From the NCBI GenBank assembly GCA_900319005.1, contig ONMV01000003.1, positions 1 through 64,000 on the forward strand: DNA of 64,000 bases, written 5' to 3'. Under the pieces are notes generated by a model. That model was not told where the DNA came from and ran no database searches. It worked only from the letters and a program-made list of their open reading frames with translations. Position numbers and translations under genes: made by a program. This document shows, piece by piece, positions 1 to 64,000 of this stretch (positions are counted from its first letter, which is position 1; each line of letters opens with the position of its first letter). This DNA comes from an uncultured Bacteroidales bacterium. Lineage in GTDB: Bacteria > Bacteroidota > Bacteroidia > Bacteroidales > Paludibacteraceae.

Positions 1-1
1 T

Positions 2-184
2 AAGATCTTCGGTACCGTTACCACCCAGAACATCTCTGACGCTCTCAAAGCACAGGAGATCCTGATCGACAAGAAAGTGATCACCATCGCTGAGCCGATT
101 AAGCAAGTAGGTGAGTACACGGCACAAGCTCGTCTCCATCGTGAGGTAAAAGCTGACATCAAGCTGAACGTAGTAGCTGAGTAA
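2..184 (+). CDS. rplI: 50S ribosomal protein L9, C-terminal part (truncated by window start)
   Basis: The first 60 codons in frame 2 read KIFGTVTTQNISDAL and continue to ...KLNVVAE followed by TAA. This matches the C-terminal domain of ribosomal protein L9, whose typical segment is G-(K)-L/I-F-G-S-V-T followed by a helix and an RLHxEV strand. L9 binds 23S rRNA at the base of the L1 stalk and helps maintain the reading frame. The N-terminal rRNA-binding domain lies outside the window. The gene lies 38 nt upstream of the L31 gene on the same strand; the gap is filled by a TAATTTTTAATTTTTAATT simple repeat with no obvious terminator, so co-transcription is plausible. Confidence 0.93.
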   Translation, partial: KIFGTVTTQNISDALKAQEILIDKKVITIAEPIKQVGEYTAQARLHREVKADIKLNVVAE

Positions 185-222
185 ACTAATTCGTAATTTT
201 TAATTTTTAATTTTTAATTGTT

Positions 223-477
223 ATGAAAGCTGGAATTCATCCTGATAACTACCGCGTAGTAGTTTTCAAAGATATGTCTGACGGTACTCAGTTCTTCAGC
301 CGCTCTACAGCAGCTACCAAGGACACTATCGAAATCGACGGCGTACAGTATCCGCTGATCAAGCTTGAGATCTCGAACACGAGTCACCCGTTCTACACCG
401 GTAAATCGAAACTGGTGGACACCGCAGGTCGCGTGGACAAATTTATGTCTCGCTACGGCAACCGCAACCGCAAGTAA
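223..477 (+). CDS. rpmE2: 50S ribosomal protein L31 type B
   Basis: An 84-residue protein starting [19 protein letters not shown] and ending [16 protein letters not shown]. The central [21 protein letters not shown] block is the hallmark of L31. The CxxC zinc pair of type A L31 is absent, so this is the zinc-independent type B form, which is usual in Bacteroidota. L31 sits at the subunit interface of the large ribosomal subunit. The length fits the type B family (about 80-90 residues). A strong terminator follows directly. No paralogous zinc-binding L31 is visible in the window. Confidence 0.95.
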
Positions 478-489
478 TACTTGTGAAAG

Positions 490-527
490 ATACGGGCGGG
501 CAGTTTTGCTCGCCCGTATTGTTTTTT
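490..527 (+). terminator. Rho-independent terminator after L31
   Basis: Inverted repeat ATACGGGCG ... CGCCCGTAT with a short loop followed by GTTTTTT, 13 bases after the L31 stop codon. Closes the rplI-rpmE unit. Confidence 0.85.
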
Positions 528-588
528 ATAACAAAACTAGTCTGCTAGCCAACTAACCAACTATAAACAAAACAAACTAATAATCACT

Positions 589-1383
589 ATGAATAACACA
601 CATCTCTGGCGCGCTTTAGGCCGCAATTTCATAATCTCCATCCTCCTTTTCGGAGCCCTTCTCGGTCTCCTTTGGCTCGTTGAGACCTATCTCCTCCCTT
701 GTGGGGAGGCCGGGAGGGGTTTACTTCTTCGTTGGCACGATCCAGCTTGGGTAGTCGGTATTCCGGCTTCGATCATCGGCGTCGCATATATTCTCACTGT
801 TCGCGACCCGCATAACTACACCGGATTTTTTGCCGGGGTGTTTATGTCGGTCTTGTTAGGTATTCAGTTTCTGCTGCAAAACCAATACGACAGCGCCTTC
901 CTATATTTCTTCGTTTTCATCCCGTTCCAGCTGATGTCCATCTATAAATGGAGCCGAAATAAAGATGATGGAGGTGCCAGTTTCGAACCGAAATTTCTTG
1001 ATACCCCTCGTCTTTTCTTGTCCGTAGCGCTGCTCTTTTTCATCACGGCAGGAGATCTTATAATTATGAACTATGTCAATCATGGTTCCTTAACTCCCTC
1101 CCTTGAGGGGAGGGTCTGGGTGGGGTTACTCCTCAACGGACTTCTCATCTCGTCCTCCTTCCTCGCCAATTACTGGCTCATCTATCGTAAGACAGACTCG
1201 TGGATTTATTGGTTCATCTACAGCATCGCGGGAATAGGCTTGTTTATCTTCCTTGGCAATGCTTTCTCCATCGTGCTCTTTACCTTCTTCATGGTCATCA
1301 ACTCCATGGCAGGTATTGCGTGGATCAAAGCCACAAAACCCGAGAACATGGGATGGCTCAAGAAAATCGCAATCCGCAAATAA
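589..1383 (+). CDS. pnuC: PnuC-like nicotinamide riboside/mononucleotide transporter
   Basis: A 264-residue polytopic membrane protein with about seven hydrophobic helices. The region LQNQYDSAFLYFFVFIPFQL followed by SIYKW, and the later LANYWLIYRKTDSWIYW and INSMAGIAWIK segments, match the PnuC pattern (Q-x-yl-m-r-K-x-e-s-W and a terminal G-x-x-x-W). PnuC carriers import nicotinamide riboside for NAD synthesis; substrate cannot be proven from sequence. Two segments do not fit the family: residues 35-46 (LLPCGEAGRGLL) and 169-180 (LTPSLEGRVWVGLL), each encoded by the same GC-rich palindromic repeat read in different frames. Without them the protein would be close to normal PnuC length. The protein may still work because both insertions fall near loops between helices. 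The RluA-type gene follows after 34 nt. Confidence 0.75.
   Translation: MNNTHLWRALGRNFIISILLFGALLGLLWLVETYLLPCGEAGRGLLLRWHDPAWVVGIPASIIGVAYILTVRDPHNYTGFFAGVFMSVLLGIQFLLQNQYDSAFLYFFVFIPFQLMSIYKWSRNKDDGGASFEPKFLDTPRLFLSVALLFFITAGDLIIMNYVNHGSLTPSLEGRVWVGLLLNGLLISSSFLANYWLIYRKTDSWIYWFIYSIAGIGLFIFLGNAFSIVLFTFFMVINSMAGIAWIKATKPENMGWLKKIAIRK
691..723 (+). repeat. GC-rich palindromic repeat inside pnuC, copy 1
   Basis: CTCCTCCCTTGTGGGGAGG followed by CCGGGAGGGGTTTA. The first part is self-complementary (CCTCCC..GGGAGG type). It is in frame and encodes LLPCGEAGRGLL. A second copy lies at 1093-1128. Confidence 0.7.
1093..1128 (+). repeat. GC-rich palindromic repeat inside pnuC, copy 2
   Basis: CTCCCTCCCTTGAGGGGAGG followed by GTCTGGGTGGGGTTA. 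Clearly homologous to the copy at 691-723 but translated in another frame relative to the repeat (LTPSLEGRVWVGLL). Both copies preserve the host reading frame. Confidence 0.7.
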
Positions 1384-1417
1384 AAGATATTCATTATTCA
1401 TTAATCATTATTCATTG

Positions 1418-2365
1418 ATGCTCAAACGCAAAGCAGATACCGTATTAAAAGTCACAGAGCCGATGGCGCTCATGGACTTTCTGATCGCTAAGATGGGCGG
1501 CATGGCTCGCTCGTCCGTAAAACAATTACTGGGTCAACGACGCGTCAAAGTAGGAAACGCCGTTCAGACTCGGCATGATTTTGCCCTCAAACCCGGGGAT
1601 GTTGTTACCGTCTCTTCCGGACGGGGTAACAGCCAGCTCACTCACCCCAAACTCAAGATCGTTTATGAGGACGACGACCTCATTGTGGTCAATAAGCAAC
1701 CTGGGCTGCTGACAGTCGCTACTACTCCGGGGAGCAAAGAGACGACCGTCATGTCTATCCTTCGCGCGTATGTAAAGAAACAGAACGCGCGTGCGAACAT
1801 ATACGTCGTCCATCGTCTGGACCGAGAGACATCCGGTCTTCTCGTCTTCGCACGCTCCGAGGAGCTGCAACATTATATGCGCGAATACTGGCGTCAGCTC
1901 GTCACAGACCGCACATATATAGCGCTTGCCGAAGGCGTACTCGAACCCCGCGAAGGGAAAATAACCACATGGCTGACTGAGGATAAGCGAAACGCCGTAG
2001 TCTATTCCTCTCCCGTCGATGACGGTGGCGACATCGCCATCACTAACTATAAAACGCTTCGCGTCAGCCATCAGGCATCAGAGCAAGAATCCTTCGTACA
2101 TCGTACATCGTCCCTTTGTACATCAATTTATTCCCTCGTAGAACTCCATTTGGAGACCGGAAGAACCAACCAGATCCGTGTACACCTCGCTTCCAAAGGT
2201 TGCCCTGTTGTGGGAGACCGTAAGTACGGACACGGCAATGAATCCAGCCCTATTGACCGCCTTTGCCTGCATGCCAAAGTGCTGGAGTTCATCCATCCCG
2301 TGACGGAGAAGAAAGTGCGCTTTGAGTCCCCTGTTCCTAAAGAGTTCAACCGCGTATTGCTATAA
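1418..2365 (+). CDS. RluA-family 23S/tRNA pseudouridine synthase
   Basis: A 315-residue protein. Residues 1 to about 75 form an S4 RNA-binding domain (SSVKQLLGQRRVKVG...KPGDVV). The catalytic block HRLDRETSGLLVFA begins at residue 132, with the nucleophilic Asp at 135; the later GRTNQIRVHLASKGCPVVGD is motif III of the RluA group. It isomerises uridine to pseudouridine in rRNA or tRNA; the exact target is not readable. The reading frame stays open upstream to 1253, but that part overlaps pnuC, so ATG 1418 is chosen. Residues 226-236 (SFVHRTSSLCT) come from a TCGTACATCGTACATCG-type repeat at 2093-2126 that breaks the usual family alignment. A pseudouridine-degrading pair (psuK/psuG) is encoded at 33.9-35.8 kb. 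Confidence 0.9.
   Translation: MLKRKADTVLKVTEPMALMDFLIAKMGGMARSSVKQLLGQRRVKVGNAVQTRHDFALKPGDVVTVSSGRGNSQLTHPKLKIVYEDDDLIVVNKQPGLLTVATTPGSKETTVMSILRAYVKKQNARANIYVVHRLDRETSGLLVFARSEELQHYMREYWRQLVTDRTYIALAEGVLEPREGKITTWLTEDKRNAVVYSSPVDDGGDIAITNYKTLRVSHQASEQESFVHRTSSLCTSIYSLVELHLETGRTNQIRVHLASKGCPVVGDRKYGHGNESSPIDRLCLHAKVLEFIHPVTEKKVRFESPVPKEFNRVLL
2093..2126 (+). repeat. TCGTACATCG simple repeat inside the pseudouridine synthase gene
   Basis: Tandem-like TTCGTACATCGTACATCG followed by TCCCTTTGTACATC, in frame, encoding SFVHRTSSLCT between two beta strands of the catalytic domain. Simple repeats of related wording (CTTTGTACTTTGTAC) occur at 9463-9485 and 22298-22325. Confidence 0.5.
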
Positions 2366-2376
2366 TGCGCCAACTC

Positions 2377-2751
2377 TTATAACTCTTTCACCAATACCGA
2401 CCGCACGAAATTAGGGAACTGCATCGGTTCTTTGTCCGTCAGCTGCGCACGCCATCTCTCATACAGTTCCATGTACCGCGGATGACTCTTGTCGCGGAGA
2501 ATGGCGCTCGCAGCACGGCAGGCTTCGCGCCATTTGGTGCGCTGGTGCTGCTCGCTCTGCGTTAGCGGGTGCTCCTTATAATCACGCGGATCCTGCGCGT
2601 AGATCTCCTTCGCTCCATAACCCACCACATCGCCTGTAATCGGGTCTTTGACTGACTTGATTCGGGTGACTAAACGGTGAGCTTGTTTTTTCTTCTTGCT
2701 CAATGCGCCGGTGAAAAACTCAAAACCGGCTGTAGGTTTGTAATGTGCCAT
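2377..2751 (-). CDS. Conserved-looking small protein of unknown function
   Basis: A 124-residue soluble, basic protein beginning MAHYKPTAGFEFFTGALSKKKK, with no signal peptide or membrane segment. It has a Lys-rich patch at residues 19-22 and a mostly helical C-terminal half rich in Arg, Glu and Trp (TKWREACRAASAIL, YMELYERWRAQL). I do not recognise a family. It lies downstream of the DUF3987-like gene on the same strand, with 195 nt between them that holds two hairpin structures. Its stop codon is 11 nt from the convergent pseudouridine synthase stop, with no terminator visible. Gene-like codon use and clean start context support it as real; a role linked to the DUF3987-like protein is only inference from position. 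Confidence 0.6.
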   Translation of the reverse strand: MAHYKPTAGFEFFTGALSKKKKQAHRLVTRIKSVKDPITGDVVGYGAKEIYAQDPRDYKEHPLTQSEQHQRTKWREACRAASAILRDKSHPRYMELYERWRAQLTDKEPMQFPNFVRSVLVKEL

Positions 2752-2787
2752 TATACTATTTTTTATTTTGGATGTTAAATTTTTGTT

Positions 2788-2850
2788 ATGACCGTTTTGA
2801 CCTTTTTGACCGTTTCACCTCCAAACGGTCAATACGGTCAATACGGTCAT
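2788..2850. repeat. Large imperfect inverted repeat built from GACCGTATT units
   Basis: Left arm 2788-2815 (ATGACCGTTTTGACC ...) and right arm 2823-2850 (... GGTCAATACGGTCAT) pair over about 24 of 27 positions. Each arm consists of three tandem units of about 9 bp (GACCGTATT-like). A T run follows on the plus strand. It could be a terminator, an operator or an iteron cluster. Confidence 0.6.
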
Positions 2851-2866
2851 GTCATTTTTTTATTGC

Positions 2867-2886
2867 ATCCGCCAAGTTTGGCGGAT
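2867..2886. repeat. Perfect 8-bp hairpin ATCCGCCA-AGTT-TGGCGGAT
   Basis: Perfect stem with a 4-nt loop, 61 nt beyond the stop of the DUF3987-like gene. Same general form as the hairpins upstream of that gene at 4341-4717. Confidence 0.6.
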
Positions 2887-2946
2887 AAATCGTTATAGAT
2901 TCTTGGATATTCTTAGTCATCTGTTATCCATTGCCGATGGTATTAC

Positions 2947-4215
2947 CTATGCGGAAGCCAACTGTTTCCTATACACGCCATGACGAACCTTTTGTACAAG
3001 CCCCTTCCCTTGCCATTCTTCATTCCACCGGGTAGCGGTGCGATAAGACAAGCCTTGGCTCTTCGCTTCTGTGACTAAGTTTTGAACAGTATACTCCGCC
3101 GGAAGCAGACTCAGCAACACCTGTCTCTGGTCCAACACCTGCACCTGCGGCACCGACTCTTCCTCCACACCCTTGATCATCTTGTACGCCGCCGCCATAT
3201 GCAGCATCAGCTTGTTCCCGATCATCTCCGCTATCCGGTAATCCTCATCCGAACAATGTAATCCGGTCTGTATTCTGTCAGTGAAACGGTCTGTACTCTG
3301 TATTCTCAGTGCGCTAAGTACCATCGCCATCCGCTCGATCTGAACCGCCATACGCAGTACCACGGAGTGGAAATTAGAGCCCAACAGCTGCATCAGCATC
3401 GGATACGCGTTCTCCAAGTGCTGTCCCAGACGCGCCCGTTGCTCGTCGCTCAGCCTGAACTCCACGGGCTTGCTGAAATAGAGCTGCTCGTACAGCCCGT
3501 ACAACTGCTCCGCAGCCACGCGCATCACGCCGTTACTCCCGCGTCCCGGCTCCACATACTGATGGTTAAAAGCCTGTTGGTCATTCACAATCAAAGTCAG
3601 CAACCGCGAGAAATAACCGTTCTCGATACTCGGTACCAACGCTTTGTACTGGCTGAACGTACCCGTGAGCAGCACGGACAGCTGCGGACAAGCAATGACG
3701 GAAGAGTTGTTCGCACGGTTGCGGGTGATAGGTTCGTGTTCCGCCGCCTTACGCAGCGCAGTATTATAGTTCGCTACCGACGAACGCCATACATCGGTGA
3801 TAACCGAACCTTCGCTCTCATGGATATAACCGCGTCCGTTCTGTTTCTCCAGTTGGCGGTAGAAACCCGGATAGGACGAGTCGCCGGCGATAACCAGCGG
3901 TTGCGCCTCATGCACTTTGCTCACTAACTCCAATGCGAGATTGGCGATACCCTTTCCGCAAGCCGCAGAACCCACAATAAAGCATTGCAAGTTCGGAAAA
4001 TACTTCTTCCCCGTCAGTCCGTAGCGGAAATAGAGATTAGGCATACAGCTCCCCGCCGCAGTCAGCAGCGCGAGCAGCAGCATGTCTTTCTCCGCATCCG
4101 TCTGTGCGAGTGCCATTACCGGTTGGATGATTGCCGGCAGTGCCTCCGGCTCGATGTGTTTGGCGATGTGAAGATCCTGCTCCTCCTTCGCCGGAATAGA
4201 TAGATTGTCAATCAT
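2947..4215 (-). CDS. DUF3987-like P-loop protein (primase/helicase-associated family)
   Basis: A protein of about 422 residues (start at 4215; the frame is also open to an ATG at 4245). A Walker-A-like GSAACGKG lies at about residue 82 and a conserved HESEGSVITDVW at about residue 132. The C-terminal 50 residues look like a winged-helix segment (SYRTATRWNEEWQGKGLV). The layout resembles DUF3987 proteins, which occur in Bacteroidota often near mobile or replication modules; biochemical activity is unknown. The start at 4215 is preferred because it aligns with the paralogue beginning at 63567, which shares GPTGKKY, LQCF, GKGIAN and HESEGSVITD. An odd stretch, RIQSTDRFTDRIQT, is encoded by a CTGTATTCTGT-type repeat at about 3261-3307. 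The leader holds a remarkable hairpin array (4341-4717). Confidence 0.7.
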   Translation of the reverse strand: MIDNLSIPAKEEQDLHIAKHIEPEALPAIIQPVMALAQTDAEKDMLLLALLTAAGSCMPNLYFRYGLTGKKYFPNLQCFIVGSAACGKGIANLALELVSKVHEAQPLVIAGDSSYPGFYRQLEKQNGRGYIHESEGSVITDVWRSSVANYNTALRKAAEHEPITRNRANNSSVIACPQLSVLLTGTFSQYKALVPSIENGYFSRLLTLIVNDQQAFNHQYVEPGRGSNGVMRVAAEQLYGLYEQLYFSKPVEFRLSDEQRARLGQHLENAYPMLMQLLGSNFHSVVLRMAVQIERMAMVLSALRIQSTDRFTDRIQTGLHCSDEDYRIAEMIGNKLMLHMAAAYKMIKGVEEESVPQVQVLDQRQVLLSLLPAEYTVQNLVTEAKSQGLSYRTATRWNEEWQGKGLVQKVRHGVYRKQLASA

Positions 4216-4340
4216 AATTAGTAAGGTGTTAAAATGGTTAAACATTAAAGTCCTTAAAGACCCTCTCTATTATTAGGCGTTTTAGGCATAGCACCGCAGG
4301 TAAATGCGCCTTTCTCCCCTCTCGACCCTCTCACCAAGTA

Positions 4341-4717
4341 GCGACAGATCTTCCCCCTCTCACCCCTTGTAAAACAAGGGAAGAAAAAAAGCACTAAAAA
4401 TCCTGTCGCTTTTTTCTTCGTCCTTTTTTCATTGCTTTTTCTTCGTTCCGTTCGCGGTACTTTAGTGCCGCGTTTTTGTCTTTTGTCTTTGTCCCCTTCG
4501 GCGGCATTCTTGCCGCCGTTGTATTCTTTGTATTCTTTGTATTCTTTGTATTGTGCCGACTGGTAGTCGGCGTTTCTTTCTTCTTTTACGCGGGATAGTA
4601 TCCCGCCGTATATTCTCGGCAGTTACAGGCGTTTGCCAAACGCCGCTTTTTCTTCGTTCTGTTCTCCGCGGTATTCCGCGGAAAAGATTCTTTGTATGGT
4701 ACCGACTGCCAGTCGGC
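4341..4717. repeat. Array of short hairpins with near-uniform stem length and different sequences
   Basis: At least eight small perfect or near-perfect hairpins: 4364-4380 (CCCTTGT/ACAAGGG), 4454-4471 (GCGGTAC/GTGCCGC, one G-U), 4500-4517 (GGCGGCA/TGCCGCC), 4555-4571 (GCCGACT/AGTCGGC), 4590-4606 (GCGGGAT/ATCCCGC), 4628-4644 (GGCGTTT/AAACGCC), 4665-4682 (TCCGCGG/CCGCGGA), 4702-4716 (CCGACT/AGTCGG). The first is enclosed by a further 7-bp pairing, GCGACAG at 4341 with CTGTCGC at 4403. Stems are 7 bp (the last 6), loops 3 or 4 nt, and the linkers are T-rich on the plus strand. Start-to-start distance of the last five is 35-38 nt. Linkers of units 2 and 7 (CTTTTTCTTCGTTC) and of units 4 and 8 (ATTCTTTGTAT) are homologous. 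A 9-bp tandem repeat (GTATTCTTT) sits at 4521-4552. Confidence 0.85.
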
Positions 4718-4819
4718 GTTTTCTTTGTCCTCTCTCGCCTAAATCTGCCTATCCCTACCTATATTCGGCCTAAAGTGGCTTATTTATGCCTGATTATGCC
4801 GAAAAAAAGCACCCAAATC

Positions 4820-4850
4820 TTGCATATATCAAAAATTATATGTACCTTTG
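4820..4850 (+). promoter_or_regulatory. Bacteroidota-type promoter of the RNA candidate
   Basis: TTG at 4820-4822, 20-bp spacer, TACCTTTG at 4843-4850. Predicted transcription start at about 4856. Confidence 0.75.
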
Positions 4851-4855
4851 CAGCG

Positions 4856-5161
4856 CAAAACGAAAGTTTTGCCGTATCGAGCCCACGCAGAGGGGATATG
4901 TCTTTCGGGCGGGTGAGATACAGGACATATTGAAAAAGGCGTCTTAAGCGCTTTGTTTTGGCTTGTTGGAATCTCGCAAATTCACTACTTAGGCCCAAGA
5001 CATTGCAGCACAAGATGCCCGTGGGTATGTAATTATCAATATACACGCATGGCGAGTATATTTTTTACATACGGCGTGGGCTACGTGTTGCTGTTTGGGT
5101 TTAAAGGCAATGCGAGAGCCTCAACAAGCGGAACAGCAATAATGCAGTCCCGCTTTTTTAT
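4856..5161 (+). ncRNA. Candidate structured non-coding RNA, family not recognised
   Basis: About 300 nt bounded by a good promoter (4820-4850) and an intrinsic terminator (5126-5161), with no credible coding frame. Visible pairings: a 5' hairpin GCAAAAC-GAAA-GTTTTGC (GNRA-type loop) at 4854-4871; a 9-bp long-range stem AGCCCACGC (4880-4888) with GCGTGGGCT (5074-5082); ATATGTC (4896-4902) with GACATAT (4924-4930); GTATGTAA (5025-5032) with TTACATAC (5065-5072), enclosing ATATAC/GTATAT. I looked for tmRNA, RNase P and SRP RNA signatures (TPsiC arm, GAGGAAAGTCC-type P4, GGAAGC-type loop) and found none. 6S RNA cannot be excluded by eye, although the fold does not look like a single long hairpin. 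The downstream lipoprotein gene starts 97 nt after the terminator. Confidence 0.6.
5126..5161 (+). terminator. Intrinsic terminator of the RNA candidate
   Basis: AAGCGG (5126-5131) pairs with CCGCTT (5150-5155), followed by a T run to 5159. Confidence 0.65.
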
Positions 5162-5258
5162 TTATGTATATAAGCAGAACGGAGAAAGCCGAAAATCCGC
5201 TACAGAGTAGGCGATTTACTTAAAACGAAGAGGCGATGCTATAACAGCCTAAAAATGT

Positions 5259-5930
5259 ATGAAAAACTACAAGTTCCTCACTTTGATTGTTGTCTTGGGG
5301 CTTACGTTCTCAAGCTGCAAAACGGCACTTAATGTTCCGTTGACTCAACCCAAGCAACAGCTTTTCGGGCAAGAGCGGATGGAGTTTATCGGCTTCAAGA
5401 ACTTGCCGCCGAAGAACAAGACGCTGGAGAATTTCGGTATGCAGTTGGAGCGCGCGCACATCGCAGTTAACCGACAGGATTTCTACATGGGTGTCTATTC
5501 TTTCCAAGAATTAGAGGTCTATAAATCCTCCATGAGGTATGTGTCATTTGTGGACATCGAGAAAATCTCCTCCACTTACAACGACGGCATTAATGACAAT
5601 CCCAGTTTGACCACATGGGGATGGTTTATGGCGGGTTTTACGGTCTTTACCTTACCGATGGTTTATGTGCCCATGATCGTTTGTGGTAACAAAGATTACT
5701 GCCAATTGTCAGTAAATCTCAAATGCAAACTGTATGTTTATGACACGGTGAAAAAAGAGATAGTCCTTACAACTCCGATCGACTATCAATGGGCAGAGAC
5801 GTACAAAGGTCAGTACCTGCACAAAGACACCAACCGCGATGCCATCAACGACAGCAACCAGGCTCGCATCTACAACGAACTGCTGGACTATTACGCTCGC
5901 GCGTATAATTTTATTGAAACATTGAAATAA
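5259..5930 (+). CDS. Lipoprotein of unknown function
   Basis: A 223-residue protein. MKNYKFLTLIVVLGLTFSSC is a type II signal peptide with lipobox LTFSSC and the lipidated Cys at 20, so it is probably anchored in the inner or outer membrane. Around residues 125-145 there is a hydrophobic segment (WGWFMAGFTVFTLPMVYVPM) followed by two Cys (CGNKDYC). The C-terminal third is hydrophilic and contains a D-rich stretch. I do not recognise a family. The next gene encodes another exported protein on the same strand after 30 nt, so the two may form one unit ending at the terminator at 6504-6531. Confidence 0.75.
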   Translation: MKNYKFLTLIVVLGLTFSSCKTALNVPLTQPKQQLFGQERMEFIGFKNLPPKNKTLENFGMQLERAHIAVNRQDFYMGVYSFQELEVYKSSMRYVSFVDIEKISSTYNDGINDNPSLTTWGWFMAGFTVFTLPMVYVPMIVCGNKDYCQLSVNLKCKLYVYDTVKKEIVLTTPIDYQWAETYKGQYLHKDTNRDAINDSNQARIYNELLDYYARAYNFIETLK

Positions 5931-5960
5931 CCACATTAACCTTTTAAAATATATATTGTT

Positions 5961-6461
5961 ATGAAAAAGTCATTTTTACTGCTCGCTCTATTGAGCGCTT
6001 TCATGTTCACCAACGCAGAAGAGTACTGCGACATGGGATTCTGTTTCGAACTTGGTAAATTCAAACCATCACCTTTAAAAATCGAGAACATAGTAAGAGC
6101 CACCAAAGGCATGTTTACCGTCATGACAATTGAGGGAAATTGGCATCCAGAGTTGGTCTCTATGGAAGAAAAAGTTGAGTTTATTAAAAATAAATTGGAC
6201 AAAGCGATGGCAGACCAGACTCGCAATACGATGGTATTCTACAAGATCGAATTCTCGGAAGAGGATGAGTATTTGGGTATGATCCCAGCACATTGCTTAA
6301 CCGGTTTAGTAAAGATGGGTATGGGAGCAACGCAATATAAATTCTATCTGTTTGAGAAAGATAATATCCCATACTGTGTCGAGTTTTCCACTCCTGGCGG
6401 CAAGAAGGGTTTCGAGAAAGCATTCCGTACTATGATTGATTCATTCTATATGCCACAGTAA
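5961..6461 (+). CDS. Small secreted protein of unknown function
   Basis: A 166-residue protein with a clear Sec signal peptide (MKKSFLLLALLSAFMFTNA, cleavage before EEYCD). The mature part starts with two Cys (EEYCDMGFC) and is a mixed alpha/beta domain ending KKGFEKAFRTMIDSF. No catalytic motif is recognisable. It follows the lipoprotein gene by 30 nt and ends at a strong terminator, so both probably act in the cell envelope. Confidence 0.75.
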   Translation: MKKSFLLLALLSAFMFTNAEEYCDMGFCFELGKFKPSPLKIENIVRATKGMFTVMTIEGNWHPELVSMEEKVEFIKNKLDKAMADQTRNTMVFYKIEFSEEDEYLGMIPAHCLTGLVKMGMGATQYKFYLFEKDNIPYCVEFSTPGGKKGFEKAFRTMIDSFYMPQ

Positions 6462-6503
6462 ACCCACAATTCCTATTTATCTGCAAACCACTTTTTATTT
6501 GTG

Positions 6504-6531
6504 AGCCGGCGCAAGAAGCGTCGGCTTTTTT
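6504..6531 (+). terminator. Rho-independent terminator
   Basis: AGCCGGCGC pairs with GCGTCGGCT (one G-U), loop AAGAA, followed by six T. Ends the two-gene exported-protein unit. Confidence 0.85.
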
Positions 6532-6646
6532 ATCCCTAAAACTGCCTATTCCGGCATAAATCCATAAGTTCAAGTTGGAAGTGCAACGTTGAGTAGTTAG
6601 AAAAGTAGATAAAATAGCAATGTAAAATAAAAAACGTGGGCTGTGA

Positions 6647-6678
6647 TTTGCACAGTCCACGGAAAATAAGTAATTTTG
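6647..6678 (+). promoter_or_regulatory. Promoter of the decayed IS30-type element
   Basis: TTTG at 6647-6650, 20-bp spacer, TAATTTTG at 6671-6678, eight bases before the remnant transposase ATG. A hairpin (CGTGGGCTGTG/CACAGTCCACG) surrounds the first box. Confidence 0.65.
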
Positions 6679-6686
6679 CATTGCCT

Positions 6687-7189
6687 ATGTCAAAACAACT
6701 AAATTCGGAGCAAATGTACGAAATTTATTTAAACGGTTCGGTGATTGGGAAATGGATCTGATCGTGGACAGTTACAAGCACTGCATCCTCACTTTGGTGG
6801 AACGCAGTACGAACATGCTGCTGATGGAGAAACTGCCTCATGGACGCAAATCGGTGCCTGTCGCCCAAACCGTTATACGGCTGCTGATGCCCTACAGGCA
6901 GACGATTAGACTATTATACGAATAACGGACCTGAGTTTGCCGCACATGAGATGATTACGAAGCGCTTGCATATGAAAGGGAAAGAAGATGTAACCGTTTA
7001 TTTACGGACGCTTACTCCTCCTGGCAGAAAGGATGTATCGAGAACACCAACAAACTGATTCGGAAATACATCCCCAAAGAAGCCAATTTTGCACGGTTTA
7101 GTGACGAGAGAGTTAGGAAAATACAATACAAATTAAACAGGAGACCAAGAGAAAAATTGCATTTTTACATGGAAGATTTTGAAGCATAA
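6687..7189 (+). pseudogene. Decayed IS30-family transposase
   Basis: The start MSKQLNSEQMYEIYL (6687) matches the N-terminus of Bacteroidota IS30 transposases, but the helix-turn-helix region is deleted: the sequence jumps at about 6730 to FGDWEMDLIVD, the first catalytic-Asp motif. It then reads CILTLVERSTNMLLMEKLP, shifts frame before TNNGPEFAAHEM (second DDE motif, with the usual Asp of TDNG replaced by Asn), and shifts again before DAYSSWQKGCIENTN, which carries the catalytic Glu. It ends SDERVRKIQYKLNRRPREKL ... FEA. At least one deletion, two frameshifts and a lost catalytic residue make it inactive. Terminal inverted repeats were not recognised. It marks past mobile activity next to the AT-rich gene at 7245. 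Confidence 0.85.
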
Positions 7190-7190
7190 A

Positions 7191-7222
7191 TTTGCATAAT
7201 TCAAATTTTTATTGTAATTTTG
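7191..7222 (+). promoter_or_regulatory. Promoter for the gene at 7245
   Basis: TTTG at 7191-7194, 20-bp spacer, TAATTTTG at 7215-7222, starting one base after the transposase remnant stop. Confidence 0.7.
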
Positions 7223-7244
7223 CAAGCAGAAATCTTAATACCAT

Positions 7245-8102
7245 ATGATTATGAAAAAACAAATGTACGAACCGGATCCTATTTCATTACCTGCAGAGTT
7301 TCCACAGTCATTTAGGGATTTATTCCAGAACGAAGAGTACAAGCGACGACAAACTTTTATCGGTTATGGTAATCCATCTGCCAAAATCTTGATATTGGGA
7401 AAAGAAATTACTTGGAAACTTGGTTCCGGAGAGCATCTTCACTATTGCCAAATGAATTTTGAGCAATGGAGAAAGAATTTAGAAGCTAAAGACTATATTG
7501 TTGTTGAGTCAGAGGTGCTTTATCCGTCTGATGGAGTGACCACTAAAGCGTGGGAGAATTTTAATCCTATCTATCCACATTATTTGAAATACAATAAGAA
7601 AGCAGGCGGAAAAAAAGATGAAAATGGAAATATAGTACTTGCCACTTCAAATTATGGAGTTTCGGTGACGTGGCTAAATTATCAAAAGCTTATACAACAA
7701 ATAATTGGATATAATAATGGTAATAAATCGCCAATTGATTTTTTCAGGTATGCTTTCATCTCAGAGCTAAATGAACTCACACGACCAAATAATAATGACA
7801 ATACAAAAGATGACGACAAAAATATTGAGAACTCAATAGGAGAAAGATTCCCTTTATTGAACGAACCATTCTTTAAATCGTTTCCTATTATCATTTTTGC
7901 AGGTCGCCCTTATCCTACTAAGCTTTTTGAACCTTTATATGGCTTCAAACCCTCCGACTTTACAAAGAAACATAGATACGATGTGTACACGAAGGGAGAT
8001 CAAATTTTCATATGGACAGAACAATTCTCCAACCACATTTCAACACAAATGATTGAAGATATTGCAAATGAGGTTAAAATAAAACAACGCAACATATACT
8101 GA
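7245..8102 (+). CDS. Unknown AT-rich protein, faint resemblance to uracil-DNA-glycosylase-like fold
   Basis: A 285-residue soluble protein. Residues about 40-55 (FIGYGNPSAKILILGKEIT) resemble the first strand and loop of the uracil-DNA-glycosylase superfamily (hydrophobic strand then a G-x-(N/E)-P-type turn), and a later FPIIIFAGRPYP could be a matching strand. The match is weak and the catalytic residues cannot be assigned. The gene is clearly more AT-rich than its neighbours (many AAT, AAA, ATT codons and an Asn/Asp-rich insert NNNDNTKDDDKN at about 185-196). It lies directly behind a transposase remnant and has its own promoter, all consistent with horizontal acquisition. An in-frame ATG at 7251 is an alternative start. 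Confidence 0.6.
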   Translation: MIMKKQMYEPDPISLPAEFPQSFRDLFQNEEYKRRQTFIGYGNPSAKILILGKEITWKLGSGEHLHYCQMNFEQWRKNLEAKDYIVVESEVLYPSDGVTTKAWENFNPIYPHYLKYNKKAGGKKDENGNIVLATSNYGVSVTWLNYQKLIQQIIGYNNGNKSPIDFFRYAFISELNELTRPNNNDNTKDDDKNIENSIGERFPLLNEPFFKSFPIIIFAGRPYPTKLFEPLYGFKPSDFTKKHRYDVYTKGDQIFIWTEQFSNHISTQMIEDIANEVKIKQRNIY

Positions 8103-8225
8103 CAGGCGTTAATAAACGCTGTAAAAACCTAAGGAATTGCCCTGTGGTTTTCCTTTTATACTTACCGACGGTCTGCCAGAACCATACATTTTCATGCAGT
8201 TTGGAGCTAAAAAATATGCAATTTC

Positions 8226-8256
8226 TTGCAGTATTGAAAAATTTTTAGTACCTTTG
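8226..8256 (+). promoter_or_regulatory. Promoter for the gene at 8265, nearly leaderless
   Basis: TTG at 8226-8228, 20-bp spacer, TACCTTTG at 8249-8256. The ATG at 8265 is only nine bases beyond the second box, so the 5' leader would be a few nucleotides at most, unless translation starts at ATG 8298. Confidence 0.7.
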
Positions 8257-8264
8257 CAGCGAAT

Positions 8265-9407
8265 ATGCTATTAGAAGACTACCGTTTTAGCGAAGATATG
8301 GCGTATGCGTCCCACCGGCTAATGGTTCGCAGCAAGGACATCGAGATCGGCGGCGTGTTGGGCGCGGCGCTGCTGTCTGCATTGTTAGTGGATACGGAGG
8401 AGGGCAACCGCCGCAGCATCGCCATCGACAGCGAAGCGGAGCAGCGGCAGTGGATAGCGCGTTACGAACGCGAGGTGCGGCGCGAGGGCTGGGGAATGCT
8501 GCCGGTAGAACTGCACCTGCTGAGCGAGGCGTACATAGTCATCGCTACCGGAGATACGGGGTTGGAGGACATCTGTCCGAACAGCCTGCTTCTTGATCTG
8601 GCGATGCAGCTGACCGTCCGCTATATGCGGTATCTGAGTACCGAGGCTTTCGGCGAACATATCTGGGAGTGCTGTCCGTGGGAGACACCTTTTGCGGCTT
8701 GGCTGCTGAACGCAGCGCAAGTGGAGACCCGCCGCCAACGGTTTCTGCAAACGGACTGGACCGACCCGGCGTTAGTCACCGCCTTGGCAGACGAGACGGA
8801 CAAGAATAACGAACAGGAGCAACCGACCTTGGTGTTCGAAGGCGAAGCGACGGAAGATATCATGTACCGATACCTGAAGTGGGTCTGGACAACCTATCAG
8901 GCACAACTACGCGAGATACCGGGTTCGCAACCCCGTGCCCCCAAGCACCGCAACTATATAGTGGAGCAAGAGACCGACTGGCGATACGTCATGGACGACG
9001 TGAAGGCGCTGAGCGAAGACTCGCAGCGGCTCTTTGCACAATGGATGTGCGACTGGGAGCGGTTCGTCACCAAGCATCTCCGACCGCAACGGCCTGTACG
9101 CTTCTGGACCGAAGAAACGAGCGAAGAGCGGCAGCGCCAACTGACCCAATACCTGCGGATACAAGAGAAAGAGTGGGACTATTTCAAGTGCCTCTCCGCC
9201 GCCATCTATGCCCTCAGGCAGATGGGGTATGTGCGCCGCGGAGTCTCCATGACAGACATCACTCGATGGATGACCGAAGAGCTGACCAAGGACTATATCA
9301 CAAAGAACAACCGCGACCAATTCCGCCGCGCTTGGAACGAACTGAGCCGGTATCACGAAGATGTGCGCCATTTCGTACAGGAACTACAGAATCTTTTAGA
9401 AGCCTGA
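8265..9407 (+). CDS. Large soluble protein of unknown function
   Basis: A 380-residue protein without signal peptide or membrane helices, mostly helical and rich in Glu, Arg and Trp. Notable segments are CCPWETPFAAWLL at about residue 135 and a C-terminal TKDYITKNNRDQFRRAWNEL that looks like a small helical DNA- or protein-binding module. I recognise no family. Base composition is visibly GC-rich compared with the AT-rich gene upstream. A promoter directly precedes it, which implies a very short or absent leader. The GDSL esterase gene follows after 31 nt on the same strand. Confidence 0.65.
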   Translation: MLLEDYRFSEDMAYASHRLMVRSKDIEIGGVLGAALLSALLVDTEEGNRRSIAIDSEAEQRQWIARYEREVRREGWGMLPVELHLLSEAYIVIATGDTGLEDICPNSLLLDLAMQLTVRYMRYLSTEAFGEHIWECCPWETPFAAWLLNAAQVETRRQRFLQTDWTDPALVTALADETDKNNEQEQPTLVFEGEATEDIMYRYLKWVWTTYQAQLREIPGSQPRAPKHRNYIVEQETDWRYVMDDVKALSEDSQRLFAQWMCDWERFVTKHLRPQRPVRFWTEETSEERQRQLTQYLRIQEKEWDYFKCLSAAIYALRQMGYVRRGVSMTDITRWMTEELTKDYITKNNRDQFRRAWNELSRYHEDVRHFVQELQNLLEA

Positions 9408-9438
9408 AAGAGATTAACAACACTAAAACATATTAACC

Positions 9439-10785
9439 ATGAGAAAGATTATTACCTTTGTACTTTGTACTTTGTACCTTTGTACCTTGTCTGCCGCTCC
9501 GCGGCGGGTACACACCATCGGCGATAGTACGATGTCCGATTACAAACCAGCCGCTACCCCCAAACGCGGATGGGGAATGTACTTGCAAGTCTTCTTTAAT
9601 CAGGATTCGATCGAAGTCAATAACCGCGGAAAGTCCGGAGCATCCACCCGCACATTCTATGAAACGGAGAACCTGTGGCCGTCCGTAAAAAGACAGATGA
9701 AAGCTGGAGATTACCTCATCATCCAATTCGCGCATAATGACGAGAAATGCAAAGGAGAAGATGTGTACGTGCAGAACGCCAAACTGCGCGCAGAGGGCAA
9801 AGATACGCTCACCGACATGCGCGGTACCGAGCCCAACACAACCTATAAACAATACCTGCGTAAGTTCATTAACGAAGCACGCGAAATGGGCGTCAAACCG
9901 ATTCTGATGTCCCCAATCTGTCGTGCGTACTTCAAGGACGGCAAGATCAATGAGGAAGGAAGACATAATTTAACGAGTGAGCGAATGAACGAGTTAAAGA
10001 ATGAAGGAGACAAAGATTATGTCCGTTGTATGCGCGAAGTGGCAGAAGAGATGCAAGTACCGTTTCTGGACATGACCGAGCGGACGAGAGAGATGTACGA
10101 GAGCGAAGGTCAGGAGATCTGCATGAAACGCTATTTCAACTGCGGCGACAAGACGCACACCGGTCAGGAAGGCGGCATGCTGAACGCTCATCTGGCATAT
10201 TTGCTCATTAAGAACAGTCCGGAGTTAGCCGAACTGCATCATTTGGTAGCCTTACCACCTATAGAGGTCAGCGTGGCTTACATCCGCAGTATCGAAGAGA
10301 AAGGGCGTAGAGAAGCCTTCAACGCACAAGGAATGCCCTATAAAACGACCATTAAGAACGCCAAGATGCACAACATGCAACTCTCCCGCAACCGTTATAT
10401 GCCGTTAGGAGGCGTTTGGCCCGCAGGAGAGATAGATGAGGTAGCAAACCGCTACATCGAATACACCATCACAGCAGAGAAGAAGAAAGGCCTGGTTATC
10501 GAGTCCATTTATCTGCCCGTCAAGGCGATCGGAGGACCGGGAATGAACATCCATATCAACTATGGTTTCGGCGATGAGTTCCGCAATGTAACCACCATCT
10601 ATGAGAACACCGCACTCCCAAAGAACCAGGAGATTTCCGTTTCGCTGAACTACCCCATCCTCGTTCCCGCCGGACAGACGATACATATCCGTATTCTCCC
10701 ATGGTACGACTCGAACGGCAAAGGACAAAGCGGGAAATTCCTCCAATTAGGAGCAATGAAAATAACAGGAAAGAAACTGCTATAA
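9439..10785 (+). CDS. Rhamnogalacturonan acetylesterase-like GDSL/SGNH hydrolase
   Basis: A 448-residue secreted enzyme. After the signal peptide (residues 1-20, core FVLCTLYLCTLSAA) comes block I VHTIGDSTM with catalytic Ser30, then RGWGMYLQVFF, NRGKSGAST, HND (Asn100), and block V GDKTHTGQEGG with catalytic Asp237 and His240. This is the CE12-type arrangement that removes acetyl groups from rhamnogalacturonan I in pectin. About 180 residues after the catalytic domain form an extra beta-rich module. Residues 178-190 (LTSERMNELKNEG) derive from a repeat shared with the cca gene at 31191. The signal-peptide core is itself encoded by CTTTGTAC repeats. Functionally it fits with the galacturonate genes uxaB/uxaA at 20.8-23.9 kb, though it is not in one operon with them. 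Confidence 0.85.
   Translation: MRKIITFVLCTLYLCTLSAAPRRVHTIGDSTMSDYKPAATPKRGWGMYLQVFFNQDSIEVNNRGKSGASTRTFYETENLWPSVKRQMKAGDYLIIQFAHNDEKCKGEDVYVQNAKLRAEGKDTLTDMRGTEPNTTYKQYLRKFINEAREMGVKPILMSPICRAYFKDGKINEEGRHNLTSERMNELKNEGDKDYVRCMREVAEEMQVPFLDMTERTREMYESEGQEICMKRYFNCGDKTHTGQEGGMLNAHLAYLLIKNSPELAELHHLVALPPIEVSVAYIRSIEEKGRREAFNAQGMPYKTTIKNAKMHNMQLSRNRYMPLGGVWPAGEIDEVANRYIEYTITAEKKKGLVIESIYLPVKAIGGPGMNIHINYGFGDEFRNVTTIYENTALPKNQEISVSLNYPILVPAGQTIHIRILPWYDSNGKGQSGKFLQLGAMKITGKKLL
9970..10008 (+). repeat. Translated repeat TTAACGAGTGARCGAATG in the GDSL esterase gene
   Basis: 39-bp segment identical at 35 of 39 positions to 31191-31229 in the cca gene, and read in the same frame (LTSERMNELKNEG versus [13 protein letters not shown]). 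Confidence 0.75.
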
Positions 10786-10866
10786 GACGTCCGTAATGGT
10801 CACGTAAATGACCCGTAAATGACCCGTAAATGAATTGTTGAGAGTTTTGAGTTTAGTGTTTAGAGA

Positions 10867-10906
10867 AAATGGGGGTGTGCCATATTTTTGACACACCCCC
10901 ATTTTT
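10867..10906. terminator. Bidirectional terminator between GDSL esterase and exbD
   Basis: AAATGGGGGTGTG pairs with CACACCCCCATTT around the loop CCATATTTTTGA. A and T runs on both sides serve the two convergent genes. Upstream, at 10809-10842, CGTAAATGACC is repeated in tandem. Confidence 0.9.
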
Positions 10907-10929
10907 ATATTGTGCATTAATGCACAAAA

Positions 10930-11400
10930 TTAATAGCTTGTGCGCTGCGTAGCAGCGTAACTAATCTTCAATGCATAAGCGCGACGGAGCTCCTGTTTGA
11001 TGTCAGCAATAACACCCATCTTGGTCTCCTTGTCGGCCTTGATGGAGACAGTCATCAAACCCTGGTCGGACTCTTTCATGGAGGAACGCTCGTTGATGAT
11101 ATACTCGCCAATCTCCTTCACCTCTGCAAACTGGTCGTTGAGCTGGATACGCGTCTCAGCACCGTACTGCTTGCGGAACTCAGCGGTCGGCGTACCGACG
11201 TAGATATAGCGCACAAGGGATTTGTTCTCCAGCTTGGTGAGCTCCGTTGCCTGCGGGTTCTTGAACTGCACCTTGTAGCTGACCTCTTTCATAGACGTAA
11301 CGGACATGAAGAAGAAGAGCAGCATGAAGATAATATCAGGGAGAGACGACGTATTCAACGCCGGCATCTCGCGTTTTTCATTTCTACGTATCTTTGCCAT
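10930..11400 (-). CDS. exbD: ExbD/TolR-type biopolymer transport protein (second)
   Basis: A 156-residue protein with one N-terminal membrane helix (LPDIIFMLLFFFMSVTSM) after a short basic cytoplasmic tail, and a periplasmic domain. In the ExbD family the Asp of the helix (here Asp in SLPDIIF) is essential for proton use. It lies two bases downstream of another exbD gene and is the last gene of the ExbB - membrane protein - ExbD - ExbD unit. Such units energise TonB-dependent outer-membrane uptake, for example through the receptor at 24-26 kb. The C-terminus is longer and more charged than in proteobacterial ExbD, as is usual in Bacteroidota. Confidence 0.9.
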   Translation of the reverse strand: MAKIRRNEKREMPALNTSSLPDIIFMLLFFFMSVTSMKEVSYKVQFKNPQATELTKLENKSLVRYIYVGTPTAEFRKQYGAETRIQLNDQFAEVKEIGEYIINERSSMKESDQGLMTVSIKADKETKMGVIADIKQELRRAYALKISYAATQRTSY

Positions 11401-11402
11401 AA

Positions 11403-11981
11403 TCAGTTACCATAGTTTTTAGGCTCAGCCTCTGAAATCTTCTGAGGATAGATCTTCTGGATCCGTTTCTGCTGGTCCTCTTCAAGTTCAGCGTAAGCTT
11501 TGTGGAAATACTTCTGCGCGCATTCTTCACGCAATTCATTATAAGCCGCTACGAGTTCGTTCTGAACGTCGAGATACGCCTGATACTGGGTATCGACATC
11601 GTTTTGGACGGAGATAACGTGGTCCTTGGTGTAACGGATGACACCGAAGGGAGCGCCGAAATCTTCCTCTACGAGTTTAGGCAGAAAAGCGTTGTCGTTC
11701 TCGTTCTTGATGAACTCTTTGGCCTTTTCGCGGAGTTGCTTCACATCCATCAACTGGCCTTGTACCATCAATTGGTTAGCCGAGTTAATCTTGACTACCA
11801 AGAGGTTGCGCTTGTTGATATCCTTATCCTCCACTTTCTGGTCGGGCGGAATAGGCGCAGGCAGACGGCGAGCCAGTCCCTGGTTGACATCCATAGAGGT
11901 GGTCACCAGGAAGAAAATCAGCAACAGGAACGAAATATCCGCCATGGAGCTGGCGTTGATCTGTGGGACTTTCTTTGCCAT
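11403..11981 (-). CDS. exbD: ExbD/TolR-type biopolymer transport protein (first)
   Basis: A 192-residue protein with the ExbD signature helix (ASSMADISFLLLIFFLVTTS, catalytic Asp in MADISF) near residue 15, followed by a periplasmic domain with a long charged C-terminal extension (ECAQKYFHKAYAELEEDQQ). It forms the TonB motor with ExbB. It differs in sequence from the second ExbD, so the two probably have distinct positions in the complex rather than being redundant copies. Preceded by the membrane-protein gene at 13 nt and followed by the second exbD after 2 nt, so a single transcript is likely. Confidence 0.9.
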   Translation of the reverse strand: MAKKVPQINASSMADISFLLLIFFLVTTSMDVNQGLARRLPAPIPPDQKVEDKDINKRNLLVVKINSANQLMVQGQLMDVKQLREKAKEFIKNENDNAFLPKLVEEDFGAPFGVIRYTKDHVISVQNDVDTQYQAYLDVQNELVAAYNELREECAQKYFHKAYAELEEDQQKRIQKIYPQKISEAEPKNYGN

Positions 11982-11993
11982 GATAAATGTGAA

Positions 11994-12470
11994 TTATTTC
12001 AGTCTTTTAGTGTGGACATAACCCCAGATCATCGTACCGATGGTAGCGATAACGAGGATGTAGCAGGCGTAGATAACGGCGTCGGACATCTGAGCCCAGA
12101 AGCCTTCGTTATCGGTACCCTCATAGCCGATAATGTTGATTTTCTCCGGGCTGCCGAGGAACCAGCATGCGCAAGCAAGCACAACAAATCCGCATACGAC
12201 ACCGAGCGTCATATAGGCTTTGCGGCGGTTATATTTCCAGTTATTGATGAAATCTACGATAACCACGCAGAGCGTGATCAGAACTACGAGCCCCAGAAGG
12301 ATGTAGTTCCATACGAGGAAAGCATCGGTGAAACGAGGAATATCCAGGAAGTCACCGGCCACCTCTAAACTACCGTTCGAGCCGCCGAGGAAGAACATCG
12401 CGATGAACACGATGCCCAGCGCCAGAAGGCTCCAAAGGGTAATTTTCGGTAATAATTTATAGTCTTTCAT
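11994..12470 (-). CDS. Small membrane protein of the ExbB-ExbD operon
   Basis: A 158-residue protein with four predicted membrane helices (for example ITLWSLLALGIVFIAMFFL, YILLGLVVLITLCVVIVDFI, LGVVCGFVVLACACWFLG, ACYILVIATIGTMIWGYV). The function is unknown. A protein of this size and topology between exbB and exbD recurs in Bacteroidales and is therefore likely to belong to the energy-transducing complex or its assembly. 53 nt separate it from exbB; that gap carries an alternating CGCGTGTGCGCG stretch. Confidence 0.8.
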   Translation of the reverse strand: MKDYKLLPKITLWSLLALGIVFIAMFFLGGSNGSLEVAGDFLDIPRFTDAFLVWNYILLGLVVLITLCVVIVDFINNWKYNRRKAYMTLGVVCGFVVLACACWFLGSPEKINIIGYEGTDNEGFWAQMSDAVIYACYILVIATIGTMIWGYVHTKRLK

Positions 12471-12523
12471 ATTTGCTCAGAATTTATAAGTCAATAGTTC
12501 ACGCGTGTGCGCGTACCTTATTA

Positions 12524-13342
12524 TTATTTTTTCTGGGCAGCGTCGTACTCTACTACGATATCGAGCAAGCTAATCGAGCTGTCCTCCATTTCATTCACCA
12601 GACCCTCCACGAGGCTGAGAATATAGTTATAGAACAACTGAAGAACAACGGCAATAATCAAACCGAGGAGGGTAGTCAACAGAGCGACCTTGATACCACC
12701 GGCAACGACAGTAGCCGAGATATCACCAACCTGCTGAATCTTATCGAAGGCCTCGATCATACCGATGATGGTACCCAAGAATCCGAGAGACGGAGCGATA
12801 GCGATGAAGAGGGTGATCCAGGAGAGGTTCTTCTCCAAGAGACCGAGTTGAACGCCACCATAGGAAGCAACGGTCTTCTCTACTACGTCAATACCCTCGT
12901 CATAACGGCTCAGACCCTGATAGAAGATCGAGGCAACCGGGCCACGTGTATTGCGGCAAACCTCCAGTGCTTTCTCAATGCCACCTTCTTTCAAAGCAGC
13001 CTCTACGTTAGCGAGCAGGGCTTTGGTGTTGGTTTTGCTGAGCGAGAGATAGATGATACGCTCGATGCAGAGAGCCAGACCGAAAACGAGGGTCACGAGG
13101 GTCAGCGCCATGAAGCCGGCACCACCTTCGATAAACTTGGTTTTGAGAGTCTTGTGAAGCGCTACAACGCCACCTGCCTCCTCAGCCGGAGCCTCTGCTA
13201 CTTCCTCAGCTGCAGGAGCAGCCTCGTCTACTTGTTCAACAGCAGCCTCTTCAACAGCAGCTGCTTCTTCTTGTGCCATTACTACTGCGCTGCCAAATGT
13301 CAGCATCGCCAGCACTGTAAGGGTTGCAAATACTTTTTTCAT
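12524..13342 (-). CDS. exbB: ExbB/TolQ/MotA-family proton channel protein
   Basis: A 272-residue protein. It begins MKKVFATLTVLAMLTFGSAV with a cleavable signal-like helix and a periplasmic Ala/Glu-rich region (AAAVEEAAVEQVDEAAPA), then three membrane helices. The conserved core SLGFLGTIIGMIEAFDKI and the later GGIKVALLTTLLGLIIAVVLQ are the TolQ/ExbB channel signature. The frame is open upstream to 13405, but the ATG at 13342 gives a normal signal peptide and is preferred. ExbB pentamers surround the ExbD helices and use the proton gradient to drive TonB. First gene of the operon; the tRNA-Ser lies 204 nt upstream on the same strand. Confidence 0.92.
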   Translation of the reverse strand: MKKVFATLTVLAMLTFGSAVVMAQEEAAAVEEAAVEQVDEAAPAAEEVAEAPAEEAGGVVALHKTLKTKFIEGGAGFMALTLVTLVFGLALCIERIIYLSLSKTNTKALLANVEAALKEGGIEKALEVCRNTRGPVASIFYQGLSRYDEGIDVVEKTVASYGGVQLGLLEKNLSWITLFIAIAPSLGFLGTIIGMIEAFDKIQQVGDISATVVAGGIKVALLTTLLGLIIAVVLQLFYNYILSLVEGLVNEMEDSSISLLDIVVEYDAAQKK

Positions 13343-13545
13343 GAGATAAAAATTTGTTAATTGATTTATTGTGTTTATTGTATTTCGGTTAATATTTGTC
13401 TCCACGGGGATTTCTTATAACGCTCTGCTCGAACGATTACTTCTTCGTAATCCCCACAAGCTGCCGCTGGCACCTTGTTCAAAGCTTTTGCATCTATCCG
13501 TGTCTGTAAGCAAACTTACTTACCCGGCTCGATGCAAAATCTTTG

Positions 13546-13633
13546 CGGAGAGACGGGGATTCGAACCCCGGAAACCCTTTTGGAGTTTACACGCTTTCCA
13601 GGCGTGCCTCTTCAACCACTCGAGCATCTCTCA
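13546..13633 (-). tRNA. tRNA-Ser, anticodon GGA
   Basis: Minus strand reads TGAGAGATGCTCGAGTGGTT at the 5' end, anticodon loop CTGGAAA (GGA, reads UCC/UCU), a long variable arm typical of class II tRNA, T arm CGGGGTTCGAATCCCCG, and 3' acceptor TCTCTCC plus discriminator G. CCA is not encoded. The first acceptor pair is U1 with C72, a mismatch where G-C is expected; pairs 2-7 are intact. Confidence 0.93.
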
Positions 13634-13702
13634 CTACAAATTATTGAAATACGCAAGTTTTTTTGCAATTATTTTTTATTTTATCACATTTTAATCGATA
13701 TA

Positions 13703-13734
13703 TTTGCATATATTAAAAAAAAATCGTACCTTTG
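13703..13734 (+). promoter_or_regulatory. Promoter of the uridine kinase gene
   Basis: TTTG at 13703-13706, 20-bp spacer, TACCTTTG at 13727-13734; start codon 50 nt downstream. Confidence 0.75.
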
Positions 13735-13783
13735 CACCTCGAATAAAACGTATTTCGTACAATTGTAAATCGTACACCTCTTT

Positions 13784-14398
13784 ATGTTTATTATCGGCAT
13801 TGCGGGCGGTACCGGCTCGGGCAAAACAACGGTAGTCAAGAAACTCATAGAGCGCCTTCCGAAAGGCGAAGTAGTAGTAATCCCTCAAGATTCGTATTAC
13901 AAAGACAGCAGCAATGTGCCTGTTGAGGAGCGCCAGAACATCAACTTTGACCATCCTGACGCATTTGATTGGGCATTATTAACCAAGCACATCGCTACCC
14001 TCAAAGAGGGCAAGTCCATCGAGCAGCCGATCTACTCCTATATTACCTGCACACGCTCGGAGGAAACTATTCATATCGAGCCTCGGGAGGTGATTGTAGT
14101 AGAAGGGATTATGGCGTTGCGTGAACCAAACATGCGCAAGCAGATGGATCTGAAGATATTCGTGGATGCCGATGCAGACGACCGTCTCATTCGCGTTATG
14201 AAACGCGACGTGTTGGAACGCGGACGTACCGCAGAGCAGGTAATCGAGCGATACCAACGGGTGCTCAAACCGATGCACGAGCAGTTTATTGAGCCTTGTA
14301 AGCGTTTCGCAGACGTGATCGTGCCGCAAGGCGGACATAACAATGCAGCGATCAACATGCTCGCGAAGTTCGTCAAGCAGCAGCTGGCGGATAAATAA
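13784..14398 (+). CDS. udk: Uridine kinase
   Basis: A 204-residue cytosolic enzyme of normal family length. P-loop GGTGSGKTTV at about residues 8-17, IPQDSYYKD with the substrate-binding Asp, NFDHPDAFDW, and the lid region RVMKRDVLERGRTAEQVIERY are diagnostic of Udk. It phosphorylates uridine and cytidine with ATP or GTP in pyrimidine salvage. A second, more divergent member of this kinase family is encoded at 26461-27408. A promoter precedes it, and the chromate-type transporter genes follow after 24 nt, which include a 9-bp hairpin (ATCGACCAT/ATGGTCGAT) with no T run, so read-through is possible. Confidence 0.95.
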   Translation: MFIIGIAGGTGSGKTTVVKKLIERLPKGEVVVIPQDSYYKDSSNVPVEERQNINFDHPDAFDWALLTKHIATLKEGKSIEQPIYSYITCTRSEETIHIEPREVIVVEGIMALREPNMRKQMDLKIFVDADADDRLIRVMKRDVLERGRTAEQVIERYQRVLKPMHEQFIEPCKRFADVIVPQGGHNNAAINMLAKFVKQQLADK

Positions 14399-14422
14399 TC
14401 GACCATAAATGGTCGATGGAAC

Positions 14423-14998
14423 ATGTTTTTTCAGCTTTTTTGGACATACTTGAAAATCGGAACCTTCACCCTTGGTGGAGGTTATGCGATGTTACCCCTT
14501 ATCCAGCGCGAAGTAGTGGATCGCAAGGGATGGATAGATGAGGACGAATACTTGAATATGATCGCCCTTGCTCAGGCAGCGCCCGGATTGATTGCAGTCA
14601 ACTCTGCTATTTTTATAGGATGGCGCGTGGGCGGTTGGCGTGGTGTTTGCGGTGCCGTATTAGGGGCTGTACTTCCCTCTTTCCTCATTATACTGACTAT
14701 CGCGATGATTTTTCAAGACTGGAAAGAGATTCCTGCCGTGGAAGCCGCTTTCAAAGGTATCCGGCCTGCGGTAGTTGCCCTCATTGCCGCCCCGCTCTTC
14801 AAACTGGCGAAGTCCGCGATGAAGGAAAAAGGAAAACAAACAAAAGAGAAAGGGCAGAATGCCATTTTTCTATTGATTTCTTTAGCCGCAGCTCTGCTGA
14901 TCTGGCTCGGACACATTAATCCCGTTTGGGTTATACTGGCGACAATCATCATCACATTATGCTCTATTTGGCTCTCTTCATATCGTTCTTCAAAATAG
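14423..14998 (+). CDS. Chromate transporter family protein, first half
   Basis: A 191-residue membrane protein with the ChrA half-domain signature: FLKIG-like start TYLKIGTFTLGGGYAMLPLIQREVVDRKGWIDEDEYLNMIALAQAAPGLIAVN in pieces, with the GGGYAMLP and APG motifs visible. Short-chain CHR proteins act as pairs to move chromate or a related anion. The cytoplasmic loop at about residues 134-146 (MKEKGKQTKEKGQ) is unusually simple and Lys-rich and may be a translated low-complexity repeat. The second half is encoded by the next gene, which overlaps it by 40 bp. The natural substrate in this organism is uncertain. Confidence 0.88.
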   Translation: MFFQLFWTYLKIGTFTLGGGYAMLPLIQREVVDRKGWIDEDEYLNMIALAQAAPGLIAVNSAIFIGWRVGGWRGVCGAVLGAVLPSFLIILTIAMIFQDWKEIPAVEAAFKGIRPAVVALIAAPLFKLAKSAMKEKGKQTKEKGQNAIFLLISLAAALLIWLGHINPVWVILATIIITLCSIWLSSYRSSK

Positions 14999-15525
14999 GT
15001 TTGTTCGGTTTTGGCGGCGGATTGGCTATACTTTCTCTAATACAGATGGAAGTAGAGAAACACGGCTGGATGAACGAGCAGGAGTTTGTGGATATAGTTG
15101 CGGTGAGCCAAGTGACGCCGGGACCAATCGGCATCAACTGCGCTACGTATGTGGGATATACGGTTGGTGGTTTTTGGGGCAGCGTACTCAGTACATTTGC
15201 TATCGTGCTACCGAGTTTGATTATCATGCTGACTATCTGTAAGGTCTATTTCCGGCTACAGACAAAATATCAAGGAAACCCATATTTTGAGCAGACTCTC
15301 AAGATGTTACGTTTCACAGTAATCGGACTCATTGCTTCTGCCGCACTGATGCTTATCAAACCGACTACATTCATTGACCCGATCAGTTGGATCATTTTTA
15401 CCTCTGTATGTATCTTCACCATTCTGCCGCAACTTTATAAAAACAAAGTGACTGAATTTTTCAGCCACCCTATTCTACTCATTCTTTTTGCCGGTTTGGC
15501 GGGTTTATTAGTCTATTCTCTCTAA
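14959..15525 (+). CDS. Chromate transporter family protein, second half
   Basis: A 188-residue membrane protein with FKIGLFGFGGGLAILSLIQ and the VSQVTPGPIGIN motif of the CHR family. ATG 14959 is chosen because it starts directly at the first helix (MLYLALFISFFKIG); the frame is open to 14926. The 40-bp overlap with the first half implies translational coupling and a heterodimeric transporter with opposite-facing halves. The 3' end overlaps the convergent uvrD-type gene by 18 bp, and no terminator is visible at that junction. Confidence 0.88.
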   Translation: MLYLALFISFFKIGLFGFGGGLAILSLIQMEVEKHGWMNEQEFVDIVAVSQVTPGPIGINCATYVGYTVGGFWGSVLSTFAIVLPSLIIMLTICKVYFRLQTKYQGNPYFEQTLKMLRFTVIGLIASAALMLIKPTTFIDPISWIIFTSVCIFTILPQLYKNKVTEFFSHPILLILFAGLAGLLVYSL

Positions 15526-17736
15526 TTTAGCATGAGTTAGCAACAACGTCTTTGTCCCCTGCTTGTCAAAAGCAATTTCTATCTTGTCATTCTCCGTCAA
15601 CTCATCCCTATAGACGCGTACCACAGTTCCCTGGCCAAACACGCGATGCATCACGCGGTCGTCTGTCTTCCAATCAGATGGTATATCTGTTGTAGCACCA
15701 GCGACAGGGGTCTTCGGAGTACTGGGATTGATTGGAAACCTCGGAATACTTGGGATACCAGGCATTGCCGAAACACTCGGAGCAGCCTGCCTTGCCTCGA
15801 AATAGGTTCGGTCTATATCTTTTAAGAATCTGCTCGGAGAGTTAAACATCATCTGCCCGTTCCTAAAACGCTGACGCGCATAAGTAAGATAACACCTCTC
15901 CATTGCGCGTGTGATAGCAACATACAGCAGCCGGCGTTCCTCCTCTATCTCGTTGGGTTTAATACAGAACTGCGAGGGAAAAAGGTTCTCCTCCATGCCT
16001 GCAATGAAGACGATTGGGAACTCCAGTCCTTTAGCAGCATGGACGGTCATGAGGGTCACACGCTCCGTCGTATCCTCCAGATTATCATCCTGATCGGTCT
16101 GCAGGCTCACTTCGCTCAAGAAATCCGTAATTGGCGTATGATCAATCCCCTCTTCCTGGCGCTGCGCAACAAACTCACGGATAGCATTGAGTAACTCCTG
16201 AACGTTCTGGGCACGGTCTATACCTTCAGGCGACAAGTCCACCGCTAATGCCGTCAAGACACCGGTAATTCGAAGAGTCTGCTCCGCGAACGTGTAAGCA
16301 TCCGTCTCCTCGCTTAATTGACGCAAACTATCTATCAATGCTGCAAAATTGCGAAGTTTATTTTGGGTAGCCGTAGCTACATCCAATCCCGTATTCTCGG
16401 GATTACGCATCACTTCCAAATAAGCGCAACCATTGTCAATAGCGTTGGTCGCCACCTTTTTCATGGTCGTCTCGCCAATACCGCGTCCGGGAAAACCTAC
16501 TATACGCAGCAGCGCCTCGTTATCACGCGGATTAACCGCCAAACGGAAATAGCATAAACAGTCCTTGATTTCCTTACGCTGATAGAAAGAAGTACCGCCA
16601 TAAATACGATAAGGAATATTGAGCTTGCGCAACTCGTTCTCAAACGCACGACTTTGCGCATTCGTCCGATAGAGAACAGCTATATCGTCATAACCGTGCT
16701 GTCCCCGCGCCTTGCTGATGATAGTAGCAACACCGAGTGCTTCGGCGCGATCGTCCATATAAGCTTGCAAACGTAAAGGTTGACCTTGCTCCTTCTCAGA
16801 GAAAACAGTCTTTTCTATCTGATGTATATTCTTATGAATGAGCGAGTTAGCAGCATTCACTATATTTTGTGTAGAACGATAATTCTGCTCCAGTTTGAAT
16901 AATCTGGCATTTGGATACTGGCGTTGGAAATTCAAAATATTCCGTATATCCGCGCCTCGAAAGGAATAGATACTCTGGGCATCATCACCCACAACGCATA
17001 TGTTTTGTTGCGGTTCTGCCAGTCTGCTCACTAAGAGATATTGGACGTAGTTCGTATCCTGATACTCATCCACCAATATGTACCGAAACATGAGTTGCAG
17101 TTGCTCCCGTACATCTTCATGCTGGTCCATCAGCCGGAGCGTATTCAGCAGCAAGTCATCGAAATCCATAGCATTAGCAGCTCGAAGACGGGCTTGGTAA
17201 AGCTCATACACCGCTGTTATCTCATACATCCTCGCTTCCCTGTCAGCCTGCAACAACTCACGATTCATCCCGTACTGCGCCGGACTGATTAGATTATTCT
17301 TCGCCATGGAAATACGTCCTAAGACGGCAGTAGGTTTGTATATTTTCTCATCCAGTCCGCGCTCCTTGCAAATCGCTTTTAGGAGCGCTTTGCTATCCGT
17401 TGTATCGTAGATAGAAAAATCCCGGGTGTACCCCAAGCGTTCTGCATCCCTACGCAGCAGTTTTGCGCAGATACTATGGAAGGTACCCATCCATAAGTAC
17501 CGCGCATCCGTACCCACCAACTTCTGGATGCGCTCCTTCATCTCTCGCGCAGCCTTATTGGTAAAGGTAAGCGCTAAGATATTTCCCGCCGGTACTCCTT
17601 GTTGTAATAAATACGCAATCCTATACGTCAGCACTCGAGTCTTACCAGACCCAGCGCCTGCAACGATAAGGGACGGACCCTCGGTGTACATAACCGCTTC
17701 ACGCTGCATTTTATTTAGTGCGTCCAAAAAATGCAT
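15508..17736 (-). CDS. pcrA: UvrD/PcrA/Rep-type ATP-dependent DNA helicase
   Basis: A 742-residue superfamily 1A helicase, 3' to 5'. Motif I AGAGSGKT at residues 26-33, Ia LALTFTNKAAREMKER, II VDEYQDTNYVQ, III GDDAQSIYSFRGA, IV LEQNYRS, V VTLMTVHAAKGLEFPIVF, VI EEERRLLYVAITRA are all intact. The C-terminal HRVFGQGTVV segment is the RNA-polymerase-interacting Tudor-like tail of PcrA/UvrD. Before it lies a Pro-rich linker (MPGIPSIPRFPINPSTPKTP). Roles are nucleotide excision repair, mismatch repair and clearing of recombination intermediates. It is the last gene of the uxaB-uxaA-comF-nadB-NlpC run, one base after the NlpC/P60 gene. Confidence 0.94.
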   Translation of the reverse strand: MHFLDALNKMQREAVMYTEGPSLIVAGAGSGKTRVLTYRIAYLLQQGVPAGNILALTFTNKAAREMKERIQKLVGTDARYLWMGTFHSICAKLLRRDAERLGYTRDFSIYDTTDSKALLKAICKERGLDEKIYKPTAVLGRISMAKNNLISPAQYGMNRELLQADREARMYEITAVYELYQARLRAANAMDFDDLLLNTLRLMDQHEDVREQLQLMFRYILVDEYQDTNYVQYLLVSRLAEPQQNICVVGDDAQSIYSFRGADIRNILNFQRQYPNARLFKLEQNYRSTQNIVNAANSLIHKNIHQIEKTVFSEKEQGQPLRLQAYMDDRAEALGVATIISKARGQHGYDDIAVLYRTNAQSRAFENELRKLNIPYRIYGGTSFYQRKEIKDCLCYFRLAVNPRDNEALLRIVGFPGRGIGETTMKKVATNAIDNGCAYLEVMRNPENTGLDVATATQNKLRNFAALIDSLRQLSEETDAYTFAEQTLRITGVLTALAVDLSPEGIDRAQNVQELLNAIREFVAQRQEEGIDHTPITDFLSEVSLQTDQDDNLEDTTERVTLMTVHAAKGLEFPIVFIAGMEENLFPSQFCIKPNEIEEERRLLYVAITRAMERCYLTYARQRFRNGQMMFNSPSRFLKDIDRTYFEARQAAPSVSAMPGIPSIPRFPINPSTPKTPVAGATTDIPSDWKTDDRVMHRVFGQGTVVRVYRDELTENDKIEIAFDKQGTKTLLLTHAKLERID

Positions 17737-17737
17737 A

Positions 17738-18520
17738 CTAATACCGACGAATAACTACCAGATGATGCGAATATTCACCTTGCTCAGCAGAGAAAATGCC
17801 GGTTTCATCGAGCTTTTCCACTTTCACTCGACCCGAACAATGAATCACTCGTTCGGGATCAATAACGATGCCGACATGACTGATTTTACCATCCTCATGG
17901 TCAAAGAAAACGAGATCTCCGGCTTTTGCCTCTTTGAGCGAATCAACCATTTCGCCCTGCTGAACCTGCTCAGACGCATTGCGCAAGAGGTTCTTGCCAA
18001 AAAGTCCCATGATTGTCTGTGTAAAACCGGAACAGTCCATCCCCATTGCATTCTTTCCTCCCCATAGGTAAGGGACATTCAAAAAGAAGCGAACAACTTG
18101 CAGCAGATTCTCCTGATTCATCTCCAAGGGTTGCACACACACCATACTCGGGTCAATGCGAAATCCTACTCCAAGCACCTCAAAGCGTCCTTCTTTATAT
18201 TGAGCTAATTGCGTACCAGCCGTCAAAGGGATAGTTTGTCCATTATTCTCACTCACGGCATACGTCATTGGGAAAATAACCTTTGCCGAAGATGTGAGCG
18301 CCTCTGAATAGGTTTTATACTCATCATCCGACATGGGGGTTGTCATCTTCGCATCGACCCATCCTTCTTGTCCGTCCGACATCAATTTAATCCGATTCCA
18401 TCGGGATTTTTGTTCCAAGATGGTGCATAATTCTCCGAAGAGCATCTGCGTACTCTGCTCGGCGCATTCAGAAGGTTCGGTCCGTACCGGAACGACACTA
18501 TGTAAAGAAAGGGCTACCAT
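17738..18520 (-). CDS. NlpC/P60 cysteine peptidase with SH3 domain (gamma-D-glutamyl-diamino acid endopeptidase type)
   Basis: A 260-residue protein. Residues 1 to about 135 are two SH3b-like domains (QSTQMLFGELCTILEQKSRW ... GWVDAK). The catalytic NlpC/P60 domain follows: YLWGGKNAMGMDCSG with nucleophile Cys163, KISHVGIVID with His215 and a third polar residue His227 in RVIHCSG. The arrangement matches YkfC-type enzymes that cleave the D-Glu-diamino-acid bond in peptidoglycan peptides. No signal peptide is seen, which favours cytoplasmic recycling of murein peptides. Overlaps nadB by 7 bp. Confidence 0.9.
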   Translation of the reverse strand: MVALSLHSVVPVRTEPSECAEQSTQMLFGELCTILEQKSRWNRIKLMSDGQEGWVDAKMTTPMSDDEYKTYSEALTSSAKVIFPMTYAVSENNGQTIPLTAGTQLAQYKEGRFEVLGVGFRIDPSMVCVQPLEMNQENLLQVVRFFLNVPYLWGGKNAMGMDCSGFTQTIMGLFGKNLLRNASEQVQQGEMVDSLKEAKAGDLVFFDHEDGKISHVGIVIDPERVIHCSGRVKVEKLDETGIFSAEQGEYSHHLVVIRRY

Positions 18521-20115
18521 ACTTCCTGCGGATGGTCAGATTCTTTTTTCGGATAATCAATCGAATAATGGAGACCGCGACTCTCTTTACGTTCAATAGC
18601 CTGACGGGTAATGAGATAGCCGACGTTGATCATATTACGCAATTCGCATATTTCCTTGGTAGCCTTAACACGTTTGAAGAGGTCTTCCGTCTCTTCATAG
18701 AGCAAATCAAGACGTTCCCATGCACGGCGCAGACGTAAATTGGAGCGTACAATTCCCACATAAGTGGACATAATCTGCCCCACTTCCTTCACATCCTGCG
18801 CAATAAGAACTCGCTCCTCATTCGTCAATGTTCCTTCGTCATTCCATTCAGGAATTTGTTCGTTGAAATCGTAGTTTTCTATCACTGACAAGCTATGTTT
18901 AGCTGCTGCATCTGCGTAGACAACAGCCTCAATGAGAGAATTGGATGCCAACCGGTTTCCCCCATGCAGACCCGTACATGAGCACTCACCAACTGCATAG
19001 AGACGATGAATAGTACTCTGCCCGTCCAAATCCACCTTGATACCACCACACATATAATGGGCGCAAGGCGCAACAGGAATATAATCCTTAGTGATATCAA
19101 TGCCTATACTGAGACACTTAGCATAAATATTCGGAAAATGATGCTTGGTTTCTTCAGAATCCTTATGCGTCACATCAAGGCACACATGATCGATAGCATG
19201 AATTTTCATCTCGTTATCAATCGCACGTGCTACAATGTCACGCGGAGCGAGAGAAAGACGCGGATCATATTTCTGCATAAACTCCTCGCCGTTGGGCAGA
19301 CGCAAGATGCCTCCGTATCCACGCATAGCTTCGGTAATGAGGTATGCCGGATGCGTCTCTTTGGGATTAAACAGACTCGTCGGATGGAATTGAACAAACT
19401 CCATATCTTTTACTACACCTTTAGCACGATAGACCATCGCTATACCATCACCTGTAGCTATCTCGGGGTTCGTCGTAGTTGCATAAACTGCACCAGTACC
19501 ACCCGTTGCCATCAGCGTGATTCGACTGAGATATGTATCTATCTTCTGTGTATCGGGATTAAGGATGTATGCTCCGTAACACTCTATATCCGGCGTGCGA
19601 CGCGTCACGCGTACGCCCAAATGGTGCTGGGTAATAATCTCTACTGCGAAATGGTTTTCCAATACTTCAATATACGGGTTTCGCCGCACAGCTTCCATGA
19701 GTCCGCGCTGAATCTCAGCACCCGTATCATCCGCATGGTGTAGAATACGGAATTCCGAGTGTCCTCCTTCACGATGGAGATCAAACGAACCATCATCTTT
19801 TTTATCGAAATTGACACCCCAATTAACCAACTCCTCTATCCCCCTGGGGGCATTACGTACGACCTGTTCAACAGCAGCCGGATCACTCAACCAATCCCCC
19901 GCGACCATCGTGTCGTGGATATGCTTATTGAAATCATCGACCAACAGATTCGTGACAGAGGCAATGCCACCTTGAGCTTTAGTGGTATTCGCTTCCTCCA
20001 ATGTTGTTTTACAACACAATGCGATGCGATATTTACCGGATTGCGCTACTTTGAGCGCAAAACTCATGCCGGCTACACCACCACCAATAATCAAAAAATC
20101 AAATTTATTAACCAT
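18514..20115 (-). CDS. nadB: L-aspartate oxidase
   Basis: A 533-residue flavoprotein of the succinate dehydrogenase/fumarate reductase family. FAD-binding FLIIGGGVAGMSFAL lies at the N-terminus, KAQGGIASV next, the active-site region GYGGILRLPNGE, and the family block CGGIKVDLDGQST followed by GECSCTGLHGGNRLASNSL. It oxidises L-aspartate to iminoaspartate, the first step of de novo NAD synthesis. The frame is open to 20151, but ATG 20115 directly precedes the first beta strand and avoids overlap with comF. nadA and nadC are not in the window. A PnuC-like NAD-precursor importer is encoded at 589. Confidence 0.95.
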   Translation of the reverse strand: MVNKFDFLIIGGGVAGMSFALKVAQSGKYRIALCCKTTLEEANTTKAQGGIASVTNLLVDDFNKHIHDTMVAGDWLSDPAAVEQVVRNAPRGIEELVNWGVNFDKKDDGSFDLHREGGHSEFRILHHADDTGAEIQRGLMEAVRRNPYIEVLENHFAVEIITQHHLGVRVTRRTPDIECYGAYILNPDTQKIDTYLSRITLMATGGTGAVYATTTNPEIATGDGIAMVYRAKGVVKDMEFVQFHPTSLFNPKETHPAYLITEAMRGYGGILRLPNGEEFMQKYDPRLSLAPRDIVARAIDNEMKIHAIDHVCLDVTHKDSEETKHHFPNIYAKCLSIGIDITKDYIPVAPCAHYMCGGIKVDLDGQSTIHRLYAVGECSCTGLHGGNRLASNSLIEAVVYADAAAKHSLSVIENYDFNEQIPEWNDEGTLTNEERVLIAQDVKEVGQIMSTYVGIVRSNLRLRRAWERLDLLYEETEDLFKRVKATKEICELRNMINVGYLITRQAIERKESRGLHYSIDYPKKESDHPQEVW

Positions 20116-20122
20116 ATTTTTT

Positions 20123-20824
20123 CTATCGTGCCTTACATAAGGCAAAGACACTAAATTTTGCTCCTCTAAAACGCTTCATTGCTTTCAAGCAACTCCGCAT
20201 TGTTTCACCGGTAGTAACCAAATCATCGACCACCAGTATATGCTTATGATAAAACTGCTCAGGATGATTCACCGCAAAGGCGTTATTTACATTCTGTTTG
20301 CGTTCATCTCCGCGTTGCAGTGCCTGCTTAGGCGTATTTCGTTCCCTGGTAACATGAGTTGTATCTATCGGTATTCCTGTTACCTCGCTGATTCCTCTGG
20401 AAATATATTCAGATTGGTTATACCCCCTTTCGCGCAGTCGTATTGGATGCAGCGGAACAGGCACAATTATATCGATTCCATCGAAGAAATCCGCATACTG
20501 CATCTCCAGAGCTGCCATTCGCCCGAATTGATAACCTATCATCGGTTGATCGGCATACTTCATCTTATGGATAGCTTGTTGGACAGGATGATCTTTCTCA
20601 TAAAAAAGAAATGCCGCTCCTCGCACCAGATGCATGGCTTTCCGTGCCGCTACGGAATCATACACATCTCCGATCAATGCCTGCTCCATACTATTCCCAC
20701 GAAGCTCCGCCTGCTCCGTTCGAGGCAAAGAGCGGAAACATACTTCGCATAGTCCATCACTATAGCCCCCGCACATTGGGCATGTACGGGGGTATAGGAT
20801 CGAATATAAATTAGAGAGTAACAC
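20123..20824 (-). CDS. comF: ComF family phosphoribosyltransferase-like protein
   Basis: A 233-residue protein with an N-terminal zinc-ribbon-like CPMCGGYSDGLCEVC (four Cys) and a C-terminal PRPP-binding signature ILVVDDLVTTGETMRSC typical of type I phosphoribosyltransferases. The middle block VPVPLHPIRLRERGYNQSE is the ComF hallmark. ComF proteins take part in natural transformation in Gram-positive and some Gram-negative bacteria; in Bacteroidota the role is unproven. The first 14 bp overlap the end of uxaA, suggesting translational coupling. Confidence 0.92.
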   Translation of the reverse strand: MLLSNLYSILYPRTCPMCGGYSDGLCEVCFRSLPRTEQAELRGNSMEQALIGDVYDSVAARKAMHLVRGAAFLFYEKDHPVQQAIHKMKYADQPMIGYQFGRMAALEMQYADFFDGIDIIVPVPLHPIRLRERGYNQSEYISRGISEVTGIPIDTTHVTRERNTPKQALQRGDERKQNVNNAFAVNHPEQFYHKHILVVDDLVTTGETMRSCLKAMKRFRGAKFSVFALCKAR

Positions 20825-22292
20825 CGTTTTTGAAGATAGCTATCTCGTGATAACCATTCTTCTCGTTGTTGGTCTTGGCTCCATTAGCGACCTCAATGAC
20901 GTAGTCCGCAAAACGTTTTGCCACTTCGTCCATCGGTTCGCCTTCAGCAATAACACCGGCATTGAAATCTATCCAGTTGGGTTTGTTCTTATACAAATTC
21001 GAATTGGTAGAAATCTTCATCGTCGGTACATAAGTTCCGAAAGGCGTACCACGGCCGGTAGTAAAGAGCACCATATGGCATCCGCAAGAAGCGAGAGCTG
21101 TGGAAGCGACGAGGTCGTTACCCGGTGCGGAAAGGAGGTTCAATCCTTTCACCTGCAGCCGCTCGCCATAAGTCATCACACCGCGCACAAGGGATTTACC
21201 ACATTTCTGGGTACATCCGAGGGCTTTATCCTCAAGCGTCGAGATTCCTCCGGCTTTGTTACCCGGACTCGGGTTCTCGCCCACCGGTTCACCGTGGGAC
21301 AGGAAGTAATCCTTGAAATCATTGATAAGACTGACAGTCTGATCAAAGAGTCCTTTGTTCGCACAACGATCCATAAGAATCGTCTCTGCGCCGAACATTT
21401 CCGGCACTTCGGTCAGCACAGTCGTACCGCCTTGTGCAACAAGCCAATCACTCAAACATCCTAGCAGAGGGTTAGCAGTGATACCACTGAAACCATCCGA
21501 ACCACCACATTTGAGACCAACGCGCAGTTCACTCAGAGGTACCGCTACGCGTTCGTCTTTCTGGGTCTTGGCATACAAATCGCGCAGGATTGGCATGCAA
21601 TACTCTACTTCATCGCCTTGGATCTTTTGAGTAACAACAAACTTAACGCGGTCTTCATCAATCTCGCCACAGAACTCCTTGAACACGTCCGGCTGATTAT
21701 TCTCGCATCCAAGGGACACAACGAGTATAGCACCTGCATTCGGATGATGAATCATGTCACGCAGGATCTTCTTCGTGTTCTCGTGGTCGTCGCCCAGCTG
21801 CGAACAGCCGTAGTTATGCGGGAAAGCGAAGATATTGTCCGCTCCTGTCTCCTGACGCAGACGCTCGGCACATTTCTGGATGATACCGTTCACGCAACCC
21901 ACGGTCGGAATGATCCACACTTCGTTGCGGATTCCCACCTGGCCGTCTTTGCGGCGGTAGCCCATAAAAGTCCTGGATTCATCGGGAATATTCAGCACTA
22001 CCTCTTTCGGATGATACTCATAAGAAAGCAGTCCGGCGAGGTTCGTTTTGATGTTGTTCTCGTTCATCCAAGAACCGGCTTTCTTCGCCTCTTTGGCATG
22101 CCCGATCGGGAAACCATACTTGATCACGTTCTCGCCCTCAGCGAGGTCTGTTATGGCAATCTTGTGTCCGGCAGGCACGTCCTCAAGGACTGTGATCTGC
22201 TTGCCGTCCACTTCAATAACCGCTCCGGCGGTTTGCGGTTGTATTGCTACCACCACATTATCCGCCGGATTGATTTTTAGAATATTTGTCAT
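20811..22292 (-). CDS. uxaA: Altronate dehydratase
   Basis: A 493-residue protein of normal length for UxaA. An N-terminal SAF domain (IEVDGKQITVLEDVPAGHKI, residues about 27-60) is followed by the catalytic part with GYRRKDGQVGIRNEV, THNYGC-like FPHNYGCSQLGDDHE, LKCGGSDGFSGITANP and the C-terminal APGNDLVAST and GRGTPFG blocks. It converts D-altronate to 2-keto-3-deoxygluconate in galacturonate catabolism. The upstream uxaB gene supplies the altronate. The 37-nt spacer to uxaB is a CTTTGTACTTGGTACTTAG-type simple repeat. Confidence 0.95.
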   Translation of the reverse strand: MTNILKINPADNVVVAIQPQTAGAVIEVDGKQITVLEDVPAGHKIAITDLAEGENVIKYGFPIGHAKEAKKAGSWMNENNIKTNLAGLLSYEYHPKEVVLNIPDESRTFMGYRRKDGQVGIRNEVWIIPTVGCVNGIIQKCAERLRQETGADNIFAFPHNYGCSQLGDDHENTKKILRDMIHHPNAGAILVVSLGCENNQPDVFKEFCGEIDEDRVKFVVTQKIQGDEVEYCMPILRDLYAKTQKDERVAVPLSELRVGLKCGGSDGFSGITANPLLGCLSDWLVAQGGTTVLTEVPEMFGAETILMDRCANKGLFDQTVSLINDFKDYFLSHGEPVGENPSPGNKAGGISTLEDKALGCTQKCGKSLVRGVMTYGERLQVKGLNLLSAPGNDLVASTALASCGCHMVLFTTGRGTPFGTYVPTMKISTNSNLYKNKPNWIDFNAGVIAEGEPMDEVAKRFADYVIEVANGAKTNNEKNGYHEIAIFKNGVTL

Positions 22293-22329
22293 AAATTCCT
22301 TTGTACTTGGTACTTAGTCACTTGGTTAC

Positions 22330-23865
22330 TTAGAACAAACTTTTGATCTTTGCAATCACATCATCCACCTTATCAGCAGCGAGCATGAGCTGGACGGTCT
22401 TGAGCATGCCGACAGACTCGATGGAGTTGAGGTACAGCTCTACCATGTCGGTCAGACCCGGGATCTTGTTGAGGTCCTCTTTGGACTCTTTCCAGATGAT
22501 GTCGGTTGCGCCAAGCACACCTTCCGCCACCTTGCGGGTGTCGCCGGTAGCCCAGAGTTCTTTCAAGAGGTCCATGATCTCCTGTGCATCGTTCGGCTGG
22601 ATAGGTGCGCCGTCATCACGCACACCGCCTTTGTAGTATTCGATGATAGCAGCCAAACCGAGAACCAAGCCTTTCGGCAGTTCGCCCTTGCGCTCCAAGT
22701 ACACCTTCAGACCCGGCAGGTCACGTGTCTCGAATTTCGGGAACGAGTTCAGCATGATGGAGGTTACCTGGTGATCCACATACGGATTGTTGAAACGCTC
22801 CAGCACGGACTCGCCGTAAGCCTTCAGTTCCTCCTTCGGCAGGTTGAGGGTCTCCAGAAGTTCGTCGAACATCACCATGTGGATGTACTTGCCGAGTACG
22901 TCGTGGTTGCAAGCGTCGCGGACGATGTTCACGCCGGAGAGGTAAGAAACAGGCGAAAGGACGGTGTGCGGGCCGTTGAGCAGCGTCACTTTGCGCTCGT
23001 GATACGGTTTCTCGCTCTCCGCGATGAGCACGTTCAAACCGGCTTTGTTAGCCGGGAACTCAGCCTCTAACTCCTCAATACTCATGTTCTCCGGTTTCTC
23101 GATTACCCAGAGGTGGAAGATCTCAGCCTGCACAACGAGGTTGTCGTTGTAGCCCACTTTCTCCTGTATCTCGGCGATGTCTTTGCGCGGGAAGCCCGGC
23201 ACGATACGGTCCACGAGGGTAGCGCAGACGTAGTTGTATTTCTCAAACCAATCTTTGAAGCCCTCATAGTCTGATCCGAAATCGTCTTTCCACAACTCGA
23301 TGTACTTGCGGATGCAGTCTTTGAGGTGGTGTCCGTTCAGGAAAATCAGCTCGCAGGGCATGAAGATAAGTCCCTTGGTCGGATCGCCGTTGAAGGTCTT
23401 GTAGCGGCGGAAGAGAAGTTGCACCAGTTTGCCCGGATAGGAAGAAGCCGGAGCGTCGGTGAACTTGCAGGAATCATCAAAGGTAATACCCGCCTCAGTC
23501 GTGTTGGAGATAACGAAACGGATCTCCGGCTGCTCAGCGAGCGCCATGAATGCCCAGTTCTGAGTGTACGGGTTCAGCGCGCGGCTAATCACGTCGATAC
23601 GCTCCAGACTGTTCACAGCCTTGCCGTCCAAACGCCCCTGGAGGTTCACGTGATAGAGACAGTCCTGACCGTTAAGCCATTCTACCATACCTTTGTCGAT
23701 CGGCTGAACAACTGCTACGGAACCATTGAAGTTCGTCTTCGCGTTCATGTTCCAAACAATCCAGTCCACAAATGCGCGGAGGAAGTTACCCTCGCCAAAC
23801 TGAATAATTTTCTCGGGAGCGACACTCTTCGGTGCGGTCCACTTGTTAAGTGCTTTTTTTGCCAT
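22330..23865 (-). CDS. uxaB: Tagaturonate reductase (altronate oxidoreductase)
   Basis: A 511-residue protein of the long-chain mannitol dehydrogenase family: QFGEGNFLRAFVDW (nucleotide-binding start), NTTEAGITFDD, LIFMPCELIFLNGHHLKD and TLLNGPHTVLSPVSYLSG with the catalytic-site Lys/Asn/His area. It reduces D-tagaturonate to D-altronate with NADH. Together with uxaA downstream it forms the middle of the galacturonate pathway; uxaC and kdgK/kdgA are not present here. First gene of a six-gene minus-strand run with a clear promoter at 23917-23947. Confidence 0.93.
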   Translation of the reverse strand: MAKKALNKWTAPKSVAPEKIIQFGEGNFLRAFVDWIVWNMNAKTNFNGSVAVVQPIDKGMVEWLNGQDCLYHVNLQGRLDGKAVNSLERIDVISRALNPYTQNWAFMALAEQPEIRFVISNTTEAGITFDDSCKFTDAPASSYPGKLVQLLFRRYKTFNGDPTKGLIFMPCELIFLNGHHLKDCIRKYIELWKDDFGSDYEGFKDWFEKYNYVCATLVDRIVPGFPRKDIAEIQEKVGYNDNLVVQAEIFHLWVIEKPENMSIEELEAEFPANKAGLNVLIAESEKPYHERKVTLLNGPHTVLSPVSYLSGVNIVRDACNHDVLGKYIHMVMFDELLETLNLPKEELKAYGESVLERFNNPYVDHQVTSIMLNSFPKFETRDLPGLKVYLERKGELPKGLVLGLAAIIEYYKGGVRDDGAPIQPNDAQEIMDLLKELWATGDTRKVAEGVLGATDIIWKESKEDLNKIPGLTDMVELYLNSIESVGMLKTVQLMLAADKVDDVIAKIKSLF

Positions 23866-23916
23866 AGAATTTTGATTTTATTAAATGAAATGATTAATTG
23901 TCCACACTTTGCGCTG

Positions 23917-23947
23917 CAAAGTTACTAAAAAAAAATAACATACGCAA
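23917..23947 (-). promoter_or_regulatory. Promoter of the uxaB operon
   Basis: On the minus strand TTG (23945-23947), 20-bp spacer, TAACTTTG (23917-23924), 52 nt before uxaB. The TTG box lies in the loop of the terminator hairpin of the upstream receptor gene. Confidence 0.7.
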
Positions 23948-23956
23948 GCGTATGCT
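23926..23956 (-). terminator. Terminator of the TonB-dependent receptor gene
   Basis: On the minus strand CATACG-CTTG-CGTATG followed by TTATTTTTTTTT. It overlaps the uxaB promoter. Confidence 0.7.
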
Positions 23957-23999
23957 ATTCTTTAATCGGAATTTCTGCAATTATGTCAATTTTTCCACA

Positions 24000-26021
24000 T
24001 CAATCTTGTTCTTTCTTCTCAAGATCATACCTGAAGCCAAGATATATTTTCCACCCCATAGTAGGTCCGCAAACCATCGAAGCATCAAAGTCCGCTCCAT
24101 AAGGATTGAAGCTATCCACAATAGGATTCTCTTGTTTGAAATTCGTCATATTCTCTGCGCCCACATATAAACTACAAGTTCTCCAATACTTAGTAACTTG
24201 CGCCATAAGCTGGGGATACCAAGTGAACGGACGATCAAAACCATCGGGCATACGGCTTACTCCGTTAAACTGCGCCGTAACGTCAAACTGCCATTTTTTC
24301 AATGGAGTCTGGTAACTTGTAGTGATTACTCCTTTATATCTATTCGTAAGTGCTTTGGAACGTAAACGTGCTATTCCATCGGCACAAATCGTAGTCTGCT
24401 CCACATCGGTATAGCGAAAAGCAGCCGTCCACGTCCAACCGCGCAGCACCTCAATCGAGGCTTCAATCTGCGCACTATGTGCAAAAGACTTTGCGCCCGA
24501 AAGGTCAGTCTGATTATAGATATGCACAGCATGCTTGTCCTGATCCATATCAACGATTAGCGAATTGAGGAAATGGGTGTAATAATACTCCATAGATAAC
24601 TGCAACTCCTTACTCCCCATCGGGATATAGAATGTAGTAGAAATACCCGTATTTACTGCACGTTCCTGCCGGATATTATCAATCAAGGTAAGTTTCCTAC
24701 TGGATGGCAAGATAAACGCATTGTCGGCTATCGCATTCGGGCTACGATATCCCATCCCCACACTTCCTCGGAGTGTCCACCACTCAAAAGGTGTATAACG
24801 GATATTCATACGCGGTGTAACAAAGAACCCATATCGCGTGGAATAATCCGCCCGCACTCCTGCCACAAGAGAAAGAAACTCGTCATATTTGAGATTATAC
24901 TCTGCAAAAAAACCGGGCACCACCTCATTTCTATCCAATAGGAAGTTATCCTCCAATTGTTGGTTAAAGGGCAAATGAAGATATTCACCAAATCGGTCGT
25001 AGTTCACAGAAAGACCTGTGCTCAGACGATGGTCATTATCAACGTCTCCACTGCCCTCAAAATTGAGTTGGCAGATCGCATTCACATAGAGGTTGAGTTG
25101 GTTGGCTTTCCATTTGCGCAATCCATATAAATTATCCATGTTATGATAACTGACAGCTGTTATGACTGCCACAGAAGAACCACTTTCATCATCGAACACA
25201 TACCCATTCTTAATATATCCGTCGACACGCCACGTATTCAGGTTGATACGATAAGGATTAGCAATCGTGTCTGTCATCTGCCCTCCCCGACGACGATCAT
25301 ACAACCCGCGCACAAAAGCTTGAAACGTATAATGTCCCTGCTTATAAAACCAGCGATTGGCAAGGTTTGCATTTTGCATCTTAGGCATGTCTGCAAATGA
25401 ATCATGATTACCATCCATAGTCATAAAACTACCGCCATAGTGCGCCAAAATGCCAGTATAGAGATGCTCTTTAAGTTGCCATCCTCCCATGATATTCGCT
25501 TCGGTCATTGATTCGCTATTCACCATCAGGTTGAGGCTGAGCGGATTCTGGATGTTGGGTTTAAGCAACTCCACATTGATTTGACCGGACGTGGCCTCAT
25601 AGCCGTTAATCACAGAGGAAGTACCTTTGCTAACTTGAATACTACTCATCCACGGACCCGGTATATACTCCAGTCCGAAATTCTGCGCCAATCCACGCAC
25701 ACCGGGTGTATTCTCTTGTAATAATTGCACATATGTGCCATTCAAACCGAGCAAACGAATCTGTTTGGCTCCCGTCGCAGCATCGGAATACGCTACATCA
25801 ACCGAAGCATTCGTCTCAAATGCTTCGCTGAGGTTGCAGCACGCTGCGCGGCAAAGTTCTTCGGAGTTAATTTTCTCTGTATCAAAGGCTTCCGTACGAC
25901 TTTTCACCTTCCCCTTCTTGCGTTGAACTACTGTGACTTCTTCAAGTTTAAAATCACTTGCTTCCTGCGCAAATAGAGGTAGGCAGGAGAAAAATAATAT
26001 TGCAAATAATAACCTTTTCAC
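24000..26021 (-). CDS. TonB-dependent outer-membrane receptor, probably for a metal or metal complex
   Basis: A 673-residue protein. Signal peptide MKRLLFAILFFSCLPLFA, a TonB-box-like LEEVTVVQR immediately after it, plug domain (LCRAACCNLSEAFETNASVD ... GTSSVINGYEATSGQINVE) and a 22-strand barrel ending in the aromatic-type YLGFRYDLEK. There is no SusD partner and no N-terminal carboxypeptidase-like domain, so it is not a SusC glycan receptor. It overlaps by 4 bp with the upstream gene for a heavy-metal-binding-domain protein, so both come from one transcript. This pairing suggests import of copper or another soft metal, which remains inference. Energised presumably by the ExbB/ExbD system at 10.9-13.3 kb. 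Confidence 0.9.
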   Translation of the reverse strand: MKRLLFAILFFSCLPLFAQEASDFKLEEVTVVQRKKGKVKSRTEAFDTEKINSEELCRAACCNLSEAFETNASVDVAYSDAATGAKQIRLLGLNGTYVQLLQENTPGVRGLAQNFGLEYIPGPWMSSIQVSKGTSSVINGYEATSGQINVELLKPNIQNPLSLNLMVNSESMTEANIMGGWQLKEHLYTGILAHYGGSFMTMDGNHDSFADMPKMQNANLANRWFYKQGHYTFQAFVRGLYDRRRGGQMTDTIANPYRINLNTWRVDGYIKNGYVFDDESGSSVAVITAVSYHNMDNLYGLRKWKANQLNLYVNAICQLNFEGSGDVDNDHRLSTGLSVNYDRFGEYLHLPFNQQLEDNFLLDRNEVVPGFFAEYNLKYDEFLSLVAGVRADYSTRYGFFVTPRMNIRYTPFEWWTLRGSVGMGYRSPNAIADNAFILPSSRKLTLIDNIRQERAVNTGISTTFYIPMGSKELQLSMEYYYTHFLNSLIVDMDQDKHAVHIYNQTDLSGAKSFAHSAQIEASIEVLRGWTWTAAFRYTDVEQTTICADGIARLRSKALTNRYKGVITTSYQTPLKKWQFDVTAQFNGVSRMPDGFDRPFTWYPQLMAQVTKYWRTCSLYVGAENMTNFKQENPIVDSFNPYGADFDASMVCGPTMGWKIYLGFRYDLEKKEQD

Positions 26022-26353
26022 TTCTTTACTTCCTCATCCGCCTGCATTACTTTAGCCGGTTTGTCTATACGATCAAAGGCCGTAAGCAAGGTCTCCACAT
26101 CCGTTTTACGATTATCAAAAGTGACCGTAACGGTTTTCGTTTTCAAATCGCAAACGATATCCTTCACTCCTTTTTCCCATGCGATATTCTTCATGATCTT
26201 ATCGCAGCAACCTTGGCAATGCAGGTCGCAAGCCAGAACCACTTTTTCCTTATACGACTTTTTATTAGGTGTTCCGTTCGTACGCTCTGCGTGTAGTCCA
26301 TAGAGCGGGAAAAGGGTAATTACCAACACTAAAAGAATCTTATTCATACTCAT
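26018..26353 (-). CDS. Secreted heavy-metal-associated (HMA) domain protein
   Basis: A 111-residue protein with a signal peptide (LLVLVITLFPLYGLHA) and one HMA domain of ferredoxin-like fold. The metal motif is DLHCQGCCDKI with Cys46 and Cys49 (CxxC, plus an extra Cys50), followed by GVKDIVCDLKTKTVTVTFD, the second half of the fold. HMA domains bind Cu(I), Zn or Hg and pass them to partners. Its export to the periplasm and its 4-bp overlap with the receptor gene suggest a periplasmic acceptor for the imported metal. A second in-frame ATG at 26347 is equally likely as start. Confidence 0.88.
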   Translation of the reverse strand: MSMNKILLVLVITLFPLYGLHAERTNGTPNKKSYKEKVVLACDLHCQGCCDKIMKNIAWEKGVKDIVCDLKTKTVTVTFDNRKTDVETLLTAFDRIDKPAKVMQADEEVKK

Positions 26354-26369
26354 TTTTTAAAATCGGGTG

Positions 26370-26400
26370 CAAAATTACTGCTTTTTAGGAAATTGTGCAA
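26370..26400 (-). promoter_or_regulatory. Promoter of the HMA protein-receptor operon
   Basis: On the minus strand TTG (26398-26400), 20-bp spacer, TAATTTTG (26370-26377), 17 nt before the start codon at 26353. No dyad of a metal regulator was recognised. Confidence 0.7.
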
Positions 26401-26460
26401 TACCTAATAATGGGGATTTTTCGGTTCTAATCTCCAATAAATGGTATTTTCTTGCAGAAA

Positions 26461-27408
26461 TCAGCCCACATTGAACTGACTTCCTCCTATAAATTCACGC
26501 AAAATAGAGGTTTTTGGAATATAGGAAGCCTCCAGTCCTTCAAAAAAGCTAAGGTAGAAGAGCAATCGTTCGGCTATCTTATATTCTTCCGAGGAGGCAG
26601 GTACGGTTTGCAAAGCCGTCTCCACAGTATATCTAATCGCAGGCATTTCATACATCATAGATGTATCGAACCGTGCATTTGCTTCCTTTCGAAAGGGTTC
26701 AATCCATTTCTTTTCTCCCTCTCGAACCGACGGCCATGCCGCAATTGTCATTTGCGCACTCTTACCACGCGTACGAAAATCTCTACTGATACGTCTAAGT
26801 AAACGATGAACATATGTTGGAATCCATTTCTCACCATCCAGCGAAACCGGACTCATAGGCGCCGCATATATCTTAAACTTACAGGACGCATCTATGTGTT
26901 CAGTCAATATAGGATTCAAGGCATGAATTCCCTCAATAACCATAATTGTATCGGGCTCCAATTGCAAAGTATCCCCTAAATATTCTCTTCTCTCCTCTGC
27001 AAAATTAAATGTTGGCAGAGCTATTTCACGACCAGCAATAAGCGCCTTCAAATCCTCCTCTAACTGCCTGATATCCAATGCATAGATCGATTCATAATCT
27101 TTCGTTCCATCTTCTTTTCGCGGCGTAAGAGTACCATCCACATACCAATTATCCAATGACAATGCGACAGGCTGTTTTCCTTGCGCAAGCAACTCCAGAC
27201 AAAGACGGTGACTCGAAGTGGTTTTACCGCTTGAAGACGGTCCAGCCAGAAGAACCACTCGCACCTCAGGACGCTTACAAATCTGACGTACAATACGGGC
27301 CAATTGCGCTGCATGGTACTGCTCTCCCCAAGCTACCAATTCGGCAGCGCGATGCGATTCAATCATCTCGTTGATATACGCTACCCGGCGTTTAGATTTT
27401 TCTATCAT
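26461..27408 (-). CDS. Uridine kinase-like nucleoside kinase, short form
   Basis: A 315-residue P-loop kinase with GPSSSGKTTSS at about residue 56, LSLDNWYVD (substrate Asp), DYESIYALD, and TIMVIEGIHALNP. It is related to phosphoribulokinase/uridine kinase but differs from classical Udk by a longer N- and C-terminus. In Bacteroidota the commonest protein of this kind is about 550 residues with an N-terminal TGS/threonyl-tRNA-synthetase-like part; here that part is missing and only the last 50 residues of such a region may remain. The start overlaps priA by 4 bp, so it is the third gene of tdk-priA-kinase. Substrate uncertain. Confidence 0.8.
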   Translation of the reverse strand: MIEKSKRRVAYINEMIESHRAAELVAWGEQYHAAQLARIVRQICKRPEVRVVLLAGPSSSGKTTSSHRLCLELLAQGKQPVALSLDNWYVDGTLTPRKEDGTKDYESIYALDIRQLEEDLKALIAGREIALPTFNFAEERREYLGDTLQLEPDTIMVIEGIHALNPILTEHIDASCKFKIYAAPMSPVSLDGEKWIPTYVHRLLRRISRDFRTRGKSAQMTIAAWPSVREGEKKWIEPFRKEANARFDTSMMYEMPAIRYTVETALQTVPASSEEYKIAERLLFYLSFFEGLEASYIPKTSILREFIGGSQFNVG

Positions 27409-29429
27409 ATCGGATCTATATCTATAATTAGCTTCACATTTTTATTCGATGAAATCGACAAAATACGGTCAATTGCCTCCTTCAATCTTCTTTTTGCCTC
27501 CTCTATATTTGCCGAACTCTCAATGCGCAATGTCAATTCACGGAGTGTATATGCCTGAATGCGTTCTACAGATGGAATGATCACTCCAGAAACACGATCT
27601 CCAAAAATACGTAGCAGATAGGCCTGCAGTTGGGTAGTTACCATATGCACCCGAAGTGCATTATGATCCTTCATTTGCAAACGAATTACCCGATAAAATG
27701 GAGGATAATTAAACATTTTACGTTCCTCTATTTGGTGATTATACAATGCCTCATAGGCATGTTTTTGCACCATCCCAAGTACCATATTATGGGTATCGAA
27801 AGTCTGAATCCACACCTCGCCTTTCTTTCCCTTTCGACCGGCTCTACCCGCGACTTGCTCCAACATCTGATATGCTCGTTCGTACGCTCTAAAGTCCGGT
27901 TGGTTAAAAAGCGGATCGGCATTCAACACAGCCACCAAACGTACATCATCGAAATGCAGCCCTTTAGTAATCATCTGCGTTCCAACGAGGATATCGCATT
28001 CATGACGAGCGAAGGCATTAATGATTTCTTCATACGAATTCTTGTTTCTCGTGGTATCGAGATCCATGCGCAGCACGCGCGCTTCAGGAAATAATTTTTG
28101 TATCTCATCTTCAATGCGCTCAGTACCTATTCCAAACGCCTTGAGTTCTCCTCCACATTGCGGACAGACAGCCGGAACGGGAGCATGATACCCACAATAA
28201 TGACACCGCAGCTCATTGTCACGTTTATGCAAGGTCATCGGGACATCACATTGCACACAACGAGGCGGTTGTCCACACGCCATACACTGGATTTGCGGCG
28301 CATAGCCTCGACGATTTTGGAAGAGGATAACTTGCTTTTTATCCGCCAGACATTGGCGAATCCTATCTACCAGTGGGTCACTAAAATGACCATACATCTC
28401 CTTCCGATCATACTGACGACTAAGATCAATTAGTTTAATATCAGGCAGCTCCGCCCCACCAAAACGCTCAGTAAGCGAAACCAAACCATATATACCTTTC
28501 TGTGCCAAATAATACGATTCTATAGAAGGAGTGGCTGTTCCTAAAAGAACTTTAGCGCCATGCTCCTTCGCTAACACAATAGCTGCAGCCCGAGCATGAT
28601 AACGGGGATTAGGTTCCACCTGCTTATAACTGGGATCATGCTCTTCATCCACAATGACCAAACCCAGATTAGAAACAGGAAGAAAGATTGCACTTCGAGT
28701 CCCGAGCACCACAAAGTTAGTTGAGGTTTGGGATTTATAATTGGAAATTTGATTGTATCGCTTTTCACGCTCCGCATCTGTAAAGCGGCTATGATAAACA
28801 ATAAGCCGATCACCAAAGATCAGTTGCAGACGCGAAGTCAGTTGCGTAGTTAAAGCAATTTCCGGCACAAGATACAACACATTCTTTCCTGCTTTGAGCT
28901 GCGCCTCTATCAAATGTATATATATATCCGTCTTACCACTGGACGTAACACCATGCAGCAGAACAATATCTTTTCCATTATTCCAAAAAGTTCCGATGGA
29001 TTCGACACTTTTCGATTGTGCGGAAGATAAATCATGCATTGATTCTATCGGGCCATCATACGGAATCGATAACACTCTACGACGCTTAGGGGGATTGGTC
29101 AGGCGTTTATCCAATCCTCCGGGCAATGCAGCTGCCATCACCTCTCCTAAGGCACACATATAATAACCACTCATCCACTTCCACAACGCCAATTGCTCCG
29201 GTGAAATCATAGGAGCAGAATCAAGCATCGCTATCACCGGGCGTATTTTTTGTACAAAGGCGTCTTCTACCGGTTGCGTATGCGCACGAAGCACCACACC
29301 TCGCACTTCTTTTTTCATTAATGGCACAAGCACGCGCGTACCTGCAGCGGGTAAAGGCAAATCATCCGGAACGCTATAGGTATAGCAATCCCGGATGGCT
29401 AAAGGTAATATGACATCAACAAGCCTCAC
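27405..29429 (-). CDS. priA: Primosomal protein N' (replication restart helicase PriA)
   Basis: A 674-residue superfamily 2 helicase. An N-terminal 3'-DNA-end-binding domain (residues 1-100), Walker A GVTSSGKT at 160-167, DEEH at 261-264, then the helicase-inserted zinc module with eight Cys ([24 protein letters not shown]) and motifs V/VI ([22 protein letters not shown]). It reloads the replisome at stalled forks. It is somewhat shorter than most Bacteroidota PriA. Residues 226-237 ([12 protein letters not shown]) come from an intergenic-type repeat also present in miaB. Overlaps tdk by 14 bp. Confidence 0.95.
28721..28757 (-). repeat. Translated CAAATTTC-type repeat in priA
   Basis: Minus strand CAAATTTCCAATTATAAATC continuing CCAAACCTCAAC, in frame, encoding [11 protein letters not shown] between helicase motifs. 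Related to 38060-38105 in miaB (QISNHKFQ). Confidence 0.65.
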
Positions 29430-30006
29430 TTGCTATTGCCTTGTTATAGCATTCGCGGCAGAGGGGTTCATAACTATCGGTCTCACCCAGCAAAACACGC
29501 TTATCAGAAGCCACTAAACGATGGCTGACATACGCCAAGTCTCCGCATTGAACACAAATAGCATGAGTTTTATACACATCATCCGCGATAGCCATGAGAG
29601 CCGGCATCGGACCAAACGGAACACCGCGGAAATCCATATCCAGCCCAGCACATATGACGCGTATACCGCGATCTGCCAATTGTTTGCAGACATCTACAAT
29701 TCCCATATCAAAGAACTGCGCTTCGTCAATTCCCACCACGTCAATATCATCCACCATCAAAAGGATGTTTTGGCTGCTATCAACAGGTGTGGACTGAATG
29801 ACATTGCGATCATGGCTTACCACATCCTCATCACTGTAACGAACATCAATAGCGGGTTTATAAATCTCCACGCGCAATTTGGCAAACTTTGCGCGTTTCA
29901 TTCTGCGAATCAGTTCTTCAGTCTTACCACTGAACATTGATCCACATACTACTTCAATGGAACCTCGTCTCAAAGACGGTCCTTTTCTGTCTCGCTCTGA
30001 AAACAT
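29416..30006 (-). CDS. tdk: Thymidine kinase
   Basis: A 196-residue type II thymidine kinase. P-loop [14 protein letters not shown] near residue 20, [16 protein letters not shown] (catalytic Glu), lasso-region and zinc ribbon Cys in CVQCGD and CREC. It phosphorylates thymidine for dTTP salvage. The frame is open to 30075, but a well-formed promoter (30045-30075) would lie inside that extension, so the ATG at 30006 (MFSERDRKG) is the real start. First gene of tdk-priA-nucleoside kinase, all with overlapping ends. Confidence 0.95.
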
Positions 30007-30044
30007 ATCTGTAGGTAAATTATTTATCACACTTTTTGCGACTG

Positions 30045-30075
30045 CAAAGGTACAACTATTTTTTGGAATACGCAA
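30045..30075 (-). promoter_or_regulatory. Promoter of tdk-priA-kinase operon
   Basis: On the minus strand TTG (30073-30075), 20-bp spacer, TACCTTTG (30045-30052), 39 nt before the tdk start. Decides the tdk start codon. Confidence 0.75.
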
Positions 30076-30273
30076 GAAAAATGCAAAAATCTTTTCAATT
30101 TTATCAGAACAGGGTTGAGTAAACCTAACGAACGATGCGTAGTGTTTAAGATGAGATAAGGGTAAGATAAGGAGTAAAGTCTAGGATTCTCTCGTGATTG
30201 AACTGTGATAGACCGGTGATTGACGCATAAAGATAGGCAAAAAGAGGAGTTTAGTGCTTTTTTTGAGCAAAGA

Positions 30274-30305
30274 TTTGCATATGTCCGAAAAAAGTAGTAC
30301 CTTTG
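30274..30305 (+). promoter_or_regulatory. Promoter of the cca-parE-psuKG operon
   Basis: TTTG (30274-30277), 20-bp spacer, TACCTTTG (30298-30305). Start codon at 30378. Confidence 0.75.
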
Positions 30306-30377
30306 CAGGCGCAAAGGTTTTTAATCGAATACCGAAGGTGAGAAAAAACATTTGGCAATAATGGTAAAGGTTTGAGA

Positions 30378-31823
30378 ATGGTTATAAATGATCCAAAAAT
30401 AGAGAATCCGGTGCTTAAGATGGTTGGCGAGACAGCCGACCAATTGGACTTGGAGTGCTACGTAATAGGCGGTTGGGTGCGAGATCTGATTCTTCATCGT
30501 CCTTCCGACGACATAGACATCGTGGTAGTAGGTTCGGGTATCACATTAGCAGAGGCGGTAGCCAAAAAAATAGGCAAGAAAGCACATCTGTCGGTATTCA
30601 AAACGTACGGGACGGCTCAGGTGAAGCGAGGAGACTTGGAATTGGAGTTTGTAGGGGCGCGGCGCGAGAGTTATACACGAGACAGCCGAAATCCGATAGT
30701 GGAAGACGGGACATTGGAAGAAGATCAGAACCGGCGTGATTTTACAATCAATGCCATGGCAATATGTCTTAACAATTCCCATTATGGCGAGTTGCTGGAT
30801 CCTTTCGATGGAATCGGCGATTTAGCGCGCTGTCTCATCCGCACGCCTTTAAATCCGGATATCACATTCAGCGATGATCCGCTTAGGATGATGCGCGCCA
30901 TCCGTTTTGCTACCCAATTGGGATTTAATTTAGACGGTGAAACATTCGATGCCATAAAGCGTAACAAGGAACGTATCGGCATTATCACAAAGGAGCGTAT
31001 TGCAGAGGAGTTGAATAAAATAATGTTGAGTCGCAGACCTTCGGAAGGATGGCTTTTACTCGATAAAACCGGTCTCCTTCCACTCATTTTCCCCGAATTA
31101 GCGGCATTGAAAGGGATTGATGTAAAAGAAGGGCATGGACATAAAGACGTATTCTTTCACACGTTGAAAGTGCTGGACAATGTAGCGGAGTTAACGAGTG
31201 AACGAATGAACGATTTAACGAATGAACGAAAGGATAAAGTCCTTTGGCTTCGTTGGGCGGCGTTGTTACACGATATCGGCAAACCGCGCAGCAAACAGTG
31301 GGATCCGCAAGTGGGATGGACATTCCGGAACCACAACTATCTTGGTGCCAAAATGGTTCCGAAGATATTCGCAAAGATGAAGCTACCGCTGAACGAAAAG
31401 ATGGAGTATGTGCGGAAGATGGTGGACTTACACATGCGTCCTATCAATTTGATAGAAGACACGGTAACAGACAGTGCAGTCAGAAGATTACTGTTTGAGG
31501 CCGGCGATGATATTGATGACTTGATGCTACTTTGCGATGCAGACATCACAAGCCGCAATGAGGAGAAAAAAGCCCGATTCCATCGGAACTATCAGTTGGT
31601 AAGAGAGAAGATGGTAGAGTTGGAAGAGCGCGACCGAATCCGCAATTTCCAACCGCCTGTAGACGGAATGGAAATTATGGAACTATTCCACCTCGAACCC
31701 TGTTCTCTTGTAGGAGAACTGAAAGCCGCCATCAAAGAGGCTATACTGGATGGCATCATTCCGAATGACCATGATGCGGCAAAAGCATTTGTACTTGAAT
31801 TATGGCAGAAGAAAACGAAATAA
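30378..31823 (+). CDS. cca: CCA tRNA nucleotidyltransferase / poly(A) polymerase family with HD domain
   Basis: A 481-residue protein. Nucleotidyltransferase head: [13 protein letters not shown] and DDIDIVVVG with metal-binding Asp residues, [10 protein letters not shown], and [12 protein letters not shown]. Then the neck/body and an HD phosphohydrolase domain ([10 protein letters not shown] ... [13 protein letters not shown]). It adds or repairs the 3' CCA of tRNAs, which matches the two tRNAs in this window that lack encoded CCA. The frame is also open six bases upstream from a TTG; ATG 30378 is preferred. A translated repeat, [13 protein letters not shown] (31191-31229), is inserted just before the HD motif and is shared with the GDSL esterase. 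Overlaps parE by 22 bp. Confidence 0.92.
31191..31229 (+). repeat. Translated repeat TTAACGAGTGAACGAATG in cca
   Basis: 35 of 39 bases match 9970-10008 in the GDSL esterase gene and the frame is the same. It encodes [13 protein letters not shown] between the HD-domain entry helix and LLHDIGKP. Confidence 0.75.
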
Positions 31824-33724
31824 ATTTGGCCGCCGTGGAATACGGTGAAGAGAACATTATCCATTTGGATGACATGGAACATATCCGTCGTCGTCCGGGT
31901 ATGTATATCGGTAAGTTGGGTGACGGCAGTCATTCGGATGACGGAATTTACGTGCTCATCAAAGAGAGTATTGACAACTCTATTGACGAGTTCCGCATGG
32001 GCGAAGGCAAAGTGATAGAAGTGGAAGTCGCTGACGGTCGTGTACGCGTGCGCGATTACGGACGCGGAATACCATTAGGTAAATTAGTAGAAGTGGTTAG
32101 CGTGCTGAATACCGGTGGTAAATACGACAGCAAGGCCTTCAAGAAATCCGTGGGTCTGAACGGTGTGGGTACGAAAGCGGTCAACGCACTGTCTTCGTTC
32201 TTTGCGGTTGAGTCCTACCGCGAGGGAAAAATGCGCCGTGCCGAGTTTGCACAAGGCAAGTTAACCTCCGATACCGGGATTTTGGATTATAACGGTTCCG
32301 AGAAGCGCGGAACAATCATTGAGTTTGTGCCGGATAACAGCAAAGGGCTGTTTGAGAACTATCGTTTCCGCGACGATTACATAGAGGAGTTGCTGCGCAA
32401 TTACGCATACCTTAACACCGGTCTGACGCTGGTATATAACGGTAAAAAATTCGTTTCGAAGAATGGTCTGCTGGATCTTTTGACGGAAAACATGACGGTA
32501 AATCCCCTCTACCCGATTATTCATATCAAGGGAGAAGATATTGAGATTGCTTTGACCCATACCGATCAAAACGGCGATGAATATTACTCATTCGTTAATG
32601 GTCAGCACACTATCCAAGGCGGAACACACCAGGCAGCATATCGTGAAGCGATAGGTAGAACCATCAAGGAGTTCTTTAACAAGAACCAGGAATTGGCCGA
32701 TATCCGAAATGGCGTTGTTGGGGCGATCGCGATCAATGTAGAAGAGCCTGTCTTCGAGAGCCAGACGAAAGTGAAGTTAGGCTCGAAAGATATGAGCCCG
32801 ACAGGTGGCGTGAGCGTGAATAAGTTTGTCAATGACTTCGTGAAACAGCAACTGGACAACTACTTGCACAAAAATCCACAGACAGTGGATGTAATGCTGC
32901 AGAAGATTCAGGACAGCGAGAAAGAGCGCAAGGCGATTGCTGGCGTAACCAAAGCTGCACGAGAGAGAGCAAAGAAGAATCTGGTTAATAATCCCAAGTT
33001 GCGCGATTGCCAGATTCACCTGAACGATTCCAAGCCTGTAAAGAGTGCTAAAGATGCAGATGATGATTTGCGTTTGGAGAGTTGTATCTTTATCACGGAG
33101 GGTCTTTCAGCATCTGGTTCAATTACCAAAAGCCGCGATGTCCGCACACAAGCTGTGTTCTCACTACGCGGAAAACCTCTCAACAGTTACGGACTCAGCA
33201 AATCGGTTGTTTATGAAAACGAAGAGTTCAACTGCTTGCAGTCGGCGCTGAATATAGAAGACGGATTAGATGAACTGCGATACAACAAAGTGATTATTGC
33301 CACCGATGCCGATGTAGATGGTATGCACATCCGACTTCTGATGCTGACATTCTTTCTTCAATTCTTCCCGGACTTGGTTAAGAAAGGACATGTCTATATT
33401 CTACAGACCCCACTTTTCCGTGTGAAGGACAAGAATCAGGTTATCTACTGTTACTCCGAAGAAGAACGCCAGAACGCTTTGGCGAAAATCAAAAATCCGG
33501 AGATTACCCGATTCAAAGGTTTGGGAGAGATTTCTCCCGATGAATTCAAGGGTTTTATCGGTTCAGGCATTCGTTTAGACCAAGTGACGCTGCGCAAAGA
33601 AGATGCAGTGAATGAGTTATTGGCATATTATATGGGCAAGAACACGTCCGAACGTCAACAGTTCATCATCGATAATCTGGTGATAGAAGAAGATCGTGTT
33701 GAAAATGACGAATTGACAGAATGA
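31802..33724 (+). CDS. parE: DNA topoisomerase IV subunit B
   Basis: A 640-residue GHKL ATPase subunit of a type IIA topoisomerase. ATP site: [43 protein letters not shown]. The Toprim part has [17 protein letters not shown] instead of the EGDSAGG of gyrase B, then [25 protein letters not shown] and [11 protein letters not shown]; this variant is the usual one for Bacteroidales ParE. With ParC (not in the window) it decatenates daughter chromosomes. Start overlaps cca by 22 bp; the small gene downstream overlaps its stop (ATGA). Confidence 0.93.
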
Positions 33725-33921
33725 AAGCCCTTATTATATTTATAGTGATGGCGGTTATGATCTTAACACTTATTGAGATCAACGAACGCATTAAGAAAAG
33801 GAAGAACATGGGGCAACCGGCTTCTCCAGACTCCGAGGACTGCGCAGAAACGGCCTGTACGGATTGCAGCCTGATGGATATATGTGAGAAAGAGGAAAAG
33901 AAAACAGGACGCAAGCAATAA
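33721..33921 (+). CDS. Small membrane-anchored Cys-rich protein
   Basis: A 66-residue protein with one N-terminal membrane helix ([18 protein letters not shown]), a basic stretch (NERIKKRKN), and a cluster of four Cys in [16 protein letters not shown] (spacing C-x4-C-x2-C-x5-C), then a Lys-rich tail. Four closely placed Cys could hold a zinc ion or an iron-sulfur cluster, on the cytoplasmic side if the basic region marks the inside. The 4-bp overlap with parE and 12-nt gap to psuK show that it is a real operon member. Function not recognised. Confidence 0.75.
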
Positions 33922-33933
33922 CGGATTAATACC

Positions 33934-34830
33934 ATGGATACACTTATTTCTATTATCGGCGGAGCGAATGTGGACTTAATAGCCACCTTGAACGATGCGT
34001 TCATCGCAGCAGACTCTAATCCCGGACACATAGATGCCGGTTATGGAGGTGTGGCGCGTAATATTGCCCATAACCTATCCTTATTAGGAGCCCGTACGCA
34101 GCTACTGACCATTTTCGGAGGAGACTTATTCGGAGGATTGCTGCATGACTACTGCAAGCAGCAAGGCATTGATATCCACTTATCCGAACGCGAACAGTCT
34201 TTGAGGAGCGGAATCTATCTATGCCTGAATAACCATGGGGGAGAGATGATTGCTGCGGTAGCAGATACGGAAGCCATTCGGGCTATCACACCTGAATGGT
34301 TAGCTAAACGAAGCGGAGAGATCAATATGGCGGAGTATGTAGTTGCAGATACAAACATCCCGGAAGATGCCATCCGATGGTTGATGGAGAACGTAACCGC
34401 ACCGCTTTTCATAGACGGAGTAAGTTCAACCAAAGCACATCGTGTTGTGAATGCGCTTAAAAAGTGTAAGTTGCCTTACCTACACACTCTCAAATTAAAC
34501 CTCAAGGAGGCATTGGCAGTGACCAACACCACTACACAAGCCGAAGCGGCACAATCATTGCTGAACTTAGGAGTAGCACATGTCTATATCACGATGGGTG
34601 CAGAGGGTGTCTATTGCCGCAATGCAGCAGAAGAATGGCTCTTTCCTGCACTACCCGGTGAGATAGTAAACACGACAGGTGCCGGCGATGCTTTTCTCGC
34701 AGGAGTAGTGTACGCACATGCCAAAGGAATCGATTTTCCGCAAACGGCGCAGTACGGTCTAATGGCGGCACGCGCCACACTGATGAGTTCAAAAGCCGTT
34801 AATCCGGATATTGCAAATATATTATTATAA
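33934..34830 (+). CDS. psuK: PfkB-family sugar kinase, likely pseudouridine kinase
   Basis: A 298-residue ribokinase-fold protein. N-terminal SIIGGANVDLIATL, GGVARNIAHNLSLLGA (PfkB motif 1), ITMGAEGVYCRNA and the anion-hole/catalytic block NTTGAGDAFLAG with the catalytic Asp. The family is broad, but the directly following psuG gene strongly suggests pseudouridine as substrate. The product, pseudouridine 5'-phosphate, is then cleaved by PsuG to uracil and ribose 5-phosphate. Six bases separate the two genes. Confidence 0.88.
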   Translation: MDTLISIIGGANVDLIATLNDAFIAADSNPGHIDAGYGGVARNIAHNLSLLGARTQLLTIFGGDLFGGLLHDYCKQQGIDIHLSEREQSLRSGIYLCLNNHGGEMIAAVADTEAIRAITPEWLAKRSGEINMAEYVVADTNIPEDAIRWLMENVTAPLFIDGVSSTKAHRVVNALKKCKLPYLHTLKLNLKEALAVTNTTTQAEAAQSLLNLGVAHVYITMGAEGVYCRNAAEEWLFPALPGEIVNTTGAGDAFLAGVVYAHAKGIDFPQTAQYGLMAARATLMSSKAVNPDIANILL

Positions 34831-34836
34831 GATAAA

Positions 34837-35760
34837 ATGATGAATAAATATTTATCTATCTCGCCGGAAGTGGCGAAAGCATTAGAAGAGGGCAAGCCGG
34901 TAGTTGCATTAGAATCTACTATCATCAGTCATGGAATGCCGTATCCACAGAATGTAGAGACGGCACTTCGAGTAGAACAAACGATCCGTGATAATGGAGC
35001 TATTCCAGCTACTATCGCAATCATCGGAGGCAAATTGAAAGCAGGTTGTACCCCCGATGAAATCGAGTATTTAGGGAAGAAAGGCCAATCCGTTATCAAA
35101 GCTTCGCGTCGCGATCTACCGGTATTGATTGCTCGGGGGGAAGACGGCGCCACGACCGTTACGACGACCATGATAATTGCCGCGATGGCAGGTATACATG
35201 TTTTTGCAACGGGCGGTATAGGAGGTGTTCACCGCGGAGCCCAACAGACTTTCGATATATCCGCAGACTTAGAGGAATTGGCACAGACACCTGTAATGGT
35301 AATCTGCGCCGGAGCCAAATCGATTCTGGATCTTGGATTAACTTTAGAGTATCTTGAGACGAAAGGAGTACCGGTTATCGGCTACGGAACAGAAGAGTTA
35401 CCGGCATTCTACACTCGTCACAGCGGTTTTGGTGTAGATTATCGGATAGATACGCCGGAAGAACTTGCAGCCGCTTTCAAAGCTAAATTAGAGTGCGGTC
35501 TGAAAGGCGGTATGCTGGTTACGAACCCTATCCCGGAGCAGTTCTCCATGCCGGCTGATGTGATTAACGCGGCTATAGAACAGGCACTTGCAGAAGCCAA
35601 TAAAAAAGGCATACACGGAAAACAATGTACACCTTTCTTATTAGCCAAAGTAAAAGACTTAACGGGAGGTGACAGCTTGGCGGCAAATATCCAACTCGTA
35701 CTCAATAATGCACGTTTGGCAGCCCTCACAGCAACTGCTATGACCCGAATCAATCTTTAG
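34837..35760 (+). CDS. psuG: Pseudouridine-5'-phosphate glycosidase
   Basis: A 307-residue protein of normal length for the family. [18 protein letters not shown] carries the substrate Glu, then [61 protein letters not shown] with the catalytic Lys, and [19 protein letters not shown]. The enzyme cleaves the C-glycosidic bond of pseudouridine 5'-phosphate. In the same window an RluA-type synthase makes pseudouridine in RNA, so synthesis and salvage are both represented. Its stop codon overlaps that of the convergent hit gene by three bases. Confidence 0.95.
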
Positions 35761-36164
35761 TTTTTCTCGATAGCCTCGGCAATGGAGTTGGCGATAAAGG
35801 CCATCTCCTCTGCCGGCAGGTTAAGTTTCGGATTGGTAAACAGCATATCTTTCTCCGAATTCATCGGAACCAAATGGATATGGACATGATTCACCTCCAT
35901 ACCCAAAACAGCTACCCCTACCCGCTTACAACCAGTTGCCGCTTTAATACCTTTAGCAACACGTTTGGCAAAATGCATGAGGCTTTCGTACTGCTCATCC
36001 GTGAGGTCAAACAAATAATCGCTCTCCGGCTCAGGAAGTTTAGGAATAACAAGCGTATGTCCTTTTACAAGCGGATTAATATCCAAGAAGGCATAGTTTT
36101 TCTCATCCTCCGCAACTTTATAGCTCGGAATCTCACCCTTAATGATTTTAGTAAAGATTGTCAT
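35757..36164 (-). CDS. hit: HIT family nucleotide hydrolase
   Basis: A 135-residue histidine-triad protein. [19 protein letters not shown] is the typical start, [14 protein letters not shown] the middle, and [11 protein letters not shown] the H-x-H-x-H active site with the central His as nucleophile. HIT hydrolases of this HinT type cleave AMP-linked substrates such as aminoacyl-adenylates or AMP-lysine. It follows greA by 34 nt on the same strand, so greA and hit probably share a transcript starting at the promoter 36885-36916. Confidence 0.92.
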
Positions 36165-36198
36165 TTCCTTTACAAATTAGTCATTTACGATATACCCA

Positions 36199-36669
36199 TT
36201 AGAGACTAATCTCAAGGATTTCGTACTCCATGAGTCCGGCAGGTACTTGCACTTGTGCAATCTCACCCACTTTCTTACCCATTAAACCTTTAGCGATCGG
36301 AGTAGTAACAGAGATCTTACCTTCCAGAGAGTTAGCCTCACCCTCGGTAACAAGTTGATATGTTTTCTCCTTTCCTGTTTTGATAACACGAACGCGCACT
36401 TTTGTCAAGATCTGGACCTCATCCGTTTTAATATCTTTGGTATCCAGCACGCGCGCCTCCATCAATTTTGCTTTGATGTGTGCAATCTTGCTTTCCAGAA
36501 CACCTTGTTCTTCTTTTGCGGCATCATACTCCGCATTTTCACTCAAGTCGCCTTTCTCGCGCGCTTCCGCAATAGCGGCAATCACACGCGGGCGCTCTAC
36601 AGTCTCCAACTGTTGGAGCTCTTCTTTCAATTTCTGTAGACCTTCTTCGGTCATGTACGTTACTGCCAT
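36199..36669 (-). CDS. greA: Transcription elongation factor GreA
   Basis: A 156-residue protein. The N-terminal coiled coil (LQKLKEELQQLETVERPRVI ... REKGDLSENAEYDAAKEEQG) contains the tip acidic residues D and E (GDLSENAEY) that reach into the RNA polymerase secondary channel; the C-terminal FKBP-like domain ends PIAKGLMGKKVGEIAQVQVP. It rescues backtracked polymerase by stimulating RNA cleavage. It lies six bases downstream of a 32-codon gene in an operon with a leader carrying two terminator-like hairpins. Confidence 0.95.
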   Translation of the reverse strand: MAVTYMTEEGLQKLKEELQQLETVERPRVIAAIAEAREKGDLSENAEYDAAKEEQGVLESKIAHIKAKLMEARVLDTKDIKTDEVQILTKVRVRVIKTGKEKTYQLVTEGEANSLEGKISVTTPIAKGLMGKKVGEIAQVQVPAGLMEYEILEISL

Positions 36670-36675
36670 AATATA

Positions 36676-36774
36676 TTAGTATTTTCTATTCAAAATCTCA
36701 GACGCAATGATTGCCTTGCGTACTTGCTCCATATCCGACAAATCCGGAAGTGTATTTTTATTGTCTTCAATCAT
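36676..36774 (-). CDS. Conserved-looking 32-residue protein ending EILNRKY
   Basis: A short open frame MIEDNKNTLPDLSDMEQVRK followed by AIIASEILNRKY and TAA, six bases before greA. The ending (RKAxIASEILNRKY) is a pattern I associate with small Bacteroidales proteins and with C-termini of longer ones, where an Arg-Lys-Tyr end follows a helix. The frame has good codon use, begins directly after a T7 run of a terminator-like hairpin and is tightly packed to greA, which argues for translation. Function unknown; possibly coupled to translation of greA. Confidence 0.65.
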   Translation of the reverse strand: MIEDNKNTLPDLSDMEQVRKAIIASEILNRKY

Positions 36775-36803
36775 AAAAAAATAAGGCCTTTGCCTCTTTT
36801 TGT

Positions 36804-36842
36804 TTAAAAACGAAAGGAAACTTCACAGCCTCCTTTCGCCAT
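36804..36842 (-). CDS. Possible 12-residue leader peptide upstream of the greA unit
   Basis: ATG GCG AAA GGA GGC ... TAA encodes MAKGGCEVSFRF and lies exactly over a perfect terminator hairpin (36806-36838). Ribosome movement through it would disrupt the hairpin. Existence is inferred only from position and structure. Confidence 0.3.
   Translation of the reverse strand: MAKGGCEVSFRF
36806..36838 (-). terminator. Attenuator-like terminator hairpin in the greA leader
   Basis: On the minus strand CGAAAGGA ... TCCTTTCG followed by TTTTT. It lies downstream of the promoter at 36885-36916 and upstream of the 32-codon gene. A second weaker hairpin (GAGGC-AAAG-GCCTT, then T7) directly abuts the start codon at 36774. 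Confidence 0.6.
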
Positions 36843-36884
36843 TAAACCTAAACCTTAACTATGAAAATTTATTTGTTTTCGATA

Positions 36885-36916
36885 CAAAAGTACTACAATT
36901 ATTTCATATGACCAAA
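36885..36916 (-). promoter_or_regulatory. Promoter of the greA-hit unit
   Basis: On the minus strand TTTG (36913-36916), 20-bp spacer, TACTTTTG (36885-36892). Leader of about 100 nt to the 32-codon gene. Confidence 0.7.
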
Positions 36917-36950
36917 TTTTTTAACAAAAAAATGCATATTTTATCATTTT

Positions 36951-38312
36951 TTACACCAATTCGCCTTTTAAAGTAGCAGCAGATGCCTCTAAAACACGAA
37001 TTTTAACTATATCTCCTATCTTCTGATCAGTACGCGGGAATACTACTGTTTTGTACTGTCCGGTACGTCCATACATGTCGTCATGGCTTCTTTTGGAGAA
37101 ACCCTCAACGAGTACTTCCACCACATTTCCCACCTCTCGTTGGTTAGACTCAAGGGAGAGTTGTGTTTGGAGGGCAATAATTTCGTTGAGTCGTCTCACT
37201 TTTTCTTCCTCGGGTATATTATCCGGCAGATGCTTTTGGGCATACGTTCCCGGTCTCTCGGAGTATTTGAACATAAATGCGCTATCAAACCCCACCTCTC
37301 GCATGAGACTGAGCGTCTGCGCGTGATCTTCGAGCGTTTCATCATGGAAACCGCAGAATATATCTGTGCTGATGGCAGCATCAGGTAAGATACGACGAAT
37401 CGCGGCAATACGCTCCAGATACCACTCACGGGTATATTTGCGGTTCATGAGTTTGAGGATGTGATTGGACCCCGACTGTACTGCCAAATGGATGAACTTA
37501 CAAAGGTTATCATGCCGACTGATCACTTCGAGCGTCTTATCTGACATATCTTTGGGATGGCTGGTGGTGAAACGGATACGCATATCCGGCACGGCTTCTG
37601 CAACTATTTCCAAGAGGTCTGCAAAGTCAATAGATTTACCCTCATCACCCGGGGTATAGCGATAGGAATTGACATTCTGACCAAGGAGAGTCACCTCTTT
37701 ATAACCACGTGCGTGGAGATCACGCACTTCGCTAAGTATCGATTCCACATCACGACTACGTTCACGTCCTCGTGTATAAGGGACCACGCAATAGGAACAG
37801 AAATTATTACAACCTCGCATAATGGAAACGAAGCCGCTGATGGATCGTCCAATGCGGGCAGGAATAATTTGGCGATACGTCTCAGTCGTGTTGAGTTCCA
37901 CATTCATCGCTTTATTCCCCTGCTCACATTGCGCCAGGAGGTTTGGAATATCCAAATATGCATCAGGTCCGGCTACAAAATCAACGCCGAAAGTATCAAT
38001 CAGTTCCTGCCCCATGCGCTCAGCCATACAACCGATGACTCCGATAATCGCTCGGCGATTATCAATTTGAAATTTGTGATTTGAGATTTGAGATTTATGA
38101 TTTCGCAAGAGTGCTTTCAGTTCACGCAGCCGCGAACCTACCTTCTGCTCCGCATTATCGCGGATGGAGCAGGTGTTCAGAATAATAACATCTGCATTCT
38201 CCCAAGTATCGGTCATTTCCGCCTCAGTTGTTTGCATAATAGCGGCCACTACCTCGCTATCAGCGACGTTCATTTGGCACCCATAAGTCTCAATATAGAA
38301 TTTTTTGGTCAT
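36951..38312 (-). CDS. miaB: tRNA-2-methylthio-N6-dimethylallyladenosine synthase MiaB
   Basis: A 453-residue radical SAM methylthiotransferase. N-terminal UPF0004 domain with KFYIETYGCQMN and three cluster Cys, radical SAM motif GCNNFCSYCVVPYTRG (CxxxCxxC), and a C-terminal TRAM domain (VLVEGFSKRSHDDMYGRTGQ). It adds a methylthio group to i6A37 in tRNAs reading UNN codons. The frame is open upstream to 38456 but runs through the tRNA-Pro on the other strand; ATG 38312 (MTKKFYIETYGC) is the family start. A stretch at about residues 70-84 (NHKSQISNHKFQIDN) derives from a CAAATCTCAAATCAC-type repeat related to that in priA. Confidence 0.95.
   Translation of the reverse strand: MTKKFYIETYGCQMNVADSEVVAAIMQTTEAEMTDTWENADVIILNTCSIRDNAEQKVGSRLRELKALLRNHKSQISNHKFQIDNRRAIIGVIGCMAERMGQELIDTFGVDFVAGPDAYLDIPNLLAQCEQGNKAMNVELNTTETYRQIIPARIGRSISGFVSIMRGCNNFCSYCVVPYTRGRERSRDVESILSEVRDLHARGYKEVTLLGQNVNSYRYTPGDEGKSIDFADLLEIVAEAVPDMRIRFTTSHPKDMSDKTLEVISRHDNLCKFIHLAVQSGSNHILKLMNRKYTREWYLERIAAIRRILPDAAISTDIFCGFHDETLEDHAQTLSLMREVGFDSAFMFKYSERPGTYAQKHLPDNIPEEEKVRRLNEIIALQTQLSLESNQREVGNVVEVLVEGFSKRSHDDMYGRTGQYKTVVFPRTDQKIGDIVKIRVLEASAATLKGELV
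38060..38105 (-). repeat. Translated CAAATCTCAAATC-type repeat in miaB
   Basis: Minus strand AATCATAAATCTCAAATC continuing TCAAATCACAAATTTC; in frame, encoding NHKSQISNHKFQIDN in the N-terminal domain where other MiaB proteins have a short loop. Confidence 0.7.
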
Positions 38313-38336
38313 TTTCGTTAAAAAAAGTGCAATAAA

Positions 38337-38368
38337 TTTGCGTATATCAATTTTTTGTTGTACCTTTG
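38337..38368 (+). promoter_or_regulatory. Promoter of tRNA-Pro
   Basis: TTTG (38337-38340), 20-bp spacer, TACCTTTG (38361-38368), 24 nt before the tRNA. Confidence 0.75.
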
Positions 38369-38392
38369 CACCCGCTTTTGGAAAAAAGCGTT

Positions 38393-38466
38393 CGGGAAGT
38401 GGCGCAGCCCGGTAGCGCAACGGTCTGGGGGACCGGAGGTCGCGTGTTCGAATCACGTCTTCCCGA
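38393..38466 (+). tRNA. tRNA-Pro, anticodon GGG
   Basis: CGGGAAG acceptor pairs with CTTCCCG; D arm GGCGCAGCCCGGTAGCGC; anticodon loop CTGGGGG (GGG); T arm CGTGTTCGAATCACG; discriminator A at 38466. CCA is not encoded (CAA follows). Confidence 0.95.
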
Positions 38467-38467
38467 C

Positions 38468-38496
38468 AAAGATGGTTTAACGACCATCTTTTTTTA
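38468..38496 (+). terminator. Terminator of tRNA-Pro
   Basis: AAAGATGGT pairs with ACCATCTTT around TTAACG, followed by a T run. The stop codon of the convergent porW-like gene lies in this T run. Confidence 0.85.
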
Positions 38497-41106
38497 TTTT
38501 ACAAGCGGAAGGTTCACTTCTGCAACAGGGAGGACGTCAATTCCGATGAGAACAGCCTGCATATGCGCATCTTTACGGACAAGACCGATCCACCAATCCG
38601 CTTCGTCCATATCGGCAAATCCGCTTACACGCAAAGCACAACCTTCTCCCAGAATCGGCATTTTCTGCAACTCGAAATCGCGGATAAGGAACTGTGAGAA
38701 GTTAAACAACGCTACTTCGTACAGCAGCTCATTAAGTGCTTGCTCATCCGCCTGCTTCATTCGCAGTAAAACGACGCTTGCTTGTTTGCGATCGTTGCTC
38801 CATTGTTGGGTTTGTTCTTCTTGCTCAGGTTGCTCTTGCGTAACCTGACCACGTTTATCAGCCAAGGTAGCGGTAGAACCGCCTTTCTTACTCTCCATAC
38901 CCTGCCCCATCATTGCGAGCATATCTTTCGCCATGGCACCAATCTCCGTTTCACCATATGCTTCCACAATATGCTGCAATTCCTTCACGAAAGCATCTTG
39001 TTTTTCCGTACGAGCCACAGACACCGCATTAAGGAATAGGAAGCGCGGCATAAGCTCACTCTGCGGGAAGTTCGTTTCCGCATATTGCTTGTTAGACTTC
39101 ACCTCTTTGAAGCGACCATGCGTATAAGCCACATAAGTTGCCTCATAAAGCGAATCCTGCTCCGCCAACATACGTCGCATGCGGGCAATATACTCAGGAT
39201 TGTTACGCAAAGCGCGTAACTGTTGTTCCTCATAGATTGTCGCCAATGACGGGTGACCTGCGAATCGCTCCTCCAGTTCGCGTAAGATCTCCGCAGCAAG
39301 CTGCTCGTCCTCTACTTTATCGCGATAGATATAATAGAGATCCACCATTGCTTGTCGCAATAGACTGTCGCTCACCTCCATTTGCTGCGGTGTACGCGGA
39401 ATCTGCTGGAGATAATATTCCGGTTTATGGATGTCGGTTTCGTATGCCTGCTGCGGTTGTTTGATAGAATCGGAAGCTAACATAACTGAATCCGTTTCCT
39501 CATTGTAGGTCTCTTCATCGAAAGCGACTGACACTTGTTTATTCTGTCTGCGCCAGTTATCTTCGAGCGCGCGACTTCCCCATCTGCGGCGCCATTCCTG
39601 CTGCCCCTGCTTAATCAGTTGCTGGTTGTAGAAATACCACTCGCCCTTTTGGAAAGCTCCTGCCCCTAACATATTAGCCGTATTGACACTGCGCGGTTTC
39701 ATACCATCGCGCGCTATTTCACGAGCCTCATCTGCCTGTTTGGTAGAATCCGCTTTCTCAGAGGCAATGAGATCGGCAATTATTTTATCTACTATAACGC
39801 GTTGTTCTTGTTCAGACTTTGTACTCAACCGCTGAAGCGAATCTTGCAATTGCATCTGAGTATATGCGAGAATGAGCTCATCCAGCACCTCGGAGCGCTT
39901 TCTGATACGAATATAGGTAGGATTATCGGCAGTGAGTATGTTTATCGCTTCCCGATAGCAGGGTTGCGCTTGCGGATACGCGCGTACCTCATAATATAAA
40001 TCACCCGCGCGCACGAGGACATCCGCTTTCGATGACCCGGCTTGCGTAGCTTCCGCAATGGCTTTCTCATACATATCGAGTGCTTTCGCTGTATCGCGGT
40101 TGGCGAGGTAAATATTACCCATAGCACCATATATCTGGTCGAGTTTATCTTTGTACTTTGACTGTTTGGTCATCGTACGCAGTTTCTTTATGGAGTTTTT
40201 TCCGCCCAGTTCCGCCATACGAATACGGGCATTGAAATCCATCTCAATCGGCGGTGCCATCCGCACAACCGATTTGTATGCACTAATAGCTTCGTTTCGT
40301 TTTCCCTCCATCTCGTATAACTGACCTAATACATAGGAGAATCGCGGACGATAGATCTTTCGTTTCTCGGAAGGAATAGCCAGTTTGACAAAGGGAATAG
40401 CAGCGTGGTATTGCTTGCCTTTGAGCAGCACATCCGCTTTAACGGCGGAATAGAGTTTTGCATGTTTCTTGCTTAGTGCATCTATCTGCACACGCTGCAG
40501 CATATCTTCCGCTTCATATTGCCATCCCATCTCAGCATACGCACGCGCAATCCATAACTGGCTTTGCGCAATCATATCTGCATCATTCTGATAATGATTG
40601 ATGATATACTTGAAGGTGCTTACAGCACCTAAGAAATTTCCTTTATGAAACTCCGCCTCGCCCAATCGAATCCAAGCAAGACGCATATTGGCATTGAACT
40701 CCTCGGATTTCAGCCATTCTTTATATTTGGGGTCAGAGGATTTCTTGGGGTTGCGTTTCGGTTTAGCTTTTATTGAATGTAACTTGATACATTTGCGGCA
40801 TTTCTCTATGGTCTTATCCATCTGGGAAGAGGCAGCTTCTGCTGCTTTATGATTGGATACGGGATAGAGATTAAGCACCTGACTATAGTCATCCGTATTG
40901 GCATCACGGATGGCTTTTAAACCCTCATCATAAGCTATATTGCCATTGTAGAGGATATTATATTTGACTTTTGTTTGATGGAACGAACGAGTCGCCCATG
41001 TGTTTTTCTGGGTTGAACAGGAAGAAATGGACAAATGCAAACTGAAAATCGAAAGGACCATTAACCCTCTCAAAACACTTCTATATATCTCTCTTGTATT
41101 TTTCAC
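38494..41106 (-). CDS. porW: TPR lipoprotein of the type IX secretion system (PorW/SprE type)
   Basis: An 870-residue lipoprotein: signal peptide ending LSISSC (lipidated Cys at 30), then STQKNTWATRSFHQTKVKYN and ILYNGNIAYDEGLKAI, the characteristic beginning of PorW/SprE. Many TPR-like helical repeats follow (LGEAEFHKGNFLGAVSTFKY, GAMGNIYLANRDTAKALDMY), then a Glu/Gln-rich middle part and a C-terminal domain. PorW/SprE is needed for T9SS export and links the PorK/PorN ring to the outer-membrane channel. Its location next to large proteins with T9SS-like C-termini supports this role. 15 nt separate it from tsaB. Confidence 0.85.
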   Translation of the reverse strand: MKNTREIYRSVLRGLMVLSIFSLHLSISSCSTQKNTWATRSFHQTKVKYNILYNGNIAYDEGLKAIRDANTDDYSQVLNLYPVSNHKAAEAASSQMDKTIEKCRKCIKLHSIKAKPKRNPKKSSDPKYKEWLKSEEFNANMRLAWIRLGEAEFHKGNFLGAVSTFKYIINHYQNDADMIAQSQLWIARAYAEMGWQYEAEDMLQRVQIDALSKKHAKLYSAVKADVLLKGKQYHAAIPFVKLAIPSEKRKIYRPRFSYVLGQLYEMEGKRNEAISAYKSVVRMAPPIEMDFNARIRMAELGGKNSIKKLRTMTKQSKYKDKLDQIYGAMGNIYLANRDTAKALDMYEKAIAEATQAGSSKADVLVRAGDLYYEVRAYPQAQPCYREAINILTADNPTYIRIRKRSEVLDELILAYTQMQLQDSLQRLSTKSEQEQRVIVDKIIADLIASEKADSTKQADEAREIARDGMKPRSVNTANMLGAGAFQKGEWYFYNQQLIKQGQQEWRRRWGSRALEDNWRRQNKQVSVAFDEETYNEETDSVMLASDSIKQPQQAYETDIHKPEYYLQQIPRTPQQMEVSDSLLRQAMVDLYYIYRDKVEDEQLAAEILRELEERFAGHPSLATIYEEQQLRALRNNPEYIARMRRMLAEQDSLYEATYVAYTHGRFKEVKSNKQYAETNFPQSELMPRFLFLNAVSVARTEKQDAFVKELQHIVEAYGETEIGAMAKDMLAMMGQGMESKKGGSTATLADKRGQVTQEQPEQEEQTQQWSNDRKQASVVLLRMKQADEQALNELLYEVALFNFSQFLIRDFELQKMPILGEGCALRVSGFADMDEADWWIGLVRKDAHMQAVLIGIDVLPVAEVNLPLVK

Positions 41107-41121
41107 TTTTAACCTTTCACT

Positions 41122-41775
41122 TTAAACGAGTCCTTTAACATGACTCTGCGCTGCAATAAACTCTTTGAGATAAAATGGCTCGTAATACGCCAAATCCTTA
41201 CCTTCCAGTTTCTTGTTCCCTTTTTCTGCTAACATTCCCACGTACTGCGCTTCGGGGACAATATCAGGAACAAAATGCCAATTATGCTTCGTAAACACTT
41301 CTGCACATTTCTCCGCGCCGTCACCGAAATAATAAACATCTGCTTCTCCTGAATATAAACTATCTTCGTTCTCCACTACAACGGCCTTAGTCTCCCCATC
41401 TATCATCGTATAGATTTCCATCCTCCTTGCATCAATCATCGGTATCATGAAAGCATCCTTGACACCTGATGCTACTTTAAGCACTTCGAGCGTAGATACG
41501 GCAATCAGTGGAATTTCCAGACCATAGCATAATCCCTTCGCAGTACTGGCTCCGATTCGCAAACCGGTATAACTACCGGGACCTTCACTCAATGCGACAG
41601 CATTTACGGTCAGGTTTTCCTTACGAGCGAACTGGAGTAATTCCTCTATATACAAAGGCAGCAACTGCGAATGGTTACCTCCTTTGAAGGATATACATTG
41701 TTTGATCGGCTCGCCATCCTTGCAGATAGCGGCCGAACAAACAGAAGTACTTGTTTCAATACAAAATATCGTCAT
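41122..41775 (-). CDS. tsaB: tRNA threonylcarbamoyladenosine biosynthesis protein TsaB
   Basis: A 217-residue ASKHA-fold protein. ILCIETSTSVCSAAI-like start (TIFCIETSTSVCSAAI), NHSQLLPLYIEELL, and the diagnostic ALSEGPGSYTGLRIGASTAKGL are all present. TsaB forms a complex with TsaD and TsaE to make t6A37 in tRNAs reading ANN codons. It is embedded between the outer-membrane protein gene (7 nt upstream) and the porW-like gene (15 nt downstream), a housekeeping gene within an envelope cluster. Confidence 0.95.
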   Translation of the reverse strand: MTIFCIETSTSVCSAAICKDGEPIKQCISFKGGNHSQLLPLYIEELLQFARKENLTVNAVALSEGPGSYTGLRIGASTAKGLCYGLEIPLIAVSTLEVLKVASGVKDAFMIPMIDARRMEIYTMIDGETKAVVVENEDSLYSGEADVYYFGDGAEKCAEVFTKHNWHFVPDIVPEAQYVGMLAEKGNKKLEGKDLAYYEPFYLKEFIAAQSHVKGLV

Positions 41776-41782
41776 ATGCGTA

Positions 41783-43225
41783 TCAGAACAAACGTGAGTC
41801 CTTATTCTGGCGTTTCTTCGGGAAGTTGAAATGGTAAGCCAGTTTCACACCTACATCGAAGAATCCCAATCCTGTAACGAAGGTTTTCGTAGCCGGATTA
41901 ACCTTAATCTCAGCTCCCTGCATATCCGATGGAGGGGTAACTACAGAGATAAGCGGATTGAGGTTCGCCTGGTCATTCTTGTAACTATTATACACACTAT
42001 ATCCGGCATAAGCTCCCAAGCCAAGCGAGTTACCGCTCTTCAGAATCCACTCGTAACCGATCTCAGCACTGAGCATGATATTGATGGTGAACTTGTTTCC
42101 ATAATCAGAACCTTTTTCCTGCTTGTCAGCCAAAGCGCCGAGGAACGCATTGTTCGGTACATCGACACCGGTCTCTTGGATATAAGCATTGATATAAGTG
42201 TTCTCATTATTCGAGATGTTCTGCTTATACGGTGTATAAAGCGGCATCATGAATCTCGGACCGAAATTGAAGAACAGACCATTCTCATGCAAGAGGGTGA
42301 ACATCAACGGTATTTCCAGTTGCAATTGTCCATCATGCTCTTTTACCTCGTCGGCCTTGATGGTATAATTGATATTATAGGAACCTGAAGCCACATTCGG
42401 CAAGAACGAATTGACACCTGTCTTCATGCTACTCTGCGAATAACCGATACCGACACCGGTAAGGATACCCATATCCACAGGGCGACCATCCTTCGTCCAA
42501 TAATGGGCATATTGCAGGTCAAGCACCACATCTCCACCAACATTCCATTTGCCCTTCTCCGAGCTATGCAAAAGAGAAGATACACCGCCACGAAGTCCGA
42601 TTGTGAAACGGTCATATCCACCGATAAAGCTTTGTTTCGATTTCACAGAGTCACCTTTAATCTGCTCATAAACCACAACCGTTTTGGGTTTCTCAACAGG
42701 AGCGGGTTCCGGAGTGGGTTCCGGTTCCGGAGCAGGCTCAACAACAGGAGCGGGTTCAACAACAGGAGCCGGCTCTTCCGCAGGTTTGTCCTCTTTAACA
42801 GGTTCCTCTACCGGTTTTGGTTCCTCTACGGGTTTTGGTTCCTCTACGGGTTTACCGGATTCGAATGCTTCTCTTTCTTCTTTCTGTGCCTCAACAGCTT
42901 CTTTAGCCGCTTCGGATGCTCTTCCGTTCACAGGGATAAGACAATCCTCGCACATCCAGGAATAGATATTCATTAACAGTACACCATCAGGGAAGCGTTT
43001 GGTACCCAACTGACGTACGGTATGTACTTTATCCCATACCCAAGTAGAAGGCGTTTCACCGGTGCAGTATTTCTGGCACTCACGTTTAATCATAACCGAG
43101 TCGCCGATAGCCACTTTAAACTCGTGTTTCGGAGCGGGTTGCGCAGCCTGCTGTGCCGACAATGTCGACACAACAGATGCACTTATCAGGGTGGCTGCAA
43201 TCAAAATTGATTTAATAGTTTTCAT
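41783..43225 (-). CDS. Outer-membrane beta-barrel protein with N-terminal Cys domain and PEP-rich linker
   Basis: A 480-residue protein. Signal peptide (MKTIKSILIAATLISASVV ... LSA), then a periplasmic domain with two Cys pairs (RECQKYC, MCEDC), a Pro/Glu/Val linker with tandem VEEPKP units at about residues 125-185, and a C-terminal barrel of about 280 residues (FTIGLRGGVSSLL ... GVGIGYSQ ... GVKLAYHFNF). This resembles envelope-spanning proteins in which a stiff PEP linker crosses the peptidoglycan. A strong Shine-Dalgarno-like AGGAGGT six bases before ATG is unusual for this phylum. The 1808-residue secreted protein gene ends 17 nt upstream. Confidence 0.8.
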   Translation of the reverse strand: MKTIKSILIAATLISASVVSTLSAQQAAQPAPKHEFKVAIGDSVMIKRECQKYCTGETPSTWVWDKVHTVRQLGTKRFPDGVLLMNIYSWMCEDCLIPVNGRASEAAKEAVEAQKEEREAFESGKPVEEPKPVEEPKPVEEPVKEDKPAEEPAPVVEPAPVVEPAPEPEPTPEPAPVEKPKTVVVYEQIKGDSVKSKQSFIGGYDRFTIGLRGGVSSLLHSSEKGKWNVGGDVVLDLQYAHYWTKDGRPVDMGILTGVGIGYSQSSMKTGVNSFLPNVASGSYNINYTIKADEVKEHDGQLQLEIPLMFTLLHENGLFFNFGPRFMMPLYTPYKQNISNNENTYINAYIQETGVDVPNNAFLGALADKQEKGSDYGNKFTINIMLSAEIGYEWILKSGNSLGLGAYAGYSVYNSYKNDQANLNPLISVVTPPSDMQGAEIKVNPATKTFVTGLGFFDVGVKLAYHFNFPKKRQNKDSRLF

Positions 43226-43242
43226 TGTGCTACCTCCTATTC

Positions 43243-46200
43243 TTATTTAACAATATAACGTAATGTTGATTTTATGCCTTCGCCGGTCACTTCTACGAGG
43301 TAGAATCCATGCTCAGCTGCAGCCTTTATTGTGAAGTTATCCTCCCCATGAACCGTATAGGAACTATGCAGCATACCTTCGGTCGTATAGATACGTACGC
43401 GAGTCTCTTTCTCCGGATCGAGGTTAACGAGACGAATCTCTTCTCCCGGACGAACGAGAGACGGCATCAATGCCGGAGCTGCATTATTGGAGGGAACACA
43501 TACGATTTTCTTCGTATAACCATACTGTTTATCGCAGACGTCATCGCCTGTTTCAACCTCTATCTCAGCCCAATAAACACCTACAAGAGGTTCTGCCGGG
43601 TTATCGTTGGTAAGATAATAACCGATACCCGCTGGTTGCTTATTGGTTTCCTCGATATCATCGGCACGATACCACTTCACTTCCGGTGCTACTCCTAAAG
43701 CTCCGAGAGAATCGAGTGCCCATCCTGTTGTCTCATTAATAGAGAAACGGTTAATCATCAACAGACGGTTATTGTATGCTGCAACAGCTTCCAACTCATA
43801 GATAGCAGGAGTCTTGAGTTGCAGATCCAAGGTGTAATAGATACTATCACATTTACCATCTGCCGTCTTCAAGGTTCCCTTATATTTGTCGGATTTTGTA
43901 TATGTAATACCGGTTACAGGCCATTTATATTCATTACATCTGTCAGCAACAGTAGTATCTTTCTCCTCTGCAGTAAGGATTGTCAGATCCAAATAGATGA
44001 TACTATCGCACTTACCGTCAGCCGTCTCGGTAGTGTAATCATACTTACCGGTTTCTGTATAGGTACCGATTTCTTTGGTTACGCCCTTTTCGACTGTGGT
44101 CCAAGTGTAAGAACAGAGTTTCTGAATCTTGAGTGTATCCTCGCTCATAACCGGACCGGTCACATTAATAAGAAGTGCTACAAGGCTATCGCATCCGTGA
44201 GGAGTAATACCGACTTTCAACGTATCCGACATTACCGGACCTTCTTTGCAGTCCTCTGCTGTATAGGTCTTATCACCCCATTGGATAGGACGACAACTGG
44301 TCGAATCATCGATAAAAGTAACCGGATTATAATAGAGATCCTCAACTGTAACAGTATCCTCATTACATTCCGTTACCACGCGATAGCGAAGTACTATTCC
44401 TTCATACGGAAGCGGCGTCTTTGGAATCGTGTCAAACTCCGTATTGGCTTCATTAATACTCCACTCCCAAATGATACTTTTTACCGTCTTGACAGTGTCA
44501 TCTTGATTATGCTGTTTCTCAAATTGATCCAGCAACCATTCTGTTGCCTCATTCATATTGAGCACTTGATCCTTCTTCGCAACCACCATATTTGCCGGAA
44601 TAGGCAAGAGATTTAGCTCTTTACGCTCAACTACTCTAACGGTCCAGATAGAATCCCACTCAGCCGCAACGGAATCATTAATAAAGGGGAAACTATCTTT
44701 CTTGAAGACAGTACTTTCATCATCAAAATCTACAACCCATTTAGGCCACTTAGTACCAGGGAAGGGGTTGAATATCGAATCACCATTGCAGGCTACCAAT
44801 GTGGTATCCGCTATTACTTTTCCACGTTCACGCGCTGCAACCACTTCTGCCCAGATATGTACATCCGATTCAGAAGTGAACTCAATCAGCGGGTTAGAAT
44901 CACCTATAAGCAACTTACGATCAATATTACGCCAAACGTCTTCGTTGGCTCTGAGGGTATAATTGATGGTGCGCTGTTGCTCTTTCGGCGTATTGATATC
45001 AAGGTGTACCGTAGCGGCTGCCTTTGCTTCCGCATCGCTCCAGTTGGTCACATGCAGACGCAGTTCGCATGTATCCGGAATACGGTCAATTCCATCTTTG
45101 AGATCAACGAGATACCAATTTAATTTATTCATTGGGTTTACATTACCATGCTCCCAATCGAAGAGCATCGGGTTATTGATTGCATCACCCTTGGTCTGCA
45201 TAACGCCATCGATACGGAAATGCAGCGGTTCGGTAGTATGGATGCGCACTTGAACTGCATTATGGGTAGCAGTATCAAGATAGTGACGAATCATACTATC
45301 CACTACTGTCAGTTTCTGATCCGAGAGATCAATCGTTTTGCCGGTAGCTTTACTGATTGCTTTAGCCGCCAGTTCTCTCCAAGTCTTAGTAACACTACGT
45401 CCCGCCGCTACAGAACGTTCGCGAACAGGAATGTCATAGGTAAGTGTATCCTGGAAGGTAGCCGTTCCGGTGATTTTTGCAGCATTCTCATTACTCATAT
45501 TCTCAAATGTAGCACGGCTGTTCTCCATCAATGCATAATTTCTGAAGAGACTCGGTACACAAGCGCGATACCAAACCGTAGTATCAGCCGGAATATAATA
45601 ATCTACATCCGGAACAACCAGTTTCGCTTTCTGCTGATTGGGATCCGCAGCAGCCTCGGCATAATCCTCGAGTCTGGTAGAGAAGGTCAAAGGCTGATCT
45701 GTCTCCACGCTTACATATATATCGTTATCAGCCAAACCATAAACTACGTATGCAGGGAGTGAACGGGAAACAGAAGCACCTGCTTTGACAGTACGTTTTG
45801 CCTTGTCTGCATATATATCAAACAAGTTATCACCGTCACAACTATCAAAGATACCTACCTTGATGGTTGCGGATTTCGAACCAAGGTTTTTGCTTTTAAC
45901 AATCACTCTCTTTCCATACAAGGATTTATCCTTTTTGATTTTAGTGATATTGATGCGATACCAGCGAACAGAGTTAGCGGGTTGGTCAATCTTGTCTCCA
46001 AAAGCGACACGGACAGCATCCTTGCACTCACCTCCATCATAAGGATTGATGAGCGTAGTGGATATTGCAATCTTTCCGTTAGCAATAACGCGGATGAGCA
46101 CACTATCATTCTTGACATACTGGTCTCTATTCATCGGAGCTACCACTTCGCTGACGTTTCCGCCGTCTTTGATTGTCCAGCTCTTATTGGGCATGGATTG

Positions 46201-48669
46201 GGTAACAGGCATATGGAAAGCATAATCCACGCGCACTTTCGTATCCACACCAGCCAAGTTGGTAATAGTTGCTTGTGGCACATAGGAAGTCTCCGCCAAA
46301 ATATTCAGCTGCTCTTTGCTGACATAATACCATGCGGTATCTTTCTCCTGGATATAGGTCTCTTCCCATTTCAAAGGAATGAACTCAATACCCGCTTCCT
46401 CAATCGGGTCAAACGGAGCAGGTTCAACCAGTTCAGCCTGAAGATGGAGTGCCGTTGAGCCTTTAACGCGGACATAAATAACGCTATCTGTTGCTTGTGT
46501 CCGGAACCAACTGTTCTCCTTGATTGCAGAACGAGTCTCGTTAGCCTTGAGCGTTGCGGTTCTCGAAATCGGGTTCTCATCACCGGAGCAGTTATAAGCC
46601 AGCCATCCGCTCAACGAACAATTTACATTATCCTTGTTAGTAACCGAGATCTTCACATCCTTGTTCGAGCTAAATACTCCTCCCTCTCTGAGGTCTATTT
46701 CATACCACAGATCATCTCCGGCATTCTGGTCATTACCGATAGTCCAGTTGAAGGGCAGTGCCGCTTCACAGGCGCTACCGGCGGGTTTCTCTTTCATGAG
46801 CATCTCCAGCGCAAAGGGTTGGTTAGCCACAATGCGGACATATACCACCGGTTGCTGGATACCATTGAAGGTACTTCTTTTGATACTGTCCACTTTATAA
46901 GAACCACCTGCCGGTATGGAGAGAGTACGTTTCTCTGTCGGCAATTCATTCGGACAATCAATAGCCATTTCAGCCTGGATGGTCAATTTTCCATCACCGC
47001 GGTTATAGATATAGAAAATCGGGAACTGTTTGGTATTTCTGAGTGTATCCGTCGGAACGGCATACCAAATCGTCTCGTTGGGCTGGGTGTACTCAAATCC
47101 TTTCCACTCGAAGGGTTTTGCATTTTCGCAGGCGTAGTCAGGCTCATGCGTTTCGGCATCTTCGGTAGTCAACCAGAACTTGATCGTCTCCGAAGTCTCG
47201 ATACCGAACCATACGGTATCCTTCATCATAGAATATGAAGTCCAATTGATGGTATGGGTCAGCTCCTTACCGTTCGCAGCGATCGTGCGGGTGATCTCTT
47301 GCTCATCACCCTTAGTAGGACAATCGAATGCGAAAGAAGCTTTCACTTTAGCCGCCTCGGTTCCTTGGTTCAGGACATGAGCAATCAGGTTCTTACCTGC
47401 CTCACGAGCATCGCCCGTATAAACAGCATACCATTGCGTAGTACGCGCTTCCTGCACATGACCGGTTTCCCAATTGAAGTCAATATTGGTTTTACATGCC
47501 TTACCTTCACGGATATGTTTGAATCGGCTGGTGAACCGCACATCACCCTCCACCGTAGTGAGGAGGTAGATATAAGGAACATCTTCCAATCCTTCGAGCA
47601 TGTTCTTCTTATAAACGACTACCGCTTCTTCACCCGGAGCGATCTCATATTCAGCATTGTTGGTACCATACGCCGGTTTCTCGAAGGCCATTTTAACGAG
47701 CACCCTAGCAGGAGTAGAACCTACATTGCGATAGGTAAATTCGGGTTCGTACCTCGCCGTATCACGCATCTCGTCCACGCTGAAACGATAGAGCGTCGTA
47801 GATTGAGGCATATGCTCAATCATATCGGTCTCCACATGCATGTCCGTGAACGGATCATTCTCTTTGATAATGGCATTTTCCTCAATCTGTTCAGGTTGGT
47901 CAATCAACTCCACCTTCATGCTGATGGGCTGATTATTCTCAATACTGAAATAGATATCCGAGGGCTGCACGGATTTCACCATACTCTGCGGTATAGTATC
48001 ATACATCGTTTCGCCGGCAGCGAGGGTGAAGGTGCGTTTGGTCAAACCGGACGAGGGACAATCGAGCGACTGACCGGCAATGAGCGTCAGTTCGTCGTTA
48101 CCCTTGTTGGTAATAGTGATCTTTGCATCCTTGCGATCCGCCTCTTTGACCGGGTAAATATCCAGACGCCACCATGCGGCATAACCTGCCGTTTGGGTCA
48201 TCTCGGTATTCCAACGAAGCGAACGAGCATCTTTACAGGTCTCGTCCAAGTCCGTAGATTCGAACACCTTGGCGCTCAGCTTGATAGTCCCATCTGACTT
48301 CAATGTCAGATAGATCACATCCTGCATACGAATCAGCATAGATGCGTTCTCGGTGTAGGTTTTGTACTGGTGCGGAAGAATGGTGTAATCTTTCTTTTCC
48401 TGATTACCCATCACAATCGCACTCATGCTTACGTCAACCGACTCATCACGGCTTGGATTGGTCACATACAAGGTCAAGGACGGATTCTCCTCCTCCTTGA
48501 GCGGACTCAAATCAACACGATACCATAAAGCCGGTGATCCGGGAGTACCATAATGGGTTACTCCTTCATCCCAATTAAAATCAATGGCTTCTGCTTTCGA
48601 TGAACCGTTACCTGCCATCACAAAGACAGTCATCATGGAAGCCAACAACAAAAAGAATAACTTTTTCAT
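43243..48669 (-). CDS. Very large T9SS-type secreted repeat protein
   Basis: An 1808-residue protein with signal peptide (MKKLFFLLLASMMTVFVMAG). It contains about eight repeats of about 130-150 residues with a common plan: Cys-x-x-A ... F-x-W (CKDARSLRWN, CKTNIDFNWE, CENAKPFEWK, CEAALPFNWT, CKDAVRVAFG), then a strand with WY, then CP and a VYVRI-like end. The C-terminal third has CDSIIYLDL and CDSIYYTLDL modules typical of Bacteroidales surface proteins. The last 70 residues (RVRIYTTEGMLHSSYTV ... GFYLVEVTGEGIKSTLRYIV) match a type A T9SS sorting domain, so it should cross the outer membrane via T9SS and be attached or released. Function probably adhesion or matrix; not proven. Confidence 0.82.
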   Translation of the reverse strand: MKKLFFLLLASMMTVFVMAGNGSSKAEAIDFNWDEGVTHYGTPGSPALWYRVDLSPLKEEENPSLTLYVTNPSRDESVDVSMSAIVMGNQEKKDYTILPHQYKTYTENASMLIRMQDVIYLTLKSDGTIKLSAKVFESTDLDETCKDARSLRWNTEMTQTAGYAAWWRLDIYPVKEADRKDAKITITNKGNDELTLIAGQSLDCPSSGLTKRTFTLAAGETMYDTIPQSMVKSVQPSDIYFSIENNQPISMKVELIDQPEQIEENAIIKENDPFTDMHVETDMIEHMPQSTTLYRFSVDEMRDTARYEPEFTYRNVGSTPARVLVKMAFEKPAYGTNNAEYEIAPGEEAVVVYKKNMLEGLEDVPYIYLLTTVEGDVRFTSRFKHIREGKACKTNIDFNWETGHVQEARTTQWYAVYTGDAREAGKNLIAHVLNQGTEAAKVKASFAFDCPTKGDEQEITRTIAANGKELTHTINWTSYSMMKDTVWFGIETSETIKFWLTTEDAETHEPDYACENAKPFEWKGFEYTQPNETIWYAVPTDTLRNTKQFPIFYIYNRGDGKLTIQAEMAIDCPNELPTEKRTLSIPAGGSYKVDSIKRSTFNGIQQPVVYVRIVANQPFALEMLMKEKPAGSACEAALPFNWTIGNDQNAGDDLWYEIDLREGGVFSSNKDVKISVTNKDNVNCSLSGWLAYNCSGDENPISRTATLKANETRSAIKENSWFRTQATDSVIYVRVKGSTALHLQAELVEPAPFDPIEEAGIEFIPLKWEETYIQEKDTAWYYVSKEQLNILAETSYVPQATITNLAGVDTKVRVDYAFHMPVTQSMPNKSWTIKDGGNVSEVVAPMNRDQYVKNDSVLIRVIANGKIAISTTLINPYDGGECKDAVRVAFGDKIDQPANSVRWYRINITKIKKDKSLYGKRVIVKSKNLGSKSATIKVGIFDSCDGDNLFDIYADKAKRTVKAGASVSRSLPAYVVYGLADNDIYVSVETDQPLTFSTRLEDYAEAAADPNQQKAKLVVPDVDYYIPADTTVWYRACVPSLFRNYALMENSRATFENMSNENAAKITGTATFQDTLTYDIPVRERSVAAGRSVTKTWRELAAKAISKATGKTIDLSDQKLTVVDSMIRHYLDTATHNAVQVRIHTTEPLHFRIDGVMQTKGDAINNPMLFDWEHGNVNPMNKLNWYLVDLKDGIDRIPDTCELRLHVTNWSDAEAKAAATVHLDINTPKEQQRTINYTLRANEDVWRNIDRKLLIGDSNPLIEFTSESDVHIWAEVVAARERGKVIADTTLVACNGDSIFNPFPGTKWPKWVVDFDDESTVFKKDSFPFINDSVAAEWDSIWTVRVVERKELNLLPIPANMVVAKKDQVLNMNEATEWLLDQFEKQHNQDDTVKTVKSIIWEWSINEANTEFDTIPKTPLPYEGIVLRYRVVTECNEDTVTVEDLYYNPVTFIDDSTSCRPIQWGDKTYTAEDCKEGPVMSDTLKVGITPHGCDSLVALLINVTGPVMSEDTLKIQKLCSYTWTTVEKGVTKEIGTYTETGKYDYTTETADGKCDSIIYLDLTILTAEEKDTTVADRCNEYKWPVTGITYTKSDKYKGTLKTADGKCDSIYYTLDLQLKTPAIYELEAVAAYNNRLLMINRFSINETTGWALDSLGALGVAPEVKWYRADDIEETNKQPAGIGYYLTNDNPAEPLVGVYWAEIEVETGDDVCDKQYGYTKKIVCVPSNNAAPALMPSLVRPGEEIRLVNLDPEKETRVRIYTTEGMLHSSYTVHGEDNFTIKAAAEHGFYLVEVTGEGIKSTLRYIVK

Positions 48670-48696
48670 AAATGGTTGATTGATTAATATTAATAT

Positions 48697-49998
48697 TTAT
48701 TTTGTTTGTTGTCCCAACAGGGTATATTTGCGATTATCAATAATGATAAATAATTGTCCGTCCTGCATACGTTTGTATGGTTTTTCCGGCGAGCCGGATA
48801 CATCATCCAATCCTTGTTCGGGTTCTTTCTCCAGCACAGAGAGTTGGATAATGCGGGTACAGGTATTCGATTGTTTTTTCTCTAATATTCTATCGCCAAA
48901 CTCATAGATGGTGGTGCCGGTGGTTTTATAGCGATACCCTTTCCCTATCTCCGTTGCCAACACATAAGCGGTATCATACTCCATAACCGGAACGGTGAAC
49001 GACAGATTCACATCCATTGTCTGCAAACGCATGGTGTTCATTGTATCTACCGGCACCCAAAGCAAATCGGTAAAGGCCGTATCTTTGCCATAAGTCCGTT
49101 CGTTCACCTTGATTGTCTTACCCATACAAGTCGATTTGGTTAGGGGTTCTGCCGGATCGGTAAATTCCGGATTGTTTACCATACGCACCCGTCCTACGAT
49201 ATCTTTCGCATGTTTTACATGCAACCATAGTGTCCGTTTAGCATTACGGGCATCCACCAGCGAAGCCGAATCGAGCATATGCACATGCAGCGAGTCAGAC
49301 AAAGTGAACCGATCGATCTCCTCACCCGTACAACTATCCAGGGTCAACCATATCTCTCCCGCCAAGTTCTTTTTTTGCTTCCAATGAATCATCGCTTTGC
49401 CGGATTTAGGAATGAGTTTATAATCTTTCATGCAATACACATTCTCCTGCGCCTCACACACATAGGTCATTCCCGGACGCCACTCCATCGGATCATCGCA
49501 TGTGGACTCCGGACCTTTATTATACGGATAGCAATAGACACGTCCGGATCCGTTCTTAGCATTGGGATAAACGCGCATATGAGGTGTGAGCGTTGATATT
49601 GATCCGGCGAACTTGTCACCCATTGCATTGATCTTGTCATAGATATACTGGGCATCCACATCACGCATCATGTTTTGCCCAACAGTCATCGTATGGATCG
49701 GTGTCCATCCGGTACAGAACGCATAGATCTCCATCGTGACGGAACAATCGGCAAACCAATAAGCAGAAATGCCCTGGGTCAGATCACTCATGGTAGCGGT
49801 GTACCATGTTGTATCCCTGATGACCGTATCGAGCGGGAAAGCAAACTCATGACTCTCCTGATGGCAATCGCAATAGTAATAGGGAGCATGAATCCGAACG
49901 CGGTCCTGCTCGCATTGCTCACGGGTGCGATCGTCCATCGTCTCAGCAAACAAGGTCGCCCCCATCATGAGGAATATGTATAAGAGTTGCTTTTTCAT
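48697..49998 (-). CDS. Secreted protein with short C-terminal NGxxYxxxGQ-type motif
   Basis: A 433-residue protein with signal peptide (MKKQLLYIFLMMGATLFA). The frame also opens at a GTG six bases upstream (50004); ATG 49998 gives the better signal. Mature part has several Cys (CEQDRVRIHAPYYYCDC, CSVTMEIYAFC) and beta-rich domains. The end, DGQLFIIIDNRKYTLLGQQ, belongs to a short C-terminal pattern (dG-x-x-xII-dn/rx-x-Y-x-x-xG) shared with the neighbours at 50031 and 53877. The pattern resembles the abbreviated C-termini common in Bacteroidales secreted proteins. 27 nt separate it from the 1808-residue gene, consistent with one operon. Confidence 0.78.
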   Translation of the reverse strand: MKKQLLYIFLMMGATLFAETMDDRTREQCEQDRVRIHAPYYYCDCHQESHEFAFPLDTVIRDTTWYTATMSDLTQGISAYWFADCSVTMEIYAFCTGWTPIHTMTVGQNMMRDVDAQYIYDKINAMGDKFAGSISTLTPHMRVYPNAKNGSGRVYCYPYNKGPESTCDDPMEWRPGMTYVCEAQENVYCMKDYKLIPKSGKAMIHWKQKKNLAGEIWLTLDSCTGEEIDRFTLSDSLHVHMLDSASLVDARNAKRTLWLHVKHAKDIVGRVRMVNNPEFTDPAEPLTKSTCMGKTIKVNERTYGKDTAFTDLLWVPVDTMNTMRLQTMDVNLSFTVPVMEYDTAYVLATEIGKGYRYKTTGTTIYEFGDRILEKKQSNTCTRIIQLSVLEKEPEQGLDDVSGSPEKPYKRMQDGQLFIIIDNRKYTLLGQQTK

Positions 49999-50030
49999 AT
50001 GCACTATTCAATGTCGGTAGTCAGATGCGT

Positions 50031-51683
50031 TTAACGCATTTTTATACCTAAGATATTGTATTTCTCTCCGCGACGCATGATGACCACATGTCCGTTCTCG
50101 ATGCGCTTTACCGGAGTACGCTCCGCTTCTATGCTCTCCACATCCATCGGATAGGAATTATTATACATCTCGCCGCATCGGAACAAAATTTGCACAGCCA
50201 GTTTGCCGGCTTCGATCCATTGCGGCCGGTTGCCCGGTTCAAGAGGCATATAGGTAGTAGTATGGGCATTGCGCACACTCCAAACAATGCGGTCTATCGG
50301 GGTCAGTCCGTTGATATAATGATTACGGAGGTTCGATTCGGCACGCGCCAAGTCCACCAATGTACGGTCATGCTCCGTCTCCAAAATCGCGCCCTCCATA
50401 TAATCCCACTCCGCAGGTGACTGATAGGTATAGGGCAGATAACGGCGAACGAGTTCATCGCTGATACGCTCCTCGTGCTCTTTATTGAATCCACGGCAGA
50501 AATATGCGGTATCATACCTCTCATTATGATCCAGGATGCTGATATGAAGCATGACAACGGAATCGCAACCGAAGCGATTCACTGTATGCTCTTCATAATC
50601 GCCGGACTGATCATAAGTATTCCCCATATCGGATTTATAGGGTTCGTACTGCGAAATAGACAATCTTGTAACGGATGAATAATGCACCGTAAACACCATC
50701 GTCTTGATTGTGCGATTACCATCTGCCTTTACAATCGTATCATTGAAAGAGCAGGAAGCGGTATATTTTTTCCCTTCATAGAGGATACTATCACAATCCG
50801 TCAGATTCAGCGTCTCGTACGCCGTTTCCAATATAGTCAGATGAAGCGTAATGAGGGAATCGCAGCCGGCTGCATTAACCGCCGTATGGGTATAATCCCC
50901 CGATACCGAATAGGTCTCACCCCATGGCGCCTTGTATGGCTCATACTGCGAAACGGTTATTTCGGACCGGGAAGAATGATGAATATGCACATCTATGAAA
51001 TTGATCTGACGATCGCCCGTCGGCAAGACCGTTGTATCAACGAGACAAATACCCTCCGCGGTATATTTTACATTTTTATACACCAGACTGTCACAACCCG
51101 TCATCGGAATTGTATCATACAGTGTATAATGAACGGTCAGATGCAGCGTATAGGTATATTCACATCCGCTCGGTTCATCAAAAGAAAGCGTATAATCACC
51201 GCTTTTCGTATAGGTCTGTCCCTCCCAAGCAATGCTATCCCATACCTCTGCTACCATTTCGGTACTCTCCGAGCAAACGAACGGCTCCACCAGAATGACG
51301 GCACTCTCATGGGCCTTAATCTCCATAATAGCAGCTTTCTCCGTTTTCGTAAGTTCCCATTGCCATACCGTTTTGCAATCAGAGAAAATAACCGACGGCG
51401 TCAATTCCTTATCCGCTACCATCGCCGTGGGAATAGGTCCGAAAGCCGAAGAGGGGGTATAGGTCACCGTCGCGGGCAGATGATCCGGCTCGATACGGAT
51501 AAAATTGCTACCGCTCTGTACCGACAACGAAGTCATTACCGATACACGCGTAGCCTTATCAACCGTTGTAGCGGCAGGCACCAGCGCAAAAACAGAAGCG
51601 GCATATAGCAACATAATCCCCATCACAAGGATACTTAAAAATCTATGTAACAGATTGCTCTTCACCTCAACGATATTCAACAT
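50031..51683 (-). CDS. Secreted protein with repeated GCDSLITLHLTI modules
   Basis: A 550-residue protein with an uncleaved or late signal (residues about 12-35, FLSILVMGIMLLYAASVFAL). Modules of about 80 residues repeat at least three times: SQYEPYKAPWGETYSVSGDY followed by T ... AAGCDSLITLHLTILE. Related CDS modules are in the 1808-residue neighbour. The C-terminus, VKRIENGHVVIMRRGEKYN followed by ILGIKMR, fits the short end motif of this cluster. It has its own promoter at 51736-51767, so the distal part of the cluster can be transcribed separately. Binding partner unknown. Confidence 0.78.
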   Translation of the reverse strand: MLNIVEVKSNLLHRFLSILVMGIMLLYAASVFALVPAATTVDKATRVSVMTSLSVQSGSNFIRIEPDHLPATVTYTPSSAFGPIPTAMVADKELTPSVIFSDCKTVWQWELTKTEKAAIMEIKAHESAVILVEPFVCSESTEMVAEVWDSIAWEGQTYTKSGDYTLSFDEPSGCEYTYTLHLTVHYTLYDTIPMTGCDSLVYKNVKYTAEGICLVDTTVLPTGDRQINFIDVHIHHSSRSEITVSQYEPYKAPWGETYSVSGDYTHTAVNAAGCDSLITLHLTILETAYETLNLTDCDSILYEGKKYTASCSFNDTIVKADGNRTIKTMVFTVHYSSVTRLSISQYEPYKSDMGNTYDQSGDYEEHTVNRFGCDSVVMLHISILDHNERYDTAYFCRGFNKEHEERISDELVRRYLPYTYQSPAEWDYMEGAILETEHDRTLVDLARAESNLRNHYINGLTPIDRIVWSVRNAHTTTYMPLEPGNRPQWIEAGKLAVQILFRCGEMYNNSYPMDVESIEAERTPVKRIENGHVVIMRRGEKYNILGIKMR

Positions 51684-51735
51684 TTTTTATATATGCACAC
51701 GCGCTAAATACACACGCACATGCGAAAAAGGGCCG

Positions 51736-51767
51736 CAAAGATACAAAAAATATTCGAAACTACCAAA
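51736..51767 (-). promoter_or_regulatory. Internal promoter of the surface-protein cluster
   Basis: On the minus strand TTTG (51764-51767), 20-bp spacer, TATCTTTG (51736-51743), 53 nt before the gene ending at 50031. The leader contains an alternating GCATGTGCGTGTGTA / GCGCGTGTGCATATATA stretch. Confidence 0.7.
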
Positions 51768-51793
51768 TATTCAAGGCTTCTTTGGCAGTTTTT

Positions 51794-53644
51794 CTACAAA
51801 TTCAGTTTAATTTTCTCATTATTCCCCTGCAATGTATATTTTCCGGCGAGAAGATTAAGTATATACGGATTGGCAGGATCCGCCTCCCATGAATCAACAG
51901 ATTCTCCCTTTTCATTCATAATCACAATCGTCTGCGCCTCACTCACGCTGACAACCACATGCGATTCCTCACAGCTCACCGCAATAGTGGAAGCAGGGTA
52001 AACAGGATCGGCATCGGGAGCAGCATCGGATTTCAGTCTCATCTGCCATTGATACATAGACTGGGTATGATTAAAGCGGGCGTATATATTTCCATCTTCG
52101 GCTACTTTTTCCGCCCAAGAGGCAATGGTCTCCGCAGGGATAGTTACACTTTTCTTAGATGCAGTCAGTTTATGATAGAATAGCAGATTAGACGCCGTCG
52201 ATGATAAAGAAATATTACAATCAGTAGCAATAAACACATCGCATGCAGCACTGGTGGAAGCCCCCTTTTTGGTAAAGGTAAGCGTCATATCTCCTCCCAC
52301 ATAGCGGGGATAATCGAGCAGATAATTACCTCCGGTGCTATTACGTGAAACAAGGAAAGCGGTGTCCAAAGAATGGATCACATTCTTCGTGTTGGCAACG
52401 CACGAAGCTTGTTCCCATAGGGAAGGAGTGATAGTCGTTGCTTCGGTACATTCAAAGCGAATATAGAGGTAATGCTCGTTCGTACGCTTCCATAAAGCCG
52501 TCATCTCTGCACCGCTGATACCAAACCCATGTCCGTTAAGCGATTTATCAAACGGGCATGTCCGGAGGATATGTTCGTCCGCAAAATCCGGATCATTGGC
52601 AATATACATAGTGAACTTATGCCGGGTAGGTGTAGAGAACAACACCGGTTTCTTCTCATCATTCCATGAATCCGGAATAGCGAAAAGAGCCGTCTCATTG
52701 GCATTAAGCGGATAAGTACGGTCATAACGCAGAAGGGTTGCTTTGCCTCGAGGCGGGGATTGGGGCACTTTCTCAATTGTGATTACACCTTGTTCCTCGC
52801 TATAGAATTTAGCGAAATACATACCTGCTTCGTTGGGATACTCTTCATCATGGACATAATGATAGAGCTGGTTGGCGGTAATCTTAAAGGATCCGCCGGG
52901 TTCTATTACTTCGTAATTGATAATCTCCGGATTGGTATTATCGGTAGGATCGAAATCACAGGTATTTCCCACAGCTAACTGGCAGGGCTTGGTACCATCC
53001 CATTTATAGACAATCGTATCTTCCTGCCATTGTACATAAGGCACAATGACATGACGTTTCTTATCATTGGGTTTGACATTAACGGTATCGCCCAAATGCA
53101 TGAATTTCGCATTATCCACGCAACTGCTGAAAAGATCATCCGGTGCCATAGAGATGATACCGGCACTATTATACGTAACCTTGACATATACCTCCAAGTT
53201 TTCGCTGATACCCATCTTGAGCAGATAGTCGCGGTAATTCTTACCAAGAGACAGATAATAGACGAACGTACCATTATCCAAAGTTTTGGAATCCAGTTTT
53301 GGAGAATGCGGCATATCGAGTTGGATTCCGCTACCTCCGCTGGTTTTACAGAACAGGCTACACAAGATACTATCTTCGTAAAAACCGGGGGTACAGGTAA
53401 AATCCATCTCTACATGCGGCGCAGGATCATCCTTGCCATTCTTCGGTGCAAACGTCACTGTCAGAGGCAGATCGAAGGTCCATGCAGAATACCAAACAGA
53501 CGTACCACTTTTGATAGTAGCTGTATAATCCTTTCCCATAGGGATAGCATCCTGACAAGAGGATCCCGGGTTCCCAGCGTGCGCAGGCACGCACATTCCG
53601 ATAAGGAACGCGCATGCGCACCATATAGCACTTAATCGTTTCAT
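51794..53644 (-). CDS. Secreted protein with repeat related to the 1808-residue neighbour
   Basis: A 616-residue protein with signal peptide (MKRLSAIWCACAFLIGMCVPAHA). It begins GNPGSSCQDAIPMGKDYTA ... VWYSAWTF, the same Cys-x-x-A ... WY plan as the giant neighbour, and ends MNEKGESVDSWEADPANPYI followed by LNLLAGKYTLQGN, which looks like a T9SS type A sorting domain (turn, then G-x-Y strand). ATG 53644 is preferred over 53650 because AAAGGAA lies six bases before it. Located between the 47-residue gene and the CDS-module protein gene on the same strand. Confidence 0.78.
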   Translation of the reverse strand: MKRLSAIWCACAFLIGMCVPAHAGNPGSSCQDAIPMGKDYTATIKSGTSVWYSAWTFDLPLTVTFAPKNGKDDPAPHVEMDFTCTPGFYEDSILCSLFCKTSGGSGIQLDMPHSPKLDSKTLDNGTFVYYLSLGKNYRDYLLKMGISENLEVYVKVTYNSAGIISMAPDDLFSSCVDNAKFMHLGDTVNVKPNDKKRHVIVPYVQWQEDTIVYKWDGTKPCQLAVGNTCDFDPTDNTNPEIINYEVIEPGGSFKITANQLYHYVHDEEYPNEAGMYFAKFYSEEQGVITIEKVPQSPPRGKATLLRYDRTYPLNANETALFAIPDSWNDEKKPVLFSTPTRHKFTMYIANDPDFADEHILRTCPFDKSLNGHGFGISGAEMTALWKRTNEHYLYIRFECTEATTITPSLWEQASCVANTKNVIHSLDTAFLVSRNSTGGNYLLDYPRYVGGDMTLTFTKKGASTSAACDVFIATDCNISLSSTASNLLFYHKLTASKKSVTIPAETIASWAEKVAEDGNIYARFNHTQSMYQWQMRLKSDAAPDADPVYPASTIAVSCEESHVVVSVSEAQTIVIMNEKGESVDSWEADPANPYILNLLAGKYTLQGNNEKIKLNL

Positions 53645-53668
53645 AGGCATTTCCTTTCTTTGTTCCTG

Positions 53669-53812
53669 TTAGAACACATCGGTTCGACGTGCGGGCGCAT
53701 TATTTCCCGGTCCGGGAGGCAACTCTGGAGATGTGCCGGACGCTTTCATCAACACGGACGTATCCAATAGTAATACGTCTGTCATAGGTACAATATACTG
53801 TTTCTTTTCCAT
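53669..53812 (-). CDS. Small protein of 47 residues with Pro-Gly-rich tail ending ARRTDVF
   Basis: Open frame starting MEKKQYIVPMTDVLLLDTS, then SGTSPELPPGPGNNAPARR and TDVF stop. It sits between the giant adhesin gene (64 nt upstream) and the 616-residue secreted protein gene (18 nt downstream) on the same strand. Short proteins with a K-x-Y-x-x-P-x-T-x-V start and a PGPG ... ARRxxVF end are something I associate with Bacteroidales gene clusters; the role is unknown. No signal peptide is evident. Good codon structure and conserved-looking ends make it more likely a gene than a chance frame. Confidence 0.65.
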   Translation of the reverse strand: MEKKQYIVPMTDVLLLDTSVLMKASGTSPELPPGPGNNAPARRTDVF

Positions 53813-53876
53813 AATTCTAATGATTTTTTTCGTCATTACGTCATCACGTGATTACGTTATTACGTCATTACGACTG

Positions 53877-56800
53877 TTATTCTACCAATTGTCCGTCAAT
53901 GCTGTACATCTCGCCATTGCGGATGATAAATACCTTATCCTCGACAATCACTTTGCGGATAGCATCGCCGTTTTGGATTGTTGCTTCCTCTATTCCGGTT
54001 GCCACTTGAGGTTGGCGCGCCACGACACGCAATCCGTAATGCGTATTGGTACCCTTATTCAGAGGAGCGATATATCCTCCGTAACTCAGATTCCAGATAG
54101 CCTCGTTATCATAGGTAAGATAGAGCATTGTCTCATCATTCGGCTGGTCAGCAATGAAGAGTTCATACTCGCCGTCTTTCTGAACGCTTATACCGAGCGG
54201 ATAATCAGCGGTATTATCGAAGCCGGCTATTGTATTGATACACATCTTACTGTCATAACGGGCAATCCACATCTGAGGAACCATATCGCTGATACCCATT
54301 TTCACCAAGTCTTGACCTACGATATAGGTATCTTCCTCTTTATCCTGATCCATACGAACGATGATACGGTCGGACACATCGGCATCGCTCGAAGCCAACA
54401 TCAATTCGTATCTCGTCATCGGAGCACTCCATTCTTCCGAGCGGCGTGGAGCCAGAGAAGGATTATAGGCATCGTCATGAGCTGCATAAGCTACTACTGA
54501 TGTATTGGTTTCAATTGCCTGCACGAAAATCGGCTGGCCTACTACCAAATTGTTCTCGTTCATATTTACCACCGAATATGTTCTCGTCTCCGCGTTATAA
54601 ACCTGACCTACATTCAATACATTGGTGGAATAATTCTTCACGTTTGCATTAATATACGCATGATAGGTAGCTGGGTTAGCAATACCATTCCAGTTTGCAT
54701 CTTTATTGTTTCCGGTTCCTAATGTAAATGCATATACAGCCAACGTATTGGTTATGAGTTTCGTACCGCTCTTACGCTCAAAACGGATGGTCTGCGCATC
54801 AGAGGTAAGATAGATCATATAGGCGCGTCCGGGATACATAATATGCTTTGACGCATCATCGTCTTCTACATACTTCCAGCAATCATTGCTATGTCCCTCT
54901 GCAGCACGGCGCTCTCCATCATAATAGAGGAGGTCAAAGGTAGTACCCATTTTTTGGCGAATAGGTTCAGCACTGCCGTTAATAATATAAACACCATTAT
55001 TTTCCGCATAAGCCCTCACATCTACCTGCCAAGGAACAGCTACGGCATACCAAGTCTTTGCTTTGAATCCGCCCGGTTGCGAGAAGTCGAATAGTGCACG
55101 AGTTGCTGTTACCGTTCCCTCGCCGGTAATCTCACCGGACGAAGACGGAGTACCTTCCAGAATCAAGTCGTCGGTGGTAAGAGTCACATTCTGGGGCACA
55201 TTCAGTTTGCCTTCTACACGGACCGTAGTAGTGGTAAGAGTAGTATTCTCTTTGATTGGCTCTTCCGCAGTAATAACAAGATCATCAATACGCTCATATT
55301 GCGCCGTATAGACGTTAACATCGCTGTTCACCTCATGAATTTCCGGACTCCATCCGGTAAATTGGTATTTACGATTCTCTGCGTCAGTATAGGTCGGCGT
55401 TTCATTATAAATCGAATATGCAGGTGTCTCTCCCCAATAAGAAGTAGTGTTATACAAAGGCGATCCGTCATAGTTCAACCAAGTGATGGTATAAGGACGA
55501 AGTGTCTGATCAAACTGCGCGGTATAGGTAGCATCTGCTGTTACTTCAGTAATCGCAGGCTCCCATCCGCTGAACGTGTACGAGTATTGTGCCGTAGCCG
55601 TCCTGGTCGGTGTTGTGCCGTTGTATTCAGGCGTAGCACCATACTTGACATTCTCATCCGTCTCTACAGCATTACCATTGCCGTCAAGCCATGTAATAGT
55701 AAAGGTATTTCTATTATAATAGATATTAACAATAGTAGAACCGTTACCGGCGATGGTGCCTTGTTCAAATGACTGTGCGGTAAAGCCTGTGTAGGATTTA
55801 GCCGCAGCAGCAGTAGCAGTAGCCGTTGTACCTGTTTTGTCTTCAGACTCATATTCAGTATATTCATTATTGTCTAAATTCTGCTGCCAGTGCTTAACGG
55901 TGTAGCTGATGTCATTGCGCGCTACAAAGTTCGCTGTAATCGTCTTATCCGCCGCCGTAGCATGAATGTGAATCGGGTTGCTGCTTGCGTTGTATCCGGT
56001 AGCCGCAGTTACTCCAGTCGGCAAGGTCCAACCGCTGAACGAGTAGCCCGCATCCGGAGTAGCAGTGATGTCTCCGGATGCTGTTTCGCAACCGATGTTG
56101 CTTACCGATGCCGGACTAACCGAGCCGTGTTCTCCAGCTGATACATTTACAGTGTATTTTTCCTCTGTTTTACTATAGTGTGCAAAATAGGTAGCATCAG
56201 CAGAAACCGCAGGCAATGATGCCAGTTTATCACCGCCATCGGTCGTAGACCAGCCATCGAAGGTGTAGGAATATTGAGCATCCGAAGCTTTAGTCGGCTC
56301 AGTTCCGCAATAAACCGGAGTTATTCCCAATTCAAATAAATTAGGCGTGGAGGTTAGTGTTGTAGATCCGTTTTTCCATGTGATGGTTGCACCATCACCC
56401 ACCTTGTATGTGTATTTCGGATAGTTGGCATTCTGATTATTAAGCGTAATAATCTGCTTGGGAGACACCACATAACCGGAAAGACCGTACGTTACATTAC
56501 TGGTACCACCAAAATAGCCTCCGTAAATCTTATAGTCTTCTGCCAATGCTTTGGTGTTGGTCATATAGATTTTATTCGCCGTTCCGTTAATCCAGAACTT
56601 ACCGCCATTGACCGTACATTTCGGAGTCGCACTAGCTGGATCATATGCCGTTGCACCTGATTGTGTTGCACCTGCAGGTACAAAGATTCCATATGCTTCT
56701 GTTTTCTTGGAGGTAACATTGAATTCTCCACCGTTAATAGTCGCGGTACCGGCATAAGCATAATTACCGCGATAATAGCCGGAAGAAGTACTTGTAATTT

Positions 56801-59800
56801 TCGCAGATCCAAGATATACATACACGCCATATGCCGGTTTATCAGATGTTGTTTCTACATTAAATGTACCGGCATTAACCTCCACTTCTCCGTCATAGCA
56901 TAGTCCGGTCTTGGCGTTAGGAGCCTCACCACCTCCAGCCATCACACCATAAGCCGTGGTGGTAGCCGTTACGTTAAACTCAGGACTATGCTGTGCCGTC
57001 TCGTTAATGGTAGTTTTTCCAGCATATACACGTACACCATATGCAGTGGTAGATTTTGGTGTAACATTAAAGGTACCTCCGTCAATCAAAGTTGTACCAT
57101 GTGATTTCACGCCATCTGCCGTAGTCGTTCCATTCGTACTTACATTGAATTCACCACCATGAATAATCAGATTACCGTAGTTATATTTTGAGAATGTATT
57201 CGGCATGGTATTCGCCGAGATATAATTACGTCCGGCATATGCACCGGTTGCAGTAGTTGTGGCCGCTTCCACATTGAAAGTTCCAGCATTGATGGTCATT
57301 GTCGCGGAACTATAGTAATCACCCGCATAGTCTCCAGACGTAATCACACGGGCGGCAGGAACGCTCACAATTGCGCCAATAGCACCGGTTGTGCCGGTCG
57401 TGGACACATTATAAGTTCCGCCGTTGATAGTAACATTGCTATTGGAGGTTAAACCAGTAGTTGCATTGGCTTGGTCTGCATTGGCATATACACCGTACGA
57501 ATTAGCGTATGCTTTTACTGTGAATTCTGGAGAATTGTTGATAACAGTATTTCCATCCAATGCATATACACCGAACGCATAATAGCCATTAGCAGCAGTA
57601 GTTGAGTTGGCAGCAGTCACATCAAATGTTCCACCATTGATAGTAGTTGTACCGTACGTCCACACACCTATGCAGTTTTTACCCTTCGTCTGCACGGAGG
57701 TTGCTACTGTAAAGTCACCGTCGTTGATGGTTAATTCGCCTTTTGAGACATACCTATTCGCCTGTACGTCGCGTTTCACATACGCTCCTATCGCATTAAG
57801 CGTTGTAGTAGTTACGTTGAAAGTACCGCTATTAACAGTTGCACGACCGATGCTACTATAGTCTCCAGGATAATATCCATCTGCTGTGCTCGTTATAACA
57901 CGACCGGAAGCATTCACATAGAGTCCGTATGCATCGGACGTTACAGCATCCACGTCAAATGTACCGCCGCCGATTGTCAGGTCACCTTGACAAGGCAATC
58001 CTGTCTTTTCTCCGGGTTGGGTTATATCAGCGACAGCGCCATACGCATTCGTAGTAGTTGCTTTTACTGTAAACTTAGGATTTCCGCTGGTCGTTCCGAT
58101 ACCATCCATTACACGGAAGCCATACGCAGCAGAAGTTTTTGCCGTAGCCGTAAAATCACCACCGTTCACATGTGTGGTTCCGTAAGAACGAATCGCTTCA
58201 GCGTTTGCACCGGAACCGGTTGTAACATCAAACGTACCATCGTTAATAGTCAAGGTCGGACGATACCATTCTGCTACCGTATTTGTTCCTGTCTCGAAAC
58301 GATATGTACGTCCAACATAAGCTCCCCATGCCTCTTTGGTCGTCGAATGCACGTAGAACTCACCACCATTAACCGTAACGGTGGGTACACTGGAATAGAT
58401 ACCGGGATAATTACCGCTTGCCGTACTTGTAATGTTGCGGATATTACAGTCCATGTGAATACCATAAGAAGGCGTCGAAGTGGTTGCCGTGACGTTGAAC
58501 ACGCCACCGTTAACAATCACGTTGGGATTATATGGACGTCCGGTTTTATCATCCGGTTGTGCACCATTAGCATAGATACCCTTTGCTGTTGTAGTAGCAT
58601 TTATATTAAAGGTACCGCTATTGATCGTTGTTGTGCCATCTTGGACTAACAATCCATAACCGGTTGTTGATTTCGGAGTCACATTGACCGTCGCATTAGC
58701 AATCGTAGTCGTACCGCGTGATTGAATACCATAAGCGGTGGTTGTACCATTTGTTACAACAGTGATGGTTCCACCTGTAATATTAGCAACAGCACGATAA
58801 GTTTCTGAAATAGTATTCGGCGTGGTTTTTGCCATAATGTACACACCATTAACAAAGACACCGGTGGCTGTATTTGTTGTGGAAGTGGCATTGATTGTAC
58901 CGCCCTTTAAGTTAAGCGTTCCGAAATATTTGTTGGTTGTGGCCTCTACATATAGAGCACACGCGCTGGTCGTTTGGGCAACCGCTTCAATCGTAGCTCC
59001 GGAATTAATATTCCATGTTCCATAGCCATATATTCCATAAGGCGAACTAATCTGTGTCGTTTCCGAGTGAACCGTTCCTCCATTGATGGTGATGGTTCCT
59101 CCAGAGGATGTAGAAGCTTCGACGTATATACCCCACGGATTGTGCGCTGCAAACGCCTCTATTCTACCGCCATTCATAGTAAATGTCATGCCAGTCTTTA
59201 CAATGAGACCACACGATTGTGTAGTAGTAATAGAATTGGCTTTATCATATGCTTTGGTATTGACAGCAGATATTGTACCCGCATTCAAAATCAAACTTCC
59301 TGCGGTCAAATTGACGCAGTAGCGACGGGCATTGTCATCCACCGTCAATTGGATACGTCCCAATTTGTCCTCCGAGTTATCCGTTATGGTAAACGTCGAA
59401 CCGGAGGCATCTATCTTCAGCATACTGGAAATAGATCCCGGAAGTATATGACCATTCAAATCCAAAGTACAAGTAGTGTTCTTTGCAGAATATGTCAAGC
59501 CAGCTGTTATAGTAGGAATATCCTTCAAGAGAGTGATGGTGGTATTCTTCTTTCCATTTGCCACCGTAAATGCCTCATTGATGAAATAGAAATCACGTGT
59601 CTCAATCGCATCCATTACGCGTACTCGCGGTTCTGCGAGACCCCATGCGCCGTTGTCATACTCATAATAACGCTTTACGTTCTGCTCGTTATAATCGAAG
59701 AAGAACGGCTCTTCGCGCTCCACGAGCAACCAGTCGTTGTTATACCAGATATAGTCACCTTCTTCTACGACATAGGCCTTCTCTTCGCCGGCATATTTAG

Positions 59801-60056
59801 TAGCCGGATGCCAGTTACATCCCTCGAAACAGATATAGTAATTAGTCGGGTTAGCCACATCATGCCATGCATCCGAGCGAGTTAACCGCACATCCGTCAA
59901 CCGCATACAGACTATTATCCGAGCCGCCATAGACGCCTTCCGTTTCCGTCCGGAGCAATTGGAGCCATTCGCTCGATGGATAGGTATAGCGAATATCGCT
60001 TGCCGGCGTCTCGTTGAGTGTCTGGATTGCATTAAAGATATTGCCGCAAGTAGCAT
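53877..60056 (-). CDS. Giant adhesin, C-terminal fragment (beta-helix and InlB-type repeats), separated by frameshift
   Basis: Open frame of 2059 codons; only the part from about 59880 onward in transcription order is meaningful, because the first 59 residues lie over the end of the 834-residue frame. From SDAWHDVANPTNYYICFEG it continues with beta-helix repeats (TINGGTFNVT, TVNGGEFYV; 59.2-56.6 kb), then InlB/Listeria-type repeats (YSYTFSGWEPAITEVTADAT, TITWLDGNG; about 56.4-55.3 kb), a large domain with VEGKLNVPQNV, and the end VIVEDKVFIIRNGEMYSIDG, the short C-terminal motif of this cluster. Removing one CTCG at 59874-59881 joins it to the N-terminal fragment, giving a protein of about 2827 residues. 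As it stands, the fragment has no signal peptide and would not be exported. Confidence 0.75.
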   Translation of the reverse strand: MLLAAISLMQSRHSTRRRQAIFAIPIHRANGSNCSGRKRKASMAARIIVCMRLTDVRLTRSDAWHDVANPTNYYICFEGCNWHPATKYAGEEKAYVVEEGDYIWYNNDWLLVEREEPFFFDYNEQNVKRYYEYDNGAWGLAEPRVRVMDAIETRDFYFINEAFTVANGKKNTTITLLKDIPTITAGLTYSAKNTTCTLDLNGHILPGSISSMLKIDASGSTFTITDNSEDKLGRIQLTVDDNARRYCVNLTAGSLILNAGTISAVNTKAYDKANSITTTQSCGLIVKTGMTFTMNGGRIEAFAAHNPWGIYVEASTSSGGTITINGGTVHSETTQISSPYGIYGYGTWNINSGATIEAVAQTTSACALYVEATTNKYFGTLNLKGGTINATSTTNTATGVFVNGVYIMAKTTPNTISETYRAVANITGGTITVVTNGTTTAYGIQSRGTTTIANATVNVTPKSTTGYGLLVQDGTTTINSGTFNINATTTAKGIYANGAQPDDKTGRPYNPNVIVNGGVFNVTATTSTPSYGIHMDCNIRNITSTASGNYPGIYSSVPTVTVNGGEFYVHSTTKEAWGAYVGRTYRFETGTNTVAEWYRPTLTINDGTFDVTTGSGANAEAIRSYGTTHVNGGDFTATAKTSAAYGFRVMDGIGTTSGNPKFTVKATTTNAYGAVADITQPGEKTGLPCQGDLTIGGGTFDVDAVTSDAYGLYVNASGRVITSTADGYYPGDYSSIGRATVNSGTFNVTTTTLNAIGAYVKRDVQANRYVSKGELTINDGDFTVATSVQTKGKNCIGVWTYGTTTINGGTFDVTAANSTTAANGYYAFGVYALDGNTVINNSPEFTVKAYANSYGVYANADQANATTGLTSNSNVTINGGTYNVSTTGTTGAIGAIVSVPAARVITSGDYAGDYYSSATMTINAGTFNVEAATTTATGAYAGRNYISANTMPNTFSKYNYGNLIIHGGEFNVSTNGTTTADGVKSHGTTLIDGGTFNVTPKSTTAYGVRVYAGKTTINETAQHSPEFNVTATTTAYGVMAGGGEAPNAKTGLCYDGEVEVNAGTFNVETTSDKPAYGVYVYLGSAKITSTSSGYYRGNYAYAGTATINGGEFNVTSKKTEAYGIFVPAGATQSGATAYDPASATPKCTVNGGKFWINGTANKIYMTNTKALAEDYKIYGGYFGGTSNVTYGLSGYVVSPKQIITLNNQNANYPKYTYKVGDGATITWKNGSTTLTSTPNLFELGITPVYCGTEPTKASDAQYSYTFDGWSTTDGGDKLASLPAVSADATYFAHYSKTEEKYTVNVSAGEHGSVSPASVSNIGCETASGDITATPDAGYSFSGWTLPTGVTAATGYNASSNPIHIHATAADKTITANFVARNDISYTVKHWQQNLDNNEYTEYESEDKTGTTATATAAAAKSYTGFTAQSFEQGTIAGNGSTIVNIYYNRNTFTITWLDGNGNAVETDENVKYGATPEYNGTTPTRTATAQYSYTFSGWEPAITEVTADATYTAQFDQTLRPYTITWLNYDGSPLYNTTSYWGETPAYSIYNETPTYTDAENRKYQFTGWSPEIHEVNSDVNVYTAQYERIDDLVITAEEPIKENTTLTTTTVRVEGKLNVPQNVTLTTDDLILEGTPSSSGEITGEGTVTATRALFDFSQPGGFKAKTWYAVAVPWQVDVRAYAENNGVYIINGSAEPIRQKMGTTFDLLYYDGERRAAEGHSNDCWKYVEDDDASKHIMYPGRAYMIYLTSDAQTIRFERKSGTKLITNTLAVYAFTLGTGNNKDANWNGIANPATYHAYINANVKNYSTNVLNVGQVYNAETRTYSVVNMNENNLVVGQPIFVQAIETNTSVVAYAAHDDAYNPSLAPRRSEEWSAPMTRYELMLASSDADVSDRIIVRMDQDKEEDTYIVGQDLVKMGISDMVPQMWIARYDSKMCINTIAGFDNTADYPLGISVQKDGEYELFIADQPNDETMLYLTYDNEAIWNLSYGGYIAPLNKGTNTHYGLRVVARQPQVATGIEEATIQNGDAIRKVIVEDKVFIIRNGEMYSIDGQLVE
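56570..59200 (-). repeat. Long internal repeats of the adhesin beta-helix
   Basis: Copies of about 540-555 bp (about 180-185 residues) anchored by the recurring ITSTxxGYYPGxYSS segment at about 58408, 57868, 57325 and 56770. Each copy has five or six shorter rungs of the type T-x-x-NGGTFNVT ... AYGxxV. DNA copies are diverged, so the repeat is old or under selection. Confidence 0.7.
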
Positions 60057-62364
60057 CTTGCGCTACGTTGCACCATTTCATACCTGCTGTCAGACCGGTC
60101 TTATCCGGAGCATAGAGTGCATCAACGGTAGAAGTCGTTCCGTCTGTTCCGCTTACCGCTCCACTACTGATATAAGTGAAGTCATACGTATGGTTGGCTT
60201 TCTCGTTTTTTGCCGAAGCCGCAAACCATCGACCGTTCACATTATGGAAGGTAGTAGAAGCAATGGATTTAGTATAAGAACCATCTTCGTTGCAGAGGTT
60301 AGCCTGAGCGATTGCAACATTTTCGTTCGTAGAAACCCCGGTACACATTACGATATTCCCATTGCTGCCTACAGAACTAAACGAAATAGATCCAGCTCCG
60401 TTTCCCATAATATTCGCGCCTCCATCGGTGGCATAAATTTTACCGGTTACATTTAACGTACCGTCAACAATCAATTTCGCATCATCCAATAAATCCTTGG
60501 ACTTTCCTGTTCCCCTATTCTTATGACTTGTCAAAATAGTCATGGAATAAAAATATCTTCCGTTGCAGTACATTCCCCAATTGTCCACATCGAATATGTA
60601 TGTGTTGGAAGATAGGGTTAATGAGGCTCCTTTTTTTACCTCAACAACCGCTCCGGGTTGAACCACCATCGGCTTAGATAAGGTCATATTACACCCAGCC
60701 GCTAAAACAATCTGCATATTGCTTGAAAGCGGTAGGTTATAACTGCTTGAATTGACCGTGGTAATTCCGCAATCTACATTCAATGCGTCCAATTGAGCCG
60801 TTCCTCTCATTTCATAGTTGACCAAATCCGTCGTAGGGTCATACCATTTACATACCGACGAGGAGGCATCTTTCAATTGGAATAATGTATTACTCGTACC
60901 GATCAGTGAAAATGTTCCTTCATTCTTGCCGCCACCACCATAAACGTTGGTGTAGTTACTCAATTTAGCACCGTAATGATACGTAGTTGGGACCTCTACA
61001 TTTTGTATGGTGTAACTCTGAAATGGGAAAAATTTCCACGAAGACGCATTACCTGCTATTGTTGAACAAGCCGTACCTCCGCGCCAGTCTCCGACTGCAA
61101 AATCTTCCCAAATAACAGACCCGCTATTTGCCGTAATGGAGCCTACTCCGACTGTATTGTTACCTTGGTCCATATCTTGCCCTTTGATAAATCCCCAGCA
61201 GTAAATAGTACCATTCAACTCAATATGTCCGCCGGCACTCATATCTAATACGCCACACGCTCCAATAGGATAAGCCGATGGATTTCCTCCGCAATAAGAA
61301 ACCAATTGACCTCCCACACATAACACACCACCGGACATGACGTTAATACTAACACCTTCTCTTGTAATCAGTTTTTTGTAAATAGAAAGGGCTGTCGTCA
61401 AACCGGATGTGTTATATGCAATATCTTTCGGTTTTGTTTGAACCTCGTTGGCGCTACTATACGGTATCAATAATGTAGCCCCTGCTTTGATGGTATACGT
61501 ACCATTATCAAACGGCATTAGGTCGGAGCCATCTACAACCGTTTCATCCGCTACCGGTACAATCGTTCCGCTACCGCCGGCAGCAATCGTTGCCGCCTTC
61601 AAACCATAATACTGCGTTTCACTACCCTTGAGAATAAATTTACCCAAGGTTGTTGGTACAAAACGAGCTCCCATCTTAATGGTCTCGGATTTGGTAAACG
61701 CGGCCTCATATGGGCTTGCGATAGACAAGTCTTCAACGAACTCGCCCGCACTATTCAATTTGTACCATCCGGCAAAGGCATAACCGCTTGCCGGGTTGGC
61801 TGTCAGCGTTACGCCGGTTACATTGCTTTTTACTACATTAGCAGACGACACCGTCTCTGCGGAGCCACCGTTCACAGCAATCGTATAGGTTCCGTTAGCA
61901 GGTGCCTCGAAAGTTATGTTCACCTTTGCTTTCTCTACGAAATGCGCATAGAGAGTTTGGGTGGATGATTCATCGGTCACATCAAATGCCACGCCCTTAG
62001 GATTAGCATTAACCGCACCATCGGACGAGGACGCACTCGATGTCCAGCCCAGGAAAGTATAGCCATCTGCCGGAGTAGCATAGGCATACAAGGTTCCCGT
62101 ATGCTGACCACCTTCGTTTCCTCCGCAACTAAAAGAAGCTGAAGCGGAACCGCTCGTGGCGCTACCACTCGTTGAGGCATAAACAGTACCGCTACCTGTT
62201 CCTTTATTAACGTTCAACGTAGCAGTATGCGTACTATGACTTCCCCACACATTGCCAACCCCAAGCGTCAGCAGCATAATTACCATCGCCGTATAGCGGA
62301 AGAGGTTTAGGTTTGCCCCGCTAACACAGCGAATGATGTTCATTGATTTAAATAAAGTTTTCAT
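59860..62364 (-). CDS. Giant adhesin, N-terminal fragment with signal peptide and InlB-type repeats
   Basis: An 834-residue frame. A long signal peptide (LFRYTAMVIMLLTLGVGNVW, cleavage near GS) is followed by two InlB-type repeats (YAYATPADGYTFLGWTSSAS, LTANPASGYAFAGWYK) and a large beta-rich region with many Gly/Ser. The frame ends LYAVDGCAVNSLGCMA and stop. The continuation expected from the next frame (SDAWHDVANPTNYY) is obtained by deleting one CTCG of a CTCGCTCG tandem at 59874-59881. So the gene was probably one continuous 8.5-kb frame until recently, is phase-variable, or carries an assembly error. Nothing resembles a slippery heptamer for programmed frameshifting. Confidence 0.78.
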   Translation of the reverse strand: MKTLFKSMNIIRCVSGANLNLFRYTAMVIMLLTLGVGNVWGSHSTHTATLNVNKGTGSGTVYASTSGSATSGSASASFSCGGNEGGQHTGTLYAYATPADGYTFLGWTSSASSSDGAVNANPKGVAFDVTDESSTQTLYAHFVEKAKVNITFEAPANGTYTIAVNGGSAETVSSANVVKSNVTGVTLTANPASGYAFAGWYKLNSAGEFVEDLSIASPYEAAFTKSETIKMGARFVPTTLGKFILKGSETQYYGLKAATIAAGGSGTIVPVADETVVDGSDLMPFDNGTYTIKAGATLLIPYSSANEVQTKPKDIAYNTSGLTTALSIYKKLITREGVSINVMSGGVLCVGGQLVSYCGGNPSAYPIGACGVLDMSAGGHIELNGTIYCWGFIKGQDMDQGNNTVGVGSITANSGSVIWEDFAVGDWRGGTACSTIAGNASSWKFFPFQSYTIQNVEVPTTYHYGAKLSNYTNVYGGGGKNEGTFSLIGTSNTLFQLKDASSSVCKWYDPTTDLVNYEMRGTAQLDALNVDCGITTVNSSSYNLPLSSNMQIVLAAGCNMTLSKPMVVQPGAVVEVKKGASLTLSSNTYIFDVDNWGMYCNGRYFYSMTILTSHKNRGTGKSKDLLDDAKLIVDGTLNVTGKIYATDGGANIMGNGAGSISFSSVGSNGNIVMCTGVSTNENVAIAQANLCNEDGSYTKSIASTTFHNVNGRWFAASAKNEKANHTYDFTYISSGAVSGTDGTTSTVDALYAPDKTGLTAGMKWCNVAQDATCGNIFNAIQTLNETPASDIRYTYPSSEWLQLLRTETEGVYGGSDNSLYAVDGCAVNSLGCMA

Positions 62365-62393
62365 ATCTTTTTGTATCTTAAATGTTTTCTATA

Positions 62394-63023
62394 TTATTTG
62401 TTGTAATCGTCATATATCGGCGAGTTAAATCCCACCGGATTCATGGGCTTCGCTTTCGGTTTAGCTTGCAACTCTGCCAATGATTGATTAATCAGCTCTA
62501 ACTGCATAGCCGTCTCCTCGTTGATTGCACGCTGCATCTCATTGACATCATTCTGGTCGTGCATCACTTCCTCAATATACAAATTCAAGCGCTCAATCTT
62601 TTCATTCAACAACTCTACTTTCGCCTCTGTAGCTGTTAATGCTACCAACGCCTGACGCATTGCCACGAACGCACGCGTGATTTGCACACTCATCTTTACT
62701 GCAATCTCACTCCGCAATAATGATGCCAACATCACCACGCCATGCTCTGTGAAAGCGTAGGGTAACTTACGAACACCTCCCCAATTTGAGGTCACAATTT
62801 GTGACTTCAAGTCTGCAACATCCTCATTTACAGAAACTTTCATCCATTCTTGATGAGTTAGTTGAAACATAAAGTCCTCGGGAAAACGCTCTTTGTTACG
62901 TTTCACCGCCTGGTTGAGCACTTTTGTCTCCACCTGGTACAACGCCGCCAAGTCACGGTCCAGAATCACCTTCTGTCCGCGGATCTCGTATATCTTACGC
63001 TGTATGACTGCTATATCTTTCAT
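62394..63023 (-). CDS. ORF6N-domain protein
   Basis: A 209-residue protein. Residues 1-90 form an ORF6N domain: [40 protein letters not shown], then FMFQLT, a fold known from phage and Bacteroidota proteins that probably bind [21 protein letters not shown] is the usual second half. The C-terminal 100 residues are a coiled coil ([19 protein letters not shown]) and a Pro/Lys-rich tail. It is probably a regulatory or phage-derived protein. It is on the same strand as the adhesin, 30 nt upstream, and the two share a nearly identical leader (ATTTAA..TACAAAAA..GATATGAAA), so it may be transcribed with or control the adhesin. Confidence 0.88.
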
Positions 63024-63096
63024 ATCTTTTTTGTACTTTAAATTTCGTTATATTTAGATCGGTCAAGATTGGCCGATAGGGGTTTTATATCTTTTA

Positions 63097-63140
63097 TTCT
63101 TATCCTCAATATTACACGTTCTTATCCTCAATATTACACG
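63097..63140. repeat. 22-bp tandem repeat in the ORF6N upstream region
   Basis: TTCTTATCCTCAATATTACA plus CG, two exact copies in direct succession. A hairpin ATCGGTCA/TGGCCGAT (63058-63077, one G-U) lies between it and the ORF6N start. The rest of 63024-63566 holds only A/T-rich tracts, a 7-bp hairpin GATTTCG/CGAAATC at 63483-63502 and GATCACGAGATCACG-type simple repeats; no gene or convincing promoter was found. Confidence 0.7.
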
Positions 63141-63566
63141 TGCAGGTGCTAATGCAAGGGAGCTTTGCACTTTGAGTGTGCAAAGTTATTGCTTTTTTTA
63201 TAAATAAAAAAAAAAATCAAAAGAAAAACGCCAAAAATCTGCTTTTTGCTATACAAAAGTGACAAAAGTACAGAGTAATGTTCGCAGAAATGACGTAATA
63301 ACGGGATTATGGAATATTTTGGTTCAAAATGGGTCCACATAAAAAATGAGACAGCAGGGAAATAGCTTTTTTAAAAAGGCTGAAAGACAGAGGCGTAGAT
63401 AGTGTATTGCTGTTGCAAGGGAGCCAAATGGAAAAAAGAGACATACGGAAAGAAGTTGCAGGGGTACTTATCTTTGTCGCAGATTTCGTTTTTTCGAAAT
63501 CACGTAATCCCGAGATCAGAAGATCACGAGATCACGAAAAATTTTTAACCCATTAAACTAAACATT

Positions 63567-64000
63567 ATGCTTAAAAACCTAAACTTAATGGAGGGACAGG
63601 AAAACCTCCGCATCGTTAAACATCTTGACATGCAGAAACTTCCTGAGAGTGTACAACAGATGCTTTCGCTGGCTTCTACGCCGGAGGAGCAGGACATTAT
63701 CCTCATGGCAACGCTTGCGGCGGCGAGTGCGTGCGTGCCGAAGATGTATTTTACGTATGGTCCGACGGGCAAGAAGTACTACGCTAACCTGCAATGTTTC
63801 ATCTTGGCTGCCGCAGCTTCCGGCAAAGGTATCGCCAATCAGGTCTTAGAGATGGTACGCGTGATTGATGAGCAGTATCCGATGTTGATTGCGGGCGACA
63901 GTACTTTAGCGGCATTTTACAAAGCGTTGGAGGAACAAGGCGGCTGCGGATACATGCACGAATCCGAAGGCTCGGTGATCACGGACATCTGGAAGAACGC
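63567..64000 (+). CDS. DUF3987-like P-loop protein, second paralogue (truncated by window end)
   Basis: 144 complete codons from ATG 63567 with no stop before the window end. MLKNLNLMEGQENLRIVKHL aligns with the protein at 2947-4215 throughout: GPTGKKYYANLQCF, AAAASGKGIAN (Walker-A-like), LIAGDST and GCGYMHESEGSVITDIW. Identity is roughly half over the visible part, estimated by eye. The P-loop here is AAAASGKG instead of GSAACGKG. It is divergent from the ORF6N gene with 543 nt between the start codons. Two members of this family within 60 kb suggest a duplicated module; molecular function unknown. Confidence 0.75.
   Translation, partial: MLKNLNLMEGQENLRIVKHLDMQKLPESVQQMLSLASTPEEQDIILMATLAAASACVPKMYFTYGPTGKKYYANLQCFILAAAASGKGIANQVLEMVRVIDEQYPMLIAGDSTLAAFYKALEEQGGCGYMHESEGSVITDIWKN

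Follow-up and report, generated by a model that had tools for sequence, protein, structure and literature searches.

The closest described relatives of the elements reported here are the GTAG REPs and REPtrons: dispersed short palindromes that carry a one-sided unpaired tag and accompany a flanking Y1/HUH gene (PMC6006769). Twelve Y1 subclasses were distinguished by Quentin and colleagues, whose Table 1 holds no Bacteroidetes subclass of about 330 amino acids; the REPs of subclass 2.4 are described as including in-frame copies inside the transposase gene, between its HUH and Tyr motifs, and the enzyme of that subclass as having no C-terminal extension (PMC6006769). Recognition of both tag and palindrome, in differing degrees, has been reported for three REPtrons (PMC8266576). 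The CGTC repeats (Di Nocera 2013), which include Neisseria dRS3 and Rickettsia RPE-4/6, carry CGTC in an unpaired tag at one end, occur as intergenic and in-frame intragenic copies, and have Bacteroidetes among their reported phyla; as characterized in that survey, they have stems of 8-9 bp with outer A-T pairs, loops of 4-5 nt, mostly a CCA tail and a mostly head-to-head paired arrangement, and are presented without an associated transposase (PMC3733652). In IS608 and ISDra2 of the IS200/IS605 family, hairpin recognition and lagging-strand targeting are described (PMC6006769), and these provide the model for the mechanism proposed below.

The units described here resemble the GTAG REPs in that a palindrome recurs at many places in the genome (68 matches), bears a one-sided tag, and flanks a Y1/HUH transposase gene. 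They differ from them in the absence of a GTAG/GTGG foot, the tag being CTTCGTCCATTnn and separated from the stem by 2 nt, in their 3-nt loop, and in their assembly into head-to-tail mosaics, whereas the GTAG REPs are described as inverted pairs. CGTC is also present in the tag, as in the CGTC repeats, but 6 nt from the stem and not at the stem foot; here the stems are of 7-8 bp with the A-T pairs beside the loop, the loop is of 3 nt, there is no CCA, neighbors lie head-to-tail (46 vs 1 inverted) and a transposase is linked. The linked enzyme shares the predicted fold and HUH motif of IS608 and ISDra2, with the HUH motif and catalytic Tyr lying on the predicted Y1 fold, but in the present system the repeated unit is the hairpin itself. 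The combination of a length of 326-371 aa with a DprA-like C-terminal domain is absent from Table 1 of PMC6006769, and a search of the open-licence literature returned no paper in which ‘REP-associated tyrosine transposase’ and ‘DprA’ occur together.

The array lies in a window of 64,000 nt (the whole stretch of DNA analyzed), at 4341-4717, flanked on one side by the start of a DUF3987 gene on the minus strand and on the other by a divergent ORF on the plus strand, at 5259. The preliminary description of the locus had counted eight hairpins, and all eight were located in the sequence:

2947-4245, minus strand: neighboring DUF3987 gene (PF13148), not the cause of the array
4364-4380, no strand assigned: hairpin A, CCCTTGT-AAA-ACAAGGG, untagged, with a negative tag score
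4441-4472, plus strand: unit B, tag CTTCGTTCCGTT and hairpin CGCGGTAC-TTTA-GTGCCGCG (4453-4472), 8 bp including one G-U pair, 4-nt loop
4487-4518, plus strand: unit C, tag CTTTGTCCCCTT and hairpin CGGCGGCA-TTCT-TGCCGCCG (4499-4518), 8 bp, 4-nt loop
4521-4553, plus strand: 9-nt tandem repeat of GTATTCTTT type, between units C and D and extending into the tag of D
4542-4571, plus strand: unit D, tag-like TTCTTTGTATTGT and hairpin GCCGACT-GGT-AGTCGGC (4555-4571), 7 bp, 3-nt loop
4574-4609, plus strand: unit E, canonical, tag TTCTTTCTTCTTTTAC and hairpin GCGGGAT-AGT-ATCCCGC (4590-4606), 7 bp, 3-nt loop
4613-4644, plus strand: unit F, variant tag TTCTCGGCAGTTACA and hairpin GGCGTTT-GCC-AAACGCC (4628-4644), 7 bp, 3-nt loop
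4652-4682, plus strand: unit G, tag CTTCGTTCTGTTC and hairpin TCCGCGG-TATT-CCGCGGA (4665-4682), 7 bp, 4-nt loop
4688-4716, plus strand: unit H, tag-like TTCTTTGTATGGTA and hairpin CCGACT-GCC-AGTCGG (4702-4716), 6 bp, 3-nt loop

The reported loops of 3 or 4 nt were found in all eight, and the starts of the last five are 35, 38, 37 and 37 nt apart, as described. The stem lengths required partial correction: the second and third stems are of 8 bp and not 7, and the last (6 bp) and the other five (7 bp) are as first given. When hairpins were counted with a perfect stem of at least 6 bp, at least 4 G/C per arm and a loop of 3-5 nt, five fell within one 300-nt stretch of the array, compared with at most two per any 300 nt in five simulated 64-kb sequences and two in the densest 300 nt of the window with the array excluded. 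The window hairpins are real and much denser than chance. Searched against Rfam, the array gave no match at the gathering cut-off, and those obtained at E up to 5 were at chance level.

The linkers had been likened to serial terminators because they are T-rich, with the reservation that no plus-strand gene precedes them. A terminator scan of the plus strand from 4100 to 5300 gave eight sites against 1.7 expected; two of the eight represent the same hairpin in alternative forms, and another, at 4936, falls outside the array. The reservation was justified, as the array is not preceded by the end of any plausible plus-strand gene, and the T-rich part is the element’s own tag, preceding the next hairpin; serial intrinsic terminators were rejected on these grounds. 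Beyond the array, the Rfam DUF805b RNA (RF02914) was matched at 5179-5213 on the plus strand with 42.1 bits, above its cut-off; the ORF at 5259 follows about 45 nt further on and matches no Pfam family. The plus-strand interval 4840-5170 is long, holds no clear gene before that ORF and ends in a hairpin and a T run; no Rfam family reached the cut-off within it, and it has the look of a Bacteroidetes-type promoter. It may be a small RNA gene.

Alignment of the sequence preceding the hairpins gave a tag profile of CTTCGTCCATT and two free bases, with the hairpin immediately after. The unit is a tag, CTTCGTCCATTnn, of about 12 nt followed by a hairpin of 7-8 bp with a 3-nt loop, and variants with 4-nt loops exist. 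With the best of four offsets taken, the tag score places seven of the eight hairpins among the top 1.5% of positions in the window. The tag of E is canonical (top 0.01%), those of B, C and G, the units with 4-nt loops, are clear (top 0.22%, 0.15% and 0.11%), and those of D, F and H are weaker (top 0.6%, only 1.4%, and 0.9%). Hairpin A has no tag and is probably not a family member. Model R1, a covariance model of the unit, matched D at 4544-4574 (E 0.003) and E at 4577-4609 (E 2.1e-6, the sequence of E being itself included in the R1 alignment).

Several of the short, high-identity matches to the array begin about 15 nt before a hairpin and end at it or just after, and the ends of all 41 matches have medians of 17 nt before and 13 nt after the hairpin. 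Such borders identify tag plus hairpin as the module. Elsewhere in the same genome, a module near-identical to B is found at two places in C15 and one in C19, G has a 91% match at C34, and the core of H also adjoins a transposase gene at C16; C has matches in relatives, and the stem of F recurs behind a CTTGGTAGTTTCA-type tag in two fetched loci (L012 and L071). The similarity that had been noted between linkers consists mostly of the conserved tag plus the 9-nt tandem repeat at 4521-4553. Growth of the array by duplication, which had been deduced from it, is only partly right: adjacent units carry different stems, and these recur elsewhere in other orders.

Among 300 units in all fetched loci, stems were of 7 bp in 252 and 8 bp in 45, frequencies that are biased because many loci were fetched with a pattern fixing part of the stem, and loops were of 3 nt in 296. 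These units were divided between intergenic positions (148), the inside of mechanically called ORFs (101) and locus edges (51). The A-T pairs of the stem adjoin the loop. A second hairpin family, of ATCNGCCA-NNNN-TGGCNGAT type with 8-bp stems and 4-nt loops and often AG-first, is also scattered in the genus (e.g., L041, 1418-1437).

The distribution of the unit was examined with R1 in 41 genomes (this one, 24 of the same genus and 16 of other families of the order), scoring being limited to 150 candidates per genome. With matches accepted at E up to 0.5, this genome had 68, the same-genus genomes 1-57 each and the genomes of other families 0-2 each. Most unit-like matches outside the genus look like chance; two genomes there hold matches better than chance (E 3.1e-4 and 0.006). 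The repeat family is, as far as tested, confined to one Bacteroidales genus, a group of gut bacteria whose named relatives are Paludibacteraceae. Within its own genome the array DNA gave 45 matches at E up to 10, ten of them below 1e-5 with the array itself included, and several of the matched places hold further small-hairpin arrays, lying in intergenic DNA or, in some cases, within genes. All but two of the 80 loci listed from a scan of named genomes are titled Bacteroidales, Bacteroidia or Paludibacteraceae bacteria, and several bear ruminant sample names. In 464 kb of unselected sequence 15 units were found, a background of about 0.03 per kb.

Units also occur in six stretches of four viral contigs, and a closely similar unit is shared by two differently titled loci and viral contigs. 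One unit-bearing viral contig has transposase and DNA transposition protein family matches, as in Mu-like phages. A phage source of the units was considered and not adopted. A coherent phage or phage-like subfamily, GTCCRTTGC-GCCGGAT-NNN-ATCCGGC, lies near gene boundaries in viral contigs (L250-L254) and in L164 and L211. In L211, L246, L250 and L252 a phage-type unit lies where an ORF of 167-168 aa begins; the ORF in L252 matches phrog_286.

A candidate enzyme was sought among IS200-type transposases. Matches to PF01797 were present in 23 of 61 genus genomes, and a plain IS200/RAYT link through this family was rejected as weak, units being found in 18 of the 23 genomes with a match and 22 of the 38 without. 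Reading of 30 IS200-type loci brought out one clade with a W-x-W-Q start; among the matches listed, only this clade carried these units, and the other IS200-type loci carried other hairpins. The clade proteins begin M..WHWQEPG, are 326-371 aa long in the five aligned, and show a PDHxH (HUH) motif and a YVxMNP-type catalytic Tyr motif in alignments. A five-member profile found relatives in 42 of the 61 genus genomes at E up to 1e-8, and the clade proper (E under 1e-120) in 28.

Thirty loci yielded 26 clade genes (L320 and L329 have no ORF, L335 is partial and L336 belongs to another clade), five of which had defined the clade (L307, L308, L309, L310 and L334). A tagged hairpin lies inside the coding region of 24 of the 26, and of 19 of 21 when the five discovery genes are removed; 15 of the 26 have one within 400 nt outside the gene. 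The background density predicts about one unit across all 26 genes, and the 82.6 kb around 25 other Y1_Tnp loci contained none. Of the four clade genes in this genome, three carry units. The gene at C1 has one tagged hairpin inside it and is preceded by a row of three more, each with a different stem; at C16, one unit is inside the gene, one overlaps its end and one, with the CCGACT-GCC-AGTCGG core, follows it; and the gene at C7 contains one unit and has another overlapping its end. No units were found at the fourth, C22.

Unit numbers were also compared between genomes, the comparison being uncorrected for the relatedness and completeness of the genomes. The mean number of R1 units per genome was 31.7 with a clade gene and 14.8 without (n 15 and 10; one-sided p 0.005), and pattern counts allowing at most two mismatches had means of 5.4 and 2.4 (n 28 and 33; one-sided p 0.009). 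Two genomes with no detected clade gene nevertheless hold many units: G021 (63% complete) has 57 and G012 (92% complete) 28. There is good support for the repeat family and for its association with a distinct transposase clade.

The predicted structure of a clade protein (alignment-based; mean pLDDT 79.6, pTM 0.72) was compared with known structures using Foldseek, which returned Y1 transposases in complex with stem-loop DNA, namely IS608 (2a6o), ISDra2 (2xm3) and a REP transposase (4er8), each with probability 1.00. Weaker than these Y1 matches was DprA of Helicobacter (E 0.04, probability 0.93), and a further match was to ShosA (8zva; E 1.7e-4), presumably DprA-like. On this prediction the clade enzymes appear to be REP-associated transposases of the HUH/Y1 type that carry a DprA-like domain at the C-terminus. 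The internal hairpin encodes residues within a part of the structure predicted with low confidence (122-136), as would be expected if the hairpin is a tolerated insertion. PF01797 scored below its cut-off in the three clade proteins scanned, as did NCBIfam REP_Tyr_transpos, which was well under its cut-off in two clade members (6e-8 and 1e-6) and also below it in two sister enzymes (8e-10 and 3e-12).

Relatives at E up to 1e-40 were found in 8 of 295 genomes of the order: this one, one of the same genus and six of other families. Several distant relatives carry a small hairpin of their own immediately upstream of the start codon, which recurs within the gene or behind it, such as GCGACG-NNNN-CGTCGC (L371 and L363) and TGCCCGCA-TCTT-TGCGGGCA (L367). 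Hairpins of their own, beside and/or inside the gene, were seen at sister long Y1 transposases (L289, L288/L133, L291, L371, L363 and L367), comprising TTCGCTCA-TCAT seven times, CTCGGCA-TATA, CGGCGATA, GCGACG and TGCCCGCA. These observations point to a broader class of long Y1 enzymes that have cognate hairpins.

The claim that both arms of the stems changed together was examined in the named genomes and viral contigs using a scan pattern in which stem position 2 and its partner were left free. Among the matches listed, 143 of 148 distinct exact matches had a Watson-Crick pair at the free position (C-G 79, T-A 52, G-C 12), with two T-G and three other mismatches, and the claim held. Alignment A1 was made from perfect stems, and its 100% pairing is no test of pairing. 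A scan of the loci with the tag only, taking the best of four stem/loop geometries, gave 2,532 matches, of which 296 had no stem mismatch and 141 had one, apart from a hump at 4-5 mismatches that is due to chance. The one-mismatch class contains some chance near-palindromes. Off the outer pair its single mismatches (n=56) include 19 G-T and 14 A-C, and with the outermost pair included there are 28 and 29. As RNA under selection should favor G-U, the near equality of G-T and A-C indicates that pairing matters in DNA. The mismatch balance argues for pairing at the DNA level and not the RNA level, and fits the cruciform or single-stranded DNA that had been offered as one of two options.

Paired changes could also arise by mutation, if template switching within a quasipalindrome copied one arm onto the other, with neither selection nor function. 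This is an established mechanism of arm homogenisation and spacer inversion (PMC8604942); it also yields two-sided changes, and it may well produce new stem types here. Spacer inversion should, however, mix loops with their reverse complements, and several loops are lopsided (GTC 37 vs GAC 4, GCC 28 vs GGC 2, TGT 18 vs ACA 0), although copies are related and other loops are about even (ATT 21 vs AAT 16, AGT 12 vs ACT 10). Template switching also leaves unexplained the conserved tag, the dispersal of the units, their presence in coding frames and the transposase link, and as a full account of the array it is unlikely.

The units have a direction. Among pairs within 120 nt of each other, 46 are head-to-tail and one is inverted. 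The tag strand was C-rich in raw skew at 67 of 89 loci over the whole sequence and at 78 of 96 at third codon positions; these raw figures were set aside as partly confounded by gene orientation. With plus- and minus-strand genes averaged separately, the tag strand was C-rich at 35 of 47 loci at third codon positions (p 0.001) and at 47 of 63 over all positions (p 0.0001), with 27 of 40 at second positions and a null result at first positions (26 of 49). The ribosomal L16 operon is usually on the leading strand. Ribosomal protein S3, the intended leading-strand marker, was not found in this genome, and L16 of relatives was used; in its flanks the L16 strand was G-rich in 10 of 12 cases at third positions and 8 of 14 over all. 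With moderate confidence, the tag-bearing strand probably has lagging-strand polarity.

Short palindromes in arrays may also be the binding sites of a protein that reads double-stranded DNA, such as a repressor or nucleoid protein, and not mobile elements. The 17-bp palindromes with a 3-nt center, and the copies near gene boundaries of phage contigs, have the look of such sites. Among 83 units chosen for variety, however, there are at least 36 different inner 7-nt stems, so that self-complementarity is kept and sequence is not, and neither a one-sided tag nor a one-way orientation would be expected of symmetric sites. We consider this reading decidedly improbable.

The other option that had been offered was a leader RNA of the DUF3987 gene, with the prediction that arrays would stand upstream of its homologues. 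Homologues were present in 15 of the 41 genomes, and 14 of their loci (one 80% identical) were examined. None has a hairpin array in the available 415-700 nt upstream; each has 0-4 perfect hairpins there, compared with eight upstream of the window gene, and there is one doubtful tagged unit at one locus. Tagged units do lie within six of the 14 homologues, where the frame is open and the linker variable where aligned, and within 500 nt after five, giving nine of 14 with a unit in one or the other position, above the background of about 0.03 per kb. Units therefore often land, or are kept, at DUF3987 genes, although these genes are not their master, and the excess there is unpredicted by the transposase model. 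A leader RNA or serial attenuator regulating the DUF3987 gene or its neighbors would suit the position of the array between that gene’s start codon and a divergent gene, the terminator-like sites on the plus strand and the frequency of units in and after the homologues, but with no array upstream of any of the 14, arrays at many unrelated loci, no G-U preference and no Rfam match at the gathering cut-off, it is very improbable.

At four loci (L057, L058, L059 and L060) the tagged unit lies about 96-116 nt downstream of the DUF3987 homologue, which may be an old shared site of a DUF3987 cassette. A second DUF3987 paralogue, 53% identical, occupies the window from 63558 onward and runs past its end (G000:C27:63558-64811), with a tagged unit just downstream at C27:64919-64951; another unit, with the same core and score, lies at C27:136659.

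The array is, in our judgment, most probably a REP-like cluster whose units are recognized, cut, rejoined and inserted as single-stranded DNA by a HUH/Y1 enzyme of the TnpA_REP kind. Such an enzyme, encoded elsewhere in the genome, would recognize the tag and folded hairpin in single-stranded DNA, and would cut and rejoin the unit during replication. New units would be added next to existing ones, always in the same direction, so that head-to-tail mosaics result, and stem sequence would be free to change while paired because only paired stems would stay substrates. We infer that the units are mobile and that the clade described here encodes their mover, together with the cleavage, the insertion and the strand preference of the reaction. 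Whether this is a new REP subclass, in which a HUH-DprA fusion reads tag and hairpin shape and writes one-direction mosaic arrays, is an evenly balanced question.

If these proposals are correct, a CGTC-type palindrome family would gain the dedicated transposase reported as missing in the 2013 survey (PMC3733652), and the sister enzymes of other Bacteroidales families would each have a cognate hairpin of their own. The case bears on how REPs spread and what REP enzymes read, and hundreds of natural stem variants are available here, with the hairpin types, the arrays and the candidate enzyme all in one genus. The system makes sequence-free hairpin recognition, the direction of insertion and the role of the DprA-like domain testable with oligonucleotides.
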